Shown here in pieces: positions 1 to 64,000 of a stretch of 64,000 bases of DNA. The position numbers and the translations under genes are program-made. This stretch comes from an uncultured Desulfobulbaceae bacterium (GTDB lineage: Bacteria; Desulfobacterota; Desulfobulbia; Desulfobulbales; Desulfobulbaceae): NCBI GenBank assembly GCA_947259225.1, contig CAMYLK010000006.1:62001-126000 (forward strand). The letters are read 5' to 3'. Numbering within the stretch: position 1 is the first letter of the stretch; each line of letters starts with the position of its first letter. The notes under the pieces are model-generated. The model was not told the origin of the DNA and did not search any database. It saw nothing but the letters and a program-made list of their open reading frames with translations.

Positions 1-1
1 T

Positions 2-199
2 CAGGAAAGAAACCTGCGCTGCCTGGATCTTCGTGAAGCTTTCAGCAGGCATGATGACCCCATCGAAGAGCTGTGGGCCAATATTTTTGATCCCCACCCG
101 AGTGAGTTGGCGCATCGGGTGGCTGCTGAAGAAATTTTTGCATTCTTTGGCCCGGAATGGGCAGAGACTATTGTTGCAAAAGAAAAGTCAGAACCGTAA
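2..199 (+). CDS. C-terminal fragment of an SGNH/GDSL-hydrolase-like protein (truncated by window start)
   Basis: Frame 2 is open from the window edge: ...DLREAFSRHDDPIEELWANIFDPHPSELAHRVAAEEIFAFFGPEWAETIVAKEKSEP*. The D-x-HP..H..A pattern fits an SGNH hydrolase C-terminus. The listed 33..233 ORF is in another frame and probably spurious. Confidence 0.5.
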   Translation, partial: QERNLRCLDLREAFSRHDDPIEELWANIFDPHPSELAHRVAAEEIFAFFGPEWAETIVAKEKSEP

Positions 200-396
200 A
201 TTATTTGGTCACATTAAAGCAATCATTTCTTGACAAATCTTGTGTTTACGATTATGTAATTCAGAAATTTTTGTTTTGATCAAATTCGCGTAGAAACTGA
301 TCAACTTGAGGTGATCTTACAGGCTGTGAACAGAATAGACAGTGCTGTATTTTTAATGATCACTACTTTTCGGGAAATATAAACATAAGGAAGTCT

Positions 397-816
397 ATGA
401 AACGTGTTTTCTACATGGCAATTATTTTGCTGATTCTGGCCGGTTGTGATTCAGGTGACGAAACCGTCAACAGTGTTGGTGGAACTGGTGGAGGGCAAAT
501 AAGTAATGAAAATGAAACCACTCCAGCCCCCACTCCAAACGCTTCTCCATTAAACAGATTCCATCATTACAATCCTGACTCCTATGAAATGGGAAGTGCT
601 TCTGTTTCGTTTGTGGCATGTCCCGGGCAGCTGTTCGATGAATGTTCGCTAAATGGAGCCCCTTTTAATTTGCATGGGCAGATGGACGAAGGTCGGCAGA
701 CTTGGGTGCTGTATGGAAATAAACATTTATCCGGCGAAGTAGTTTGTAGAATTGGTGACTCATATTACTCAGTCTCAGTTGGTTCCCACGGCATGCAATT
801 TGGCTCCTGCCGATAA
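397..816 (+). CDS. Small putative lipoprotein of unknown function
   Basis: Signal peptide with lipobox (MKRVFYMAIILLILAGC), low-complexity Gly/Asn/Pro linker, then a Cys-containing domain. Confidence 0.65.
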   Translation: MKRVFYMAIILLILAGCDSGDETVNSVGGTGGGQISNENETTPAPTPNASPLNRFHHYNPDSYEMGSASVSFVACPGQLFDECSLNGAPFNLHGQMDEGRQTWVLYGNKHLSGEVVCRIGDSYYSVSVGSHGMQFGSCR

Positions 817-840
817 TTGACCTGGTAGAGATAATAATGG

Positions 841-865
841 AGCAGAAATAAAAGTCTGCTTTTTT
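841..865 (+). terminator. Rho-independent terminator-like hairpin downstream of the lipoprotein
   Basis: agcaga-aataaaag-tctgct followed by a T run. Confidence 0.6.
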
Positions 866-960
866 AGACCCCCTTTAAAACAAAATCGTACGGTTGGTGA
901 TAAGAATTTGCTTTCTTCTCACCAACCTTTCCTTTCTGTATATCTTTTTCTGACACAAAT

Positions 961-1330
961 TCAAGTGATCTCGCCATTATTTACATTTGCCGGCTACGTC
1001 CATCATTCCGGCCAATTTTTTCTGAGACAAGCGGTAAATATTTGTTTTTAGAAAGAGTTGGCCCTACAATCCTTTCTAGAGTGAATACATATCCGCTATG
1101 CGTTCCTCATAACCCGGGTAGGTAAAAAACTGACTCTGTCCGTCCTCATCTACAGATCAAATTCTTCTCCAGGCATCCTCTTAGTACGCTTTTGATTCTG
1201 TCTTCGGCAAAAGCGGCAGTCCCACCGGGCATACTTTTTCCACAGTTCCAAATGCACCAGAATTTTGTTTATGCACTCGTACCAGAATAGCTGAGGAAAC
1301 TTTGTTGGCTTATTCGGTCAGTGTCAATCA
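961..1330 (-). pseudogene. Possible decayed coding sequence (unidentified)
   Basis: On the minus strand, protein-like segments occur in alternating frames with stops: FAEDRIKSVLRGCLEKNLICR / VDEDGQSQFFTYPGYEERIADMY / LERIVGPTLSKNKYLPLVSEKIGR. Confidence 0.25.
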
Positions 1331-1617
1331 CCTCAAGGCCAGATAATATTGGCCTTGGATAAATAGGATAGTGTTCTGGGTAGCTCTTTTGAAAAAAGAA
1401 GATTGAAAGAGAGGAGTGCGGGGCAGTTCTTGAGGATTAAAGGGTTGTTGTGTGAAATTGTAGGAATATCAGTCAAGTAGAGCGTGCATGACTCAAAAGC
1501 GACAACATTATCACAGGGAAATATTAATAAAATTATTTTACTACCGTTAGCAAAAGAAAAAAAAATTTGAATTATTCAGCAAACCGTAATAGTAATTCGT
1601 AGTTGTTTGCTATTATT

Positions 1618-1676
1618 GTGGAAGCAGATGAACAGAGTCATGTTGTCAATGCTTCCAGGATTATTGCCGGAATATT
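1618..1676. repeat. Copy A of a ~59 bp diverged direct repeat
   Basis: gtggaagcagatgaacagagtcatgttgtcaatgcttccaggattattgccggaatatt matches 6526-6584 with about 7 mismatches by eye. Confidence 0.75.
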
Positions 1677-1888
1677 AACCTGGAACAGCGGCCTGTTAGG
1701 TCTGCCGGTCGGATTGATTGCCAAGATGGCCGGCTGGGCTATACTCATTAATCTGGCATCTGTATTTGTTCCCTTTTTTACTCATGAGTGGAACTGTTTG
1801 TTTTTACTTTGTATCCAGCCTTTAAAGCTGCAAGACTTGATCCCATTCAAGCCTTACGGGGAATGTAAAAAAAATGTGAGGGATAAGA

Positions 1889-2569
1889 ATGATTTTTTTG
1901 AGAGATAGGCTATCCAAAAAGAATAGTATTCTGGATGGCGTAATCAAAAATATTTTACCTGTAATTATTATTATTTGTTTAAGTGTGTTCAATGCTCAGA
2001 TCTGTCAAGCTGATGATATTGCTGATATTCTTGAAGACGTGAATAAAACAGCTGTTCCGAGCACAGAGGATGCTGCTGAAGAACCGGCCAAGAAAAAACC
2101 GGATAGCTCGTCAGGCACAACAGTCACCAATACATCAATGCCGAGTGATGAAGCGGTTTTTATCGGTCTTGGTGTCGCCGGTTTAGCTGCTCTGGCTCTT
2201 GCTTTAGGTAATAGCGGTAGTGATGATGCTGGTCCTGCCTTGCCTCCTCCAGTTCAAGTAGATCCGGTTGGACCCGGTATAGGAGGGACATGGTCGGGTA
2301 GACTGGTGCTGGTCAATCATGGGGCGGAACTGGTCACTGCTACTGTGGTCCAAAATGGTGCGGATGTACAGATAACGACATCTACATCCCTGCCATATGG
2401 CAAGAACTTCACTGGTACTATAAGCGGTTCGGGTTCCATGTATATGTTCGATGGCACCACAGGAGAGACGTGGACCACCTTCGGAGGAAATGCTACTGCA
2501 AATAGACTCAGTCTGTATGATTATGTAAATAACTTTGAAGATTTGGATCGGCTTGAACTCACCAGGTAA
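1889..2569 (+). CDS. Putative secreted or membrane-anchored protein, unknown function
   Basis: N-terminal hydrophobic segment ending ...QICQADD, acidic/Pro linker, second hydrophobic Ala/Gly/Leu segment (VFIGLGVAGLAALALALG), then a beta-rich C-terminal domain. Confidence 0.55.
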   Translation: MIFLRDRLSKKNSILDGVIKNILPVIIIICLSVFNAQICQADDIADILEDVNKTAVPSTEDAAEEPAKKKPDSSSGTTVTNTSMPSDEAVFIGLGVAGLAALALALGNSGSDDAGPALPPPVQVDPVGPGIGGTWSGRLVLVNHGAELVTATVVQNGADVQITTSTSLPYGKNFTGTISGSGSMYMFDGTTGETWTTFGGNATANRLSLYDYVNNFEDLDRLELTR

Positions 2570-2984
2570 ATGACGCTGATAAAAGTGTATTTATTGCTTC
2601 GGTGTTCACGATATTTTTATAGCGACTAGCTGATCCGGCATTTTCAGGTGTGATGACAATCGGATTATATAGGCCAACTATATCTGATTCATTAAGAACC
2701 ATCTCCTGTAATTCCTGATTATTTTGAATAGCAATGATAAGGGTCCGCCAAAGTTTTTCTGAAAGGCTTTCGGTGTTGCAACGTAAGATCTTGTGCAAAT
2801 GGCTCAGGTCATGCCTTTTTAAAATTTTATCTGTTTACCACTGAAACTCAGCTTTCATTCGGGAGACAGATCGGAGTCTACGCTACCTCAATTTTTCCGC
2901 CACCGGCAGGGGATTGCGCTGATGATTGCAACACTTAAGGCCTTATGTGTTACATTCGCGAGAAAACCAGGGTAGTTGTCGTTT

Positions 2985-4307
2985 TTAATTATCGTGATAG
3001 TCAGAAAAAGTTTTTTGTCTCTTTCTGTTTAATTTGTGAAGGAATGAACCAATAGGGGAAAACAGAATTGCCATAATAATCTTCCGCCCCAAGGGTCCTC
3101 TGAATTTCCCAAGGAGAGCATATGAAACATTTTTTTTCTTATCGTGAAAAGTTGCATCCGGAATTGGAAAATGATAGTCAGGGACAAGCTGATTCTTCCT
3201 TTTTCTCGCCCTAAAATAGACTCTTGCCCTGGTTCTTTTCGCTTGCACCATGGCCAGAATTCTCTTTGAAACTCTTTTTCCTGGCAAGTGATGCAGGATT
3301 ACAGCGCCATCCGCTTCAGCGTCCCGCAGTATTTTAAGCCCTTGAGGGGTTCTCTGAGAAACAAGGGTGCATCGTTCAAGCTTTGAGTATTCATCCGGAT
3401 AATCAAAAGCCCAAAAATCACCAAAGCTTAAGTCGGCATACTCTGCAAGTCCATCAATGCAAAGATAACATCGCTTTGCGCCAAAAAGACGAAACATCAC
3501 ATTAATGACAGTGCCAAAGGCTTCCTGAACATGGAGAGCAGTCGTGCTCTTGTTTTTATTGACCACATGCATACCACCTGGCCAGCCACCACCTCTGAAA
3601 TCAAATCGGGCAACATCTTCCTTCTTGACACCAGCTGCCTGCATCGCCTCCAGGTGACCTTCAGGATTCATGGTGCAAGTGCAGTACAGACCAAAAATAC
3701 AGGCTATTTTGCCAGATAGTTTAGGGTCAACCTCAGCTATTTTCCTCAACCCATGTATCTGGCAGGGAAGAGCCACTATCGCAAATTTTCCTTTTTTCTT
3801 TCGTATTTTCTGTAAGACCTCCATGGACGGAGTTACGCAATATTTTGACTGGGCAGCTTTCTTTATATCTTCAACAGTAGTTGCCAGCACACCTTTCGTT
3901 CGATAAGGGTGGTCGGGATCCGGTCCAACGACAACAGCACCATCAATCTTTCCAGTCTCAAGCAAATACGTCAACAGTCCTGTTACCAGTCCTCCACTGG
4001 CGCCAGCATACCGAACCTCATTGTCAAGAGGATGTCCGACAAAATTATTTTCTGTATATCCTTCAAGGTCCCCGGGGTCATAACGGGTGTCGTTAACAGC
4101 GCGGGACAAAGCAGGGAAATTGACATCAGCTCCGGGGCAGCATCTACTGCAAAATCCACAGGAAATACACTCTCCTTTTAAAACAGGAAAATACTCAGCA
4201 TTGAAATCAATGACACCTGCAGGGCAGATCCCGGCACAGACTCCACAGCGAGCACATAATCCCTGGGCAATGACGGTGTCATGTAACTCTGAAAAATGTT
4301 TTTTCAT
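2985..4307 (-). CDS. Coenzyme F420 hydrogenase/dehydrogenase beta subunit (FrhB)-like Fe-S protein
   Basis: Two ferredoxin-like motifs (CARCGVCAGICPAG, CISCGFCSRCCPG), FrhB-like core (GASGGLVTGLL, ALPCQIHGLRK, YCTCTMNPEGH, CYLCIDGLAEYADLSFGDFW). Confidence 0.85.
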   Translation of the reverse strand: MKKHFSELHDTVIAQGLCARCGVCAGICPAGVIDFNAEYFPVLKGECISCGFCSRCCPGADVNFPALSRAVNDTRYDPGDLEGYTENNFVGHPLDNEVRYAGASGGLVTGLLTYLLETGKIDGAVVVGPDPDHPYRTKGVLATTVEDIKKAAQSKYCVTPSMEVLQKIRKKKGKFAIVALPCQIHGLRKIAEVDPKLSGKIACIFGLYCTCTMNPEGHLEAMQAAGVKKEDVARFDFRGGGWPGGMHVVNKNKSTTALHVQEAFGTVINVMFRLFGAKRCYLCIDGLAEYADLSFGDFWAFDYPDEYSKLERCTLVSQRTPQGLKILRDAEADGAVILHHLPGKRVSKRILAMVQAKRTRARVYFRARKRKNQLVPDYHFPIPDATFHDKKKNVSYALLGKFRGPLGRKIIMAILFSPIGSFLHKLNRKRQKTFSDYHDN

Positions 4308-4335
4308 AAAGAAATTATTCTTTCTCCTTAGTATA

Positions 4336-4962
4336 TCAGGTTCTAAACCTCAAAACACTGGCCGGCTTCCCTATGCAGACAGAGAGTGGAGGCAGCGTTT
4401 TGCATACATCAGCATGAGCTCCAACCACACAATCATGACCGATATTTATCCCTGCATAAACAGTTGTTCTGGCCCCCAGCCAACATCGATCACCTACGCG
4501 AGTCATGCTTTTTTCTTCACCTTCTTTGTTCATCACCTGACACGATGAGGAACCTGAATGTTTTCCAAGGACACAATAAGCCGCAAGTAAACAGTCGGAG
4601 CCAATAATCACTGGACATGATGTGGCATTTACCAGGCAATTACTGCTTACATTTGCCCCGGATTTAAGAAGAATCTTTTCACTTGCAGCATGAAGTTTTG
4701 TACCTGTACCGATAAAAACATTATCTTCAATGGTGATAGCCATGTCAGTCTTATTGACACCTTGCGCATAAAGAACAGTGTCATTACTCAACACAACCCC
4801 GTTACCAATAGTTACCATGTGGGGATTCGTGATATCTATAAAACGCCCGAAAAGAACATTTTTTCCACAGTGTCGAAAAAATCGAGGGTATAATTTCTGC
4901 CTGAGCAGTATTCCTAAAGCCCCAGGGCACCAGCGAAGAAAAACAAAAAGAATTCTACTCAT
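4336..4962 (-). CDS. Hexapeptide-repeat acyltransferase
   Basis: Left-handed beta-helix repeats (VTIGNGVVLSNDTVLYAQG...ITIEDNVFIGTGTKLHA...). Start placed at ATG 4962 (MSRILFVF) instead of 5073, because the longer form overlaps the upstream gene. Confidence 0.75.
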   Translation of the reverse strand: MSRILFVFLRWCPGALGILLRQKLYPRFFRHCGKNVLFGRFIDITNPHMVTIGNGVVLSNDTVLYAQGVNKTDMAITIEDNVFIGTGTKLHAASEKILLKSGANVSSNCLVNATSCPVIIGSDCLLAAYCVLGKHSGSSSCQVMNKEGEEKSMTRVGDRCWLGARTTVYAGINIGHDCVVGAHADVCKTLPPLSVCIGKPASVLRFRT

Positions 4963-5695
4963 CGCTTTCAAGAATTTTTTTTGCCGGGACACCGGCGATG
5001 TTAACCTTTTCCGGGATGTCAGCGTTAACCAGTGAGCCGTCGGAGATCGTGACATCATTGCCGATTGTAACACCAGTCAGGATCGTTACATCCCTCCCGA
5101 CAGTGACACGGTCTCCAATGGTAATAGCGCCATTTGAAATCAAAGGCTGCTCAATAACAGGTATATCAGTGCGACTAAAACTGTGAGTTGCTCCTGAAAT
5201 ATAGCAATTGTCACCGATAATACATTTTTCACCAACCTGTAATCCCTCATAGGATCCCAAACGACAGCTAATGCCTATAACAGTCTCTTTTCCGATAACA
5301 AGTTCTCCACCCAGACAATTCAAAATACTCTGTTGGCCAACACGAACATCATTGGCAATGATAATTTTTTGTCCGTCCTTTTTCAGGCTGAGTGTCGTGT
5401 CGTTGCCCAAGTCCACATTATTTCCAATTTGGATGCGAGCAGCTCTTTGAATTGTCATATTCTGCCCAAAAGAACATGAGGATCCAAGCCTATCAAAGAG
5501 GATTGGGTAAAAAAGATTTCGCAACGCATTGCCTGACTTTCCAGGTATTGGAGTGATAAACATCATTATCAACTCGTACAGGAGAAAATCCTTCAGGCTT
5601 CTATGGCCAATGACGGTTGTCATATATTTATCAAAAGAACCATCAGGATGTGATAAATATTGCTGAATGCTATTTCTGTTCTCTTCTGTCATCAA
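4955..5695 (-). CDS. Hexapeptide-repeat acyltransferase
   Basis: IQIGNNVDLGNDTTLSLK...VRVGQQSILNCLGGELVIGKETVIG...ITIGDRVTVGRDVTILTGVTIGND hexapeptide repeats. TAG stop overlaps the next gene start by 8 bp. Confidence 0.8.
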   Translation of the reverse strand: MMTEENRNSIQQYLSHPDGSFDKYMTTVIGHRSLKDFLLYELIMMFITPIPGKSGNALRNLFYPILFDRLGSSCSFGQNMTIQRAARIQIGNNVDLGNDTTLSLKKDGQKIIIANDVRVGQQSILNCLGGELVIGKETVIGISCRLGSYEGLQVGEKCIIGDNCYISGATHSFSRTDIPVIEQPLISNGAITIGDRVTVGRDVTILTGVTIGNDVTISDGSLVNADIPEKVNIAGVPAKKILESDE

Positions 5696-5817
5696 ACACT
5701 AATCACTTTGTAGCCCAGTGGGGCAGTTATCAACAGTAACGCTCATGAATGTTTGGGGCGACTTTTCATGCACGAAACATATCAAGCCGAGCTCTCGGTG
5801 TCAATGTAAGCACCAAG

Positions 5818-6525
5818 TGACCTTCCCCCGTTAAATCTTCCTGATTTCATGTTATGTTTTTTACTAGTTTTAACAAGGTGGAAGACCATGCCAAGTAAAC
5901 GTTATCGCCCCGAAGATATTATTTCTCCACTCCGGGAAGCAGATATTTCATCAGCCAAGGCCAATCTGTTGCGGAAACCATAAGGGCTTTAGACACCAGT
6001 GATGTAACCTGTTCTGTTATCTTTGGCGCAAGGAATACGGAGGAATGAATACTTCTCATGTAATGCGTTGCAGGGATATGGAGAAAGGATACCTCCGGCT
6101 TCACAGGGCCGTCTCAGGTCTGACATTTGATTAATTGATATTGCATGAAGTCCCTGACCATATCAGGTCGGACAATGGATCTGAATTTACAACTGAACTC
6201 GTGCGAAAAGGCTAAAGATGCTGAAGGTGATACTTTGTTCATAGAGTCTGGCAGTCCTTGGGAGAGAGGTCACAATGAATCATTCAACGGAAAACTGCGT
6301 GATGAATTGCTTAATGGAGAGATATTTTATACACTCCGAGAAGCACAGATTTTGATAGAACAATCGCGGCAAGAGTACAATACTGTTCGACCACATAGCT
6401 CATTGGGCTGCAAGCCTCCAGTCATGAAAACAAAACACCTGGAATACAGAAGGCCCGCAAAAAAAGTAGAGAAGAAAATCCCGATTCACTAATTTAAAGG
6501 TGGTCCGGTTAGGTGGGGCAGGTCA
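5818..6525 (+). mobile_element. Decayed IS3-family-like element (IS407-group-like OrfA/OrfB remnants) with terminal inverted repeats
   Basis: Left end tgaccttcccccgtta and reverse complement of right end tgacctgccccacctaa match imperfectly. OrfA remnants MPSKRYRPEDIISPLREADI / QSVAETIRAL / CYLWRKEYGGMNTSHVMRCRDMEKGYLRLHRAVSGLTFD. OrfB C-terminus DHIRSDNGSEFTTELVRKG / IESGSPWERGHNESFNGKLRDELLNGEIFYTLREAQILIEQSRQEYNTVRPHSSLGCKPP. Multiple frameshifts/stops and an internal deletion. Confidence 0.85.
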
Positions 6526-6584
6526 GTTGAAGTAGATGAACAGAGTCATGTTGTCAAAGCTGCCAGGATTATTACCTGAACATT
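6526..6584. repeat. Copy B of the ~59 bp diverged direct repeat, abutting the IS right end
   Basis: gttgaagtagatgaacagagtcatgttgtcaaagctgccaggattattacctgaacatt, compare 1618-1676. Confidence 0.75.
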
Positions 6585-6780
6585 CGAGGTTGCACATAAT
6601 GGTGTTAAGGATTATCAATTGCTCAGAACATTATATTAATTACCATTTTGCTTGTAATGCTTATTGTTTGATTATGTGTATGATTTTTAAGTTGGGTAGG
6701 TTTCAGCTCCGCAGGCAAGCGTTACTGTTGAGATTTGTACTATCCGGTTATTGACAAAACATTATGAGGAGATAATCAAT

Positions 6781-7740
6781 TTGTTGCTTTCGTTAGTTAT
6801 TCCCCTTTTAAACGAAGAAGACAATATACCTGAACTGTATACTGAATTAAAAACAGTTCTCGTGGCATTACCACATGACCATGAAATTCTTTTTGTTGAT
6901 GATGGAAGTACAGACCGAAGTTTGCAGCTCCTTTGTGAATTAGAGGAAAAGGATGACAAGGTAGTTGTCGTCAGTTTTCGGAGAAATTTTGGACAGACCG
7001 CTGCCATGTCCGCAGGATTTGATCATGCCCATGGGGATGTTATAATTACCATGGATGCGGATTTGCAGAACGACCCCCATGATATACCCAAAATGATTGA
7101 TATGCTGAATCAGGGGTATGACGTGGTAACAGGCTGGCGTTATCAGCGAAAAGATTCTTTTCTGTCCCGTCGGCTTCCCTCTATGATTGCCAATAAGATC
7201 ATTTCCTGGATTACCGGTGTCAATCTCCATGATTACGGCTGTACTTTGAAAGCGTTCAGGGCGGTGGTTACTGAAAACATCAGGCTGTATGGTGAAATGC
7301 ACCGTTTTATCCCTGCCATTGCCAGCGGTATGGGTATTTCCTTTACTGAAATTAAAGTGAATCACCGGCCAAGACGTTTTGGGGATTCGAAATATGGCAT
7401 TTCGAGGACAATACGGGTGGTATTGGATCTGATGACGGTCAAATTCATGTTAAGTTACGCGACCAGGCCCCTGCACATATTCGGTATTTTTGGTTTTGTC
7501 GCTTCAACTTTGGGGTTTCTTTTAGTTATGATAATGACCGTCCAGCGACAGTTTTATGGGGTTCCACTAGCTGACAGACCCTTGCTTCTGCTTTCAGTGC
7601 TGCTTATCTTTATGGGGGTTCAGTTTATTACCATCGGTCTGTTGGCAGAGCTTGTTGTTCGTACATATCATGAGTCCCAGCGTAAACCTATCTATCATAT
7701 TCGGAAAATAATCAGTCGGAAAAGAGAACAAGACGATTGA
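6781..7740 (+). CDS. Family 2 glycosyltransferase, dolichol-phosphate-mannosyltransferase/ArnC-like, membrane-anchored
   Basis: LSLVIPLLNEEDNIPELYTEL...FVDDGSTDRS...MDADLQNDP, two C-terminal TM segments. TTG start at 6781 preceded by GAGGAG; the ORF track starts at 6751. Confidence 0.85.
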   Translation: MLLSLVIPLLNEEDNIPELYTELKTVLVALPHDHEILFVDDGSTDRSLQLLCELEEKDDKVVVVSFRRNFGQTAAMSAGFDHAHGDVIITMDADLQNDPHDIPKMIDMLNQGYDVVTGWRYQRKDSFLSRRLPSMIANKIISWITGVNLHDYGCTLKAFRAVVTENIRLYGEMHRFIPAIASGMGISFTEIKVNHRPRRFGDSKYGISRTIRVVLDLMTVKFMLSYATRPLHIFGIFGFVASTLGFLLVMIMTVQRQFYGVPLADRPLLLLSVLLIFMGVQFITIGLLAELVVRTYHESQRKPIYHIRKIISRKREQDD

Positions 7741-7746
7741 GGTCTC

Positions 7747-8796
7747 TTGATGTCCGACAATGAGCCTTTTATCGACATTGTTATTCCCAACTGGAACGGT
7801 AAAGACCTTCTAGCTGATTGTCTGGCTTCGATACATCGCCAGTCATACTGGAATTATACCATTACGGTTGTTGACAATGGTTCTGTTGACGATTCAGTAG
7901 AATTATTACGGGAAAAGTTTCCTCAGGTCCATATTATCAGTTTTTCTCATAACCGGGGTTTTAGTGTTGCCGCTAATGCTGGAATAAAAATTGGGAAAAA
8001 TCCTTTGATATTCCTGCTGAATAATGACACGGAACTTGCAACTGACTGTCTTGACAAGCTTGTCAATGCTTCCCTGAAATATGATGATGCCTTTTTTGCC
8101 CCGAAAATGCTGAGTTTTGATGAACGGGACGTTCTGGATGGGGCAGGCGACGGCTTTCTTCGGGGAGGAGTTGGGTACCGCCTGGGGACCATGGAGAAAG
8201 ATGGGCCGGACTACAACAAATCGTTGCAGGTCTTTGGAGCTTGTGGTGGTGCTGCTTTCTACCGGCGTTCATTAATTGATGATATAGGTTTTTTTGACGA
8301 GTATTTTTTTGCCTACCTTGAAGACGTTGATCTGAATTTTCGGGCCAACCGGGCCGGCTATACCTGCCGGTATGTTCCGGAAGCCTGGGTATATCACGTG
8401 GGGAGTGCAACAACCGGGTCTAAAATTAACTCGTTCACTGTACAGCTCTCAACAAGGAATAATCTTTTCCTGCTTGTAAAGAATTATCCCGCTTCTTTAT
8501 TTTTCCGGTTCTTGCCTGCAATTTTTATCTATCAGTTTTTCTGGTTTGTGTTCATTATCAAGAAGGGTCAATTCGGGGCCTATTTTTACGGAATTGGCAG
8601 TTTTTTAAAGGGGCTGCTCTCCATGTTGAAGAAACGGCGTAATGCCCTGGCGATTAAGGGAGGACTGTCGAATAAAAAGCTGGCAGAGCGTATTCTCACT
8701 GCCGAGCATGATGTAGTCAAATCCATCATGCGCAGGCGGGAATCTGAGGGCAAGGGCAATGCTCTACTTCAATTGTATGTAAAAATTTTGTTGTAA
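7747..8796 (+). CDS. Family 2 glycosyltransferase (rhamnosyltransferase-like)
   Basis: IDIVIPNWNGKDLLADCLASIHRQSY...VVDNGSVDDSVELL...FLLNNDTEL...FFDEYFFAYLEDVDLNFRANRAGY. Confidence 0.88.
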   Translation: MMSDNEPFIDIVIPNWNGKDLLADCLASIHRQSYWNYTITVVDNGSVDDSVELLREKFPQVHIISFSHNRGFSVAANAGIKIGKNPLIFLLNNDTELATDCLDKLVNASLKYDDAFFAPKMLSFDERDVLDGAGDGFLRGGVGYRLGTMEKDGPDYNKSLQVFGACGGAAFYRRSLIDDIGFFDEYFFAYLEDVDLNFRANRAGYTCRYVPEAWVYHVGSATTGSKINSFTVQLSTRNNLFLLVKNYPASLFFRFLPAIFIYQFFWFVFIIKKGQFGAYFYGIGSFLKGLLSMLKKRRNALAIKGGLSNKKLAERILTAEHDVVKSIMRRRESEGKGNALLQLYVKILL

Positions 8797-8812
8797 ATTC
8801 CAGGATGCAAAG

Positions 8813-9640
8813 ATGTCTAGGACCGCTATAGTCATTGTAACCCACAACTCTGAACAAGTAATAAGACACTGTATCGATGCAATTGACGAACAGAGTGTTC
8901 TGCCTCAACAGGTGGTGATTGTTGATTCCGGATCGCATAATTGTGATTATCTGGAAGAGATGGAAACATATGATGTTGTTTCATGCGTGATACGGGAGGG
9001 AAATATAGGGTTTTCCCGGGCGAATAATGTTGGGATATCACATATCAAAGACGATAGTAAGTATATATTGTTTCTTAACCCGGACACCATGTTGGACAAG
9101 GAAAGTCTCCGTTTATCTGAAAAATATATGGATAATGATCCTACCGCCGGTGCCATAACCGGCGTGCTGCAAGGTTATGATTTTAAAAGGTCAGAAGCTA
9201 CAGGACTCCTTGACACAACCGGGATTTTCAGGAAGTGGTATGGTCGTTGGTATGACAGAGGAAATGGGGAAGATGACAGAGGCCAGTATCAGTCTGTAGA
9301 GGATATACCGGCAGCTTGCGGAGCATTTCTGTTCTGCAGGACCAAAGCCTTGAACCAGGCATCGCTGACGGCAAGAACCATATTTGACGAAGATTTTTTT
9401 CTGTACAAGGAGGATATTGAACTCTGTTTTCGGTTACGGAAATCAGGCTGGAAGGTCCGTTATGTTCCGGAAGTGATAGCCTTTCACGGGCGTGGTTGGC
9501 AGGGCGATCGAAAAACTATGAGCCGAGCTCTACGAAAAACAGCTGCACACAGTGAGATTCTGCTCTATAAAAAACACCCTTCTCCCTACATGTTGTGGGC
9601 CCTGTTGAAGTATTTTTTTGTAACCACGTTTGATGTTTAA
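8813..9640 (+). CDS. Family 2 glycosyltransferase
   Basis: AIVIVTHNSEQVIRHCIDAIDEQ...IVDSGS...FLNPDTML...DEDFFLYKEDIELCFRLRKSGW. Confidence 0.85.
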   Translation: MSRTAIVIVTHNSEQVIRHCIDAIDEQSVLPQQVVIVDSGSHNCDYLEEMETYDVVSCVIREGNIGFSRANNVGISHIKDDSKYILFLNPDTMLDKESLRLSEKYMDNDPTAGAITGVLQGYDFKRSEATGLLDTTGIFRKWYGRWYDRGNGEDDRGQYQSVEDIPAACGAFLFCRTKALNQASLTARTIFDEDFFLYKEDIELCFRLRKSGWKVRYVPEVIAFHGRGWQGDRKTMSRALRKTAAHSEILLYKKHPSPYMLWALLKYFFVTTFDV

Positions 9641-9643
9641 TGG

Positions 9644-10597
9644 ATGTCAACTGGTCTGGTACGGTTAATGCAGACAAATTATTCAAAGTATAATGTATCT
9701 GTGATTATTCCAACCTTAAACGGCGGTGAGCGTTTCAGGGATGTATTATCAGCTTTGGCCCAGCAGTCACTTGTTCCCAGTGAGATAATTGTTATCGATT
9801 CTTCTTCAGACGATGATACGCTTGAGGCAGCGAAGCAATTCAACACCAGGATAAATTCAATTGCTCGTGCTGACTTTGATCATGGTGGTACCAGGTCAAT
9901 GGCCGGCCGGATGGCATCAGGAGACATTCTGCTTTACATGACCCAGGATGCTGTTCCTTATGACACCAAGGCACTTGAAAACCTTATCGCCCCTTTCACC
10001 GATCCCAGGGTAGGGGCTTCCTATGGGCGGCAGATACCCTACCCGGACGCGACAAGTTTTTCACGACATCTCCGGATGTTTAATTATCCGCAAGAATCAG
10101 CAGTGCGATGCTGGGACGATAGGGAACAATACGGCTTTAAAACAGCTTTCATTTCCAATTCGTTTGCAGCATACCGAAAAGACCTCCTTGACAGTGTGGA
10201 CTTCTTTCAGGAAGGTTTACTTTTCGGGGAAGATACCTTTACGATGGCAAAACTATTACGCAAAGGGTATTGTGTGGCCTATGCGGCCGAAGCGAAGGTT
10301 ACACATTCACATAACTATACCGTGTTTCAGGACTTTCGTCGTTACTTTGATATAGGTGTGTCTCACGCTGATAACAGAAATTTACTGGAGAGTTTCGGCA
10401 CGCCTCTTGGCGAGGGAAAACGATATGTGATATCTGAATTTTCGCAGCTCATTAATGACAAGGAATTTTATCACCTGCCGGAAAGTGTACTGAGAAATAC
10501 TGCAAAATTTCTGGCGTATAACCTTGGGAAAAAATACTCCTGGCTACCACGTCGTTTAGCTGCTTCTTGCAGTTTCAACAAGGGATGGTGGTTCTAA
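9644..10597 (+). CDS. Family 2 glycosyltransferase
   Basis: VSVIIPTLNGGERFRDVLSALAQQSLVPSEIIVIDSSSDDDTLEAA...FDHGGTRSMAGRMASGDILLYMTQDAVP. True start may be ATG 9668. Confidence 0.85.
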   Translation: MSTGLVRLMQTNYSKYNVSVIIPTLNGGERFRDVLSALAQQSLVPSEIIVIDSSSDDDTLEAAKQFNTRINSIARADFDHGGTRSMAGRMASGDILLYMTQDAVPYDTKALENLIAPFTDPRVGASYGRQIPYPDATSFSRHLRMFNYPQESAVRCWDDREQYGFKTAFISNSFAAYRKDLLDSVDFFQEGLLFGEDTFTMAKLLRKGYCVAYAAEAKVTHSHNYTVFQDFRRYFDIGVSHADNRNLLESFGTPLGEGKRYVISEFSQLINDKEFYHLPESVLRNTAKFLAYNLGKKYSWLPRRLAASCSFNKGWWF

Positions 10598-10616
10598 ATT
10601 AAAATGCTGATTTGAT

Positions 10617-12047
10617 ATGTCGCCTGTTCTTTCATGGAATTTGCGTGAACGCAGTTCCTTTATATATAGAATTCTTCATGTATTAGACTGCTCGGTTGTT
10701 TGCGGGTTCCTCTGGGTTCTTGTTACACTCTATCAGGTTCCATGGAGTAACTACTACAACTGGTTTGTCTTCGTTTCTTTTATTGTTTCCTTTTTCAGTT
10801 TCCAGACCTTTCAGCTCTACCGCTCCTGGCGTGGATGGAAATATTACCGGGAGTTTCTCGTTATTGTCAAAGCCTGGGGAACAGTAATCGGTGTCCTTCT
10901 TTTCTACTTTTTTATATTTAAAATATCCGAAGCATATTCCCGTGTCGTTTTTCTTGTCTGGTCTCTGCTCACTCCCTTCCTGATTTTTGTATTGCATCTT
11001 ATTGTTAGAAAAATGCTCAGATACTACAGATCCCAGGGAAAAAACATCCGGCATGCTGTCATTGTCGGGGCTGGTGACCTGGGGATGAGAATGATTAACC
11101 AGGTCGAGGCTATTCCCTGGGCAGGGATTGAAGTGGTGGGTTTTTTTGACGACAAAGACGAGACGCGAAGAAAACTTGATGAACTGAATAAGCCTTTGCT
11201 TGGCAAGATCGATCAAATTGCAGACTACCTTAAGGAGCACGACATTGATTATGTATATATTGCACTTCCCATGCGTGCGGAAAAGAAGATATTTACGATA
11301 TTAAAGGATTGCCGCGATCTTGGAGCCCAGATTTATCTGATTCCTGACCTCTATGCTTTTGGACTTCATCATGCAGAGATACAATCTCTGGGTGAAATGC
11401 TTATTCTGAGTTTTAATCCGGACACATCCTGGAAGAGGGCCTTTGATGTAATTTTTTCAATCTTGATTCTTTTCGCTGCATCACCTCTTCTCTTCCTCAT
11501 TGCGATACTCATCAAAATTGACAGCAGGGGCCCTGTTTTTTATTGCCACAGGAGGATAACCACCACAGGAAGGGAGTTTGAGTGCTTTAAATTCAGGACA
11601 ATGGTTATTGATGCTGATCAACAACTGAAGCAGATACTGGCTTCTGACCCTGAACTGAAGGACGAATGGTATCGTACCTATAAACTAAAAAATGATCCAC
11701 GGGTAACTCGAATCGGTCGTTTTTTAAGGCGGACAAGTCTCGACGAATTACCGCAATTCTACAATGTACTGAAAGGTGAGATGAGTGTTGTCGGAGCCCG
11801 GCCGATTGTAGGAAAGGAACTTGAAGAATATTATAAAGACAAGGACGAAGGGAGTGCGGGCCTGTACTGCTCGATGAAGCCCGGTATAACCGGTCCATGG
11901 CAGGTGATGAAACGGACGGATATGGATGATTACCAGGAACGCGTCGAACTGGATGACTGGTATGTTCTCAATTTTTCTTTCTGGAATGATATGAAAATTA
12001 TCTGGAGAACAGTTGTGTGTGTATTTACCGGCAAAGGGGCCTATTAG
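10617..12047 (+). CDS. Undecaprenyl-phosphate sugar phosphotransferase (WbaP/WcaJ-type polyprenyl glycosylphosphotransferase)
   Basis: N-terminal TM segments, Rossmann-like CoA-binding-type domain (AVIVGAGDLGMRM), C-terminal bacterial sugar transferase domain (KRAFDVIFSILIL...FECFKFRTMV...RRTSLDELPQFYNVLKGEMSVVGARP). Confidence 0.9.
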   Translation: MSPVLSWNLRERSSFIYRILHVLDCSVVCGFLWVLVTLYQVPWSNYYNWFVFVSFIVSFFSFQTFQLYRSWRGWKYYREFLVIVKAWGTVIGVLLFYFFIFKISEAYSRVVFLVWSLLTPFLIFVLHLIVRKMLRYYRSQGKNIRHAVIVGAGDLGMRMINQVEAIPWAGIEVVGFFDDKDETRRKLDELNKPLLGKIDQIADYLKEHDIDYVYIALPMRAEKKIFTILKDCRDLGAQIYLIPDLYAFGLHHAEIQSLGEMLILSFNPDTSWKRAFDVIFSILILFAASPLLFLIAILIKIDSRGPVFYCHRRITTTGREFECFKFRTMVIDADQQLKQILASDPELKDEWYRTYKLKNDPRVTRIGRFLRRTSLDELPQFYNVLKGEMSVVGARPIVGKELEEYYKDKDEGSAGLYCSMKPGITGPWQVMKRTDMDDYQERVELDDWYVLNFSFWNDMKIIWRTVVCVFTGKGAY

Positions 12048-12077
12048 TATTTCTGTAGGGCTCCGCTGAATTCGCTG

Positions 12078-12830
12078 TTAAGGAAAAAAGTATTTAATAA
12101 GCTTTAGCGGAGCGTCTTCAAGCTGATCATCAATATTTATAACCGGTGTTTCATTACGTTCTGCCTTTCGGACCGCAGAGGAGTCTGGAAAAAAGGCGAT
12201 CGGTCGTACGTCTAACCCCTCTTCAAGAAAATTTTTGTCCTCCTCGTCCTGAACGAGATTGCCAACAAATGAGATATTCGGTATCTGTACTTCACCGGCA
12301 AGTTTTTTAATTTTCAAGGCGGTACGGATACTCGATTTTGAAGGGATAACAACAATGAGCAGATGATCGACACCGGCGACAGTTCCCCTGCCGAGGTGTT
12401 CAACTCCTGCCTCCATATCAAGGAGTACAACCTCGTCGGCAGTGAGCAGCATTTTCTTAAGCATTTTGCGCAGGACATGGCTCTCGGGACAGGCGCAGCC
12501 GCCTTCGGCTTTCTGGATTGCTCCCAGCACCATGAGTTTCATACCGTCCTTCTCAATCATGAATTCTTCGAGAAGGTCATTCACCTGCGGATTGAGCTGG
12601 TAAAAAGGTGACCCAGGGGTCTTTTCCGACCGTTCGGCAAGAAGTTTTGTCATATCTGCAATAGGGGTAATCCTTTCCGATTCAGTTATTCCCAGTGTCT
12701 CAGCCATATGGGGGCTGGGGTCGGCATCTATTATCAGGACGTCTTTGCCCAGTTTTTTCAGTTCACGGGCAATGATTGCCATGATGGTTGTTTTACCGAC
12801 GCCGCCTTTGCCGCTAATTGCAATTTTCAT
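12078..12830 (-). CDS. cooC: CooC/MinD-family nickel-insertion-type ATPase
   Basis: Deviant Walker A KGGVGKTT; IDADPSPHMAETLG; LDMEAGVEHLGRGTVAGVDHLLIVVIPS; GGCACPESHVLRKML. Start set to ATG 12830 (MKIAISGKGGVGKT). Confidence 0.75.
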   Translation of the reverse strand: MKIAISGKGGVGKTTIMAIIARELKKLGKDVLIIDADPSPHMAETLGITESERITPIADMTKLLAERSEKTPGSPFYQLNPQVNDLLEEFMIEKDGMKLMVLGAIQKAEGGCACPESHVLRKMLKKMLLTADEVVLLDMEAGVEHLGRGTVAGVDHLLIVVIPSKSSIRTALKIKKLAGEVQIPNISFVGNLVQDEEDKNFLEEGLDVRPIAFFPDSSAVRKAERNETPVINIDDQLEDAPLKLIKYFFP

Positions 12831-12926
12831 ATTCCGGTTTCCTGAAATTGTTGCCTTTTCATAAGGAATGGTTACTATAATCTCTGATGTTAAAACTATA
12901 AGCAATTATTAGGGAGAATAAAGGGT

Positions 12927-13640
12927 ATGAATTCGCAATATGGTACCAATACAATGACGGTGGCGCAAGCCCGCCAGGAAGCCTCGACAGTTTTTCTGGC
13001 CAAGGTTTTCAACTGGATGGCCATTGGTCTGGGGTTGACAGGTATAGTCGCTTATTTTACGGCTCAGTCCGGTTTGGCAGCAGCTATTGTTTCGACCCCC
13101 TTGTTTTTTGTTTTGATAATAGCCGAACTGGGCATGGTAATTTATCTTTCCGTCAGGATAGAGAAAATACAGCCGGGTACGGCAACAGGTCTCTTTGTAG
13201 GCTATTCTGTGCTGAACGGATTGACCCTTTCGGCTATTTTTCTGGCTTATACAAAAGCCTCAATAGGGGGAACCTTTTTGATAACGGCGGGAATGTTTGG
13301 AGCCATGGCAGTGTACGGACTTGTTACCAAGCGTGATCTCTCGGGTATGGGTTCATTCATGTTCATGGGGCTGATAGGCATTATCCTGGCCTCCATTGTG
13401 AATATCTTTTTGAAGAGTTCAAGCCTTTACTGGACAATTTCCGTGATAGGTGTCCTGGTTTTTGTCGGGCTCACGGCATATGATGTCCAGAAAATTAAAA
13501 ATATGGGAGAACAGGGTATCATGGAGCAGGGTGAGTCTGCTGTCCGCAAGGGAGCAATCCTAGGAGCCCTCGCATTATACCTTGATTTTATCAATCTCTT
13601 CCTGATGCTCTTGCGATTTTTCGGCGGGGCACGCGATTAA
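12927..13640 (+). CDS. Bax inhibitor-1/YccA family membrane protein
   Basis: Seven hydrophobic segments; AYDVQKIKNMG and ALALYLDFINLFLMLLRFFG signatures. Confidence 0.9.
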   Translation: MNSQYGTNTMTVAQARQEASTVFLAKVFNWMAIGLGLTGIVAYFTAQSGLAAAIVSTPLFFVLIIAELGMVIYLSVRIEKIQPGTATGLFVGYSVLNGLTLSAIFLAYTKASIGGTFLITAGMFGAMAVYGLVTKRDLSGMGSFMFMGLIGIILASIVNIFLKSSSLYWTISVIGVLVFVGLTAYDVQKIKNMGEQGIMEQGESAVRKGAILGALALYLDFINLFLMLLRFFGGARD

Positions 13641-13642
13641 AT

Positions 13643-13674
13643 AAAAAGGGCGGCAAGTAATTGCCGCCCTTTTT
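13643..13674 (+). terminator. Bidirectional rho-independent terminator
   Basis: aaaaagggcggcaa-gtaa-ttgccgcccttttt, perfect 14 bp stem. Confidence 0.9.
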
Positions 13675-13699
13675 ACATCAAACTGAATACTGCTTCTTC

Positions 13700-14641
13700 C
13701 TACTGATATTTTTCCATAAGGCCGTAGAGCTGATCCAGATAATTTTCCTTGTAGATCAGCTGCGTTGTCGATTCTATTTCCTGGATAAGTTGAGGGATGA
13801 GCAGGCTGATATCTATCCCGTGCCTGTTCAATCCAAGTTCATTGGCCGTTGCCACAATAAGAATGGAATAATAGTTGACCAGGAGCCGTGAACGTGAATC
13901 CCTCCTGAAAAGGTATGAACGGCCTCCCATGGTATTCAGGAAAAAACCTGCATATTCGTATATTTTCTCAAGGGGCGCTGTAAAATCAAAACGTTCGCTT
14001 CGGCAAGTGTCGATGGTTATCCACTGGTACAGTTCTGACGCGACATCCTCAATTTTATCCCTTTCCCTATCCAGAATGGTTTTCATAAGGAGAATATTTT
14101 TTCCGCCGATCACCCGGAAAAAGTGCGCCATGTTTTTGAGAATGGTGTAAAGATCGTCAGATTCACGTGAAACGACAGGAGGGTTGTCAAGCAGCCTGTA
14201 AGCAAGCTCGGTGAAGTAGGTCTGTGAAGGTACATGGAGAGCAAATGGTTCCATATACTCCTTAGTATCAATGTGGATGAAAAAATTGTAAAGTTTATCA
14301 GCCAGCAGTTCACACTCCTTTTCCAGGTTGTCAGTATCATCGGTAACAGCAGGGCCGGGAACACCGGGTTCTTCAAGCTGTTCCTTACTAATCCCCACGT
14401 CCGGTAAAAGCTGACCAGTATCAACAGGGCTGCTTTGCTCAGAGCCGCTGACTCTTTCTGTTTCAGGTTTTATGTGATCCGGTGAAGGTGCTGAACCTTC
14501 ATCCTGGTCATTGAAAAAGAAGATGCTGGCTCCACCTATGACAAACAGAAAAAGGATAAAAAAGATAATAAAAACAGGTGGAACAGAGTTCCCCCTTTTT
14601 TTTCTGCGCTGGGGTTGATGAGGCTTGTCTGAATCAGGCAT
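13700..14641 (-). CDS. Single-TM hypothetical protein
   Basis: Basic N-terminus, TM segment VPPVFIIFFILFLFVIGGASIFFF, acidic linker, alpha-helical C-terminal domain. Confidence 0.7.
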   Translation of the reverse strand: MPDSDKPHQPQRRKKRGNSVPPVFIIFFILFLFVIGGASIFFFNDQDEGSAPSPDHIKPETERVSGSEQSSPVDTGQLLPDVGISKEQLEEPGVPGPAVTDDTDNLEKECELLADKLYNFFIHIDTKEYMEPFALHVPSQTYFTELAYRLLDNPPVVSRESDDLYTILKNMAHFFRVIGGKNILLMKTILDRERDKIEDVASELYQWITIDTCRSERFDFTAPLEKIYEYAGFFLNTMGGRSYLFRRDSRSRLLVNYYSILIVATANELGLNRHGIDISLLIPQLIQEIESTTQLIYKENYLDQLYGLMEKYQ

Positions 14642-14974
14642 GGGATTCTAATTTGCTTTGGAGAAGCAGGGAATTGTATTTATATTGATTGTCATTTTAT
14701 TTAATGTATCAGATCAACACTCATAATGGAAAATTTTTTTAAACAGAAGATAAATGAATTACTGTTCATTTTGTTTGCTGGCCGCTCTCCTAGAGCAATG
14801 AGGCATTAACTCGAGTTCAGGGAATGATTTTTCCCCTTGACGCTCAACTTTGAACATACTAAATATTTATAATTGCGTCCAATGACCAACGGTTGCGCCA
14901 TGATATTTTTGCAATCCGATTGAAATGGTTTTTTTCAACCCATATTTATTAACAGAGGAAAGGAGGAATTTACA

Positions 14975-15895
14975 ATGTCTGTGTACGTAGTAGGTCATAA
15001 AAGTCCTGATACCGATTCGGTTACAGCTGCAATTGCATATGCCGAATTGATGAAAGCCAAAGGAGAAGACTACATTCCATGCATCCAGGGGAAGGCGAAT
15101 CCTGAGACTGCTTTAGTGCTTGAGCGTTTTGGTGCTGCTGTTCCTGAACTGATGACAGACGCCACCGGCAAGCAGGTGGCTCTTGTAGATCACAGTGATC
15201 TGAACCAGGCTCCGGATAATCTGGGTGACGGTGAAGTGGTTGCTATAGTTGATCATCACAAGATCGGGGATGTTACCACCAACAATCCCATATTTTTCTG
15301 CGCCATGCCGGTTGGCTGTACCGGTACAGTTCTTAAGGTACTTTATGACCTTGAGGGAGTTGCTGTTCAGCCTGAAGTAGCTGGAATGATGCTGGCTGCC
15401 ATCCTGAGTGCTACCGTCAACTTCAAGTCACCCACCTGCACAGACGCTGACAAATAGGCTGTTGCGGTACTGAAGGTTATTGCAGGAGTTGATGATACGG
15501 AGGCTCTTTTTATGGATATGCTCAAGGCGAAAAGCGCCGTAGAGGGCGTACCGTCCATGGATTTGCTGGACCGTGATTACAAGGATTTCGATATGAAGGG
15601 CAATAAGGTCGGCGTCGGCCAGCTTGAACTTGCCACCCTGGACCAGGTTGCCTCCATGCGTGATGATCTGTACCAAGCCATGGAAGAGAAGAAGGCCGGG
15701 GGGCGTCATTCAGTGCTGCTCATGCTGACCGATGTAGTTAAAGAAGGAACAGACCTGATGGTTGTGTCTGATGATCCTTCTGTTATAGAGGGTGCCTTCA
15801 GCGCAAAGCTTGACGGTAATTCCATGTGGATTGACGGGATGATGAGCCGTAAAAAGCAGACCGTTCCGAATCTTCAGGAAGCTTTCGGCTGCTAG
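14975..15895 (+). CDS. ppaC: Manganese-dependent inorganic pyrophosphatase (family II), interrupted by in-frame TAG at 15455-15457
   Basis: VGHKSPDTDSV, DHH motif (VAIVDHHKIGD), KSPTCTDADK*AVAVLKVIAGVD, C-terminal SRKKQTVP. The two track ORFs (14975..15457 and 15512..15895) are the same frame separated only by one amber codon. Confidence 0.88.
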
Positions 15896-15915
15896 TTGGT
15901 TTTTCTTTTTCTGTA

Positions 15916-15950
15916 ATTACAAAGGGCGGCAAAAAGCCGCCCTTTGTAAT
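15916..15950 (+). terminator. Terminator hairpin between convergent genes
   Basis: attacaaagggcggc-aaaaa-gccgccctttgtaat, perfect 15 bp stem. Confidence 0.88.
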
Positions 15951-15983
15951 TTGTAACTGTAAGCTAGTTTTTTGCCAGGATAT

Positions 15984-17567
15984 TTAAGTCTTTGATGCCG
16001 GGCACCTGATCATTTTTACCTTTCTGTCGAAATCAAAGTTGTCGTCCCGGTCAGGCGTGTGACAGGTGAGGCAGGTTTGAACCGTTGGCTTGAGGGGCCT
16101 GTTCTGTTCCGGTTGTTCGGTATGCTTCCTGGCAGGTCCGTGACAGGCTTCACAGCTAACGCCTTTGAATTCAGGAGTAAGAGCGGCAAGAAGATTATCT
16201 CTGAATACAACATTCCTGTCATAGGTTGGTAATGTAACATGACAGATCAGGCAGTCCTGGTTGAATTGCTGTTTATTGTTATTTAGGGTATCCCATGCTT
16301 TTGCATGATCTGTTTTTTTCCAGAACTCTGTTTGTTCTGCGTGGCAGGTTTGACATGATTTCCAGCCAGCCATTGAGGAAAGAATATTGGCCTTGCTGGT
16401 TTTCTGTCTCAGTTCCTCCATTCTTATTTTGTTTATCTCGTTAACCCTTTTTTTGTTGTCGGCCAAAATAGACCTGACCTCGGGATCTTCCGGCAAAGCT
16501 ATTTTCAAGGGAATGGCTCTGTAATTGTATGTTGACAGATTTTCTGATTCCTGCTGTTCAAGCTGCTGTATATCCGCTATCTCTTTAAGAATACTTGCTT
16601 TTTCTGTTTGCAGCTTACGATACTGCACATTCTGCGAAAGGTTTTTACCCGGATTTCTTTTTTCCAGGCGTCCAAGCCTCCAGTTGATCCGGTCAAGCCT
16701 GTCCCGGGAGGTTTTTAGTCGGGGGGTGTTATCCTGATGCCATTTTTTTGCGCTGGTCCAATGTATATCAATTGAGCCCAGATATTTACCTCTACTTGCT
16801 GTCTGTGTAAGGAGACTCTTGCCCTTGAGATAAGGAACCCTGTTCGCCGATGAGTGACCGGATTGTAATATTAGGTTGATTTCATTAAATTGCTGGGCAA
16901 TCTCAATGTTAATCTGTTCAGGAAAATTTGACAGCAGAACAATCATGTCCGGTGAATTGACAAGCGCAGTTAATGTTTTCCGGATGGTTTCCTGCCATGG
17001 AAGTATCGAAACATTTGATAATAACTCATTGTTTAACGTTTTTGTGTCAATACCTGTCATTCCCAGGATTGCAACCGATAAATCACCAACCTGTTGTATG
17101 ATAAACGGTTTGAATACGGGTTCTCCGGTTTCCTGCCTTACGAGGTTCGCTGAGATAAAAGGAATGGTGTATGTATCCTGAAGGTGTTCAAGGAATTCTA
17201 TACCTGCACTTAAGTCTTGAGGGGCCACGCCTATTGCATTGTATTGCATGCTGCGCATGGCCTGCATGATTCCTTCAGCCTGTTCCTTTTTGCCCGATAA
17301 TTGGGAAGGAGGCAGGACAGGTAAATCAAAAAGCAGAGCTCCGGCATCAAGAATAAGCACAGGCTTGTCAGCTTCGTTCAGGTTCTGTCTGATTACATTT
17401 GCTCTTCTGGACAGACCGCCCATTTGATTTGTTTTTCAACCGCAGGGTTCGGTCTCGCCTCGAATATCATTGGAGAAGAGCAAGGTAAAGTCGGTGGCAT
17501 GGCTCGATGAATATGGTACCGCGAAAGAAAAGACGGCTGTAAGGAGAAATACTATCGTACGCTGCAT
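15984..17567 (-). CDS. Candidate selenoprotein: UshA/5'-nucleotidase-like domain fused to a multiheme cytochrome c (c554-like) domain, UGA at 17436-17438 read as Sec
   Basis: Extending upstream through one TGA gives MQRTIVFLLTAVFSFAVPYSSSHATDFTLLFSNDIRGETEPCG(U)KTNQMGGLSRRANVI..., with a signal peptide and an EPCGC-like motif. CxxCH motifs CQTCH, CLICH, CEACH, CLTCH downstream. The ORF track starts only at 17423, after the TGA. Confidence 0.85.
17408..17422 (-). promoter_or_regulatory. bSECIS-like hairpin downstream of UGA
   Basis: UGGGC-GGUCU-GUCCA: 5 bp stem including one GU, 5 nt loop GGUCU, loop starting ~19 nt after the UGA. Confidence 0.7.
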
Positions 17568-17571
17568 GCTG

Positions 17572-18921
17572 TTATTCCTTTTTTGTCTGTTTGTTTTTCA
17601 AGGCTCTATCACGTAAGATTTTGCGCCATTTTATCAAGCGGTCCCGGATGACCGTTTCATAGCCACGGGTAGTAGGTTCATAGTAGAGCCGGCCCTTTAA
17701 TTCTTGCGGCAGATGCTCCTGCTCCACCAGCGCTTCAATATCATCATGAGCATACTGGTAACCTTTACCATACCCGATCTCCTTCATTAATCTTGTAGGG
17801 GCGTTGCGCAGATGGATTGGAACCGGCAGGGATCCTGTCTTCTTGATGTCATGAGCAATTTTTTTACTTGCAGCATATAAAGCATTGCTCTTGGGAGCTG
17901 TAGCCATGTATGCGGCTGATTGGAGCAGGGCCAGTTCACCTTCCGGTGAACCGAGAATATGATATGCTTCTCTGCAGTTCAAGGCGATTTGCAGTGCCTG
18001 TGGATCCGCATTGCCTATATCTTCAGAAGCAAACCTGATAAGCCGACGGGCTGCATAAAGCGGATCCTCTCCCGCTTCCAGCATTCTGGACAGCCAGTAC
18101 ATAGCCCCGTCAGGGTCACTGTCTCGCAGGCTTTTGTGCAGGGCGGATATCTGGTTATAATGTTCCTCTCCGGTTGTATCATACCGCAGGCTCCTGTATT
18201 GCCCTGCCTCATAAATTGTCTCAGCTGATATGACCGGTTTCTTTCTGTTTTTATTTATGTCTGATTCAACTGCCAGGGTGGCTGCGGTCTCGAGACAATT
18301 GAGAGCCCGTCGGCTGTCCCCGTCAGCATAACGGACAAGTGCATCAATACTTACATCTTCCAGGATAAAATTATTAGTGCCAAGTCCTTTTTCTTTATCC
18401 TGCAGTGCTCTTGTGACAATAAATTTTATATCCTCAGGAGCCAGAGGCTTCAGTACAAGCGTTTGGCAGCGGGACAGCAGCGGGGCAATAACGTTGAAGG
18501 AGGGGTTTTCAGTAGTAGCGCCGATGAGCGTAAGCAATCCGCTTTCAACGTGCGGGAGAAAAGCATCCTGCTGGCTTTTGTTAAAACGGTGGATTTCATC
18601 AACAAACAGTATGGTGTTAATACCATCATCTCTCTTTACACGCGCTTCTTCAACTATTCTTCGTATGTCTTTTACTCCGGCAAGTACTGCGGAAAAAAAA
18701 ACAAAGTTAGCATCAACAGAATTGGCAAGAATAGTAGCCAGTGTTGTTTTTCCTGAGCCGGGAGGGCCCCACAGGAGCAATGATGGGATTTGCCGGAGAA
18801 GAATGAGCTGATGCAGCAGTCTCCCGGGGCCGACAAGATGGCCCTGCCCGGTGAACTCATCCAGAGATTGGGGCCGGATCCTCTCTGCAAGTGGGGTGTT
18901 GGGCAGGTTATGAGATTCCAT
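17572..18921 (-). CDS. rarA: Replication-associated recombination protein A (AAA ATPase, RarA/MgsA)
   Basis: PLAERIRPQSLDEFTGQGHLVGPG...LLLWGPPGSGKTTLA...LFVDEIHRFNKSQQDAFLPHVE...IGATTENPSF. Confidence 0.95.
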   Translation of the reverse strand: MESHNLPNTPLAERIRPQSLDEFTGQGHLVGPGRLLHQLILLRQIPSLLLWGPPGSGKTTLATILANSVDANFVFFSAVLAGVKDIRRIVEEARVKRDDGINTILFVDEIHRFNKSQQDAFLPHVESGLLTLIGATTENPSFNVIAPLLSRCQTLVLKPLAPEDIKFIVTRALQDKEKGLGTNNFILEDVSIDALVRYADGDSRRALNCLETAATLAVESDINKNRKKPVISAETIYEAGQYRSLRYDTTGEEHYNQISALHKSLRDSDPDGAMYWLSRMLEAGEDPLYAARRLIRFASEDIGNADPQALQIALNCREAYHILGSPEGELALLQSAAYMATAPKSNALYAASKKIAHDIKKTGSLPVPIHLRNAPTRLMKEIGYGKGYQYAHDDIEALVEQEHLPQELKGRLYYEPTTRGYETVIRDRLIKWRKILRDRALKNKQTKKE

Positions 18922-19180
18922 GTGTCAGTCTTTTTGAAAGCTCTCTACTGGGAGCTGGGTGTGTTGTTAAATCGTTATATTGTTTTGTCGGTGGATCTAT
19001 CTTATCTGTTTGTTATGAGTACATTATAATCAAATATCATATATTATCGATATAATTTCATTTAACGTCAAGTGACGATACATTTTTGAAAACAGTGAAG
19101 ATATGTCAATTCCTTGCGCAGGTTGAACCGTGGTGATACAATGAACCCGTTCTATTCATTATATATTTGATGCGTACTCT

Positions 19181-20740
19181 ATGAAATTTAATAATATCCT
19201 CCTGATCACTACAGATGAGTCTGATATAAAAGACATCAAGGAGGCCTTGATAGAGCACGAAGTGCTCACCACGGAAAGTCCCGCCGACGCTCCATCTATC
19301 TGCGCAAATGAAGATGTCTATCTAGTTATTGTCGAAGAGGAATTGCTTGGGCGAAGCGGAAGCCAGCTTTTTGTTGATCTGCGTAATGCCAGACCCTGGA
19401 TGTCAGGTCTTCTCTTAACTGAAAAAGTCGATGAGGAACTGCTTCGCAGGGCTCTTGATATAGGGTTTACCGGCCTCCTTGAGAAACCGATCGATCCTGT
19501 TAAATTACTGAAGCGGATTTACCGGGCCATGGAATCAGCACGATTGCTGGAGGAAAATACCCGACTAAGAACTCTTTTACCGTTATACAGTTTCGGAGAG
19601 CAGTTCCTTTCCTCAACCTCTGAACAGGAGGTTTTTGACGGCCTTATAGATATTGTTGTCGAGGAGACCGGCGCTTCCCGGATCTCTGTAATGTGGTACA
19701 AAGAAGAGGAGGGTTGCCTGCGCATTGTTGCCTCCCGAGGAATTGACGCGGACCTGGTGGAATCCATACGTCTGCAGCCGGGAGACCAGGTAGCCGGATG
19801 GGTGTATCAGAAAGGCGAACCGGTCATTCTAAACCGTGATTCGCAGGAACAGTCGATCTTTGCTCCACTTCTTCAACGGATGGAAATATCTGCGGCCGTT
19901 TCTTTTCCCATAACAATGAGAGGCAAGATCCAAGGGGTTCTTAATATCAGCCAGTCTGAGGAGGAAGCAAGGTTCAGTGAAGCGGATATTGAGATGCTGG
20001 CTGTAGTTACCAGTCAGGCGGCAATGGCTCTTGCAAATGTCAGTTTTAGAACTGTATTACAGGAAAAAACCCGTGTACGTACCCTTTTCGAACAGTATGT
20101 TGCCCCTGAAGTTGCCGAATTGCTCATTTCAAGCGGCAGTGACCTGGTCGGGCTTGGTGAAATTAAGAATGTAACAGTTTTTTTTGCAGATATCAGAGAG
20201 TCGACAACTCTGGTCCAGCGTCTTGATTTAAAGGAACTCCGATCATTCCTGAATGAATTTTTTCAAATATTCACTGAAATAATTTTTGAAAGCCGTGGTA
20301 CTGTTGATAAATTTATGGGGGATGCTGTTCTGGCAATTTTCGGAGCTCCCATTGAACTTGAGAACCAGAACCTGTCGGCAGTGCAGACGGCTGTAGACAT
20401 CAGAGAGCAGTTTGAAAAACTTCGAATGAAATGGGTGGCCCGCCGAGAAGACTTCAGCATTATTGATATCGCCATCGGGGTGACGTGCGGGGATGTGTTT
20501 CTGGGAAATGTCGGCTCCTCCCACAGATTTGACTATACAGTGATAGGGACGCCGGTAAACATTGCCCAGAGAATTGCGGCTGCATCACCCTCAGGTCATA
20601 TCCATATAACCAGGGAAGTTAATGAGTACATAGAACCGTACTTTGACATTGTTGAGGTCGGGTCTATGCGTCTCAGAGGGGTTGAAAAGCTCGTTCCGGT
20701 ATATTCTGTTGGGCAGGAAAAATTTTTTTCAAAGAAGTAA
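19181..20740 (+). CDS. Receiver-like domain + GAF + class III adenylate/guanylate cyclase
   Basis: N-terminal receiver fold (LEKPID Lys motif), GAF region (LFEQ...VSFPITMRGKIQGVLNISQSEE), cyclase catalytic domain (VTVFFADIRESTTL...GTVDKFMGDAVLAIFGAP...HRFDYTVIGTPVNIAQRI). Confidence 0.9.
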   Translation: MKFNNILLITTDESDIKDIKEALIEHEVLTTESPADAPSICANEDVYLVIVEEELLGRSGSQLFVDLRNARPWMSGLLLTEKVDEELLRRALDIGFTGLLEKPIDPVKLLKRIYRAMESARLLEENTRLRTLLPLYSFGEQFLSSTSEQEVFDGLIDIVVEETGASRISVMWYKEEEGCLRIVASRGIDADLVESIRLQPGDQVAGWVYQKGEPVILNRDSQEQSIFAPLLQRMEISAAVSFPITMRGKIQGVLNISQSEEEARFSEADIEMLAVVTSQAAMALANVSFRTVLQEKTRVRTLFEQYVAPEVAELLISSGSDLVGLGEIKNVTVFFADIRESTTLVQRLDLKELRSFLNEFFQIFTEIIFESRGTVDKFMGDAVLAIFGAPIELENQNLSAVQTAVDIREQFEKLRMKWVARREDFSIIDIAIGVTCGDVFLGNVGSSHRFDYTVIGTPVNIAQRIAAASPSGHIHITREVNEYIEPYFDIVEVGSMRLRGVEKLVPVYSVGQEKFFSKK

Positions 20741-20788
20741 TGGAGAAAAATCAAAGGATTTCTGGCAGTTCTGTAAGATGTCGGCAAA

Positions 20789-21232
20789 TTATTTTTCTTT
20801 GGTCATTGCCATGGAAGCCCAGAGGCTATCCCTTTCTTTCTGTTTTCTCAACATAGCTTTTTCAAGAGTTTTCATCTGTACACCCTCCGGACTGACCATA
20901 AAGTCAACACCCATCCTGTAGGCCTTGATATCCTCCATGTCAAACTGGTTCAACCACACTGGACGGGCAGGTATGATAAAATCGCTGAGGTCAGGTGGGA
21001 TATTAATATGCAACTGCAGAAATAAAGAGTCGTCCTCTTTGGTAGTATGATAAACGTGAAAAGTCTTGAGCAGAACCTGAGTCATAAGCAGGCAGGCACC
21101 GTGCCTGGAGATGTCGACTATTCTACCGGAGAATGGGCCGGCTATTGTCGAGTTATTGACACCTGACATCACGGAAACTGAGATGGGGAGAAAATCCGCG
21201 TAGCGCTTTGAACGTCGGAGTTCTGATATCAT
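20789..21232 (-). CDS. PilZ-like domain protein (array member 5 in transcription order)
   Basis: RRSKR...GRIVDISRHGACLLM...IPARPVWLN. Confidence 0.8.
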   Translation of the reverse strand: MISELRRSKRYADFLPISVSVMSGVNNSTIAGPFSGRIVDISRHGACLLMTQVLLKTFHVYHTTKEDDSLFLQLHINIPPDLSDFIIPARPVWLNQFDMEDIKAYRMGVDFMVSPEGVQMKTLEKAMLRKQKERDSLWASMAMTKEK

Positions 21233-21621
21233 TTTTTACTGATGACCTGTTCAAGTTGTATCATTTGCTCACCCTCCGGGTTGATCATGAACTCAACACC
21301 GATTTTGAAAGCATGAAGGTCACCTTCCTGGAAAATGTCCATCCAGATGGGGCGACTGGGAATTTTACACTCTATTATCTCTGGTTGAATGTTTATGGTC
21401 AATTGAAGAAAAACGGAATCTGATTCTTTGGTTGAGTGAAAAATATGAAAGGTGTTCATCATAACCTGGGACATGAGCAGGCAGGCCCCGTGTCGTGATA
21501 TATTAATGATCCTGCCCTGAAAAGGGCCTGCTTTTGTTGTATCTTCATCACCATCTATAGCTACAACGGAGATTGGCAGAAAGCGATCATACCTTTTTGA
21601 TCTTCGGAGGATCTTTGTCAT
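21229..21621 (-). CDS. PilZ-like domain protein (array member 4)
   Basis: RRSKR...GRIINISRHGACLLM...IPSRPIWMD; 4 bp overlaps with neighbours. Confidence 0.8.
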   Translation of the reverse strand: MTKILRRSKRYDRFLPISVVAIDGDEDTTKAGPFQGRIINISRHGACLLMSQVMMNTFHIFHSTKESDSVFLQLTINIQPEIIECKIPSRPIWMDIFQEGDLHAFKIGVEFMINPEGEQMIQLEQVISKK

Positions 21622-22004
21622 AAATTCTGGGAAAGTAAACTGATTATTTCAGAGTCTTTTTCTATGTTTAGAAATTCTATGCCAATCATCCGTTCGTGGA
21701 AATCTTCTCTTTGAAACGAGTTTAACCAGACAGGCCTGGCTTCAATTGTTATACTTTTCAGAAGATGAGGAAGGTCTATTTCCATGTACAGATAAGCAGA
21801 GCTTTCCGCCCGGGTGGAGTGGAAAATGTGAAAAGAGTCGTGGTTGGTCCTGGACATGAGTAAGCATGCTCCATTACTGCAAATATCTACAACGGTCCCT
21901 GGAAATGGACCGGCCAGGTAATCATCGCTTCCTTGGGTTTTGACAAATACTGATACAGGGGTAAAGTCGGTCTGGCGCTTGCATCGGCGAAGATCAGAAC
22001 TCAT
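21618..22004 (-). CDS. PilZ-like domain protein (array member 3, divergent motif)
   Basis: RRCKR...GTVVDICSNGACLLM...IEARPVWLN; Ser of DxSxxG is Cys. Confidence 0.75.
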   Translation of the reverse strand: MSSDLRRCKRQTDFTPVSVFVKTQGSDDYLAGPFPGTVVDICSNGACLLMSRTNHDSFHIFHSTRAESSAYLYMEIDLPHLLKSITIEARPVWLNSFQREDFHERMIGIEFLNIEKDSEIISLLSQNL

Positions 22005-22393
22005 ACATTTTTGCTCAATTTATCAATTTTCCTCAAGTCGTTTCTTCCGAGGCTGTCGATAAAATCAACACCGATTCTAAAGACTTTCATATCGTCCAGT
22101 TTCATTGAATTGAACCATACCGGCCGAGCCGCGATTTTCATAGTTTCCGAATCCTCAGGATTCTGTATTTTAATCTGGAGGCTTGAAGATGTATCTTCTC
22201 TTGTTGAATGAAAAATATGGAAATTATCTATCATGACATGAGGCATGAGCAGACAGGCACCATGATTAGAGATATTTACTATCCTCCCAGATAAAGGACC
22301 GGCGAGTTTTTGCTGGTGATTATCCCCGTCTACGAAAAGGGTGATGGGCAGGAAATCATTGTATCGTGACGATCTTCGCAGTTCAGCTGCCAT
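22001..22393 (-). CDS. PilZ-like domain protein (array member 2)
   Basis: RRSSR...GRIVNISNHGACLLM...IAARPVWFN. Confidence 0.8.
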   Translation of the reverse strand: MAAELRRSSRYNDFLPITLFVDGDNHQQKLAGPLSGRIVNISNHGACLLMPHVMIDNFHIFHSTREDTSSSLQIKIQNPEDSETMKIAARPVWFNSMKLDDMKVFRIGVDFIDSLGRNDLRKIDKLSKNV

Positions 22394-22826
22394 TGCCAGC
22401 CTCTATTTCGGTTATAATATCCACCTGTGTCTCCGATTGGTTGCTCACCTTGTCAATAATGTTGTCCATTTTTTCACTGTCGGGGTTTACCAGGAATTCC
22501 ACACCCATTTTGAATGCGCGAATATCATCCATGACAATAGGTTCTGCCCAGATGGGTCGGGCGGAAAGCTTGAAATTGTTAATCTCCGGTTCGATGCTCC
22601 CCTGGATGTCGATGTAGGAAGAGTCATCTTTATGGGTGGAACTGTAAACCTGGTATGCGTCAAGTACTCCCAGCGACATCAGCAGGCATGCGCCATACCT
22701 TGAAATGTTTATAATCCTGCCGGAAAATGGTCCTGCTTCCTTCTGTCCATTCATTCCGTTGTGGGCCTCAACTGAAACTGCAATAAAGTCGTTAAAACGT
22801 TTGGAGCGTCGCAATTCAGAAATCAT
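22383..22826 (-). CDS. PilZ-like domain protein (array member 1)
   Basis: RRSKR...GRIINISRYGACLLM...LSARPIWAE. Confidence 0.8.
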   Translation of the reverse strand: MISELRRSKRFNDFIAVSVEAHNGMNGQKEAGPFSGRIINISRYGACLLMSLGVLDAYQVYSSTHKDDSSYIDIQGSIEPEINNFKLSARPIWAEPIVMDDIRAFKMGVEFLVNPDSEKMDNIIDKVSNQSETQVDIITEIEAGNGS

Positions 22827-23069
22827 TTTTTTTCACCCTGTTCTCTTTCTACTTAATTCTCTGGCGCGTAGAAGATACGCTTGAAAAAGGTTCGCAAAAT
22901 GGTACACTATTTCTTTGTCAGTAAAGAAAAAGTGGCGGCAATTTCCATTTGTAATACGATTTTTTATGTATTTATCATATTATATGAGTTTCATAAAGAA
23001 AAAATTCAGACGGAAGCAATGAAAGCCTTTCGGTCTGGTAGGATTTTCTATAGATGAAAAGGAGCTGTA

Positions 23070-24533
23070 ATGCAGTTAACAAGAAAGGAACTTGTAAGAG
23101 AACAGTGTTATGTGAACGGCAAGTGGATATCAGCCTCTGATAAAGAAACCTTTGAGGTTTCTAATCCTGCAACCGGTGAGCAGTTGGGGAATGTACCTTC
23201 TCTGGGCAGGGGTGAAACGGCTCTTGCTGTCGAGGCAGCTGAAACAGCTTATCCTGCATGGCGCAAGCTGACAGCCAAGGAACGTTCTCAGCTATTGCGC
23301 CGCTGGTTTGATCTCATAATGGAAAACCAGGAGGACCTGGCTGTGATCATGACCGCCGAGCAGGGCAAGCCCCTTGTTGAGTCACGTGGTGAAATTGCAT
23401 ATGCAGCTTCATTCGTAGAGTGGTTTGCTGAAGAGGGGAAAAGAGTGTATGGCGATACCATTCCCATGGCACAGCACGGCAAAAGGATCATCGTCATTAA
23501 AGAATCCGTAGGTGTCTGTGCGGCCATTACACCATGGAACTTTCCTTCGGCCATGATAACGCGAAAGGCAGCCCCCGCACTTGCCGCGGGATGCACAATA
23601 GTCGTAAAACCTGCGTCCCAGACTCCACTCTCCGCACTGGCCCTTGCATATCTTGCAGGTGAAGCCGGCATTCCTCCCGGAGTCTTTAATGTGCTCACCG
23701 GGTCGGCATCTGAAATAGGAGAGGAACTCACGGGTAATCCTGCAGTCCGAAAGCTGAGTTTTACAGGTTCGACGGAAATCGGCAAGAAGCTCATGCAGGC
23801 CTGCGCATCCAACGTAAAAAAAATATCCCTGGAACTCGGCGGGCATGCCCCATTTATCGTTTTCGACGATGCAGATCTTGACGCAGCTGTTGAGGGGGCA
23901 ATTGCCTCTAAATACCGTAACAGCGGCCAGACCTGTGTCTGTGCCAACCGGATGATTGTCCAGAACAGCATCTACGATGAATTTGCTGACAAACTTGTAA
24001 AGGCCGTAACCTCGCAGCTCAAGATGGGGAATGGGTTTAACGAGGGAGTTAACCAGGGCCCGCTTATCGATCTCAATGCTGTTGTCAAGGTAGAGGAACA
24101 GATAAAAGACGCTGTTGAGAAAGGGGCAAAAATTGCCTGCGGGGGAAATCGGGGTACAGCTGGTGGATTCTTTTTTGAACCAACGATTCTTCTTAATGTC
24201 ATCCCTACAATGGTTATCAGCAGAGAAGAAACCTTTGGCCCCGTAGCCCCACTCTTCTCTTTTGAAACAGAAGAAGAGGCTGTTGCCCTGGCAAATAATA
24301 CCCCTTATGGACTGGCCTCATACTTTTTCAGCAGTAACGTCAGCCGGGTCTGGCGGGTGGCCGAAGGGCTGGAATATGGAATGGTGGGTATTAACACCGG
24401 TATCATGTCGACAGAGTCAGCCCCTTTCGGCGGTATGAAAGAGTCGGGTGTAGGCCGGGAAGGTTCAAAATACGGTATTGATGAATACCTGGAGATGAAA
24501 TATCTCTGCCTTGGAGGCATAGAGGACAGTTAA
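23070..24533 (+). CDS. gabD: NAD(P)-dependent succinate-semialdehyde dehydrogenase (ALDH family)
   Basis: PWNFPSAMITRKAAPALAAGCTIVVKPASQTPLSA, LELGGHAPFIVFDDADLD, SGQTCVCANR, FGGMKESGVGREGSKYGIDEYLEMKY. Confidence 0.93.
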   Translation: MQLTRKELVREQCYVNGKWISASDKETFEVSNPATGEQLGNVPSLGRGETALAVEAAETAYPAWRKLTAKERSQLLRRWFDLIMENQEDLAVIMTAEQGKPLVESRGEIAYAASFVEWFAEEGKRVYGDTIPMAQHGKRIIVIKESVGVCAAITPWNFPSAMITRKAAPALAAGCTIVVKPASQTPLSALALAYLAGEAGIPPGVFNVLTGSASEIGEELTGNPAVRKLSFTGSTEIGKKLMQACASNVKKISLELGGHAPFIVFDDADLDAAVEGAIASKYRNSGQTCVCANRMIVQNSIYDEFADKLVKAVTSQLKMGNGFNEGVNQGPLIDLNAVVKVEEQIKDAVEKGAKIACGGNRGTAGGFFFEPTILLNVIPTMVISREETFGPVAPLFSFETEEEAVALANNTPYGLASYFFSSNVSRVWRVAEGLEYGMVGINTGIMSTESAPFGGMKESGVGREGSKYGIDEYLEMKYLCLGGIEDS

Positions 24534-24566
24534 GAGTTCAGCAGCTGCTGGAAAGGGGAATATGAC

Positions 24567-25301
24567 TTACAGGTCATCGCTGTCGACAAAAGCATAGGCA
24601 CTGTGTTTGTGGATTGATTCAAAGCTTTCCACCTCCACTGTAAACCAGTCGATACCAGAATGGTTCAAAGCCATCTGGGAAACCATGCGCACAACGTCTT
24701 CAACAAACATCGGATTGGCATATGCCTCTTCCGTGACGAATTTTTCATCAGGCCTTTTCAGCAAAGAGTAAAGTTCACATGAACCGCATTTTTCCACAAG
24801 GTTGATCAGATCTTCCAGCCAGATGAACCTGATGGGTTTGACTGTAAGTTTCACTTCGGCCCTCTGGTTATGGGCTCCAGAACTGCTTATTTCCTTTGAG
24901 CAAGGACATAATGTGGTTATCGGTACCACTACTGAAAGCAGCAGTTCCTCCACTGTATTGATACTTCCGATAAAAGAGCACTCATATTCCATCAGGCTTG
25001 CAGTTTTGCTGACCGGGGCCTTTTTGGAGATGAAGTATGGAAAGGTCATTTGCATTCCGGCTTTTTCAGCCTGAAGTTTTTCCCGCACTTCAGCCAGCAG
25101 TTCCGGAAAGATTGTTGCACTCATGTCCTCCTTGTATGTATGAAGAACCTTAGTGAATACTGAAACGCAGCTTTCCCTCACATGATGAGGCATTGCAGCT
25201 TTCATGCTGATTTTTGCCACAGTCTGCTGCAGTGATCCTGTTTTTTCACGGATACTGACAGGACAGGTAAAATCTTTAATTCCTACACTATGCAGTTTCA
25301 T
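24567..25301 (-). CDS. folE2: GTP cyclohydrolase FolE2 (type IB)
   Basis: PHHVRESCVSVF, VPITTLCPCSKEISSSGAHNQRAEV, YANPMFVEDVVR, HKHSAYAF. Confidence 0.92.
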   Translation of the reverse strand: MKLHSVGIKDFTCPVSIREKTGSLQQTVAKISMKAAMPHHVRESCVSVFTKVLHTYKEDMSATIFPELLAEVREKLQAEKAGMQMTFPYFISKKAPVSKTASLMEYECSFIGSINTVEELLLSVVVPITTLCPCSKEISSSGAHNQRAEVKLTVKPIRFIWLEDLINLVEKCGSCELYSLLKRPDEKFVTEEAYANPMFVEDVVRMVSQMALNHSGIDWFTVEVESFESIHKHSAYAFVDSDDL

Positions 25302-25479
25302 AGAACCGGTCTGAAATGGAATTGGTTAAACTGAAAACCAGACCATTACTGTATTTTTATGGGGACGACAAGAGACATTTATCCAGACATAATAAATGAT
25401 AGCGTCGGAAACAATAACTTCTTTATTTGAATGAAGGTCAAGAGTATGGTAGCTTAATATCTTTAAATAACAATGTAAT

Positions 25480-25878
25480 ATGGACATTATGAACCCTGAC
25501 GACAAAGTCCGCATAGATAAGTGGCTGTGGGCTGCAAGGTTTTATAAAACCAGGTCTATAGCGACAAAAGCTGTCAGCGGCGGGCACGTTCATTTGAACG
25601 GTCAGCGCATAAAACCTTCCAGGTCTCTGCAGATTGGTGATGAGTTGCACATCCGGCGCGGATTGACAGAGTTTGTGGTCATTGTTCTTGAGATGAGTGA
25701 CAGGAGGGGACCGGCAACTGTAGCAAGGACCCTCTACCAGGAAACTGGCGAGAGTGTTGCGCGGAGGGAAAAAACCGCGAAACAGAGGCGCCTGCAAAAT
25801 ACCACTGATCCTGGCCCGAGCCGCAAGCCGGACAAACGGGATCGGAGAAAAATACGAAAGTTCATACGAAAAGATTAA
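25480..25878 (+). CDS. hslR: S4-domain RNA-binding protein, Hsp15-like
   Basis: VRIDKWLWAARFYKTRSIATKAVSGGHVHLNGQRIKPSRSLQIGD, basic C-terminal tail. Confidence 0.88.
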   Translation: MDIMNPDDKVRIDKWLWAARFYKTRSIATKAVSGGHVHLNGQRIKPSRSLQIGDELHIRRGLTEFVVIVLEMSDRRGPATVARTLYQETGESVARREKTAKQRRLQNTTDPGPSRKPDKRDRRKIRKFIRKD

Positions 25879-25911
25879 TAACCTTTATGATTAAATGATG
25901 AGGAGAAGAGA

Positions 25912-26523
25912 ATGAAGAAAGTTGAACGGGCATTAATCAGCTTAACAGATAAGTCAGGAATAGAGAGCTTTGCCCAGGCGCTGTCCGACCTGGGTGTAGA
26001 GATTCTCTCAACTGGTGGTACTGCGAAGAAAATGAGGGACAATGGAATTCCCGTAAAAGATGTTTCAGAGTTTACCGGTTTTCCGGAAATGCTTGACGGC
26101 CGGGTCAAGACACTTCATCCACTGGTCCATGGTGGTATTCTCAATCAGAGGGAAAATCAGGATCATCAGCAGCAGTGTGTTGAGCATGGCATAAAGCCCA
26201 TCGATATTGTTGCTGTTAATCTCTATGCCTTTGAAAAAACAGTCGCAGATCCAAACTGCAGTCTACCGGATGCCATTGAAAATATTGATATTGGCGGACC
26301 GACCCTCCTCAGGGCGTCAGCGAAAAATTTTCAGGATGTCACCGTGATTGTCGATCCGGAAGATTACGGTAAGGTCCTGAGCGAGATCAGGGAAACAGGT
26401 AATACTACCCTTAAGACAAGGTTCAGGCTTGCCGTCAAAGTGTTCCAGATGACATCAGGATACGATACAACCATTGCCAAATGGTTAAGCCAGGTAGACG
26501 TTGAAACAAATCCCTATTTTTAA
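25912..26523 (+). CDS. IMP cyclohydrolase domain (PurH N-terminal domain only)
   Basis: [19 protein letters not shown]...[12 protein letters not shown]...[25 protein letters not shown]...[16 protein letters not shown]; 203 aa, ends before any AICAR transformylase domain. Confidence 0.92.
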
Positions 26524-26534
26524 GGAAGAGAATC

Positions 26535-27110
26535 ATGCAGAAAATGGCTGTTCTTGTTTCGGGTAGCGGCAGAACACTCGATAATTTCCATGAACGTATC
26601 CAGAAAGGAATTCTGAATGCGTCTGTCGAGGTTGTCATATCAAATGTTTCCACTGCGCTGGGACTGGAAAAGGCAAAGAATTACGGTTACCCGGCATTTC
26701 ATGCTGTGGGAAACGAGGCAACCAACAAAATTATTGCAGACTTCGACATAGACCTTGTCGTCCTGGCAGGCTATCTGAAGCTCTACGCGCCGCCTGATAA
26801 TCTCAAACGTTCAGTCTTGAACATTCATCCATCACTGATTCCGGCCTTTTGTGGTGACGGATGGTACGGCCATTTTGTTCATGAAGCTGTTAAAGCCAGG
26901 GGGTGTGTTGTGAGCGGTTGTACAGTGCATTTTGCCAACGAAGTGTATGATGAAGGCCCCATTATTGTTCAGAAATGTGTCGCCCTTGATTATGATGATA
27001 CACCTGATGATATTGCTGCCAAGGTCTTTACGGCAGAGTGTGAGGCCTATCCCGAGGCCATCAACCTGGTTGACACCAGGGGTAAGGATTTCTATTGGAA
27101 CAGGGTGTGA
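26535..27110 (+). CDS. purN: Phosphoribosylglycinamide formyltransferase
   Basis: MAVLVSGSGRTLDNF, LDLVVLAGYLKLY, LNIHPSLIPAF, GCTVHFANEVYDEGPIIVQ. Confidence 0.9.
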   Translation: MQKMAVLVSGSGRTLDNFHERIQKGILNASVEVVISNVSTALGLEKAKNYGYPAFHAVGNEATNKIIADFDIDLVVLAGYLKLYAPPDNLKRSVLNIHPSLIPAFCGDGWYGHFVHEAVKARGCVVSGCTVHFANEVYDEGPIIVQKCVALDYDDTPDDIAAKVFTAECEAYPEAINLVDTRGKDFYWNRV

Positions 27111-27116
27111 AACAAG

Positions 27117-27653
27117 ATGGCTAAACAGGTAATAATGACAGCCCAGGATATCGACCGCAGCCTTAACCGGCTGAGCCTTGAAATTCTGGAACGCAACCAC
27201 GGGATAGAGAATCTGGCTGTTATAGGCATTCATACTGGAGGCGTATATCTCGCCGAAAGAATCCGTCGTGAAATCGACAGTCGTGAAAAGGGATCAATAA
27301 AAACCGGGAACCTGGATATTACACTTTATCGTGATGACTGGAGCCTTATATCGCAGAATCCCATCGTCCGAAAGACAGATATTGGATTCCTCCTTGAAAA
27401 TCAGAAAGTAGTGCTGGTTGATGATGTTATTTTTACCGGCAGAACAATTCGGGCGGCCATGGATGCGATTATGGATTACGGACGACCTGATTCTATCCAA
27501 CTGGCCGTACTCGTTGACCGGGGGGGAAGAGAGCTGCCCATTCAGCCTGATTATGTCGGCATGACGGTTATGGCTGGTGAAAATGAACGGGTGGATGTAC
27601 TCCTGGAAGAAAAATCAGGACGTGATGAAGTTGTCGTTTTTGAAAAGGAGTGA
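27117..27653 (+). CDS. pyrR: PyrR-type uracil phosphoribosyltransferase/pyr regulator
   Basis: LAVIGIHTGGVYLAERI...LDITLYRDD...VVLVDDVIFTGRTIRAAMDAIMDYGRP. Confidence 0.92.
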   Translation: MAKQVIMTAQDIDRSLNRLSLEILERNHGIENLAVIGIHTGGVYLAERIRREIDSREKGSIKTGNLDITLYRDDWSLISQNPIVRKTDIGFLLENQKVVLVDDVIFTGRTIRAAMDAIMDYGRPDSIQLAVLVDRGGRELPIQPDYVGMTVMAGENERVDVLLEEKSGRDEVVVFEKE

Positions 27654-27690
27654 AGCTGAATAAATCGACTGGAAATGTCAGTGCATTTAT

Positions 27691-29136
27691 ATGACTAGGA
27701 AGCCTGGTAAAATTAACCGTTGTGATGATCTTGAAAAGATTTGTCAACGGGTGAAGGAAAAGTCAGTCAGTTATGATAAATACAATTTCACTGATCGTTA
27801 TAACGATTTTCTGAAAGCTTTTTTTGATCTGTGCCAGGAATTTGACTCCCTGGAGGAATTTTATCGGATTTGCGTTGCCGTCCCCCTTGAGATGACAGGG
27901 CTTGAGTGCGCACTTTATCTTTACGACGAAACAAACGATGCCCTTCAGCTGGTCTGCGACACAGTACGGGGAGTCCTTGACATACCAGAGCCCGCGCCGT
28001 TGCCGGTCAGCATTCTCCAAACTGCTTACGAATCAAACACTTCCTACATCGTTCCCATCTACAGTAAATCGACAGTTGAATCCCAGACCGAGGATTCGGC
28101 ATCCGGGGACAGGTTTTCATTTGAAGATGTATACGGTAAAAACAAGATTTTCGGTATGTTTGAAGTACAGGGAGTTGAACAGCTGTCGCAGTCAGATAAA
28201 TTCTTCTTCCAGAAGTATTGCAACCGGATTGGCTATAATCTTCATAACAGGCTGATTGCCAACCAGAATATCGCCCATCTCAAATTTATCAATAATCTGG
28301 TCATGGATATTGAACACAATATTATTGTGCCCAATATGTATTTCAAGCATATTTTCAACCAGCTCAAAAAAAAGATTCTGGAGCTCAACGAGCTGAAAGC
28401 ACAATTCAGGCATTTGCCATGGCCGGAAAACTATGTCAATGAATACAAACAATGTCTCTCCCGGTGTGATGGCATTTATATGGAAATGCTTACCTATCAT
28501 CAGGAACTGGTAAAACACCACGCCAATACAAGTCTGTTTCTGGAAAGTCTTTTCAGACGGGAACATTTTAAAAAGGGGCATCTTGTCCTGCGCACCAGGC
28601 GATGCTTTGTGGAAAAGGAGGTTATCCTGCCACAGCTGGAGCACTATGCCAGTAGGTTGCGGATCGCCAATGTTATAGTTGAAAGACCCCGGAACATGCT
28701 TGAAGAGGAGTTCCAGATTCTCGTTGATGTCGGTTTGCTGTCCCAGGTATATGCCAACCTTTTCTCCAATGCTGCAAAGTACGCCGGGGAAGTAATTGAC
28801 CATCACGGTAATCCGCGCAAAGCACTTGCATACGGCAGGGAACTTATAGAAAATTATCCCGAAGAGGATAAACAGGGTATCAAATTCAATGTGTTCACAA
28901 CTGGAGTACACATTGACGAAGAGGAAGCGCTAAAACTTTTTGAGGAAGGAGTGCGTGGCAAGGGTAGTGAAAAACATCCTGGCACCGGACACGGTCTCGC
29001 TTTTATTAAGCATGTAATTGAACTCCATGGCGGCAAGATAGGCTATGAGGCAACTCAAGAAGGGAATAATTTTTACTTTATTCTTCCCATCCCCCCTTCC
29101 GCAAAACTGCCGGGATCGGAAGAGAGTAAAAGTTAA
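27691..29136 (+). CDS. Sensor histidine kinase with GAF-like N-terminal region
   Basis: Putative H-box region (MDIEHNIIVPN), N box (LFSNAAKYA), G box (GTGHGLAFIKHVIELHGGKIGYEA). Confidence 0.8.
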   Translation: MTRKPGKINRCDDLEKICQRVKEKSVSYDKYNFTDRYNDFLKAFFDLCQEFDSLEEFYRICVAVPLEMTGLECALYLYDETNDALQLVCDTVRGVLDIPEPAPLPVSILQTAYESNTSYIVPIYSKSTVESQTEDSASGDRFSFEDVYGKNKIFGMFEVQGVEQLSQSDKFFFQKYCNRIGYNLHNRLIANQNIAHLKFINNLVMDIEHNIIVPNMYFKHIFNQLKKKILELNELKAQFRHLPWPENYVNEYKQCLSRCDGIYMEMLTYHQELVKHHANTSLFLESLFRREHFKKGHLVLRTRRCFVEKEVILPQLEHYASRLRIANVIVERPRNMLEEEFQILVDVGLLSQVYANLFSNAAKYAGEVIDHHGNPRKALAYGRELIENYPEEDKQGIKFNVFTTGVHIDEEEALKLFEEGVRGKGSEKHPGTGHGLAFIKHVIELHGGKIGYEATQEGNNFYFILPIPPSAKLPGSEESKS

Positions 29137-29297
29137 TCAACCTTGAACGTTCTTCAGGTTAGTTTCTATTTCTCCTTTTTGCAGACTTATCCAACCGTAT
29201 TATTTAGAGGGTACCTGTAGCTTGCCATATTAAGGATAGTTTAATAGGAGTCCTTTGTGAAAATATCTCTTAATTCTCCATTTAAGATCGAATTGAA

Positions 29298-31553
29298 ATG
29301 AACAATAAAAAATCCGGAAAATCGCCCATGGAACTGCTGGCGCCGGTCGGCTCCTTTGCCTCATTTGAGGCAGCTCTCGATGAGGGTGCTGATGCAGTTT
29401 ACGTTGGCGCGCCGGAGTTGAATGCCCGTGCTCTCTCACGTGATTTCACTTACACGGAAATTAAGGCCATGATCCGGCAGGCTGCCCAAACAGGTGTGAA
29501 ATTCTATATCGCCATGAACAGCCTGCTGAAAGAAGATGAAGTTGCAAGGGCTGTTGAATGCCTGGCGTATCTGGAAGAATTGAAACCGGATGCACTCATA
29601 ATACAGGACCTGGGCCTTTTTTATCTGGCACAAAAGTATTTTCCGGGTCTTGATCTCCATGCAAGCACCCTGATGTCTGTACATAATTCCCTGGCGGTGA
29701 AGCAACTTGTGGACCAGGGATTCAAAAGGGTTGTATTGCCCAGGGAAATGTCAATTGCTGAGATAGGAATACTGTTCCGAAAGACCGGAGCAGAACTGGA
29801 GGTGTTTATTCATGGAGCCATGTGTTTCAGCTATTCCGGTTTGTGTATGTTCAGCAGTCTCCACGGCGGGAAAAGCAGCCTGCGGGGCCAGTGTGTGCAG
29901 CCTTGCCGCCGCAAGTACACATGGCAAAAGAAAAAGGGGAGAAGCAGCGGTCGTCAGTCAGGCGGCAGGGGAGCCGGTTACCTGTTTTCCATGAACGATC
30001 TGAGCGGGATACAGCACTTGGAAGAACTGGCAGATGCCGGGGTGGCATCACTGAAAATAGAGGGGCGGCTTAAAAGCGGCGAGTATGTTCGAAAAACAGT
30101 AAGGGCATACAGGCTTATGCTGGATAACCTTACCACGACGCCGGCGGCCAGGAAAAAAATTGTCGTTGAAGCTCGTCGGCTCCTCGACGAAGCCATGGGG
30201 AGGAAACGTTCGTCAGGTTTTTTTCTTAACAGTCGTCCCCAGCAGGCAATCACACCACATCTTTCCGGAAATATTGGAACTATGGTGGGTAAAGTGCATA
30301 GCCTCGATACTGTTTCACTGAAAGGAGGAAAACAGTTTTCCGTAATAACGGTATCACTGCGTCATCCAGTCAGTGTGGGTGACAGGCTCCGGCTTCACAA
30401 TGAAAAAAGCGGAGAAAGGACGAATTTCACCCTCAAATCCCTCAAAGTCGGGCAGCGTGCCGCAACCTCGGGTAAAGCCGGCCAGAAAGTAAGGATTACT
30501 CTGCAGCAGAAAGTTCCAGGTCGGTCGGTAAAGATGTTTCAGGGCAGTCTTTTCAGGGTGGATGTGAGCACTGGTAGACAGGACGAGAAACGTTCGAGGG
30601 AACGATTGCTGAAGCCACAAATAAAGAAAATTGCACCGGATACAAACAGGGTTGAGTCTATCCTTGCTGATCTTTCCGGAAAATCCCCTTTGACGCAAGG
30701 GAGGTATGTACCACATGGAGTCTGTTCCGGAAAAAAGATGAAAACGGAAAGACTGCAATGGTGGGTAAAGGTTGGTTCAATCAGGGACATGAACATCAGG
30801 CTCCCGGTTCGGCCTGAAAAATATGTTCTGCCGCTGGGTCCGGAAAACCTGGAAGACGGTCTCAGATTATTCAAAAAATACAATGGATTTATTGTGTGGT
30901 CTCTACCGCCCATAATTATGGAAGAGAACCTGGGCTGGTATTCCAGGGCACTGGCAACACTTGAGGAAAAGGGCTACCGGGAATTCCAGTCAGGACATTT
31001 TTCACAATCAGGGATGTTCAGTCGATTTAATGAGAAGCAGCATACGGTATCCATCTATGGAAACTATACTGTAAATATCTTAAACAGCCCTGCTCTTGAG
31101 GAGATGAGGGAACTGGGTTTTGCCGGGGTGCAGTTTTCCATTGAAACGGATGGTAATAACCTTGATGCGGCACTGAAAAATTTTAACCGGATGGCAGGAA
31201 AAGTGGGTGGTGACAAGACTTTCCTCGTGGGGCTGTACGTCTATGGCCGCCCTCCGCTTTTTACAGCCCGGCTTGATGACCCTGCTTATAACTATGGCAA
31301 GAGGTTTGTCAGCCCCAGGGGGGAGGAATATGTGCTCAGTCGAAATAATGACATGACCATTGCCCGTTCGGTTATTCCATTTGATCTGCTCGACAACCAG
31401 AAGAAACTGGAAAAAACGGGTATTGATTATCTGCTGGTCGATCTCAGTGACGGGAACATGAAAAAAAATGTGTCGGAATTTATTACCCATTACAGTCAGA
31501 AAGGAAAACGTTCTGCCGGAATGTCGGGTAATTTTTCTGCAAACCTAGCTTGA
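29298..31553 (+). CDS. U32 family peptidase (YhbU/RlhA-like)
   Basis: MELLAPVGSFASFEAALDEGADAVYVGAPELNARA, EVFIHGAMCFSYSGLCMFSSLHGGKSSLRGQCVQPCRRKY, LEELADAGVASLKIEGRLKSGEYV. Confidence 0.93.
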   Translation: MNNKKSGKSPMELLAPVGSFASFEAALDEGADAVYVGAPELNARALSRDFTYTEIKAMIRQAAQTGVKFYIAMNSLLKEDEVARAVECLAYLEELKPDALIIQDLGLFYLAQKYFPGLDLHASTLMSVHNSLAVKQLVDQGFKRVVLPREMSIAEIGILFRKTGAELEVFIHGAMCFSYSGLCMFSSLHGGKSSLRGQCVQPCRRKYTWQKKKGRSSGRQSGGRGAGYLFSMNDLSGIQHLEELADAGVASLKIEGRLKSGEYVRKTVRAYRLMLDNLTTTPAARKKIVVEARRLLDEAMGRKRSSGFFLNSRPQQAITPHLSGNIGTMVGKVHSLDTVSLKGGKQFSVITVSLRHPVSVGDRLRLHNEKSGERTNFTLKSLKVGQRAATSGKAGQKVRITLQQKVPGRSVKMFQGSLFRVDVSTGRQDEKRSRERLLKPQIKKIAPDTNRVESILADLSGKSPLTQGRYVPHGVCSGKKMKTERLQWWVKVGSIRDMNIRLPVRPEKYVLPLGPENLEDGLRLFKKYNGFIVWSLPPIIMEENLGWYSRALATLEEKGYREFQSGHFSQSGMFSRFNEKQHTVSIYGNYTVNILNSPALEEMRELGFAGVQFSIETDGNNLDAALKNFNRMAGKVGGDKTFLVGLYVYGRPPLFTARLDDPAYNYGKRFVSPRGEEYVLSRNNDMTIARSVIPFDLLDNQKKLEKTGIDYLLVDLSDGNMKKNVSEFITHYSQKGKRSAGMSGNFSANLA

Positions 31554-31581
31554 TTTTAACCTGAGGTATTTTTTCCATATC

Positions 31582-32469
31582 ATGCCTGACCCTAAAACAG
31601 TAGTCATTTTCGGCGGCCTGGGACTGGGAGATAACCTGGTCCAGATGGTTCTGGGAGAAAATGCCCGGGAAGCCGGGCATCAGGTTACCATGCTCAGTAG
31701 TATCATGTGTGAACTTTCTGCCTGGTTTCCTGAACATACTTTTCTGCCGTCCATTCAGCCTGAGCAGTTTGAAAGTGTGTTAAATAAATATGACCATGTT
31801 CTCTGGGCCCATGATACATTTTATCCCATATCCCCGGAACTGAAAAGCAGGTGGATCAGTTATGAGAAATATTTTCATAAACAGTACAACCGGGTTGAAA
31901 ACATGGCCCTGGCTTCAGGAGAGATTTTTGGAATCGCCGAGCCTGTCCTTAATAACGGGATTGTCATTCCGGAAGGGCTGCAGTGGAGGCACCACGAGAA
32001 ACGGGTTGTCATCCACCCCACAAGTGCTGAGGTAAGCAAGAATTGGCTTCCTTCAAGGTTTCTCAAACTGGCGGAGCGTCTTGCCGAAGCCGGCTTTGAG
32101 GTTGTTATTATCATGAGTGCCCCGGAAAAACCTGCATGGGAACCTGTCATAGGCAACCGTTTTCCCCTGATCGGCTTTGATACCGTGGAAGGCTGCGCCA
32201 GGTTTATCTATGAATCAGGCTATTTCATTGGTAATGATTCGGGTGGAGGTCACCTGGCCTCCAATCTGAATATTCCTGTCTTAAGTATTCACGGACGGAG
32301 GAGCAAAGCCAGGGATTGGCAGCCGGGCTGGGGGACAGTTGAAGTCGTCTCGCCCAGCCTCAACCTTATTGGCAGCCGGCTTCGCCAGCATTACTGGAAA
32401 TATTTCCTGCCGGTTGGAACAGTGGTAAAATATTTTCGCAGCCTGGTAGGAAGCGTTGAGGTATCGTAA
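31582..32469 (+). CDS. Glycosyltransferase family 9 (heptosyltransferase-like)
   Basis: GGLGLGDNLVQMVLGENAREAGHQVTML...VVIHPTSAEVSKNWLPSRFLKLAERL...YFIGNDSGGGHLASNLNIPVLSIHGR. Confidence 0.82.
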   Translation: MPDPKTVVIFGGLGLGDNLVQMVLGENAREAGHQVTMLSSIMCELSAWFPEHTFLPSIQPEQFESVLNKYDHVLWAHDTFYPISPELKSRWISYEKYFHKQYNRVENMALASGEIFGIAEPVLNNGIVIPEGLQWRHHEKRVVIHPTSAEVSKNWLPSRFLKLAERLAEAGFEVVIIMSAPEKPAWEPVIGNRFPLIGFDTVEGCARFIYESGYFIGNDSGGGHLASNLNIPVLSIHGRRSKARDWQPGWGTVEVVSPSLNLIGSRLRQHYWKYFLPVGTVVKYFRSLVGSVEVS

Positions 32470-32686
32470 AATATGTGTAATGTCCATAAATGAGTTTTCA
32501 GCACACAGAAGAAGTCCTTCCCCGTCCTTTCTTCTTACCTTGACAAAAACAAGGCTTTCCTTTAGTACTGCACGTTTATACACCGTGTATTCTCCCTGGT
32601 TGACGCACCCATCCGGTCAGCCAGGCATGATAAAAATTGTGAGCTTCCCCGGCAGGATTTCTGTTGCTCTGTAATAGAAGATATTC

Positions 32687-34417
32687 ATGACGAACAAAGA
32701 AATTATTTCCAGGCTTTATCCTGTTATAAAGCCTTACCGCGGCAAACTTGTCCTGGCTGTGATCGGCATGATCATAGTCGCCGGCCTTCAAGCAGCCCAG
32801 GCATGGATTGTGAAGTATGTGGTTGACGATATTTTTGTCAATAAAGATGAGACCCTGCTGAAACTTCTTCCCATAGCCTTGATAGTTCTTTTTTCTGTGA
32901 AAGGCATTTTTTACTTTATTTATTCATACGCTCTCGAGGGTGTGGGCCAGAGTGTCATACGTGATCTGCGGGACAGAATATACGTACATATCCACAGCCT
33001 GTCCCTGAATTTCTTTCACAAAAATTCCACCGGTAGCCTGACCTCACGGATAATCAACGATGTCGCTCTACTGCAGGGTGCTGTGTCGAATGCCCTTATC
33101 AGGATACTGAAAGATGCTGTCTCTGTTGTCGGCCTTCTTGTTGTAGTTTTTTATATGGACTGGCGCCTTGCAACTCTTTCAATTGTATTCCTTCCTCTTG
33201 CCTTTACACCGATTGTCTACTTTGGCAGGAGGTTCCGTAAGATCGGTACCGACTACCAGGAAACGCTTGGTGAAACCTCCGGTATCCTGCATGAGACAAT
33301 CGCCGGAGCAAGGATTGTCAAGGCATTCTGCATGGAGCATTACGAGAGGATACGGTTTGGCAAAAAAATTGATACCATTTATGACATTCTCATGAAGGAC
33401 AACTGGTACCGGAGCGTGTCACATCCCCTGATGGAAGTCATTGGGGGCCTGGCCATGGCGCTCATTATCTGGTTTGGTGGTTACCAGGTGCTGAAAGGAA
33501 ACTCGACTCCCGGTTCCTTTATGGCTTTTCTGACAGCCCTTATTATGCTGTATGAACCGATAAAAGGGGTCAGTAAGATCAACTCCACAATACAGACCGG
33601 TATGGCTGCAGCCAACAGGATTTTTACCTTGCTGGATATTCGCTCAGACATAATTGAAAAGGAAGGTGCAGATGAGCTGCCGCCGTTTAAGGATACTATT
33701 GAATTCAAAGATATTGATTTTTTCTACAATGACGAAGAGCCGGTCCTGCATAATATCAATTTGCAGGTAAAAAAAGGAGAGGTCCTTGCAGTTGTTGGCC
33801 CGAGCGGCAGCGGCAAGACTACTTTGTCCAATCTCATCCCGCGGTTTTATGATGTCCATCATGGAGAACTTCTTATTGACGGGAAGGATACGATGGATGT
33901 TACGCTTAAGTCATTGCGGAAACAGATAGCCATTGTCACCCAGCAGACCATTTTGTTCAACGATACGGTCTACAATAATATTGCCTACGGCCGGGAAGGA
34001 TGTTCCAGGGAAGAGGTCGAAGAAGCCGCCCGGGTGGCCTATGCAATCGATTTCATCCAGGAACTCCCTCAGGGTTTTGATACGATAATTGGTGAATCCG
34101 GAGCAAGGTTGTCCGGGGGAGAGCGGCAAAGGCTTTCCATTGCCAGGGCACTGCTCAAGGACACTCCTATCCTGGTACTTGACGAGGCAACCTCATCCCT
34201 TGATACCGAGTCTGAACGCCAGGTACAGAGAGCGCTTGAAAACCTCATGCAGCACAGAACAACAATTGTTATTGCACATCGATTGTCAACCATCAAGAAC
34301 GCTGACCGGATAATTGTTTTAAAAGACGGAAAGATTGTGGAGGAAGGCACGCACGATGAACTGCTTGCCCAGCACGGTGAGTATGAACTCCTTCATAAGA
34401 TGCAATATATTGACTGA
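32687..34417 (+). CDS. msbA: MsbA-like ABC transporter (permease-ATPase fusion)
   Basis: TM domain plus Walker A GPSGSGKTTL, ABC signature LSGGERQRLSIARALL, Walker B ILVLDEATSSLD. Confidence 0.9.
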   Translation: MTNKEIISRLYPVIKPYRGKLVLAVIGMIIVAGLQAAQAWIVKYVVDDIFVNKDETLLKLLPIALIVLFSVKGIFYFIYSYALEGVGQSVIRDLRDRIYVHIHSLSLNFFHKNSTGSLTSRIINDVALLQGAVSNALIRILKDAVSVVGLLVVVFYMDWRLATLSIVFLPLAFTPIVYFGRRFRKIGTDYQETLGETSGILHETIAGARIVKAFCMEHYERIRFGKKIDTIYDILMKDNWYRSVSHPLMEVIGGLAMALIIWFGGYQVLKGNSTPGSFMAFLTALIMLYEPIKGVSKINSTIQTGMAAANRIFTLLDIRSDIIEKEGADELPPFKDTIEFKDIDFFYNDEEPVLHNINLQVKKGEVLAVVGPSGSGKTTLSNLIPRFYDVHHGELLIDGKDTMDVTLKSLRKQIAIVTQQTILFNDTVYNNIAYGREGCSREEVEEAARVAYAIDFIQELPQGFDTIIGESGARLSGGERQRLSIARALLKDTPILVLDEATSSLDTESERQVQRALENLMQHRTTIVIAHRLSTIKNADRIIVLKDGKIVEEGTHDELLAQHGEYELLHKMQYID

Positions 34418-34536
34418 CAGCAGAATACTTATCTGCATTATACCTGAAGAGAATTTTAAGCCGTGAAAATTTTCTGGAACATCCTTTCCGTATCCTGAAG
34501 GTCATACATCAGCCAGGAAAAACCACCACCTGAAAT

Positions 34537-35727
34537 ATGCAGACATCTGTACAGCAAACAGCACAGCGGATAAATTCATGGCTGCTTCCATTGTTGGCAC
34601 TGAGCCTGACAGTGTCCACCTCAGCTCTCAGCGTGCTCGCCATCCTTATTTTCATTGTCTGGATTTTTGAGGGAAATTACCGGGATAAAATTTCAGAGAT
34701 ATTCAGCAACAGCGTAAGTATTGCCGTTATTTTCTACCTCGCTCTCCATGTTGTCGGGCTGCTGTGGAGTGAAGACAAATCAGGTGGATTCAGCATGCTT
34801 GAGAAACAGTGGAAACTCATGCTCATGCCTGTTTTCCTTACAATTGTTCAGCCAGAACATCGCAGAAGGTATGTCTGTTTTTTTCTGGCTGGACTGATTG
34901 GAGTTATGCTGGCTACGTACCTGTCCTGGTTTGACTTGTTCCATTATGGCGGGGCCTCGCCGGAACATCCTACGAGAAGACTGTTTCATATTGTCTATAA
35001 CCCCTTGCTGGCGCTGGGGTTTTATCTTGTGGCCCATGAGGCCCTCTGGGGAAGGCTGACACCCGGCAAAAGATCGTGTGTCATCATTATTGCACTTGCG
35101 ATGGCTCTGAACATGTTCATTACGGAGGGCAGAGCAGGGCAGGTCGCTTTCTTTGCCATGCTGGGGCTTCTTTTTCTCCAGTATTTCAGAAAAAATATCT
35201 TCAAAGGACTCATTATAGCGGGTGTTGTGTTACCTCTCATATTTGTAGCCGGGTATAAACTGAGCCCAACCTTTCACAAACGGGTGAATATGGTTGGTGA
35301 AGAGGTGAGCAGTTTTACTGACAATCCCAACACCTCCATTGGGTTGAGACTGCTGTTCTGGAAGAATTCATTGGAGATCATTAAAAATAACCCTGTATTT
35401 GGCGTAGGCACGGGAGATTTTGGCAGGGAATATGCAAAGATTAACAGTATCTCATCGCCCGGGATGGTTGCCACCGACAACCCGCATAACCAGTATGTGC
35501 TTGTTCTCTGTCAGTTTGGTCTCCTGGGCCTTGTCTCACTGTTAGCCATATTTTATGAGCAGTTAAGACAGGCTTTTGCTGTTGACGATGAATTCAGGAG
35601 GATCCGTTTTGCATTCCCTATTTTCTTCCTGGTCATTATGTTGAGTGAATCATACCTGATTGTTTATGAAACCGGGTTTGCCTTTTCCCTTTTCAGCGCT
35701 GTTTTTTACAGGGCCGAGCATTGTTAA
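34537..35727 (+). CDS. O-antigen ligase/WaaL-like polytopic membrane protein
   Basis: Multiple TMs; GVGTGDFGREYAKIN...DNPHNQYVLVLCQFGLLGLVSLL, characteristic of Wzy_C/O-antigen ligases. Confidence 0.85.
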   Translation: MQTSVQQTAQRINSWLLPLLALSLTVSTSALSVLAILIFIVWIFEGNYRDKISEIFSNSVSIAVIFYLALHVVGLLWSEDKSGGFSMLEKQWKLMLMPVFLTIVQPEHRRRYVCFFLAGLIGVMLATYLSWFDLFHYGGASPEHPTRRLFHIVYNPLLALGFYLVAHEALWGRLTPGKRSCVIIIALAMALNMFITEGRAGQVAFFAMLGLLFLQYFRKNIFKGLIIAGVVLPLIFVAGYKLSPTFHKRVNMVGEEVSSFTDNPNTSIGLRLLFWKNSLEIIKNNPVFGVGTGDFGREYAKINSISSPGMVATDNPHNQYVLVLCQFGLLGLVSLLAIFYEQLRQAFAVDDEFRRIRFAFPIFFLVIMLSESYLIVYETGFAFSLFSAVFYRAEHC

Positions 35728-35802
35728 CGGATTGTATTTCGGTATAACTTAATAAAGAAGAATCGAGACTCATTAACTGATATTACAGAGCATGTATCGA
35801 AA

Positions 35803-37083
35803 ATGGTTTCCCCCGCGCGTCATTGGCTGATTTTATCATACCGCTCAAATATTGACGGTTCAGCCTGTGCCCAGCATATAGACGACCGACTTCCTTTTTT
35901 TGAGAAGAAAGGTGTGTCGCCGGTAATGCTGACCGGTCCAATCGGCAGACGTTATGATCACAGGCCGCATTTTCGAAGCTGGTCTGTCGCGCCTTCCGGG
36001 ATCCGTTTTGAATTGCGTCATTACCTGCGTAGGCGTTTTACGAAAAGATGGCAGTTCAAAAGCGTTGAAACTCTGCTCCTGCTTCCGGTACTTCCTTTCT
36101 ATCTTCTCGAAAAGATTATTATTAACCTGGAAAGCGAGTGGTCCTGGTTTTTTCTGGCTTATATCCGGGGATATATTTTATGCCGCCGTTACCGCCCCGA
36201 GGTTATTTATTCAACAGGTGGGACTCCATCAGCTCATGCAGCGGCAAGGTTGATAAGCCGGACAACAGGATTACCCTGGCTGGCTGAAACGCAGGATCCC
36301 CTTGTTCATGATCATGACTGGTCCAGGTCTAAAAGGGTCCGCAGGATATACGAATGGATGGAGCATGATATCTGTTCTAATGCAGACGGTTTTATTTTTC
36401 TGGCACAGGCAGCCCGGAAGAACATGGCGGACAGGACAGGGATGTCAAATTGCGGCAGGGTTATTTATCCTGGCGCAAATCCGGCCTTTTTTCAAAAGGG
36501 ACTTTATGTGAAAGGCCCTCAATGCCATTTTGCCCACTTTGGTACCCTCGCCGGCAGTCGTAATCTTGTGGTATTTCTCAAGGCTGTCAGTACCCTGATT
36601 GATAACGGCAAGGTAGATCGCGACCTTATCAGAATAGATGTTTACGGGTCCCTTGACAGCGCATCGCAAAAGTCTGCTAAGCAAATGGGGTTGAAAGATC
36701 TGCTGATAGATCATGGTCCGCTTGCCCGAAAGGATGCGCTTGCCGCCATGCAGAAGGCCGACTGTCTGCTGCTCGTGCAAAACACAATATTTTTCTCGTC
36801 GGAAACCATCCCGTCAAAAGTCTACGAGTATATGCAAAGCGGGAGGCCCATTCTCGGCCTGATCCATCACAACATCGAACTGACAGAAATGTTGAATAAG
36901 AACGGATATTTTGTAGCTCCAGCAGAGGATGTGGCAGGTGTGAAAGCTGAAGTTGAAAAAATAATTGACGCGTTCCGGCAGAACTCTCTCTCGTCATATG
37001 AACAAAGCGATGTGTTGACGGTCAACAATGCTGTCGATCAGTTGATCCATATAGGAGAAGATGCCGTGATACAGATACGATGA
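35803..37083 (+). CDS. Group 1/4-type glycosyltransferase
   Basis: STGGTPSAHAAARLISRTTGLPWLAETQDP, YPGANPAFF, HFGTLAGSRNLVVFLKA, ETIPSKVYEYMQSGRPILGLI. Confidence 0.85.
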   Translation: MVSPARHWLILSYRSNIDGSACAQHIDDRLPFFEKKGVSPVMLTGPIGRRYDHRPHFRSWSVAPSGIRFELRHYLRRRFTKRWQFKSVETLLLLPVLPFYLLEKIIINLESEWSWFFLAYIRGYILCRRYRPEVIYSTGGTPSAHAAARLISRTTGLPWLAETQDPLVHDHDWSRSKRVRRIYEWMEHDICSNADGFIFLAQAARKNMADRTGMSNCGRVIYPGANPAFFQKGLYVKGPQCHFAHFGTLAGSRNLVVFLKAVSTLIDNGKVDRDLIRIDVYGSLDSASQKSAKQMGLKDLLIDHGPLARKDALAAMQKADCLLLVQNTIFFSSETIPSKVYEYMQSGRPILGLIHHNIELTEMLNKNGYFVAPAEDVAGVKAEVEKIIDAFRQNSLSSYEQSDVLTVNNAVDQLIHIGEDAVIQIR

Positions 37084-37124
37084 ACAGCCCTGAATCCCGC
37101 AAGAGAAATATTATCCCGCCAGCA

Positions 37125-37430
37125 GCAAAAGAGTTACTTCACGGTCGATGATTTATTTTGCATACCTTTTGCAGACCGGATGTTTGATGTAGTTTTTACA
37201 GTGTAGTGCTTGAGCATTTCGATTATAATGTCCGGGTCAGGGCGGTAAAGGAAATGGTGCGTGTGGTCAGGCAGGGAGGAAGGCAGGTAATCGGTCTGCC
37301 GAACCAATGCAGTTAACCTTACCGCTATTCATATGAATAGCGTAAAAAAAAACGTGGGGCCGTATACTGATGAACGCCGGCCTTATGACCTGTCAGATGA
37401 AATACAGCCTGCAGGGTAAATGTCGGGCAG
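37125..37430 (+). pseudogene. SAM-dependent methyltransferase remnant
   Basis: Frameshifted fragments VDDLFCIPFADRMFDVVFTV / VVLEHFDYNVRVRAVKEMVRVVRQGGRQVIGLPN / MNSVKKNVGPYTDERRPYDLSDEIQPAG fit a type 11/class I methyltransferase, with stops and frame changes. Confidence 0.7.
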
Positions 37431-37565
37431 ATGCGTGATACAGTGAGCAGGGAAACAGCACTTCATTTTCTTCGCAGGTTCCAGAGAATGCTGTTCCGGA
37501 TATCAGGAGTATTTAAATCGTATGAAGGTAAACTTACCATTCTCACCTTTACCAGAGAGTAGGAA

Positions 37566-38714
37566 TTGAAACTTCCTCTTGTACTCTGTATTTTCGGGAC
37601 CCGACCTGAAGCCATAAAAATGGCGCCTGTTATCCAGGAACTGGGAAAGTATGGTAATCGGGTCCGCACAAAGGTCTGTGTGACTGCCCAGCACCGTGAA
37701 ATGCTTGATCAGGTCCTGGGGCTTTTTATGATTACACCGGATTATGACCTGGATATCATGCGGGAAGGACAGGACCTGTATGACCTTACTGCCAGACTTC
37801 TCGAAAAACTCGGCCCTGTGATGGAAAAAGAAGAACCGGATCTGGTACTGGTGCACGGTGACACTACAACGACTATGGCCGCATCACTGGCAGCTTATTA
37901 CGGTGAAATAGCAGTTGGCCATGTTGAGGCGGGCCTTCGTACCGGCGATAAATCCCGTCCTTTTCCCGAAGAGATAAACAGGAGGATAACGGGATTACTT
38001 GCGGATCTACATTTTACACCGACCGAAAAAGGGAGGAAGAACCTTCTCCGGGAAGGGGTAGTGCCTGAGAGTATCCATGTTACCGGCAATACAGTTGTTG
38101 ATGCACTTTTTCAAGTTAAGAACCGGATAGAGCAGGACGAAAAACTGTGCCACCGTTTGACAGAAAAATTTTCATGGCTTGACATAAACAGGAGGCTGGT
38201 TGTGATTACCGGCCACCGCCGGGAGAATTTCGGCAGGGGAATGGAGGAAATCTGTCAGGCCCTGGTAGACCTTTCTCGGAAATGGTCCGATGTGGATTTC
38301 GTCTATCCGGTTCACCTGAACCCGAACGTGCTTGAACCGGTGGATCAGATTCTCCGCGCAGCAGACCGGAATAATCTTCATTTGATTGAACCGCTCGATT
38401 ACCTTTCCTTTGTTTATCTTCTGCTACAATCAGATGTCGTGCTCACTGATTCCGGTGGTATTCAGGAGGAGGCCCCCTCGCTGGGCAAACCAGTGGTTGT
38501 TATGCGGGAAACTACAGAGAGGCCGGAGGCTGTAGAGGCAGGGACAGTATGCCTGGCCGGCACATCAGGGGATGTCATTGTTGAAAAAGTATCAAAGCTC
38601 CTTTCCGATAGCGGGTATTATGCGGAAATGAGCCGTGCCGTCAATCCATATGGTGACGGGCTCGCCGGAGGGAGAATTGCCCGGGCAGTTACGGAATACC
38701 TGGAAAATAAATAG
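37566..38714 (+). CDS. wecB: UDP-N-acetylglucosamine 2-epimerase
   Basis: FGTRPEAIKMAPVIQEL, CVTAQHREMLDQVL, VGHVEAGLRTGDKSRPFPEEINRR, LTDSGGIQEEAPSLGKPVVVMRETTERPEAVEAGT. Confidence 0.95.
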   Translation: MKLPLVLCIFGTRPEAIKMAPVIQELGKYGNRVRTKVCVTAQHREMLDQVLGLFMITPDYDLDIMREGQDLYDLTARLLEKLGPVMEKEEPDLVLVHGDTTTTMAASLAAYYGEIAVGHVEAGLRTGDKSRPFPEEINRRITGLLADLHFTPTEKGRKNLLREGVVPESIHVTGNTVVDALFQVKNRIEQDEKLCHRLTEKFSWLDINRRLVVITGHRRENFGRGMEEICQALVDLSRKWSDVDFVYPVHLNPNVLEPVDQILRAADRNNLHLIEPLDYLSFVYLLLQSDVVLTDSGGIQEEAPSLGKPVVVMRETTERPEAVEAGTVCLAGTSGDVIVEKVSKLLSDSGYYAEMSRAVNPYGDGLAGGRIARAVTEYLENK

Positions 38715-38729
38715 TTGGATGGCAGCAGG

Positions 38730-39140
38730 ATGAGTAATACACCACAATCCGGGTTCACTTTTCTTGAAGTAATGATTGCCGTTGCAGTCATTGCCATCGC
38801 AGTGGTCACCCTTATCGGTTCACAATCACAGAGTGTTTCAACAGCTACCGTGTCACGTGAAAACATAATGGCATCACTCCTCGCCCAGAAAAAGCTCTCT
38901 CAACTGGAATCATTGGGTTTTGACGAGCTCTACTCTGAAGAAGGTGATTTTGAAGACAGCTCTACAAATTACAGATGGCAGACAGACGTGAATACCCTGA
39001 GCGGTGACGAAACAGGCATTGAAGGCACTGATGATATGCTCAAAACAATTGATCTGAATATTATGCTGGGTGAGAATAATAGAGTGGTATATAGCGTGAG
39101 ATCAATTGTCATGAAAAAAATTATACCGGAAGAAAAGTGA
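38730..39140 (+). CDS. gspI: Type II secretion pseudopilin GspI
   Basis: Prepilin motif SGFTFLEVMIAVAVIAIAVV, LAQKKLSQLE; start at ATG 38730. Confidence 0.82.
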   Translation: MSNTPQSGFTFLEVMIAVAVIAIAVVTLIGSQSQSVSTATVSRENIMASLLAQKKLSQLESLGFDELYSEEGDFEDSSTNYRWQTDVNTLSGDETGIEGTDDMLKTIDLNIMLGENNRVVYSVRSIVMKKIIPEEK

Positions 39141-39868
39141 CAACCAGTCTGAAAAAAAAATTCCCGCTGCCAGATTGTGAAAAAGGGATGACCCTGCTGG
39201 AAGTGATGCTGGCTATTATGATGCTGGCTACGGTTATGGCCATGATCTCAATTTCAATTTCCGGCAGTGTTAATGTTATTGATGCTACTGAAAAACAGGG
39301 TGAAATTTATTATCGTGCCCAGGTGACACTGCAGAGAATAAGCGAAGATCTTGTATCGGCACTTCTCGTTGAAGGAATTGAATTCACAGGCAGCAGCTCA
39401 GAGAATTCAGGTGAAACAGGAAATCTTCTGGAGTTCACTTCTACTGCACACATTGTTTTTGATCAGGAGAACGACCATCCTGGAATTGCCCTGATATCAT
39501 ATACTCTGAAGCCAGACCCGGACAATGATAATGAATTTGTTCTGCTCCGTTCTGACACCGTGCTCAGAACATTTGACCAGACAGCCGATTACAGAGATGA
39601 AGAGAAAGATGGATTTCTTCTCGGTGACCGGTTGCGATCAGTTAAATTCTCCTATTTCAACGATGCAGGTGAGGAGTTTGATACCTGGTCATCAGAACCT
39701 CAAGACAGTGATGACGAGCTGGACAGAAGACTGCCGGTATCCATTAATGTTACCCTTGAGTTCTGGCTGAATCATGAAGATGAGACCTCAATCGAGTTTA
39801 CGACGGGAGTCATGCTTCCCATGGGACTGTTAAATACCGAGGTCAGTCCGGGGGGGAACAGTGCATAA
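39137..39868 (+). CDS. gspJ: Type II secretion pseudopilin GspJ
   Basis: Prepilin motif EKGMTLLEVMLAIMMLATVMAMI; position between gspI and gspK. Confidence 0.82.
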   Translation: MTTSLKKKFPLPDCEKGMTLLEVMLAIMMLATVMAMISISISGSVNVIDATEKQGEIYYRAQVTLQRISEDLVSALLVEGIEFTGSSSENSGETGNLLEFTSTAHIVFDQENDHPGIALISYTLKPDPDNDNEFVLLRSDTVLRTFDQTADYRDEEKDGFLLGDRLRSVKFSYFNDAGEEFDTWSSEPQDSDDELDRRLPVSINVTLEFWLNHEDETSIEFTTGVMLPMGLLNTEVSPGGNSA

Positions 39869-40862
39869 CCGTAATCAGTCAGGCATGGCGCTGGTACTTG
39901 CGCTTTTGGCTGTCAGCTTTCTGATTGCCATAACAGTTCAGCTGTTTAACTCTGTTAACTGGCAGGTGCAGGCCTCATCAAATTTTCGTGATAGCATCAA
40001 TATTGATGCCATGAACCGCTCGGCTCTGAGCATGGCAAGGGCAGCATTGCTGGCGGACCAGAACGCAAATAATTTTGACTCCCATTTTGATGACTGGAGT
40101 GCACTGGAAAAAAACAATATGGACACCCTGTTCGAAGATTCTGATATTTCTATTACTATCACGGATCTGTCTGGCAAGTTGCAGGTCAATGCCCTGGTTT
40201 CCGTTGAGAAAGATGCAAAACAGCGCCAGGCCCGGGAATACCTTCAGTATAGCCTGTGGGTGAGGTTTCTTACTTCCGGCAGGTTCGCTGTTGAAGACGA
40301 GATAGAAGCGGCAGTCCTCATAGATTCCATTAAAGACTGGATAGATGAAGATGACGAAGAAAGGGATAACGGTGCGGAAAAAGGATTCTATCAGTCACTT
40401 GACAATCCTTACTCCCCAAGAAATAACCCTGTTCAGTACCCTGAGGAATTATTGTTAATTCGGGGCATGACCAAAGATATTTTTTATGGTAATGAAGAAT
40501 ACTCCGGTATATCGGATTATTTGACCGTAACCGGAAGGGACGGTATGATAAATATCAACACTGCACCTGAGCAGGTTCTGAAGGCACTGGCCGAAGATCT
40601 GGACGATGAGATGGTGCAGAGTCTGATTGAGTTCAGGCAGGAGGAAGAAAACAAGAATTCTCTTGCCAATGCCCAATGGTACCGGCAGGTCAGCGGTTTC
40701 CCCGGAGATATTTCGCTGAGCCAGGACTTGCTAACAGTAATAAGCTATTATTTCAGAGTATCTTCTTCTGTACAGATGAGGGAAATGTCCAGAAAAGGAA
40801 GCGGAGTCATATATCGCGACGAAAGCGGAGCCCAGAGACTGTTGCGCTGGGATATAGAGTAG
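39861..40862 (+). CDS. gspK: Type II secretion minor pseudopilin GspK
   Basis: QSGMALVLALLAVSFLIAITVQ, DWIDEDDEERDNGAEK, ITVTGRDGMININTAPEQVLKAL-like GspK signature. Confidence 0.88.
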   Translation: MHNRNQSGMALVLALLAVSFLIAITVQLFNSVNWQVQASSNFRDSINIDAMNRSALSMARAALLADQNANNFDSHFDDWSALEKNNMDTLFEDSDISITITDLSGKLQVNALVSVEKDAKQRQAREYLQYSLWVRFLTSGRFAVEDEIEAAVLIDSIKDWIDEDDEERDNGAEKGFYQSLDNPYSPRNNPVQYPEELLLIRGMTKDIFYGNEEYSGISDYLTVTGRDGMININTAPEQVLKALAEDLDDEMVQSLIEFRQEEENKNSLANAQWYRQVSGFPGDISLSQDLLTVISYYFRVSSSVQMREMSRKGSGVIYRDESGAQRLLRWDIE

Positions 40863-40868
40863 AGTTGA

Positions 40869-42374
40869 ATGAAAAAAAAGATCCTTGGCATAGATATAAA
40901 TGACTGTTTCCTGTCCGCTGTTGTTATTGAACAGAGCAGGCAGGAAATTCGTATATTATCATGCGGTTCTGTCGGGATTGATGGAGAAACTTCCATAAAT
41001 GAAATACTCCCTGAACTCCTTGAACAGGTATCATGGAGCGGCGGAATGTCCTGCTGCGGAATTTCTTTGTCAGGTGCCAGCCTGCGGAACCTTTCTATTC
41101 CGTTTATCGATAAAGGCAAAATTAATCAAATACTGCCATTTGAACTGGAAGATCAGCTCATCACCCCGGCCAGTGACCAGATTGTCGAATACTCCATAAC
41201 AGGTACTTCAGACCAATCCAGTCATGTTCTTGTTGCTGGTATCGAAAACAGGGTTCTGCGGCATCACCTTGAAAATCTGCAATCATCAGGTCTTGACCCC
41301 GACATTCTTACTTTTCGGATAGTTGCTCTTGCGGAACAGCTGCTGCACGATGGGAAATCAAACCCAAGCTTTCTCCTGCTTGACGCAGGGCTTCATTCCA
41401 TAAGTATCCTTAATGTCCACCAGGGACAGATTGTCTTCATGCGACACCTGCCCTACCCGGACAGGATGTTTACCAAGGCACCGTTTATCTTTACGGAAGG
41501 CAGGACGACTATAGCTCAGCCGGATGAGGCTGCTGCATGTATCTCGAGCCTTTGTAAGGACATAAAACGCAGTATTGGTTTTTATAGCTTGGAAACCGGA
41601 CTGGAAGTTTCGCCTGAACAGATTATTTTGACAGGTTGCATGGTACAAGCCGATGTCTTCCAGGAAACCATAAGCTCTGAGTTCGGCCAGGATATCATAG
41701 TCACCGATATCAAGCAGGATGCAAAAATATCTTTGAGCGGCTCCGCCCATGAAACATGGGATTTTGCCCTCCATGACCATGCTCTTTCCCTTGCTATAAA
41801 AGGGATGAGGAAAAAACAGTTCTTCAATTTCCGGAAAGATGAGTTTGCCCCTCCAGGATCATTATTTACTTCAAAACGCAACCTGTTGGCTGCATCTGTG
41901 TTACTTTTCCTGGTCATTGGCGGTTGGCTTGGATTTATGGGGGTCGATTACTTTTCCCTGAAGAGTAAATATGATGAAATCGGTGGAAAGATGCAGGCTG
42001 TGTTTAAGGAAACTTTTCCTGAAAGAACCAGGATCAGTGACCCACTTCTTGAAATGAAAGCAAGCATCAGGAATATTCAAGCACCCTCAATCGCCACCCC
42101 TGTTTTTTCAGGAGACAAGAGGGCGCTGAATCTTATAGCCGATATTTCAGGAAGAATACCCGGCACCGTAAAAATAGAAGTTTCCCGTCTGGTTATAGAC
42201 CAGGAATCGGTTCACATGAAGGGGACTACCGACACTTTCAATAATGTTAACATCATCCAGAGCAGTCTGCGCAAATCCCCCCTCTATCAGGATGTTGATA
42301 TTGTATCCGCTGCCGCAGACAAGGACAGTGACAAGATACGATTTGAGCTGAGAATGCAGACAGGAGGTGTGTGA
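40869..42374 (+). CDS. gspL: Type II secretion protein GspL (actin-like/PilM-type cytoplasmic domain)
   Basis: LGIDINDCFLSAVVIEQ..., LLLDAGLHSISILNV, single TM LLAASVLLFLVIGGWLGF, periplasmic domain; operon context. Confidence 0.8.
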   Translation: MKKKILGIDINDCFLSAVVIEQSRQEIRILSCGSVGIDGETSINEILPELLEQVSWSGGMSCCGISLSGASLRNLSIPFIDKGKINQILPFELEDQLITPASDQIVEYSITGTSDQSSHVLVAGIENRVLRHHLENLQSSGLDPDILTFRIVALAEQLLHDGKSNPSFLLLDAGLHSISILNVHQGQIVFMRHLPYPDRMFTKAPFIFTEGRTTIAQPDEAAACISSLCKDIKRSIGFYSLETGLEVSPEQIILTGCMVQADVFQETISSEFGQDIIVTDIKQDAKISLSGSAHETWDFALHDHALSLAIKGMRKKQFFNFRKDEFAPPGSLFTSKRNLLAASVLLFLVIGGWLGFMGVDYFSLKSKYDEIGGKMQAVFKETFPERTRISDPLLEMKASIRNIQAPSIATPVFSGDKRALNLIADISGRIPGTVKIEVSRLVIDQESVHMKGTTDTFNNVNIIQSSLRKSPLYQDVDIVSAAADKDSDKIRFELRMQTGGV

Positions 42375-42916
42375 TGGTAAAAATTACACCTCGTGATCGC
42401 CGGATACTTCTTGTTGGCGGGATATGTGTCCTGATTTTTCTTGTGCTGCAGTTTGTGGTATTTCCACTGGTCGAAAATCGTAACCGGTTAAAGAAAGGCC
42501 TGGCAGCTCGCGAGAAAGGTATGGTGGAAATGAAAGAATTGCAGGCCCGCTATCGTGAGCTGAACAGTAAAGCCAGCACCCTGTCTGATCAGCTTGCAAA
42601 ACGCGATGCCAATTTCAGCCTTTTTTCCTTTCTTGAACAGAATGCTGCCAAGGCTAAAGTTAAAAAGAATATAGCCTACATGAAACCATCCGAAGTGGCG
42701 GATGACGGTCCTTTCAAGGAAATTTTAATTGAAATGAAGCTCCAGGCAGTTACTCTAAAACAGCTTGTAAAATTTTTGAAGCGTATTGAATCTCCGGAGA
42801 ACACGGTAGCTTTGAAGAGAATCTCAATCCAGGAGAATAAAAAGGAAAAACAGACCCTTGATGTAGTTCTTCAGGTCATCAGCCTTGCCCGGAACACTTC
42901 CGGTGAGTTGGAGTAG
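42371..42916 (+). CDS. gspM: Type II secretion protein GspM
   Basis: Short cytoplasmic N-terminus, TM ILLVGGICVLIFLVLQFVVFPLV, coiled coil and small domain; operon context. Confidence 0.78.
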   Translation: MMVKITPRDRRILLVGGICVLIFLVLQFVVFPLVENRNRLKKGLAAREKGMVEMKELQARYRELNSKASTLSDQLAKRDANFSLFSFLEQNAAKAKVKKNIAYMKPSEVADDGPFKEILIEMKLQAVTLKQLVKFLKRIESPENTVALKRISIQENKKEKQTLDVVLQVISLARNTSGELE

Positions 42917-43865
42917 GGAGGCAGTGTTGAAAAAGGTACTGCGCTGGTTCCTTGTCAGTCTCGGTTATCTCCTGTACACAACGGGGGTCATCATTATCCT
43001 GTTATGGCTGCTTTTCCCTGCCGGAACAGTAAAGACGTGGCTGCAGGGAGAGCTTCATAAGGTTAATCCGCTGCTGGTCTGGGAAATAAAGGACATGGAA
43101 GCAGCTTTTCCGCTGCGACTCAGGATGACGGATATCAGCATTCACTCTAAAAATGACATGAAATCTCCTCTGGTAGAGGTTGCCGAACTGCAGCTTGCAC
43201 CGGATATGAAGGAGCTTGTGAAGCTGAAAAAAAATATACCTGTAGCCTACCGCATGAAAACCCTGGACGGATCGGTAAAGGGGAAACTCCTGGTTCCTGA
43301 GAATTTAACTACACTTCAATGTTCTGGAGATCTCAAGGATATTGAGATAGGAAGGCTTGAGGGTTTCTGGCAGAAAGTCAGTCGAACCGGATCTGGAAAG
43401 CTGTCAGGCACTTTTACCTACAATGGTTTATTGCGGAAACCTTTTCGTGGTGAACTTGAGGCGGATATAACTGTTACTGACGGTAAAGTGGATCTGGTGC
43501 AGAAAACTTTTGGCCTGGATATTATGGAATTTAAAACGATGAATACTACTGTTTCAGCAAAGGACAGGATCGTCAATGTCAAAGACGGGAAAATGGAATC
43601 CCGACTTTTTTCAGCTGATTTTGAAGGGGTTATGTCGCTTTCGGACAACCTGTTTACCAGTGGTCTTAAAGTCAAAGGTTCTGTTGAGCCACGCCCTGAA
43701 TTGCTGGGGCGTCTGGATAATGATGTTGCGATCACTTTCATCAAGAGCCAGCTGCGTGATGATAAACTTTCGTTTGCAATTAGTGGCTCTCTTCTTGAAC
43801 CGGGTATCCTGTTTAAAGGAACTTCAGGCGTGATTGACGGAATTATTGAAGGGGGCTCGAGATAA
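42885..43865 (+). CDS. gspN: Type II secretion protein GspN
   Basis: N-terminal TM and AsmA/GspN-like beta-rich domain; context. Start likely GTG/TTG near 42927. Confidence 0.7.
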   Translation: MPGTLPVSWSREAVLKKVLRWFLVSLGYLLYTTGVIIILLWLLFPAGTVKTWLQGELHKVNPLLVWEIKDMEAAFPLRLRMTDISIHSKNDMKSPLVEVAELQLAPDMKELVKLKKNIPVAYRMKTLDGSVKGKLLVPENLTTLQCSGDLKDIEIGRLEGFWQKVSRTGSGKLSGTFTYNGLLRKPFRGELEADITVTDGKVDLVQKTFGLDIMEFKTMNTTVSAKDRIVNVKDGKMESRLFSADFEGVMSLSDNLFTSGLKVKGSVEPRPELLGRLDNDVAITFIKSQLRDDKLSFAISGSLLEPGILFKGTSGVIDGIIEGGSR

Positions 43866-43867
43866 CA

Positions 43868-44629
43868 GTGCTGCGTGTTATTTTTAGATTGGCCCTCATT
43901 TTTGTTGTTGCTTTCGCCGGTGTAAAGGTGGGATACAACAGGCTTGAAAACCATTTGTTATCATCAGTGCCTGAGGTAAAGGTTGCGCAAACCGGGCCTG
44001 CAGCAAATAAAGTTGAAATATTACGGAAGCCTCTTGATTATAAAATTATACTTGACCGTAATATTTTCGGTGCGGCTCTTGAGAAAACAGATATAACTGA
44101 AAATACAAAGCCGGTTGAGGATCTACAGCCGACAAAACTTAAACTGGCCCTGATGGGAACTGTTTCGGGGGACCAGAATGGTTCCAGAGCAATAATATCT
44201 GATGAAACATCAAAAAAACAGGATATATACGGAGTGGGCGACACCATTCAAGGTGCTAAGATTAAAGCGATTGAGCGCAGAAGGGTGGTCCTGAATGTCA
44301 ATGGTCGTGATGAGGTCTTGAATATCAAGGAACGGGAAGGGGGAGGTACAAGGAACACCAGGCTTTCTTCTTCTCCGACATCATCGGAAGAGAGGAAAAC
44401 CTTAAGGGACAGATTATCCCTCAGGCGGCCTCTTGTACGGCCTGAAACCAAGACCAGGCAACGCACTCCGGTAAGATCATCAGGAAGGAGAAACTTGCGA
44501 GGGGTTGCGCCGCCTGGAGCTGATGCGGATGAGTTAATTGAAATGACTGATGATGACCTGCTTGAGGACCCACAGATGATGGAAGAAGAGAATATTGAAG
44601 AGCCGGAATTGTTGGATGAGGAGCAATAA
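43868..44629 (+). CDS. gspC: Type II secretion protein GspC
   Basis: TM plus HR-type domain (ILDRNIFGAALE...LKLALMGTVSGDQNGSRAIISDETSKKQDIYGVGDTIQGAKIKAIERRRVVLNVNGRDEVL). Confidence 0.82.
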   Translation: MLRVIFRLALIFVVAFAGVKVGYNRLENHLLSSVPEVKVAQTGPAANKVEILRKPLDYKIILDRNIFGAALEKTDITENTKPVEDLQPTKLKLALMGTVSGDQNGSRAIISDETSKKQDIYGVGDTIQGAKIKAIERRRVVLNVNGRDEVLNIKEREGGGTRNTRLSSSPTSSEERKTLRDRLSLRRPLVRPETKTRQRTPVRSSGRRNLRGVAPPGADADELIEMTDDDLLEDPQMMEEENIEEPELLDEEQ

Positions 44630-44634
44630 GATAA

Positions 44635-46989
44635 ATGGATATTATGCATAAAATACGTAAGCAGATGAAATCAGGTTCGTTGTGTCCCTATTTTTCACTG
44701 GCCAGGAGAGTATCGGTTTTTGTTTTGGTAATTTGCTGTATGTACAGTGTATCAACGGTCAAATCGAATGTTGCCGCCCAGGAACTTGGAGATAAATCTC
44801 AGCAGTATGTGACAATCGATTTCAATGATGTGGACATTAATCTTTTCATAAAATATATCAGTGAGCTGACAGGGAAGAATTTTATCATCGACCGGACGGT
44901 TAAGGGCAAAGTGACTATTATCTCCCCAACCAGGATTTCGGTGGAAGACGCCTACCATGTTTTTGAATCGGTGCTCGAAGTCCACGGGTTTACAACCGTA
45001 CCAAGCGGGTCGGTAATCAAAATCATCCCTTCGGTCCAGGCGCGTTCAAAAAGTATCGCGACCATACGGGAACACGAAATGCTCTATCCGGAAGACAAGG
45101 TTGTAACCCAGCTGATCAACCTGAAGCATACCAATCCCGATGATGTTAAAAAGATACTCTCTCCTCTTGTTTCAAAGACCAGTGTTGTTATTGCCCACAC
45201 TGATTCAGGGATGCTGATAATTACTGATGTTCTGTCTAATATTAACCGTCTGCAGGAAATAATCGGGGCCATTGATGTTCCTTCCGTGGGTGAGGAGTTG
45301 GTCGTCTTGCCACTGGAGCATGCCTCGGCGGATACGATCAGCAAATCGATAATGCAGCTTTTTCAGAGGACAGCGGTCAAAGGGGCGAAACGACTTCAAG
45401 TCGTGAAAATCATTCCTTATGAGCGGACCAACTCTCTTATTATCTTTGCGTCAAAGGTGAATATCCAGAAGATCAAGGACCTCGTTGCCAGAATAGATGT
45501 AGAGATGGAAAGGGGGACGGGAAATATCCAGGTGTATTATCTGCAGCATGCTAACTCCGAGGAGTTGATAAAGGTACTGACCAACCTTCCCGGCGATGCT
45601 TCGACTGATCCAAAAACAAAAGTGGCAGCCAAGAAGGCTCCCCCGATTTCAAAAAATGTCAAGATCATGGCCGACCCTGAAACGAATTCGCTCATAATCA
45701 TCGCGCCCAGGGATGAATATCTTGTCCTTGAAAGCGTTATCCAGAAACTCGATATCCCGCGCAGGATGGTATACCTGGAAGCACTGATTATGGAAGTCAG
45801 TGTTACCAAAGCGTACGAGTTCGGTATCGATTGGGGTGGAGGGGGAGAATTTGATGATGGAACCGGGAAGCTGTTCAGTGGCTTCAGTGGATCTGAGAGC
45901 CCGGCCTATCCATTGATCGGGGGCATTACTTCGGACCCTGCCGTCCTGGCGAGCGGTTTCACCTTCGGGGTGCTCAAGCAGGGAGTAAAGATAGGTAATG
46001 TTTTTTTCCCGGACCTCGCAGCCGTGATAAACGCTTATAAGGATGATTCGGATATAGAGATTATCTCAACCCCCCAGATACTCACCTCGGATAACAAGGA
46101 AGCGGAGATCAAGGTGGGGCAGAATGTTCCCTATATCACGAGCCAGAACACAACTACAGCCCAGCAGGACTACACCAATTATGAGTACAAGGATGTGACG
46201 ACAACGCTGAAGATACTTCCCCAGATCAACCAGTCGGACCTGCTGCGTCTTGATATAGGGGTTGAAGTCATCAAGCTGCAGTCCCTGAATGAAGGCAGGC
46301 CGATTACTTTTACCCGGACAGCGAATACGACCGTTGTGGTGTATAATGAGGAAACCGTTGTTATCGGAGGGATTATCGGGCAGGATACCACCCAGGATGA
46401 ACGAAAGGTTCCCTTTCTCGGTGATATACCCCTGCTCGGCTGGCTGTTCAAGAACCATGGTCAGAAAAATGAAAAAGTAAACCTTTTTATTTTTATAACG
46501 CCGCATATTGTGGAAAACCCGGCAGAACTTGCTTCCATGTATTATAAGAAACGGGATGTGATGGAGTACGTCAAAAAAGGGTCCAGCGCAATTCCTGACT
46601 GGAAATTTGAAAAGGAGCCCAACAAAAATCATGCGGTTGCACTGTCGGACCTGGGTTTTGACAGCCTGCAGAAAAAAGATTACGTGAAAGCACGCCAGTA
46701 TTTCAACCAGGCCCTCAAAATTGATCCGGAAAACCCGTATGCCCTGTTGAACATGGGGGTGGTTGATGAGGAACAGGGGAACCTGCAAGGTGCCGCGGAG
46801 ATGTACAGACGGGTCATTGAACTGAAACTGCCGGAACCAAAAGTAGACGGCACACCCGCTGACGCAGACCTGCAGCTTATGGACCTGAAAAAGGTTGCCG
46901 AGGAAAACCTCAGGAACCTGGATATCACTAACAGCTCCGTGCCGGTCCCGCCGCCACCAGCACCTGATGCCGAGGCGCCGAGCCTATGA
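44635..46989 (+). CDS. gspD: Type II secretion secretin GspD with C-terminal TPR extension
   Basis: N0/N1 domains (YVTIDFNDVDINLFIKYISELTGKNFIID), secretin core (EIISTPQILTSDNKEAEIKVGQNVPYIT, VVIGGIIGQDTTQDERKVPFLGDIPLLGWLFK), then TPR-like ALSDLGFDSLQKKDYVKARQYFNQALKIDPENPYALLNMGVVDEEQGNLQGAAEMYRRVIEL. Confidence 0.93.
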   Translation: MDIMHKIRKQMKSGSLCPYFSLARRVSVFVLVICCMYSVSTVKSNVAAQELGDKSQQYVTIDFNDVDINLFIKYISELTGKNFIIDRTVKGKVTIISPTRISVEDAYHVFESVLEVHGFTTVPSGSVIKIIPSVQARSKSIATIREHEMLYPEDKVVTQLINLKHTNPDDVKKILSPLVSKTSVVIAHTDSGMLIITDVLSNINRLQEIIGAIDVPSVGEELVVLPLEHASADTISKSIMQLFQRTAVKGAKRLQVVKIIPYERTNSLIIFASKVNIQKIKDLVARIDVEMERGTGNIQVYYLQHANSEELIKVLTNLPGDASTDPKTKVAAKKAPPISKNVKIMADPETNSLIIIAPRDEYLVLESVIQKLDIPRRMVYLEALIMEVSVTKAYEFGIDWGGGGEFDDGTGKLFSGFSGSESPAYPLIGGITSDPAVLASGFTFGVLKQGVKIGNVFFPDLAAVINAYKDDSDIEIISTPQILTSDNKEAEIKVGQNVPYITSQNTTTAQQDYTNYEYKDVTTTLKILPQINQSDLLRLDIGVEVIKLQSLNEGRPITFTRTANTTVVVYNEETVVIGGIIGQDTTQDERKVPFLGDIPLLGWLFKNHGQKNEKVNLFIFITPHIVENPAELASMYYKKRDVMEYVKKGSSAIPDWKFEKEPNKNHAVALSDLGFDSLQKKDYVKARQYFNQALKIDPENPYALLNMGVVDEEQGNLQGAAEMYRRVIELKLPEPKVDGTPADADLQLMDLKKVAEENLRNLDITNSSVPVPPPPAPDAEAPSL

Positions 46990-48677
46990 AATCACTGGGC
47001 CAGGTTCTCATAGATTCTTTCGACCTGCCTCCCGACAGCCTTGATGAGGCCCTGGCTGTTCAGCAGGAAAAGGGTGGCAGGATCGGGGAAATTCTTGTTC
47101 AGCAGAAAAACGTATCTCCAGACGACCTTCTGCAAGCCCGTAGTGAGCAGTGTGGCCTGGAATTGATCAGACATCTTCCGCCGAATCTCGATCCATTTTT
47201 CACTTCCCGGGTTCCTATTCATTACCTGAAAAAGTTTAAAATGATCCCGGTTGCCACGCCGGAAGAGTCATATATCGCTGTGGCAGATCCTTTTTATTTC
47301 CAGCAGGTGGATGACCTGCAGCGCGTTTTGAACTGGGACGGAATGCAGATATATCTTGCTTCTCAGGAGGAAATTTACAAAGCGATCAACATTGCCTATG
47401 ACAAAACCAGCCAGGATCATGCGGACCAGGTTATGCAGGACATGGACATAGAAGATCCGGAAGCTATTATCTCTGAGATTGAGGAGACAGCAGACCTTCT
47501 GGATGACACCAGTGACGCGCCGGTCATCAAACTTGTCAACCTTATGCTTTCACAGGCAGTGCGGGACAATGCCAGTGATATCCATATTGAACCGTATCAG
47601 GACATGGTCAAGATCCGCAAGCGGGTCGACGGTATTCTCTACGATATGTATACGCCACCCAAGCATGTGCAGTCAAAGCTTGTCTCACGTGTCAAAATCA
47701 TGGCCAAGCTGGATATCGCCGAAAAGAGATTGCCCCAGGACGGAAGAATTGAGATAAGGATCGCGGACCGAAACGTTGATATACGTGTCTCAACCCTTCC
47801 CACATCTTTCGGGGAACGGGTGGTCATGCGTCTGCTGGACAAGTCCAACGTACTGCTGTCCCTTACAGACCTGGGTATGTCGGAAAGGGACCTTAACACC
47901 TTTCTCCAGCTTATCAAGGCCCCGCACGGCATTATTCTGGTTACCGGCCCCACCGGCAGCGGAAAAACCACAACGCTGTACTCTGCCCTGAGTATTCTCA
48001 ACAAACCGGACATTAATATCATCACCGTCGAGGATCCGGTGGAATACCAGATAAAAGGGATCAGCCAGGTTCAGGTCAATCCCAAGATCGACCTGACCTT
48101 TGCAAACGGCCTGCGGACCATTGTCCGTCAGGACCCGGACATTATCCTGGTCGGGGAGATTCGTGATCTGGAGACAGCTGAGATAGCTATACAGGCGGCC
48201 CTGACAGGGCATCTTGTTTTTTCGACCCTGCACACCAATGATTCGGCCAGCGCCGTAACCCGGCTTATTGATATGGGTGTCGAATCATTCCTGGTTTCAT
48301 CATCAGTAAATGCCATCCTTGCCCAGCGGCTGGTTCGAAAAATATGCGAGCAATGTAAGGAACCCTTTAATCCGGGCAGTGAGTTCCTTGCCCAGGTGGG
48401 GCTCACAACTGAAGACCTTGGTGGCCGCCCCCTGCATCGTGGACGGGGATGTACGGAATGCCTCCATACCGGATACCAGGGCAGGATCGGCATTTTTGAA
48501 CTGATGATCCTGACCGACGAACTCAAGAATTTCATCCTTACCACCTCTGATTCCAATCAGATACGACAAAAGGCCCTCTCTTCATCGTCCGATTCAATGT
48601 TGACCCTGCGCCAGGACGGACTACAGAAAATCCTGGCCGGCCAGACCACTCTGGAAGAGGTGTTCAGGGTGACCTGA
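46986..48677 (+). CDS. gspE: Type II secretion ATPase GspE
   Basis: GPTGSGKTTTLYSAL, TVEDPVEYQIKGISQVQVNPKIDLTFANGLRTIVRQDPDIILVGEIRDLETAEIAIQAALTGHLVFSTLHTNDS, CEQC/CTEC zinc motif. Confidence 0.95.
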   Translation: MKSLGQVLIDSFDLPPDSLDEALAVQQEKGGRIGEILVQQKNVSPDDLLQARSEQCGLELIRHLPPNLDPFFTSRVPIHYLKKFKMIPVATPEESYIAVADPFYFQQVDDLQRVLNWDGMQIYLASQEEIYKAINIAYDKTSQDHADQVMQDMDIEDPEAIISEIEETADLLDDTSDAPVIKLVNLMLSQAVRDNASDIHIEPYQDMVKIRKRVDGILYDMYTPPKHVQSKLVSRVKIMAKLDIAEKRLPQDGRIEIRIADRNVDIRVSTLPTSFGERVVMRLLDKSNVLLSLTDLGMSERDLNTFLQLIKAPHGIILVTGPTGSGKTTTLYSALSILNKPDINIITVEDPVEYQIKGISQVQVNPKIDLTFANGLRTIVRQDPDIILVGEIRDLETAEIAIQAALTGHLVFSTLHTNDSASAVTRLIDMGVESFLVSSSVNAILAQRLVRKICEQCKEPFNPGSEFLAQVGLTTEDLGGRPLHRGRGCTECLHTGYQGRIGIFELMILTDELKNFILTTSDSNQIRQKALSSSSDSMLTLRQDGLQKILAGQTTLEEVFRVT

Positions 48678-48706
48678 ATAATTACAGGAAAAGTACTAAG
48701 CGTAAT

Positions 48707-49933
48707 TTACCTGATCAGCTGGTTCATCTCAAAGATGGGCAGCAGGATGGAAACCACTATAAAGCTGACGAGCACACCCATGACAAGGATCATGACCGGT
48801 TCGATCAGGGATGTAAGAGCCATGATTTTTGTTTCAACCTCTTTTTCATAACTGTCGGCAACCTTGTTGAGCATTTTTTCCAGGGCTCCGCTCTGTTCTC
48901 CGACCGCGATCATCTGTACGACCATGGGCATGAACCAGCGGCTTTTTTTCAAGACATTTGATAAACTCCTGCCTTTTTCCAGTTCCTCGGTAGCATCATC
49001 GATAACCTCGGCAAGCAGAACATTGTTGAAGATATTTTTCACAATATGCAAAGCCGTTATAAGCGGCACCCCTGAACTAAGGAGGCTGCCGAGGGTACGA
49101 CCCATCCGGGCCGCTGCAATCTTCATGTTCAGATCTCCGAACAGGGGCAGAGTGAGCTTCAGCCGGTCCCAAATCATTTTACCTTGCGGTTGCCGGACAG
49201 CGAAACGAAGAGCAACAAGCATACCAATCAGGATGATAATGATTGCCCACCAGTAATTTGCCAGGAATCCGCTGAGGCTTATCAGGATAGAGGTCGGCAG
49301 GGGCAGGGCATGCTGCGTATCATCAAAAACCTGGGTTATACTTGGTACAATGAAAGTGATAAGCAGAAAGAGGACTATAGTTCCAACCAGTGCCATGAAG
49401 GCGGGGTATATGAGTGCCGCCCTGATCCTTGATTTCATGGCTTGCTGAGTTTCACCGAAATCGGCAAGCTGCTCGAGCACAACATCCAGTGAGCCTGACG
49501 CTTCACCTGATTTCACCATGTTGACATAGATTCTTGAAAAAAGGCGTGGGTGGTCTGACAGGGCAGAGGTCAGCGAGTTTCCTTCATTAACCGCATCCTT
49601 AATCTGGGCTATTATTTTTTTGAATGTCTGGTTGGTAGTCTGCTCGATCAGGCCACCCAAAGCTGGCACCAGAGGAATGCCTGCCCCAAGCAGGGTGGCA
49701 AGCTGCCGGGTGGCGATGGAGACATCCTGATGCCGGATTCGTTGTCCAACCTGGATAACAGGGATTTTTCGCCCGGTTTTCTTTCTGGCGACCGGAACTG
49801 TCTCCATGATGTCCACCGGGAAATTACCGGCTTGCCTGATCTTGTTGCGCGCAGCTGTCAGGCTGTCGGCATCAATAATGCCCTTTACCTTTTTCCCGGC
49901 TTTATCAAGGGCTGAATATTCGTAAACAGGCAT
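48707..49933 (-). CDS. gspF: Type II secretion inner-membrane protein GspF, opposite strand to the gsp operon
   Basis: MPVYEYSALDKAGKKVKGIIDADSLTAARNKI, TRQLATLLGAGIPLVPALGGLIEQT, MVKSGEASGSLDVVLEQLADF, MIAVGEQSGALEKMLNKVADSYEKEVETKI. Confidence 0.95.
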   Translation of the reverse strand: MPVYEYSALDKAGKKVKGIIDADSLTAARNKIRQAGNFPVDIMETVPVARKKTGRKIPVIQVGQRIRHQDVSIATRQLATLLGAGIPLVPALGGLIEQTTNQTFKKIIAQIKDAVNEGNSLTSALSDHPRLFSRIYVNMVKSGEASGSLDVVLEQLADFGETQQAMKSRIRAALIYPAFMALVGTIVLFLLITFIVPSITQVFDDTQHALPLPTSILISLSGFLANYWWAIIIILIGMLVALRFAVRQPQGKMIWDRLKLTLPLFGDLNMKIAAARMGRTLGSLLSSGVPLITALHIVKNIFNNVLLAEVIDDATEELEKGRSLSNVLKKSRWFMPMVVQMIAVGEQSGALEKMLNKVADSYEKEVETKIMALTSLIEPVMILVMGVLVSFIVVSILLPIFEMNQLIR

Positions 49934-49983
49934 TGGTCAGGTTGTGATGGAGTAAATAAAGTTTTGCAGGTTCATGATTGATG

Positions 49984-50014
49984 TAACATTACCTCATTTG
50001 AGGTATTTATGTTA
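49984..50014. promoter_or_regulatory. Composite palindrome in the gspF/selW-like divergent intergenic region (possible operator)
   Basis: taacat-tacctca-tt-tgaggta-ttt-atgtta: two nested complementary arm pairs. Confidence 0.4.
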
Positions 50015-50184
50015 AAAATACAAACGTTGAATTACGCTACTATACAGGTTGTCACACAGCTTGAAAATAAAAATTACTGAGATTCGGATGCGGCTGTGTA
50101 TTTGCATACAACACCTGATATGATAAAGTATCTGATACACAAACCCAGCATATATATATTAATATCATTACCAGGGATAAAACC

Positions 50185-50415
50185 ATGAAAATATCGATAG
50201 AATACTGTGTAAAATGAAACTATAGACCGCGTGGCTCCAGTCTGGAGGATGAACTCAGAGAGCAGTTAGGTTCTACTGTAGATGTAAGGCTCATTGGGGG
50301 CGAAAACGGTGTATTTGAGATTACGGTTGAGGGCGACCTTATCTTTGCCAAAAGCCAGCTTGGCCGTTTCCCGAATGACGGAGAGATTATAAATTTAATA
50401 AGGCAGGGTCAATAG
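50185..50415 (+). CDS. SelW/Rdx-family selenoprotein (CxxU), UGA 50215-50217 = Sec
   Basis: MKISIEYCVK(U)NYRPRGSSLEDELREQLGSTVDVRLIGGENGVFEITVEGDLIFAKSQLGRFPNDGEIINLIRQGQ*, a typical SelW-like CxxU-NYxPRxxSLxxEL...GxFE...IFxKxxxGRFPxxGEI pattern. Missing from the ORF track because of the TGA. Confidence 0.92.
50235..50247 (+). promoter_or_regulatory. bSECIS-like hairpin downstream of UGA
   Basis: cucca-guc-uggag, 5 bp perfect stem, G at first loop position, ~23 nt after UGA. Confidence 0.6.
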
Positions 50416-50456
50416 AGGATGACAGGCCCACGTTTAAATGCGGAGCTGAAAAAAGT

Positions 50457-50912
50457 CTACTTGCTCGATTTTTCATTACAGAACGCACTGAAATCACGCG
50501 CAAGTTTGCTGCTGTCCATGGGGTGTGACTCTATAAAATCTGTAAAATTGATCATCTGTTCAATGATGACCCGGGGAGCTGCATGTTCCACCTTGCAGGC
50601 GCCGATTTCAGCCACCTCATCGGATATGTTGAGTATCTTGACAAAAAACTGTTTAATTGCATTATGGCGATGAACAACATCCTGGGCAACCTTGCGGCCC
50701 GTTTCGGTCAGCGTAATTGCTTCGTAGGGTGCGTAGTTGATAAGCCCTTTTTTTGAAAGTGAGCGCAGGGCCTCGGTAACGGAGGCACCGCTGACATCAA
50801 GGGATGCGGCAATGTCTTTCCCCCGGGCCACTTGTTTTTCGCTAATTATATTGTAAATTGCCTCAATGTAATCTTCCAGGCTTGCACTGAGCTGTATGGC
50901 TTTTTGAGTCAT
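50457..50912 (-). CDS. DtxR/MntR-family metal-dependent transcriptional regulator
   Basis: LEDYIEAIYNIISEKQVARGKDIAASLDVSGASVTEALRSLSKKGLINYAPYEAITLTETGRKVAQDVVHRHNAIKQFFVKIL; start at ATG 50912. Confidence 0.88.
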   Translation of the reverse strand: MTQKAIQLSASLEDYIEAIYNIISEKQVARGKDIAASLDVSGASVTEALRSLSKKGLINYAPYEAITLTETGRKVAQDVVHRHNAIKQFFVKILNISDEVAEIGACKVEHAAPRVIIEQMINFTDFIESHPMDSSKLARDFSAFCNEKSSK

Positions 50913-51060
50913 GGTAAATATGTTTTTTCCCTTGGGATTGGCTGTGTCCTTGACACCCTGCCTTTTTTTCAGGATAGTCAGAAAATACATGGTGCCCTTG
51001 TTACCGTCAAGGATAATGTCTGATTAACGAAGTTCCCGTTCAGGAGGATATGAAGCAGAT

Positions 51061-52755
51061 ATGCTGCAGGAACTGCGCATCGAAAACATGGCTTTGATCG
51101 ACTCGCTGCAGCTCGATTTTTCGAGCAGGGAGAACGGGCTTGCTGTTTTTACTGGGGAAACTGGTGCAGGAAAGTCCATTATACTTCAGGCTATCAATTT
51201 ACTTGCCGGCAGCAGGGGAGCATCTTCCTGGATTCGCAGTGACCGTGACAAGGCGGTCGTTGAAGCATTTTTCGGAGTTGTCGGCAATCAGCCCGAGATA
51301 AAAAGACTTTTTGATGACAATGACATTGACCTTGGTGATGGGTGCATTATCCGTAGAATATTTTCAAAGGACGGCAGGAGCCGTTTTTATGTGAATGACA
51401 GGCTGGTGACAGCACGCCTGGCGGGTGAACTTACGGAAAACCTGGTTAATATAGCTTCGCAGCATGATCATCAGCAACTGCTTGTTCCACGCCGTCATAT
51501 TGATTTCCTAGATACTTTTGGAGAGTTATGGGGCCGCCGGCACGAATTTGAAAAAGTATATAGCCAGTGGCAGCAGCTGCTGTCACGGCTGAACGAATTA
51601 CGTAAACAGGAAAAGGATAAAGATCAACGGAGAGATTTCCTTTCCTTTCAGTTCAGGGAAATTCAGGATGCAGGAATAACCACTGATGAGGATCTGGATC
51701 TTGAACAGGAACGCAATCGCCTGAAATCATCCACCGCCCTCGGGGAGCTGGCCGGCAAAAGTTATGATCTGCTGAAAGACAGAACCCTTGAGAAGCTTGC
51801 CCTTGTTCGTAAAAACATGGAGCAGGTTGCAGCCCTTGATGAAAGCGCGCAGGTCCTGTCCGGTCGAATTATGTCTGCATGTTATGAAATTGAGGACCTT
51901 AAATCCGCACTGCAGGAATATCTGGATTCCATCCCCTCTGATCCCCGCAGGCTTGATCAGGTCAATGAAAGGCTGGCCCTGCTGAAACAGCTGCAGCGCA
52001 AATACGGTCCTACTCTGGATAATGTTCTGGAGTATGGTGTGAAGGCAGAGAAGGAACTGGCCTCCCTTGACAGTCTGGAAAAACAGATAACAGATCTGGA
52101 AAATGAAAGGCTTGAACTTGACAGGACTGCCAGGGAGCTGGCACATGATCTTTCTTCTGGCCGGAAGAAGGCAGCAGGAAAACTCTCTTCTGCGATGCAG
52201 AACGAACTGTCCACCTTAAGTTTTCCGCAGGCGATTTTCGAGGTTGCGTTTGCAGATACTGAGGATTCGGTTAATGGGACGGTGCAGGCTACCGGTATCG
52301 ATCAGGTGGAATTCCTGTTTTCCGCAAACCCGGGTGAACCTGCCAAACCCCTGGCAAAGGTTGCTTCAGGTGGTGAGCTTTCGCGTTTGATGCTGGCTAT
52401 GAAATGCCTTCTTGCCAGGCGTGATCATGTAAACACTGTGGTTTTTGATGAGGTGGATGCGGGTATAGGGGGCAAAGCGGCCGAGGCTGTTGCCAGGAAG
52501 ATCGCCGAGCTGTCTGAGCATCATCAGGTACTGTGCATAACTCATCTTCCCCAAATTGCCGCATCCGCCCATGAACACTTCATGGTGGAAAAGTCTGTTG
52601 TAGAGGGCAGGACAATGACAACGATAACGACCCTTGGCAAGGAAAAAAGAGTTATGGAACTCGCGCGTATGCTCGGCGGTGATACCCTGACGGAACAGAC
52701 TGTTGCCTATGCCAGAGAATTGGTGGAGTCCAACCCGGTGCAGAAGGGACAATGA
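51061..52755 (+). CDS. recN: DNA repair protein RecN
   Basis: MLQELRIENMALIDSLQLDF, TGETGAGKSIILQAINLLAG, coiled coils, ASGGELSRLMLAMKCLL, FDEVDAGIGGKAAEAVARKI. Confidence 0.95.
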   Translation: MLQELRIENMALIDSLQLDFSSRENGLAVFTGETGAGKSIILQAINLLAGSRGASSWIRSDRDKAVVEAFFGVVGNQPEIKRLFDDNDIDLGDGCIIRRIFSKDGRSRFYVNDRLVTARLAGELTENLVNIASQHDHQQLLVPRRHIDFLDTFGELWGRRHEFEKVYSQWQQLLSRLNELRKQEKDKDQRRDFLSFQFREIQDAGITTDEDLDLEQERNRLKSSTALGELAGKSYDLLKDRTLEKLALVRKNMEQVAALDESAQVLSGRIMSACYEIEDLKSALQEYLDSIPSDPRRLDQVNERLALLKQLQRKYGPTLDNVLEYGVKAEKELASLDSLEKQITDLENERLELDRTARELAHDLSSGRKKAAGKLSSAMQNELSTLSFPQAIFEVAFADTEDSVNGTVQATGIDQVEFLFSANPGEPAKPLAKVASGGELSRLMLAMKCLLARRDHVNTVVFDEVDAGIGGKAAEAVARKIAELSEHHQVLCITHLPQIAASAHEHFMVEKSVVEGRTMTTITTLGKEKRVMELARMLGGDTLTEQTVAYARELVESNPVQKGQ

Positions 52756-53798
52756 AGAAGATAACCGCCCTTGGCCTTTTCTCAGGAGGTCTGGATTCAA
52801 TGCTTGCCTGCCGGGTTATTGCATCACAGGACATCCGTGTAGTAGCACTGAAGTTTATAACGCCTTTTTTTGACGATCATCTCAGGGAAAAAGAAGAACA
52901 GTACAGGAAGACCGTAAAAGATAAATACGGCATCGATGTCAGGATTGTGGACCTGAGTGAAGGATATATAGAACTGCTTAAAAATCCGCAGCATGGGTAC
53001 GGCAAACATTTTAATCCCTGCATCGATTGCAAGATCTTTATGCTGTGCAGGGCCAGGAAGATGATGGCTGAATATAACGCCTCATTTCTTTTTACCGGGG
53101 AGGTGCTGGGTCAGAGGCCCATGTCCCAGAGGCGTGACACTTTAAGGGTGATAGAAAGGGACAGCGGATGTGAGGATATCCTGTTGCGGCCGCTGTGTGC
53201 CAAGCGGCTGCCGGAAACATTACCGGAAAGGGAAGGGGTGGTCGACCGGGAGAAACTCTATGGATTTACCGGCCGGGGCCGAGGGCCGCAGATCGAACTG
53301 GCTGCATCTTTCGGCATTACTGATTATCCTAACCCTGCCGGGGGGTGTATTCTGACAGACCCCAACCTGGGCACCAGGATAGAAAAATTATATCGGGGTG
53401 AATTATCTCTCGTTAGTCATGATTTCCGGGTCAGCGATATTCGCCTTTTGCTTGTTGGCCGCCAGTTCAGCCTGCCGTATGGAGCCTGGATGGTACTGGG
53501 CAGGAATGAGGAGGAAAACGACAGGATTGCACAATTAGCCGAAGAAGATGACTGGCTCATAGAAATGACAGATCGTCCCGGCCCGACAGGTCTTTTGCGC
53601 CGAACAGCTCAGAACACAACCGACAAACTGGAGGAGCTGGAAATCATAAGACTTGCCGCAGGCCTGATTACCCGCTACGCCAGGAAAATTGACGGCAAGA
53701 GTTTGCCCGGTGATGTGAAGATCGACAAAGGAACAGAGACTCTGACAGTTCGCGGGGAGCCCCTTGACGATGAATTGTTTCAGGGCTGGATGATGTGA
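52752..53798 (+). CDS. PP-loop ATPase, MnmA/ThiI-like tRNA thiolation-family protein
   Basis: GLFSGGLDSMLACRVI PP-loop, NPCIDCKIFMLCRARKMM, GEVLGQRPMSQRRDTLRVIER, DYPNPAGGCILTDP. Confidence 0.82.
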   Translation: MKKITALGLFSGGLDSMLACRVIASQDIRVVALKFITPFFDDHLREKEEQYRKTVKDKYGIDVRIVDLSEGYIELLKNPQHGYGKHFNPCIDCKIFMLCRARKMMAEYNASFLFTGEVLGQRPMSQRRDTLRVIERDSGCEDILLRPLCAKRLPETLPEREGVVDREKLYGFTGRGRGPQIELAASFGITDYPNPAGGCILTDPNLGTRIEKLYRGELSLVSHDFRVSDIRLLLVGRQFSLPYGAWMVLGRNEEENDRIAQLAEEDDWLIEMTDRPGPTGLLRRTAQNTTDKLEELEIIRLAAGLITRYARKIDGKSLPGDVKIDKGTETLTVRGEPLDDELFQGWMM

Positions 53799-53847
53799 TA
53801 ATTTACTTAGGACAGCCACTTTATTTATGTAATAGTTGAACAATTGG

Positions 53848-53887
53848 TTTTCCGGGCAGATCAGAGTTCAGTGACTCTGCCGGGAAA
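53848..53887 (+). terminator. Imperfect long hairpin downstream of the PP-loop gene
   Basis: tttccgggcagatcagagt-tcagtg-actctgccgggaaa arms are complementary apart from a small bulge and one mismatch. Confidence 0.4.
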
Positions 53888-54083
53888 GTTTGCGAACTGT
53901 TATGGGGTACTGGAGCATTGGAGTCCTGGTAGAAGCGAAAGCCCTAAGATTAACTTGAATTGCTCCTTTGACTACTCCATTACTCCATCATTCCACCGCT
54001 CCAGCAGATAGTCGCTAGAGGGGGAAGATCATTTATCCTCTCCAATCGGGAAACAAGCGCCGGAGTCTCGTTGCCAAAATTTT

Positions 54084-54833
54084 TTACTGCTTCTGTGTCA
54101 TCCGTAATATCATTTCCCCGTAATCTATGACATGAAAGTCCTCAGGTACAGAAAAACCGCCGGATGGTATTGGGGCATTTTTTTCCAGGCGGATGATCCG
54201 GTAGCTTTCTTCACCATCCTCTTCCACCAGCCTGAGCGGCAAGCCTATTTTTTTATATTCGAGAGCGTTCTCTGCTTTTGCACAAGGATTTTCTTTCTCA
54301 TTCATATCGTCTCCCTGGGGGAACATCTCTTTCATTCCATTGATAAATCCCAGAAGGCTGAATTCATTCACAACTTTATTGGATGTAAATGACTCTATAC
54401 ATTTTTTCCCTTTGAATGAAACAGTGTAGTGCTTAGTTGGGTATCCGGCTATGTCAGGCCCATTGCCCACATGCGTGACCGTGTAGTCCGGTTCTTCCAT
54501 ATTTTTGCCGCTCTCGGAAATCGAGGCGACAATACCGCTCATATCCAAAACCTGTTTATTTTCCGGGTTAACGAGGTACATTTTTTTTCGGCTGAAGTCC
54601 ATGAGCATGTATTGGCTGCTTTCAACAGTCTCGGCCCGTAACTGATCACCCTCGACCCAGGTTTTCTGAACAACGGCATCAGATTCCAGGGACTCTATCA
54701 AGGTTGCTGACAGAGCTTGACTGTGTATCGATATGAATTGAATAAAAAGAATAAGGGCAATATTAATTCTCATAACATGTTTCTCCCGGAAACTGTTGAC
54801 TGAAACCCTGTTCAGGAAAATAGAGTTGAACAT
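54084..54833 (-). CDS. Periplasmic LolA/DUF4412-like protein
   Basis: Signal peptide; QLRAETVESSQYMLMDFSRKKMYLVNPENKQVLDMSG; HVGNGPDIAGYPTKHYTVSFKGKKC. Confidence 0.6.
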   Translation of the reverse strand: MFNSIFLNRVSVNSFREKHVMRINIALILFIQFISIHSQALSATLIESLESDAVVQKTWVEGDQLRAETVESSQYMLMDFSRKKMYLVNPENKQVLDMSGIVASISESGKNMEEPDYTVTHVGNGPDIAGYPTKHYTVSFKGKKCIESFTSNKVVNEFSLLGFINGMKEMFPQGDDMNEKENPCAKAENALEYKKIGLPLRLVEEDGEESYRIIRLEKNAPIPSGGFSVPEDFHVIDYGEMILRMTQKQ

Positions 54834-55010
54834 AATACTTTACTCAAATGTTCAACAATGACGGAGGTTTAACCATATCGCAGCATTCTTTCAAGTATTT
54901 CCCTTCATTTTTTCAAAAATACCGATATGATTATATACAGGTATCATGAGCAATGCCTGGTAAATTTGATAAAACATATCTGCTCAACTCAATATATATA
55001 ATGGATCCGG

Positions 55011-56813
55011 GTGAATCGATTATCTGAATTATTGTCTTCCCTGAAAGTAAGAATTCTTGGGGGCGTTTTTTGTATTTATTTCCTGGCAATGGGCATGGTC
55101 CTGTACGGAGTATGGACATATCAGCGGACTAAACTTGTCGACATGAACAGCCAGCATGCCATACAGATGTCCGATGTGATTGTTGCCGGGCTTCGTTCAT
55201 CCATGCTGCAGAATGACAGGGCAGAAAGCATGAGAAGTATCAGAAAGATACTTCAGGTTGCAGATACATCCAGGATAAATGTCCTTAACCTGAACGGCAG
55301 GATCGTGATGACAAGCGACCCTGATCTGAAAAATAAGATCCTGGATAAAAAGATCCATCCATCCTGCACAAATTGTCATGGTCCTGAAAATGAACTCGAC
55401 AGGACATCTTCCTTCATTGATGAGCATGGAGAAAAGTATATTTCCATTGCCACATCTATCAGGAACGAACCTGCCTGTTACGGGTGCCATGATAAAAAAA
55501 ACAAAATTATAGGTATTCTTCTCGTCGAGTCTTCTTTCAGCAGAACAACTGCCATGCTCGAGGAACTGGCGCAACGTGTCGTGCTGACAGGTATTTTCGC
55601 ATTCTTTGTCGGTGCTCTTCTTATCCATTACATCGTTACCCGTTTTTTTACACAACCCCTGCATGCCCTTCAGCGCGGTTTTGAAAATGTCGGAAAAGGT
55701 GATTTTTCCCATTGGGTTTATGTACAAGGCGGAGGAGAGATAGGCTATATGGCCGACTCTTTTAACGTGATGAGCCGTGCAATCGGCCGTTTCGTCAACG
55801 AAATCAAAGACAAAACCGAGGAAGTTTCAGCCCATTATACTATTGTTGACAGCCTGAGCCGGACCATTGAAAAGAAAAAGCTCAAGGAAGTGGTTGTTGA
55901 TCTCCTCAGAAGCCTGCTCAGAGCAGAATGTGTCGCTATGGCCCTTACTGTTGAAAGGCACGATCATCTCTTTGAGGTGGTGACGATTAAGAGGGGAGAC
56001 AAACGGTATTATCATGGCTATTACGATGCTGATTCCGAGGAACCTGAACAGTGCGCCCTGACCCGTAAGGATATACTGAAATGGATGGGAGGGCACTGTA
56101 TCCCGGTTGTATTGTCCTCTGATGGCGCAAAATTGCTTTTGCACCTGGAGCATAAAAATCTGTCAGTAGGATTGATAAGTTTAGTTAAACCAGATGGTGA
56201 AGTTTTTTCAGCCTCCGAGCAGAAAATTATCCCTGTGCTGGCACATCACATTACAGTTTCACTTGCCAACGCCCAGCTTTTCGACATGGCTATCACCGAT
56301 GGGTTAACGACATTGTACACAAAACGTTATTATCAGAAGAAAATAGACGACTATATTGAAAACTTTCATTCTGCCAAGCGCGGATTCTGTCTACTTATGA
56401 TGGATGTTGATCATTTTAAACAGGTAAATGATGAGTACGGGCATCCTGTCGGTGACAAGGTGCTCATACATATAGCTGAACTGATAAGGTCAAATATCAG
56501 ACATGGCGACACCCCTTTCCGGATTGGTGGTGAGGAGTTTGCAGCGCTTCTCAAGGGCGACAGTCTTGAAGCGGCTGTAAGGATAGCTGAAAGGGTAAGG
56601 CTGGCAGCAGAAAAAACAACGGTAAAAGTTGATAACTTCCCCCCCATTTCAAAAACGCTCAGTTTCGGGATAGCATGCTTCCCCCATCATTTCAGTAAGG
56701 CCGAAGAAATAATCAATGCTGCCGATGCCGCTTTATACGAGGCTAAACGGAAAGGTCGAAATCAGATAGTTGTTTATTGCCGTCACACTGCTCAAAACGA
56801 AGGTAGTGAATAG
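55011..56813 (+). CDS. Membrane-bound diguanylate cyclase with periplasmic domain carrying two CxxCH heme-c motifs, HAMP and GGDEF (GGEEF)
   Basis: TM, SCTNCHGPENEL and ACYGCHDKKNK, second TM, HAMP-like region (FTQPLHALQRGFENVGKGDFSHWV), GGDEF domain (MMDVDHFKQVNDEYGHPVGD...FRIGGEEFAALL). Confidence 0.9.
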   Translation: MNRLSELLSSLKVRILGGVFCIYFLAMGMVLYGVWTYQRTKLVDMNSQHAIQMSDVIVAGLRSSMLQNDRAESMRSIRKILQVADTSRINVLNLNGRIVMTSDPDLKNKILDKKIHPSCTNCHGPENELDRTSSFIDEHGEKYISIATSIRNEPACYGCHDKKNKIIGILLVESSFSRTTAMLEELAQRVVLTGIFAFFVGALLIHYIVTRFFTQPLHALQRGFENVGKGDFSHWVYVQGGGEIGYMADSFNVMSRAIGRFVNEIKDKTEEVSAHYTIVDSLSRTIEKKKLKEVVVDLLRSLLRAECVAMALTVERHDHLFEVVTIKRGDKRYYHGYYDADSEEPEQCALTRKDILKWMGGHCIPVVLSSDGAKLLLHLEHKNLSVGLISLVKPDGEVFSASEQKIIPVLAHHITVSLANAQLFDMAITDGLTTLYTKRYYQKKIDDYIENFHSAKRGFCLLMMDVDHFKQVNDEYGHPVGDKVLIHIAELIRSNIRHGDTPFRIGGEEFAALLKGDSLEAAVRIAERVRLAAEKTTVKVDNFPPISKTLSFGIACFPHHFSKAEEIINAADAALYEAKRKGRNQIVVYCRHTAQNEGSE

Positions 56814-56921
56814 TCAGCAAGGGGGTTGGTTGTAACGTAAATCTGATTTTGGAATATTTGGCTGGAGTCCTGACAACCGGCTGTCTGTTCCGGCTGAACT
56901 GTAAAGAGGAAAAAAAAGGGT

Positions 56922-57830
56922 TCATTCCTCTTTAGCAATTTTGCCATAAACGTTGTTTACCGGGGGTGTGCCACGGTGTTCAAGTGATATCTGGAATTCA
57001 TTCAGCGATGGTTTGTTTTCTCGGTTATACGCTACAAGGGCCTTTACTCCCTCCCATCCCAATTCTCCCCGCTCGGCCATCCAGGTCAGCTCTTCAAGGG
57101 CAGTGCGGTTATCATAAGATATAGGCCTGTAGGGACGCTGGGCAACAAGGGCGTCATAAATATCGCAGACAGTGGTAATCTCCGCCATGAGATTATTCTG
57201 CCGGATTCCCTGTGGATAACCTGAACCGTCACGACGCTCATGGTGGTCACGGGCAATGACGGCCGCTGCACATGTGTGATCTTTAAAGTAATAGCTCAGC
57301 AGAACATACCCGGCCAGGGCATGATGTTTCATCAGCTCGAGTTCGGTCTGGGTCAGTGGTTTCTTCTTGAGCAGGATGGATAGGGGAACGGAGATTTTGC
57401 CAAAGTCATGCGTCGGTCCGATTCCAACAAGATCATCCAGTTGATGTTCCTGGTGATCGGATTTGAGATACTGGCCAATAAGGGTGGACAATGCGGAAAT
57501 AATGAGCATATGCCTGTAGGTATGAAAATCATTGTCTCTGAAATAATCCAGACCGTTAAGGATCGTGACCGGCAGGTGAATATGCTCCATGGCTTGAACA
57601 ATACAATCAACAATTTCTTCTTCAGAAAAGATAACATCAAAAGGTTGAATACGAAATTGCCTCATAAGATCACTTCGTACATTGCCGTACTCAAGCAGAG
57701 AACTTAATTCATGATGTTCCCGGTTTCTGCTGCAGAGGTCCAGCATGAACTCTTCTGTCAATTCAGTCCCCGCAGTTGCCAGGACCTGATTATTCAGGTG
57801 GTATACAGGAAATTGTATTACAGGGTTCAT
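56922..57830 (-). CDS. HD-GYP-type phosphodiesterase-like protein
   Basis: HTYRHMLIISALS, GPTHDFGKISVP, KHHALAGYVLL, ARDHHERRDGSGYPQGI, AEITTVCDIYDALVAQRPYRP. Confidence 0.85.
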   Translation of the reverse strand: MNPVIQFPVYHLNNQVLATAGTELTEEFMLDLCSRNREHHELSSLLEYGNVRSDLMRQFRIQPFDVIFSEEEIVDCIVQAMEHIHLPVTILNGLDYFRDNDFHTYRHMLIISALSTLIGQYLKSDHQEHQLDDLVGIGPTHDFGKISVPLSILLKKKPLTQTELELMKHHALAGYVLLSYYFKDHTCAAAVIARDHHERRDGSGYPQGIRQNNLMAEITTVCDIYDALVAQRPYRPISYDNRTALEELTWMAERGELGWEGVKALVAYNRENKPSLNEFQISLEHRGTPPVNNVYGKIAKEE

Positions 57831-58064
57831 CTGATACGTAATGTTTGGTTTGGCGGAGAGGTTAAATAGATAAAATCAGCATATTATGATCTTTTTAAAT
57901 TTACATGTTTGCCGAATGGCATACTATACACTAATTGCAGCTAATAAAAGTAATTAATCTTGACAAATAAGTGCAAATTGAAATGAGACAAGGTCCTGTC
58001 AGGTTGATTTATGCACTTATTGCAATGGACTGTCACTTCAGTTTCCCCCTCCCATCTAAAGATC

Positions 58065-58553
58065 TCAGGCGTATTCCAGGAGGATGCTTTTCCGACCGGT
58101 AATGAATTGGCGGTAAGGTATATTTGCCCGCTCAAGCATTACTTTCGAGGCTTTGACCGAGTCTGTATCACGGTATATATCAGACAGATATATTATTTCC
58201 CGGATACCTGACTGGATGATTACCTTGGTACATTCATTACAGGGAAACAGGGCAACATAAATACGGGAACCGGTAAGATCTGCAGATATTGAATTGAGTA
58301 CAGCATTCAGTTCTGCGTGACAGACAAAGGGGTATTTCGTGTCGAGATAATCGCCTTCACGGTCCCATGGGAGCTCGTCATCTGAACATCCCCAGGGGAA
58401 TCCGTTATATCCGACTCCGACAATTTTGTTCTGAGCGTTTGCCACACAGGCCCCAACCTGGGTATTTGGGTCTTTAGACCTCATCCCTGAAAGGATGGCA
58501 ACAGCCATGAAATATTCGTCCCAGGAAAGGTAATCGGTCCTTTTTCCAATCAT
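58065..58553 (-). CDS. dCMP deaminase
   Basis: YFMAVAILSGMRSKDPNTQVGACV, CHAELNAVLN, FPCNECTKVIIQSGI zinc motifs. Confidence 0.92.
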   Translation of the reverse strand: MIGKRTDYLSWDEYFMAVAILSGMRSKDPNTQVGACVANAQNKIVGVGYNGFPWGCSDDELPWDREGDYLDTKYPFVCHAELNAVLNSISADLTGSRIYVALFPCNECTKVIIQSGIREIIYLSDIYRDTDSVKASKVMLERANIPYRQFITGRKSILLEYA

Positions 58554-58572
58554 GATTCTTCTCTGCTGTCTC

Positions 58573-59673
58573 TTATTGTGATTGTTTGTACGTTTGTCTT
58601 CTCTCTCGCCAGTTTTTCGCCCCGGTTACCTTATCAACGAATCCCTTGATTGCCTGAAAGTACTTCATGCCGGTTACCGCAATGATTGAATTGTGATCGG
58701 CTCCCGGAACAATCTGCAACTCTTTTGATTTGGCCGCGCAGGCAAGGTGCAGCTTTTCTGCATGCCATAGTGGAATAAGAGTGTCCCGCTGACCATGGAG
58801 GATATATGTAGGCGTGGTAACCGAACCTATTTTGACAGTGTTGTTGAAGCAGTCTTCTTCTGCTATGTCCATTGCTGCAAGATCAATGCCCAAAGTCTTG
58901 GCCAGCGGGATAGTATCGGCAAAACCGCTTTCAATAATAAGACCGCTGATATCATCGTTATACCGTGCAGCAAGATCAATTGCGCAGGCGCTGCCCAATG
59001 ACCTGCCCATAATAATAATTTTTCCGGTATACCCGTTTTCCACAAGCCATTTCACAGCCTCCGTATATATGACGCGGGAGTCTTCTATCAGTGATGTAGC
59101 AGAAGGGCTGCCTGTGCTCCATCCGTAACCGCGGTAATCGGCTATAAGGAAGTTAAGTCCCAGGCGGGTGTACAAAGGACCAATATCATCATAATCAGGC
59201 ACAATTTCTCCGTTGCCATGGAAGAATAGAATTACCGGTGCGTCTTTTTGTGCGGCGAAAAGACGGCAGCCGATAATAACATCCTTATCCACCTGGATAT
59301 CCAGGTCAGTAGCATGAGGGGGTGGTTGATTTTTAGTTGTTGATCGTGGATGAAAAAGGACATTAAGGATGTCCGGGCGATCCAGTTTATGTAGGTTTGA
59401 CATGGTTTCCCCTGCACCTGAAGTCGAACTGACGAAAAGGACCAAGCAGGTAAAGGCAAAACATAGATTAGCCTTAAGCCTGATCCAAAAAAGAGAATTG
59501 TAACGCTGTTTCAATTTGCATGACCGTATGTGGTGATCAGCCGATATTGTAGCCAACTTGTAGGTTCCGGTCAAATCTTCATGAAGTATTTGTTGTTTTT
59601 TTTCTGTTGCGGACCAATTTGAGGGCAAGCAGGAAGAGTGGCAGCAAGTGATAGAACAAGTCGAAAAGATCAA
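58573..59673 (-). CDS. Alpha/beta hydrolase
   Basis: VILFFHGNGE, NFLIADYRGYGWSTGSPS, IIMGRSLGSACAIDLA, LHGQRDTLIPLWHAEKL. Start may be ATG 59403. Confidence 0.85.
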   Translation of the reverse strand: MIFSTCSITCCHSSCLPSNWSATEKKQQILHEDLTGTYKLATISADHHIRSCKLKQRYNSLFWIRLKANLCFAFTCLVLFVSSTSGAGETMSNLHKLDRPDILNVLFHPRSTTKNQPPPHATDLDIQVDKDVIIGCRLFAAQKDAPVILFFHGNGEIVPDYDDIGPLYTRLGLNFLIADYRGYGWSTGSPSATSLIEDSRVIYTEAVKWLVENGYTGKIIIMGRSLGSACAIDLAARYNDDISGLIIESGFADTIPLAKTLGIDLAAMDIAEEDCFNNTVKIGSVTTPTYILHGQRDTLIPLWHAEKLHLACAAKSKELQIVPGADHNSIIAVTGMKYFQAIKGFVDKVTGAKNWRERRQTYKQSQ

Positions 59674-59845
59674 CCGGCCTGGTCAGGTTTCCCTGGCCCA
59701 GCATCCGAAATTTTACAACTACATGAGGTTCCGGGACAAAAGGGGCCAGCCCCAGGAAAACTGCAGCCGCAACGAGAAGAGAGGTCGGTATCCGGTCAAG
59801 CCATTTCATGGGAGTGAAATTAGACGGGTTATGGTTTATCGCCAC
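59579..59845 (-). CDS. Small two-TM membrane protein
   Basis: WLDRIPTSLLVAAAVFLGLAPFVPEPHVVVKFRMLGQGNLTRPVDLFDLFYHLLPLFLLALKLVR; overlaps the upstream ppsR stop. Confidence 0.65.
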   Translation of the reverse strand: MAINHNPSNFTPMKWLDRIPTSLLVAAAVFLGLAPFVPEPHVVVKFRMLGQGNLTRPVDLFDLFYHLLPLFLLALKLVRNRKKTTNTS

Positions 59846-60654
59846 TTGTTTTTTGATATACCGACCGTCTGGGTGACCTGGACCGATATTTCTTCGATTG
59901 ATCTGCCTTCAGTGCCGATAGTTGGAATATTGTACTTCAAAAATATTTCCTGGGCCTGGTTCAATTCATTGGTACAGGTTGACAGCTTTGCATAATTGCT
60001 GCCCCTGTAACGTGTCTGTCTCATTTTATGCAGGTGTTGCGGGGAAGTGGTGAGAGCAACGACCTTCTTCCTGTTGCGGACAATATCAGCGGGTAGTTCG
60101 TAAGTGTCAAGGTGATCGGATGTGATGGGAAAATTTGCAGCCTTGATCCCCATGTGGGTAGCTATATAAATGCTTACCGGAGTTTTTCCTGAACGTGAAA
60201 CACCGATAAGAATGACTTCTGCATCATCATATTCGCGGGTCCGCGTTCCATCGTCATGATCAATGGAATAATGAATGGCTTCAACCCGCTTCATGAGAGA
60301 CATGTTGTCTGTACTGCGCGAATAGCCGGTGACCCTGAGAGCCTTGGCCTCCAGACATGCTTCGAGCTCTTCAAGGATGTCACCGAAAATATTGAAGTAC
60401 TCTATCTCGGGTGTATCGAAAACCTTGCGAATTCTACGGTCCAGAAGACTGCAGAACACCAGGGGGCGACGGCCGCCGGATTTCTCAAGAATATATTTCA
60501 TGGCCTTCTCAGCATCGGCCTTGGTTTTCACGAAGGGTATTTTCTCCTGGTTAAAACCTATCTCCTGGAACTGGCAGAGGAGAGCCTGCCCCATATCTTC
60601 AGCGAGTAGACCGGTCGAACCGGAGATAAAGTAAACGTCCTTTGATGTCCACAT
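59836..60654 (-). CDS. ppsR: Pyruvate,water dikinase (PEP synthase) regulatory protein, kinase/pyrophosphorylase
   Basis: YFISGSTGLLAEDMGQALL, AIHYSIDHDDG, DAEVILIGVSRSGKTPVSIYIA, SDHLDTYELPADIVRNRKKVVALTTSP. Confidence 0.92.
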   Translation of the reverse strand: MWTSKDVYFISGSTGLLAEDMGQALLCQFQEIGFNQEKIPFVKTKADAEKAMKYILEKSGGRRPLVFCSLLDRRIRKVFDTPEIEYFNIFGDILEELEACLEAKALRVTGYSRSTDNMSLMKRVEAIHYSIDHDDGTRTREYDDAEVILIGVSRSGKTPVSIYIATHMGIKAANFPITSDHLDTYELPADIVRNRKKVVALTTSPQHLHKMRQTRYRGSNYAKLSTCTNELNQAQEIFLKYNIPTIGTEGRSIEEISVQVTQTVGISKNKWR

Positions 60655-60677
60655 GTTTTACTATCGATCCAGATGAA

Positions 60678-60968
60678 TTATTTTGGTTGCGGCAGCACAT
60701 CCCGTTTATGACAGAACAGGCAGCGGTACTTGGGAGGATGGTCTTCCGGAAGAGGATAAATCCCTTCAGGTCCGTGACATTCATTGCAAAATTTTTCAGC
60801 TTCCTTCTTGTTCATTGTCATAAAGCGTTCATGTTCCTGGTCATGCGGCAGTTTTGCCGTTGTTTCGGGAGGAGCATTCCAGAGAAACAGAAAAAGGCCT
60901 GCACAGAATATGACGAAAAGGAGGTTGTACACCAATATTTTTTTCTTACTGTCCATTTTGTTATCCAC
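60678..60968 (-). CDS. Small membrane-anchored dihaem-motif cytochrome c
   Basis: TM anchor VYNLLFVIFCAGLFLFLW, CNECH and CLFCH motifs in a 96 aa protein. Confidence 0.75.
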   Translation of the reverse strand: MDNKMDSKKKILVYNLLFVIFCAGLFLFLWNAPPETTAKLPHDQEHERFMTMNKKEAEKFCNECHGPEGIYPLPEDHPPKYRCLFCHKRDVLPQPK

Positions 60969-61210
60969 TTTATTTGTCCAGTTAAATCAGTTTTGCTCAG
61001 ATCATATTGTCTTTATAACAGGATACCCTTTTTTTAAAATTCATTCCCAGGAATTTGACATTTCATGTCTAAGCAAACAATTTTTGTCTCAATGAAGGGG
61101 AGTATATATCAGGTTGAAAAATTTTGAAGCGATAAAAAATACTTTTTGCCATCCAGGGTAATGGTGATGTTGACTGTGATCCCCTCTTGGGAACTCGAAT
61201 ATGCGGTGGT

Positions 61211-63169
61211 TCATCGTGCAATTACTCTGTCGTATTTTCGTATCGTGTTTTCACCGTTAATAATTCTGGCTGTTGAAAAATCCTCATGGACTTCATTAAT
61301 CTGAAGTATTCCGAGTATATCCGGATCCGGTTCTACCATCACGCCGGTTACAGGATGCTTGAACGGAGGTGTATCACGGTAAACGGTGAACCAGCTATAA
61401 GGTATAATCCCCTCCTTTGTTCCAAGATCAAGGATGACCTCTTTGTCCTTTAGATCTGTAACCAGTCCTTTGGTTAAGGGAAAATCAGAGTTAAATTTGC
61501 GGGCAAGTTTCATGAGAAGTAAATCCAGGTCTTCCGGTGAGACAAACTTTCCGAACACATCATGGGAAGCAATAATTTTTGAAGTCTCTGGGTCCGACAG
61601 CCTGGCAATGATTTCCACATGACCCGGATAAAATTTAACAGTTCCGGTAAGCTCGGCATTTATAGAAAATTGGGTAAGGGGAGATAACGATGTTGTGATA
61701 TGGTCTATAATATGGAATCGTTTCTGCTCTGCAAGAAGGGAAAACAGTTTGCCTGAGACATCCGGATCCGGTGGTTCGACGTTCCCTTGCTGGTCGAATT
61801 TCCTGATGGAGATACTCATGCGGGAGTCAGGCTGGTCAATTTTTCTCACCAGACGAGTAATTGTAAATTTTTGGTCGGTCTTGTTCCCGTGTTGGTCAAA
61901 AGCGATAAAATGGAACTTGTTGTCGCCTACCGTCAGTTTTTTCAGTAAAGAGAAAAAAACTTTCTTCCCTGTTCTATGAAGAATCGGTTCAGTGTTGACA
62001 AAGATCGAATGAATATCAGAAGAATCAGATATTCTCACGTTGAAAAGGATTGACTCCTGGAATGTTTTCTGTTCACTGACGAGGCCTTCCAGCCTGATGG
62101 CCGGTGGAACAGTATCTTCCGGTGAGGGTCGACTTGAAGGTGGTAAATCATTCTGGTCTTCCGCGGTTTCCTTTTTATTGACGCCGTCCGGTACAAGCTC
62201 GTTATCCTGCAGAGTTACCTGCGTCACGTTCCCGGCACGGTCTCTTGCTGCAACTGTAAATGGTCCTGTCGGTTGCGCGAACTTGAAATTATACCTTTTG
62301 TGTACATCTGCTATGGGCCAATTGCGTCCGTTTACTATCAATGATCTCAAACCACCTTTGTCACTTGCAGTTCCCCGGATGACCACTTCATTACCCCTGA
62401 CTTCAGTTTCCATTATCTCAATAAGGGGGCCGAGCCTATCACAGAATATCTGCAGTTGTTTTTCAGCTACATTGTCACCCAGATCGGTTGCTCTGATCGA
62501 AATACTATTTTCACCTTCATCGAGGAGCAATTCTGCAGTGAAGACATGACTTCGTATTGCAGGTTCAAGGGGAAAATACTGATCCTGAACCTGAAAGGAA
62601 GCAATGTAGTTATCATCCCGGGCAACACCTTTGACAGATTTTGTGAAACTTCTGGTCACCTCTTTGGTTGTGCTGGTTTCGAGAAAGAGTTCCGGAGCGG
62701 AAAGATCCACCTCATCCTTTGCTATTTTTGCGGCCCTTGCCTTGTTAAGATAATAAATGGCTTTTGCACTCGAGGCGCTATCGAGGGAATATTCAAGCTC
62801 CTTTATAGCTTTCGTATACTCCTGGCGTTGGAAATGGATAATACCCAGTTCACGATGGGGAAAATAATCAATATTTGTGGTATCGTTTATAACCGACTGC
62901 CACTGGTCAAAGTCGTTACCCTTGATTGCCTTTTGCAAAACTTTCTCAGCCTTTCTGTACATTCTTTCTTCTGAAAGTAAGAGAGCATGTTCGAATAGAT
63001 TCCACCAGATATCTTGGGAGTTATTGATTGCCATCCCTGGTTTTTTTTGAATGGTAGGTGTGTGTTCGCCTTTATTAACGGTACATCCGGAAACATTAAG
63101 GAATAAGGCCAAGAGGATGGTACTGGGTAATAATATATAGAAACGAGTATTTAATAATATTGTTAACAT
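61211..63169 (-). CDS. Large lipoprotein with TPR-like region and beta-rich domains
   Basis: Signal peptide/lipobox from alternative start MLTILLNTRFYILLPSTILLALFLNVSGC, TPR-like repeats (AEKVLQKAIKGNDFDQW...GIIHFQRQEYTKAIKELEYSLDSA), Ig-like segments. Confidence 0.65.
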   Translation of the reverse strand: MLTILLNTRFYILLPSTILLALFLNVSGCTVNKGEHTPTIQKKPGMAINNSQDIWWNLFEHALLLSEERMYRKAEKVLQKAIKGNDFDQWQSVINDTTNIDYFPHRELGIIHFQRQEYTKAIKELEYSLDSASSAKAIYYLNKARAAKIAKDEVDLSAPELFLETSTTKEVTRSFTKSVKGVARDDNYIASFQVQDQYFPLEPAIRSHVFTAELLLDEGENSISIRATDLGDNVAEKQLQIFCDRLGPLIEIMETEVRGNEVVIRGTASDKGGLRSLIVNGRNWPIADVHKRYNFKFAQPTGPFTVAARDRAGNVTQVTLQDNELVPDGVNKKETAEDQNDLPPSSRPSPEDTVPPAIRLEGLVSEQKTFQESILFNVRISDSSDIHSIFVNTEPILHRTGKKVFFSLLKKLTVGDNKFHFIAFDQHGNKTDQKFTITRLVRKIDQPDSRMSISIRKFDQQGNVEPPDPDVSGKLFSLLAEQKRFHIIDHITTSLSPLTQFSINAELTGTVKFYPGHVEIIARLSDPETSKIIASHDVFGKFVSPEDLDLLLMKLARKFNSDFPLTKGLVTDLKDKEVILDLGTKEGIIPYSWFTVYRDTPPFKHPVTGVMVEPDPDILGILQINEVHEDFSTARIINGENTIRKYDRVIAR

Positions 63170-63176
63170 GCCATAT

Positions 63177-64000
63177 CTACATGGAAAGCTGTTTCTGGAA
63201 ATCAACAACCTTAAGCCGGATCATAAGGATGAGTGTTTCCATTAACAGTGAACATGCGGTTTTGTTTTTGGAGGAAATATCAACAATACGTTCGTGCCTC
63301 ATCTTTTTTTTAGCCATCTGATTTATTTCATCGGCGGGATAGTCTGGATCAATAATTTTTCTGGCAACAGCTTCGCCGGAGACAATGGCTGGATGTATTC
63401 CTTCTCCTGTCAGGCCGGAAGCCAGTCCCGCTGCATCACCGACCAGCCATGTCCCGTCAAAGCTGTACCCCCGGTAATCATAGTTAATAAGTTCCGCCCT
63501 GGCCTGTTTTCCGGCAAGGTCAAAGCCCCTGGAGCCAGCCCACTGGATAAGCTGATTTTTCAGCCTGGATGGAGTGCGTTTATCTCGGCTTCCGTAGGCA
63601 CCAATGGATATTGAATCCCGGTGTGGAAATATCCAGCCGTAACCGTTTCCAAAATAACCGTTATCGAGGTGCCATTCCATATATTTGTATTGACCAGGTA
63701 TCTGATAGTTAATGCCAATGCCGAGCCTGGCGGTAGGAATGCCCAGGCAACGTCGGACGAGTGAAGTGCTTCCATCTGCTCCGACAAGATGATCACACCT
63801 GAGCCGGATTTGTTTTCCTCTGTCATTTGTTGCCGTGACAATCCTGTTATCCACATTATTGACATACCATCCGTTCCTGATATGAGCACCTTTGCTGCGC
63901 GCGTCGGCCATCATCCATTGACCAAGATTCAGCCGGTTGACTGTCGCAATTACCGGGTGCTTACTTCGGAACGAGAAATTTTGAAAATTTGAAAAAATTT
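63177..64000 (-). CDS. Geranylgeranyl reductase-family FAD oxidoreductase (truncated by window end)
   Basis: HLVGADGSTSLVRRCLG, GYGWIFPHRDSISIGAYG, GTWLVGDAAGLASGLTGEGIHPAIVSGEAVA. The frame stays open upstream of the listed Met at 63914 to the window edge (NFSFRSKHPVIATVNRLNLGQWMMADARSKGA). Confidence 0.88.
   Translation of the reverse strand, partial: IFSNFQNFSFRSKHPVIATVNRLNLGQWMMADARSKGAHIRNGWYVNNVDNRIVTATNDRGKQIRLRCDHLVGADGSTSLVRRCLGIPTARLGIGINYQIPGQYKYMEWHLDNGYFGNGYGWIFPHRDSISIGAYGSRDKRTPSRLKNQLIQWAGSRGFDLAGKQARAELINYDYRGYSFDGTWLVGDAAGLASGLTGEGIHPAIVSGEAVARKIIDPDYPADEINQMAKKKMRHERIVDISSKNKTACSLLMETLILMIRLKVVDFQKQLSM

Follow-up and report, generated by a model that had tools for sequence, protein, structure and literature searches.

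A predicted exported selenoprotein with a degenerate UshA-type fold and a tetraheme domain in Desulfobulbaceae

The locus described here raises the question of whether a single in-frame TGA ends a reading frame or encodes selenocysteine (Sec) in an exported heme protein. It lies in the window, the whole 64,000-nucleotide stretch of Desulfobulbaceae DNA that was analysed, and its mechanical ORF starts at a downstream ATG (17423), encodes 479 aa and loses the first 48 residues of a longer frame. When the TGA is read as U, positions 15984–17567 on the minus strand make up a single frame that runs for 527 codons and ends in TAA. Translation places its only TGA (17436–17438) at residue 44, where it closes an EPCG(TGA) motif at residues 40–44. 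The initial annotation had proposed that the same frame runs upstream through this single TGA to an ATG at 17567, 4 bp past the rarA stop, and translation reproduces exactly this arrangement, with the N-terminal extension contributing MQRTIVFLLTAVFSFAVPYSSSHA and ...SNDIRGETEPCG(U)KTNQMGGLSRR. The features of the gene are the following.

15984–17567, minus strand: predicted selenoprotein gene, UshA-like (seleno)protein NF041198 with a C-terminal tetraheme domain (translation, NCBIfam, homologues)
17436–17438, minus strand: in-frame TGA, predicted Sec44 of the PCGU motif (TGA/Cys column, homologues)
17496–17567, minus strand: putative N-terminal signal peptide, residues 1–24 (from sequence; residues 1–20 have low model confidence)
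16710–17495, minus strand: domain of 5'-nucleotidase/UshA fold with a degenerate metal site; C42-G43-Sec44 lies within it, and the domain boundary, near residue 286, is approximate (Foldseek, ligand columns)
16032–16398, minus strand: C-terminal cytochrome c554-type domain with four CxxCH motifs, residues ~391–512 (PF13435, PF14522, 1bvb)
17408–17422, minus strand: bacterial SECIS-type hairpin, stem TGGGC/GTCCA, loop GGTCT at 17413–17417 (fold, compensatory changes, codon constraint)

The signal peptide, typical by its sequence, falls in the part missing from the mechanical ORF, and the encoded protein carries four CxxCH motifs by translation. The extension does supply the export signal that, as had been pointed out, a protein with four CxxCH motifs would otherwise lack. 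Attachment of c-type heme requires an export signal, and the Sec reading is favoured because only the extended form has one.

The extended protein matches the NCBIfam profile NF041198, "UshA-like (seleno)protein", with 580.9 bits against a cut-off of 275, residues 8–513 aligning with positions 5–518 of 519, and the truncated form without the extension scores 514.9 bits. Homologous rows from the fetched loci were then sorted by what they carry at the TGA column. All 127 rows with a residue there have either TGA (60) or Cys (67) and no row has anything else, a further 52 rows having no residue at that position; the expectation that relatives would carry Cys at this column is thus borne out. Cys forms include those of cable bacteria (Electronema), Myxococcales and Planctomycetes. 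The difference between 581 and 515 bits with and without the extension, together with the TGA at the same column in 60 homologous rows, argues that the frame across the TGA is not a product of chance. Among the matches listed for the order, most contain exactly one TGA. In searches of genome contigs, a single-protein query gave no match and an alignment query gave matches.

The genome encodes SelA (630 bits), SelB (351 bits) and SelD (339 bits, from a gene that itself contains an in-frame TGA), so that three of the four Sec genes sought following the initial annotation were recovered; the fourth, selC, was not found in the draft. Searches for tRNA-Sec in the draft assembly with the Rfam model, with congener DNA and with an anticodon-arm pattern allowing at most 3 mismatches gave no hit, there being no positive control in the genome. 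A tRNA-Sec is present in all six of the other genomes of the genus, and at two congener loci (L042 and L046) it lies between a small ORF and a gene that reads as glyQ. Searches of the draft for glyQ, for the small ORF and for the DNA of the congener region, likewise run without a positive control, returned nothing. The assembly is 93% complete and consists of 288 contigs. Glycyl-tRNA synthetase is essential, and the absence of selC is most simply explained by an assembly gap, because its congener neighbours, including the essential glyQ, are missing too.

Downstream of the TGA, the hairpin UGGGC-GGUCU-GUCCA named by the initial annotation is present. It does not follow immediately on the TGA, as had been stated, but is separated from it by 13 nt, which is the usual spacing of a bacterial SECIS element; the distance from UGA to loop is 18 nt, and a G opens the loop. 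The hairpin alone folds at -5.5 kcal/mol, the minimum free energy of the 48-nt stretch is unremarkable (z -0.9), and Rfam at gathering thresholds gave no match in the window. The case for the hairpin is therefore made by codon constraint and covariation and not by energy. In 55 distinct Sec genes, the Gly-Gly-Leu residues are encoded by GGC (55/55), GGT (50/55) and CTG (54/55), whereas the same residues in Cys genes use GGC in 27/54, GGT in 11/54 and CTG in 15/29. The 5-bp stem is in register in 53 of the 55 Sec genes versus 4 of 54 Cys genes. L085 and L117, the Sec genes that lack it, have rebuilt a longer stem, CTTGGC/GCCAAG, and keep the GGTCT letters. Changes on both sides were seen for 3 of 6 pairs, L156 has A-U in place of the closing C-G, and none of 500 shuffles matched any observed measure; as the compared sequences are related, Fisher tests and shuffles overstate their independence and these numbers are descriptive. 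At the level of sequence comparison, the hairpin is specific to Sec-coding genes, maintained nearly letter for letter through synonymous sites and mostly lost in Cys genes.

In four Cys-coding relatives (L014, L017, L048 and L055), the letters of the hairpin are largely or completely preserved downstream of the Cys codon, and these genes look as if they had recently been converted from Sec to Cys.

These data bear on how the codon is read. Were the UGA a genuine stop, the gene would be a pseudogene, or translation would really begin at ATG 17423 and yield a cytosolic protein; the mechanical ORF call, the tRNA-Sec not found in the draft and a neighbouring ppaC that is itself broken would all fit, but the same TGA recurs in dozens of genomes with the frames intact on either side, a c-type cytochrome would lose its signal peptide, and the Sec-specific hairpin accompanies selA, selB and selD in the genome. 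We regard this alternative as extremely improbable. If near-cognate suppression or an altered genetic code led to insertion of Trp or Cys at the UGA, this would accord with the many homologues that have Cys at the column, yet it is the TGA form, not the Cys form, that the hairpin accompanies, the Sec machinery is present, including the selD with its in-frame TGA, and the other genes of the window are normal under table 11, which leaves this option with next to no credibility as well. Comparative sequence analysis shows instead that UGA 17436–17438 is predicted to be decoded as Sec, and the gene very probably encodes an exported selenoprotein of NF041198. The proposal of Sec in a periplasmic heme protein is in this way supported by the Cys/TGA column, by selA, selB and selD and by the Sec-specific hairpin. 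The hairpin, 13 nt beyond the codon, would direct decoding through SelB and tRNA-Sec.

Next, we considered what kind of protein carries this residue. The AlphaFold2 model has a mean pLDDT of 89.4 and a pTM of 0.86, with low confidence for residues 1–20, and its best PDB matches in Foldseek are 5'-nucleotidases, E. coli UshA among them (E ~1e-19, TM ~0.47). The structure search found no thioredoxin-like fold around the CGU motif. Metal and catalytic positions were mapped through the alignment to 3ivd, and their conservation was counted in 36 sequences. The first Asp is retained in 24 of the 36, the first His in 8 (Arg here) and the bridging Asp also in 8 (Ala here), other residues stand in for the Asn and His of the GNHE motif, and most of the later His ligands have disappeared. 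Taken together, the dinuclear metal ligands and catalytic His of UshA and the 5'-nucleotidases lie in degenerate columns. By comparison, Cys42 and Sec/Cys44 are each present in 36/36, and all four CxxCH motifs are retained in nearly all of these sequences. In the same 3ivd alignment, the Cys-Gly-Sec loop directly follows what was the first metal-binding motif. The earlier label "UshA-like" is correct for the fold and is to be taken as referring to the fold only, because the metal ligands of a nucleotidase are not conserved. The domain is a pseudo-nucleotidase fold in which the former active site is flanked by a Cys-x-Sec loop. The C-terminal part matches the cytochrome c554 and c7 families, with PF13435 scoring 52.7 bits against a cut-off of 20.8 and PF14522 also above its cut-off.

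The mature exported protein would consist of a UshA/5'-nucleotidase-fold domain that has lost most metal ligands, an invariant Cys-Gly-Sec (Cys in some relatives) in the loop after the old first metal motif, and then a cytochrome c554-type tetraheme domain. Cys and Sec may form a selenylsulfide/selenol redox pair, or a binder of soft substrates, in the periplasm, and the hemes would carry electrons to or from this pair. The motif and the heme fusion, which are the only grounds for this redox mechanism, make it reasonably probable. The initial annotation had left C-G-U as either a redox or a metal-binding motif; the first of these is preferred here, and the second is kept as a lesser rival in which the loop binds a soft metal or metalloid, the protein being a periplasmic sensor, carrier or detoxifier whose hemes either have a structural role or reduce what is bound. 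A C-x-U/C motif could plausibly chelate soft metals, its loop comes after the former metal motif of the phosphoesterases, and a thioredoxin-like fold around the motif was not found in the structure search. Against this, no conserved metal-resistance neighbour is apparent, the conserved neighbours identified being rarA and ppaC, the CxxU (L156) and CxxxU (L150) spacings of two relatives would be less easily tolerated by a strict chelate, and fusion to a tetraheme domain is more naturally explained by electron transfer; we consider soft-metal binding unlikely. Similarity in fold and profile to UshA, the 5'-nucleotidases and SoxB could also mean that the Sec motif is a side feature of a metal-dependent 5'-nucleotidase or of a thiosulfohydrolase of the SoxB type. 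However, of the metal ligands and catalytic residues that were mapped, the first Asp (24/36) is the one that is still common, and such enzymology, rejected on the loss of ligands, is considered very unlikely.

Orthologues without hemes occur in several genomes of the order. Six of these orthologues (L149, L151, L154, L155, L157 and L158) keep the TGA and the hairpin, end at ~325–380 residues and contain no CxxCH; they occupy the same locus, with rarA and/or ppaC adjacent, and in the two heme-less proteins tested no Pfam heme domain was found. The spacing variants mentioned above read PCGG-U in L156 (CxxU) and PCGSG-U in L150 (CxxxU), and L160 appears to code for Cys. Five heme-less proteins score 254–285 bits against NF041198, on either side of the cut-off of 275, and some will therefore escape annotation. 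Because same-locus orthologues retain the TGA without the hemes, catalysis probably resides in the Cys-x-Sec domain, with the tetraheme module serving as an add-on for electron transfer that is dispensable or replaced by a separate partner in some lineages. A broader proposal, which we put forward tentatively, is that the Cys-(x)1-3-Sec pseudo-nucleotidase domain may be a self-standing periplasmic redox enzyme, near-universal in Desulfobulbales, with an optional tetraheme module; the heme-less orthologues, whether they lost the hemes or never had them, would then point to an undescribed core reaction with varied electron partners.

The conserved neighbours of the gene in the window are the following.

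17572–18921, minus strand: rarA-like AAA ATPase, directly upstream (NCBIfam; conserved neighbour, no functional link implied)
14975–15895, plus strand: ppaC, Mn-dependent inorganic pyrophosphatase, convergent conserved neighbour, disrupted by TAG 15455–15457

The rarA-like gene family occurs in 18 of 25 related loci, and rarA and ppaC are the neighbours in the majority of related loci. Operon logic was tried as a guide to a partner or a substrate and was discarded, as the conserved neighbours rarA and ppaC suggest neither. In ppaC, the in-frame TAG (15455–15457) stands where relatives have a sense codon, mostly for Lys or Ala, and 15 residues upstream of it the sequence reads ILSATV; in the relatives listed, this stretch is ILSDTV or differs slightly from it but has the Asp, which is likely a metal ligand. 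Pyrrolysine at this TAG was rejected, there being no PylS above the cut-off in the genome, and ppaC is either a pseudogene or affected by a draft assembly error. Elsewhere in the window, positions 20789–22826 on the minus strand hold five consecutive similar genes of 128–147 aa that start with M..ELRRSKRYxDFLPIS. They form an apparent tandem family, possibly PilZ-like, and related genes occupy the corresponding position in neighbouring genomes.

Default gene calling shortens the predicted selenoprotein and drops its export signal, so that a heme protein looks cytosolic. Judging from gene distribution, a periplasmic, probably selenium-dependent and unstudied protein appears to be a core gene of the Desulfobulbales sulfur bacteria, because 200 of the 263 genomes of the order have a match above the NF041198 cut-off and those under the cut-off that were re-examined mostly have heme-less or split TGA copies. 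With these orthologues that lack hemes, the question of function comes down to the Cys-x-Sec domain and can be addressed experimentally with a small protein.

The gene is a member of the already catalogued NF041198 selenoprotein family, and the initial reading is confirmed as right and as not new, the family having appeared in databases and papers before. An UshA-like CxU protein of COG0737 was tabulated with 76 sequences in a Global Ocean Sampling survey in 2008 (PMC2398784), an UshA-like protein was listed in 2022 with WP_013162925.1 (PMC9312934), and NF041198 was listed in 2026 with the motif CxU (PMC13188914). No functional study of the NF041198 family was found in the literature searched. 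The present protein agrees with NF041198 in its full-length profile match, in the PCGU motif and in the occurrence of Cys or Sec forms, without essential difference, and some heme-less relatives score close to or under the cut-off of that family. With the 2008 entry, the earliest description found, it shares the CxU motif and the COG; the tabulated material gives neither a heme domain nor a mechanism (PMC2398784). Membership in NF049981, UshA-like (seleno)protein family 2, does not apply, as the score of 46.6 bits is under the 140-bit cut-off; that family has a related N-terminal domain but differs in being short (262 positions) and in its CxxU motif (PMC13188914). E. coli UshA and the 5'-nucleotidases (1ush, 3ivd) and SoxB have the fold of the N-terminal domain in common with the protein, in which, unlike in them, the metal ligands and catalytic His are not conserved, and where UshA and the 5'-nucleotidases have a C-terminal nucleotidase domain, the tetraheme domain is found here. 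The C-terminal heme-binding region resembles that of cytochrome c554 (1bvb; 75 bits for the family profile), with the difference that here it is fused to the predicted Sec domain.
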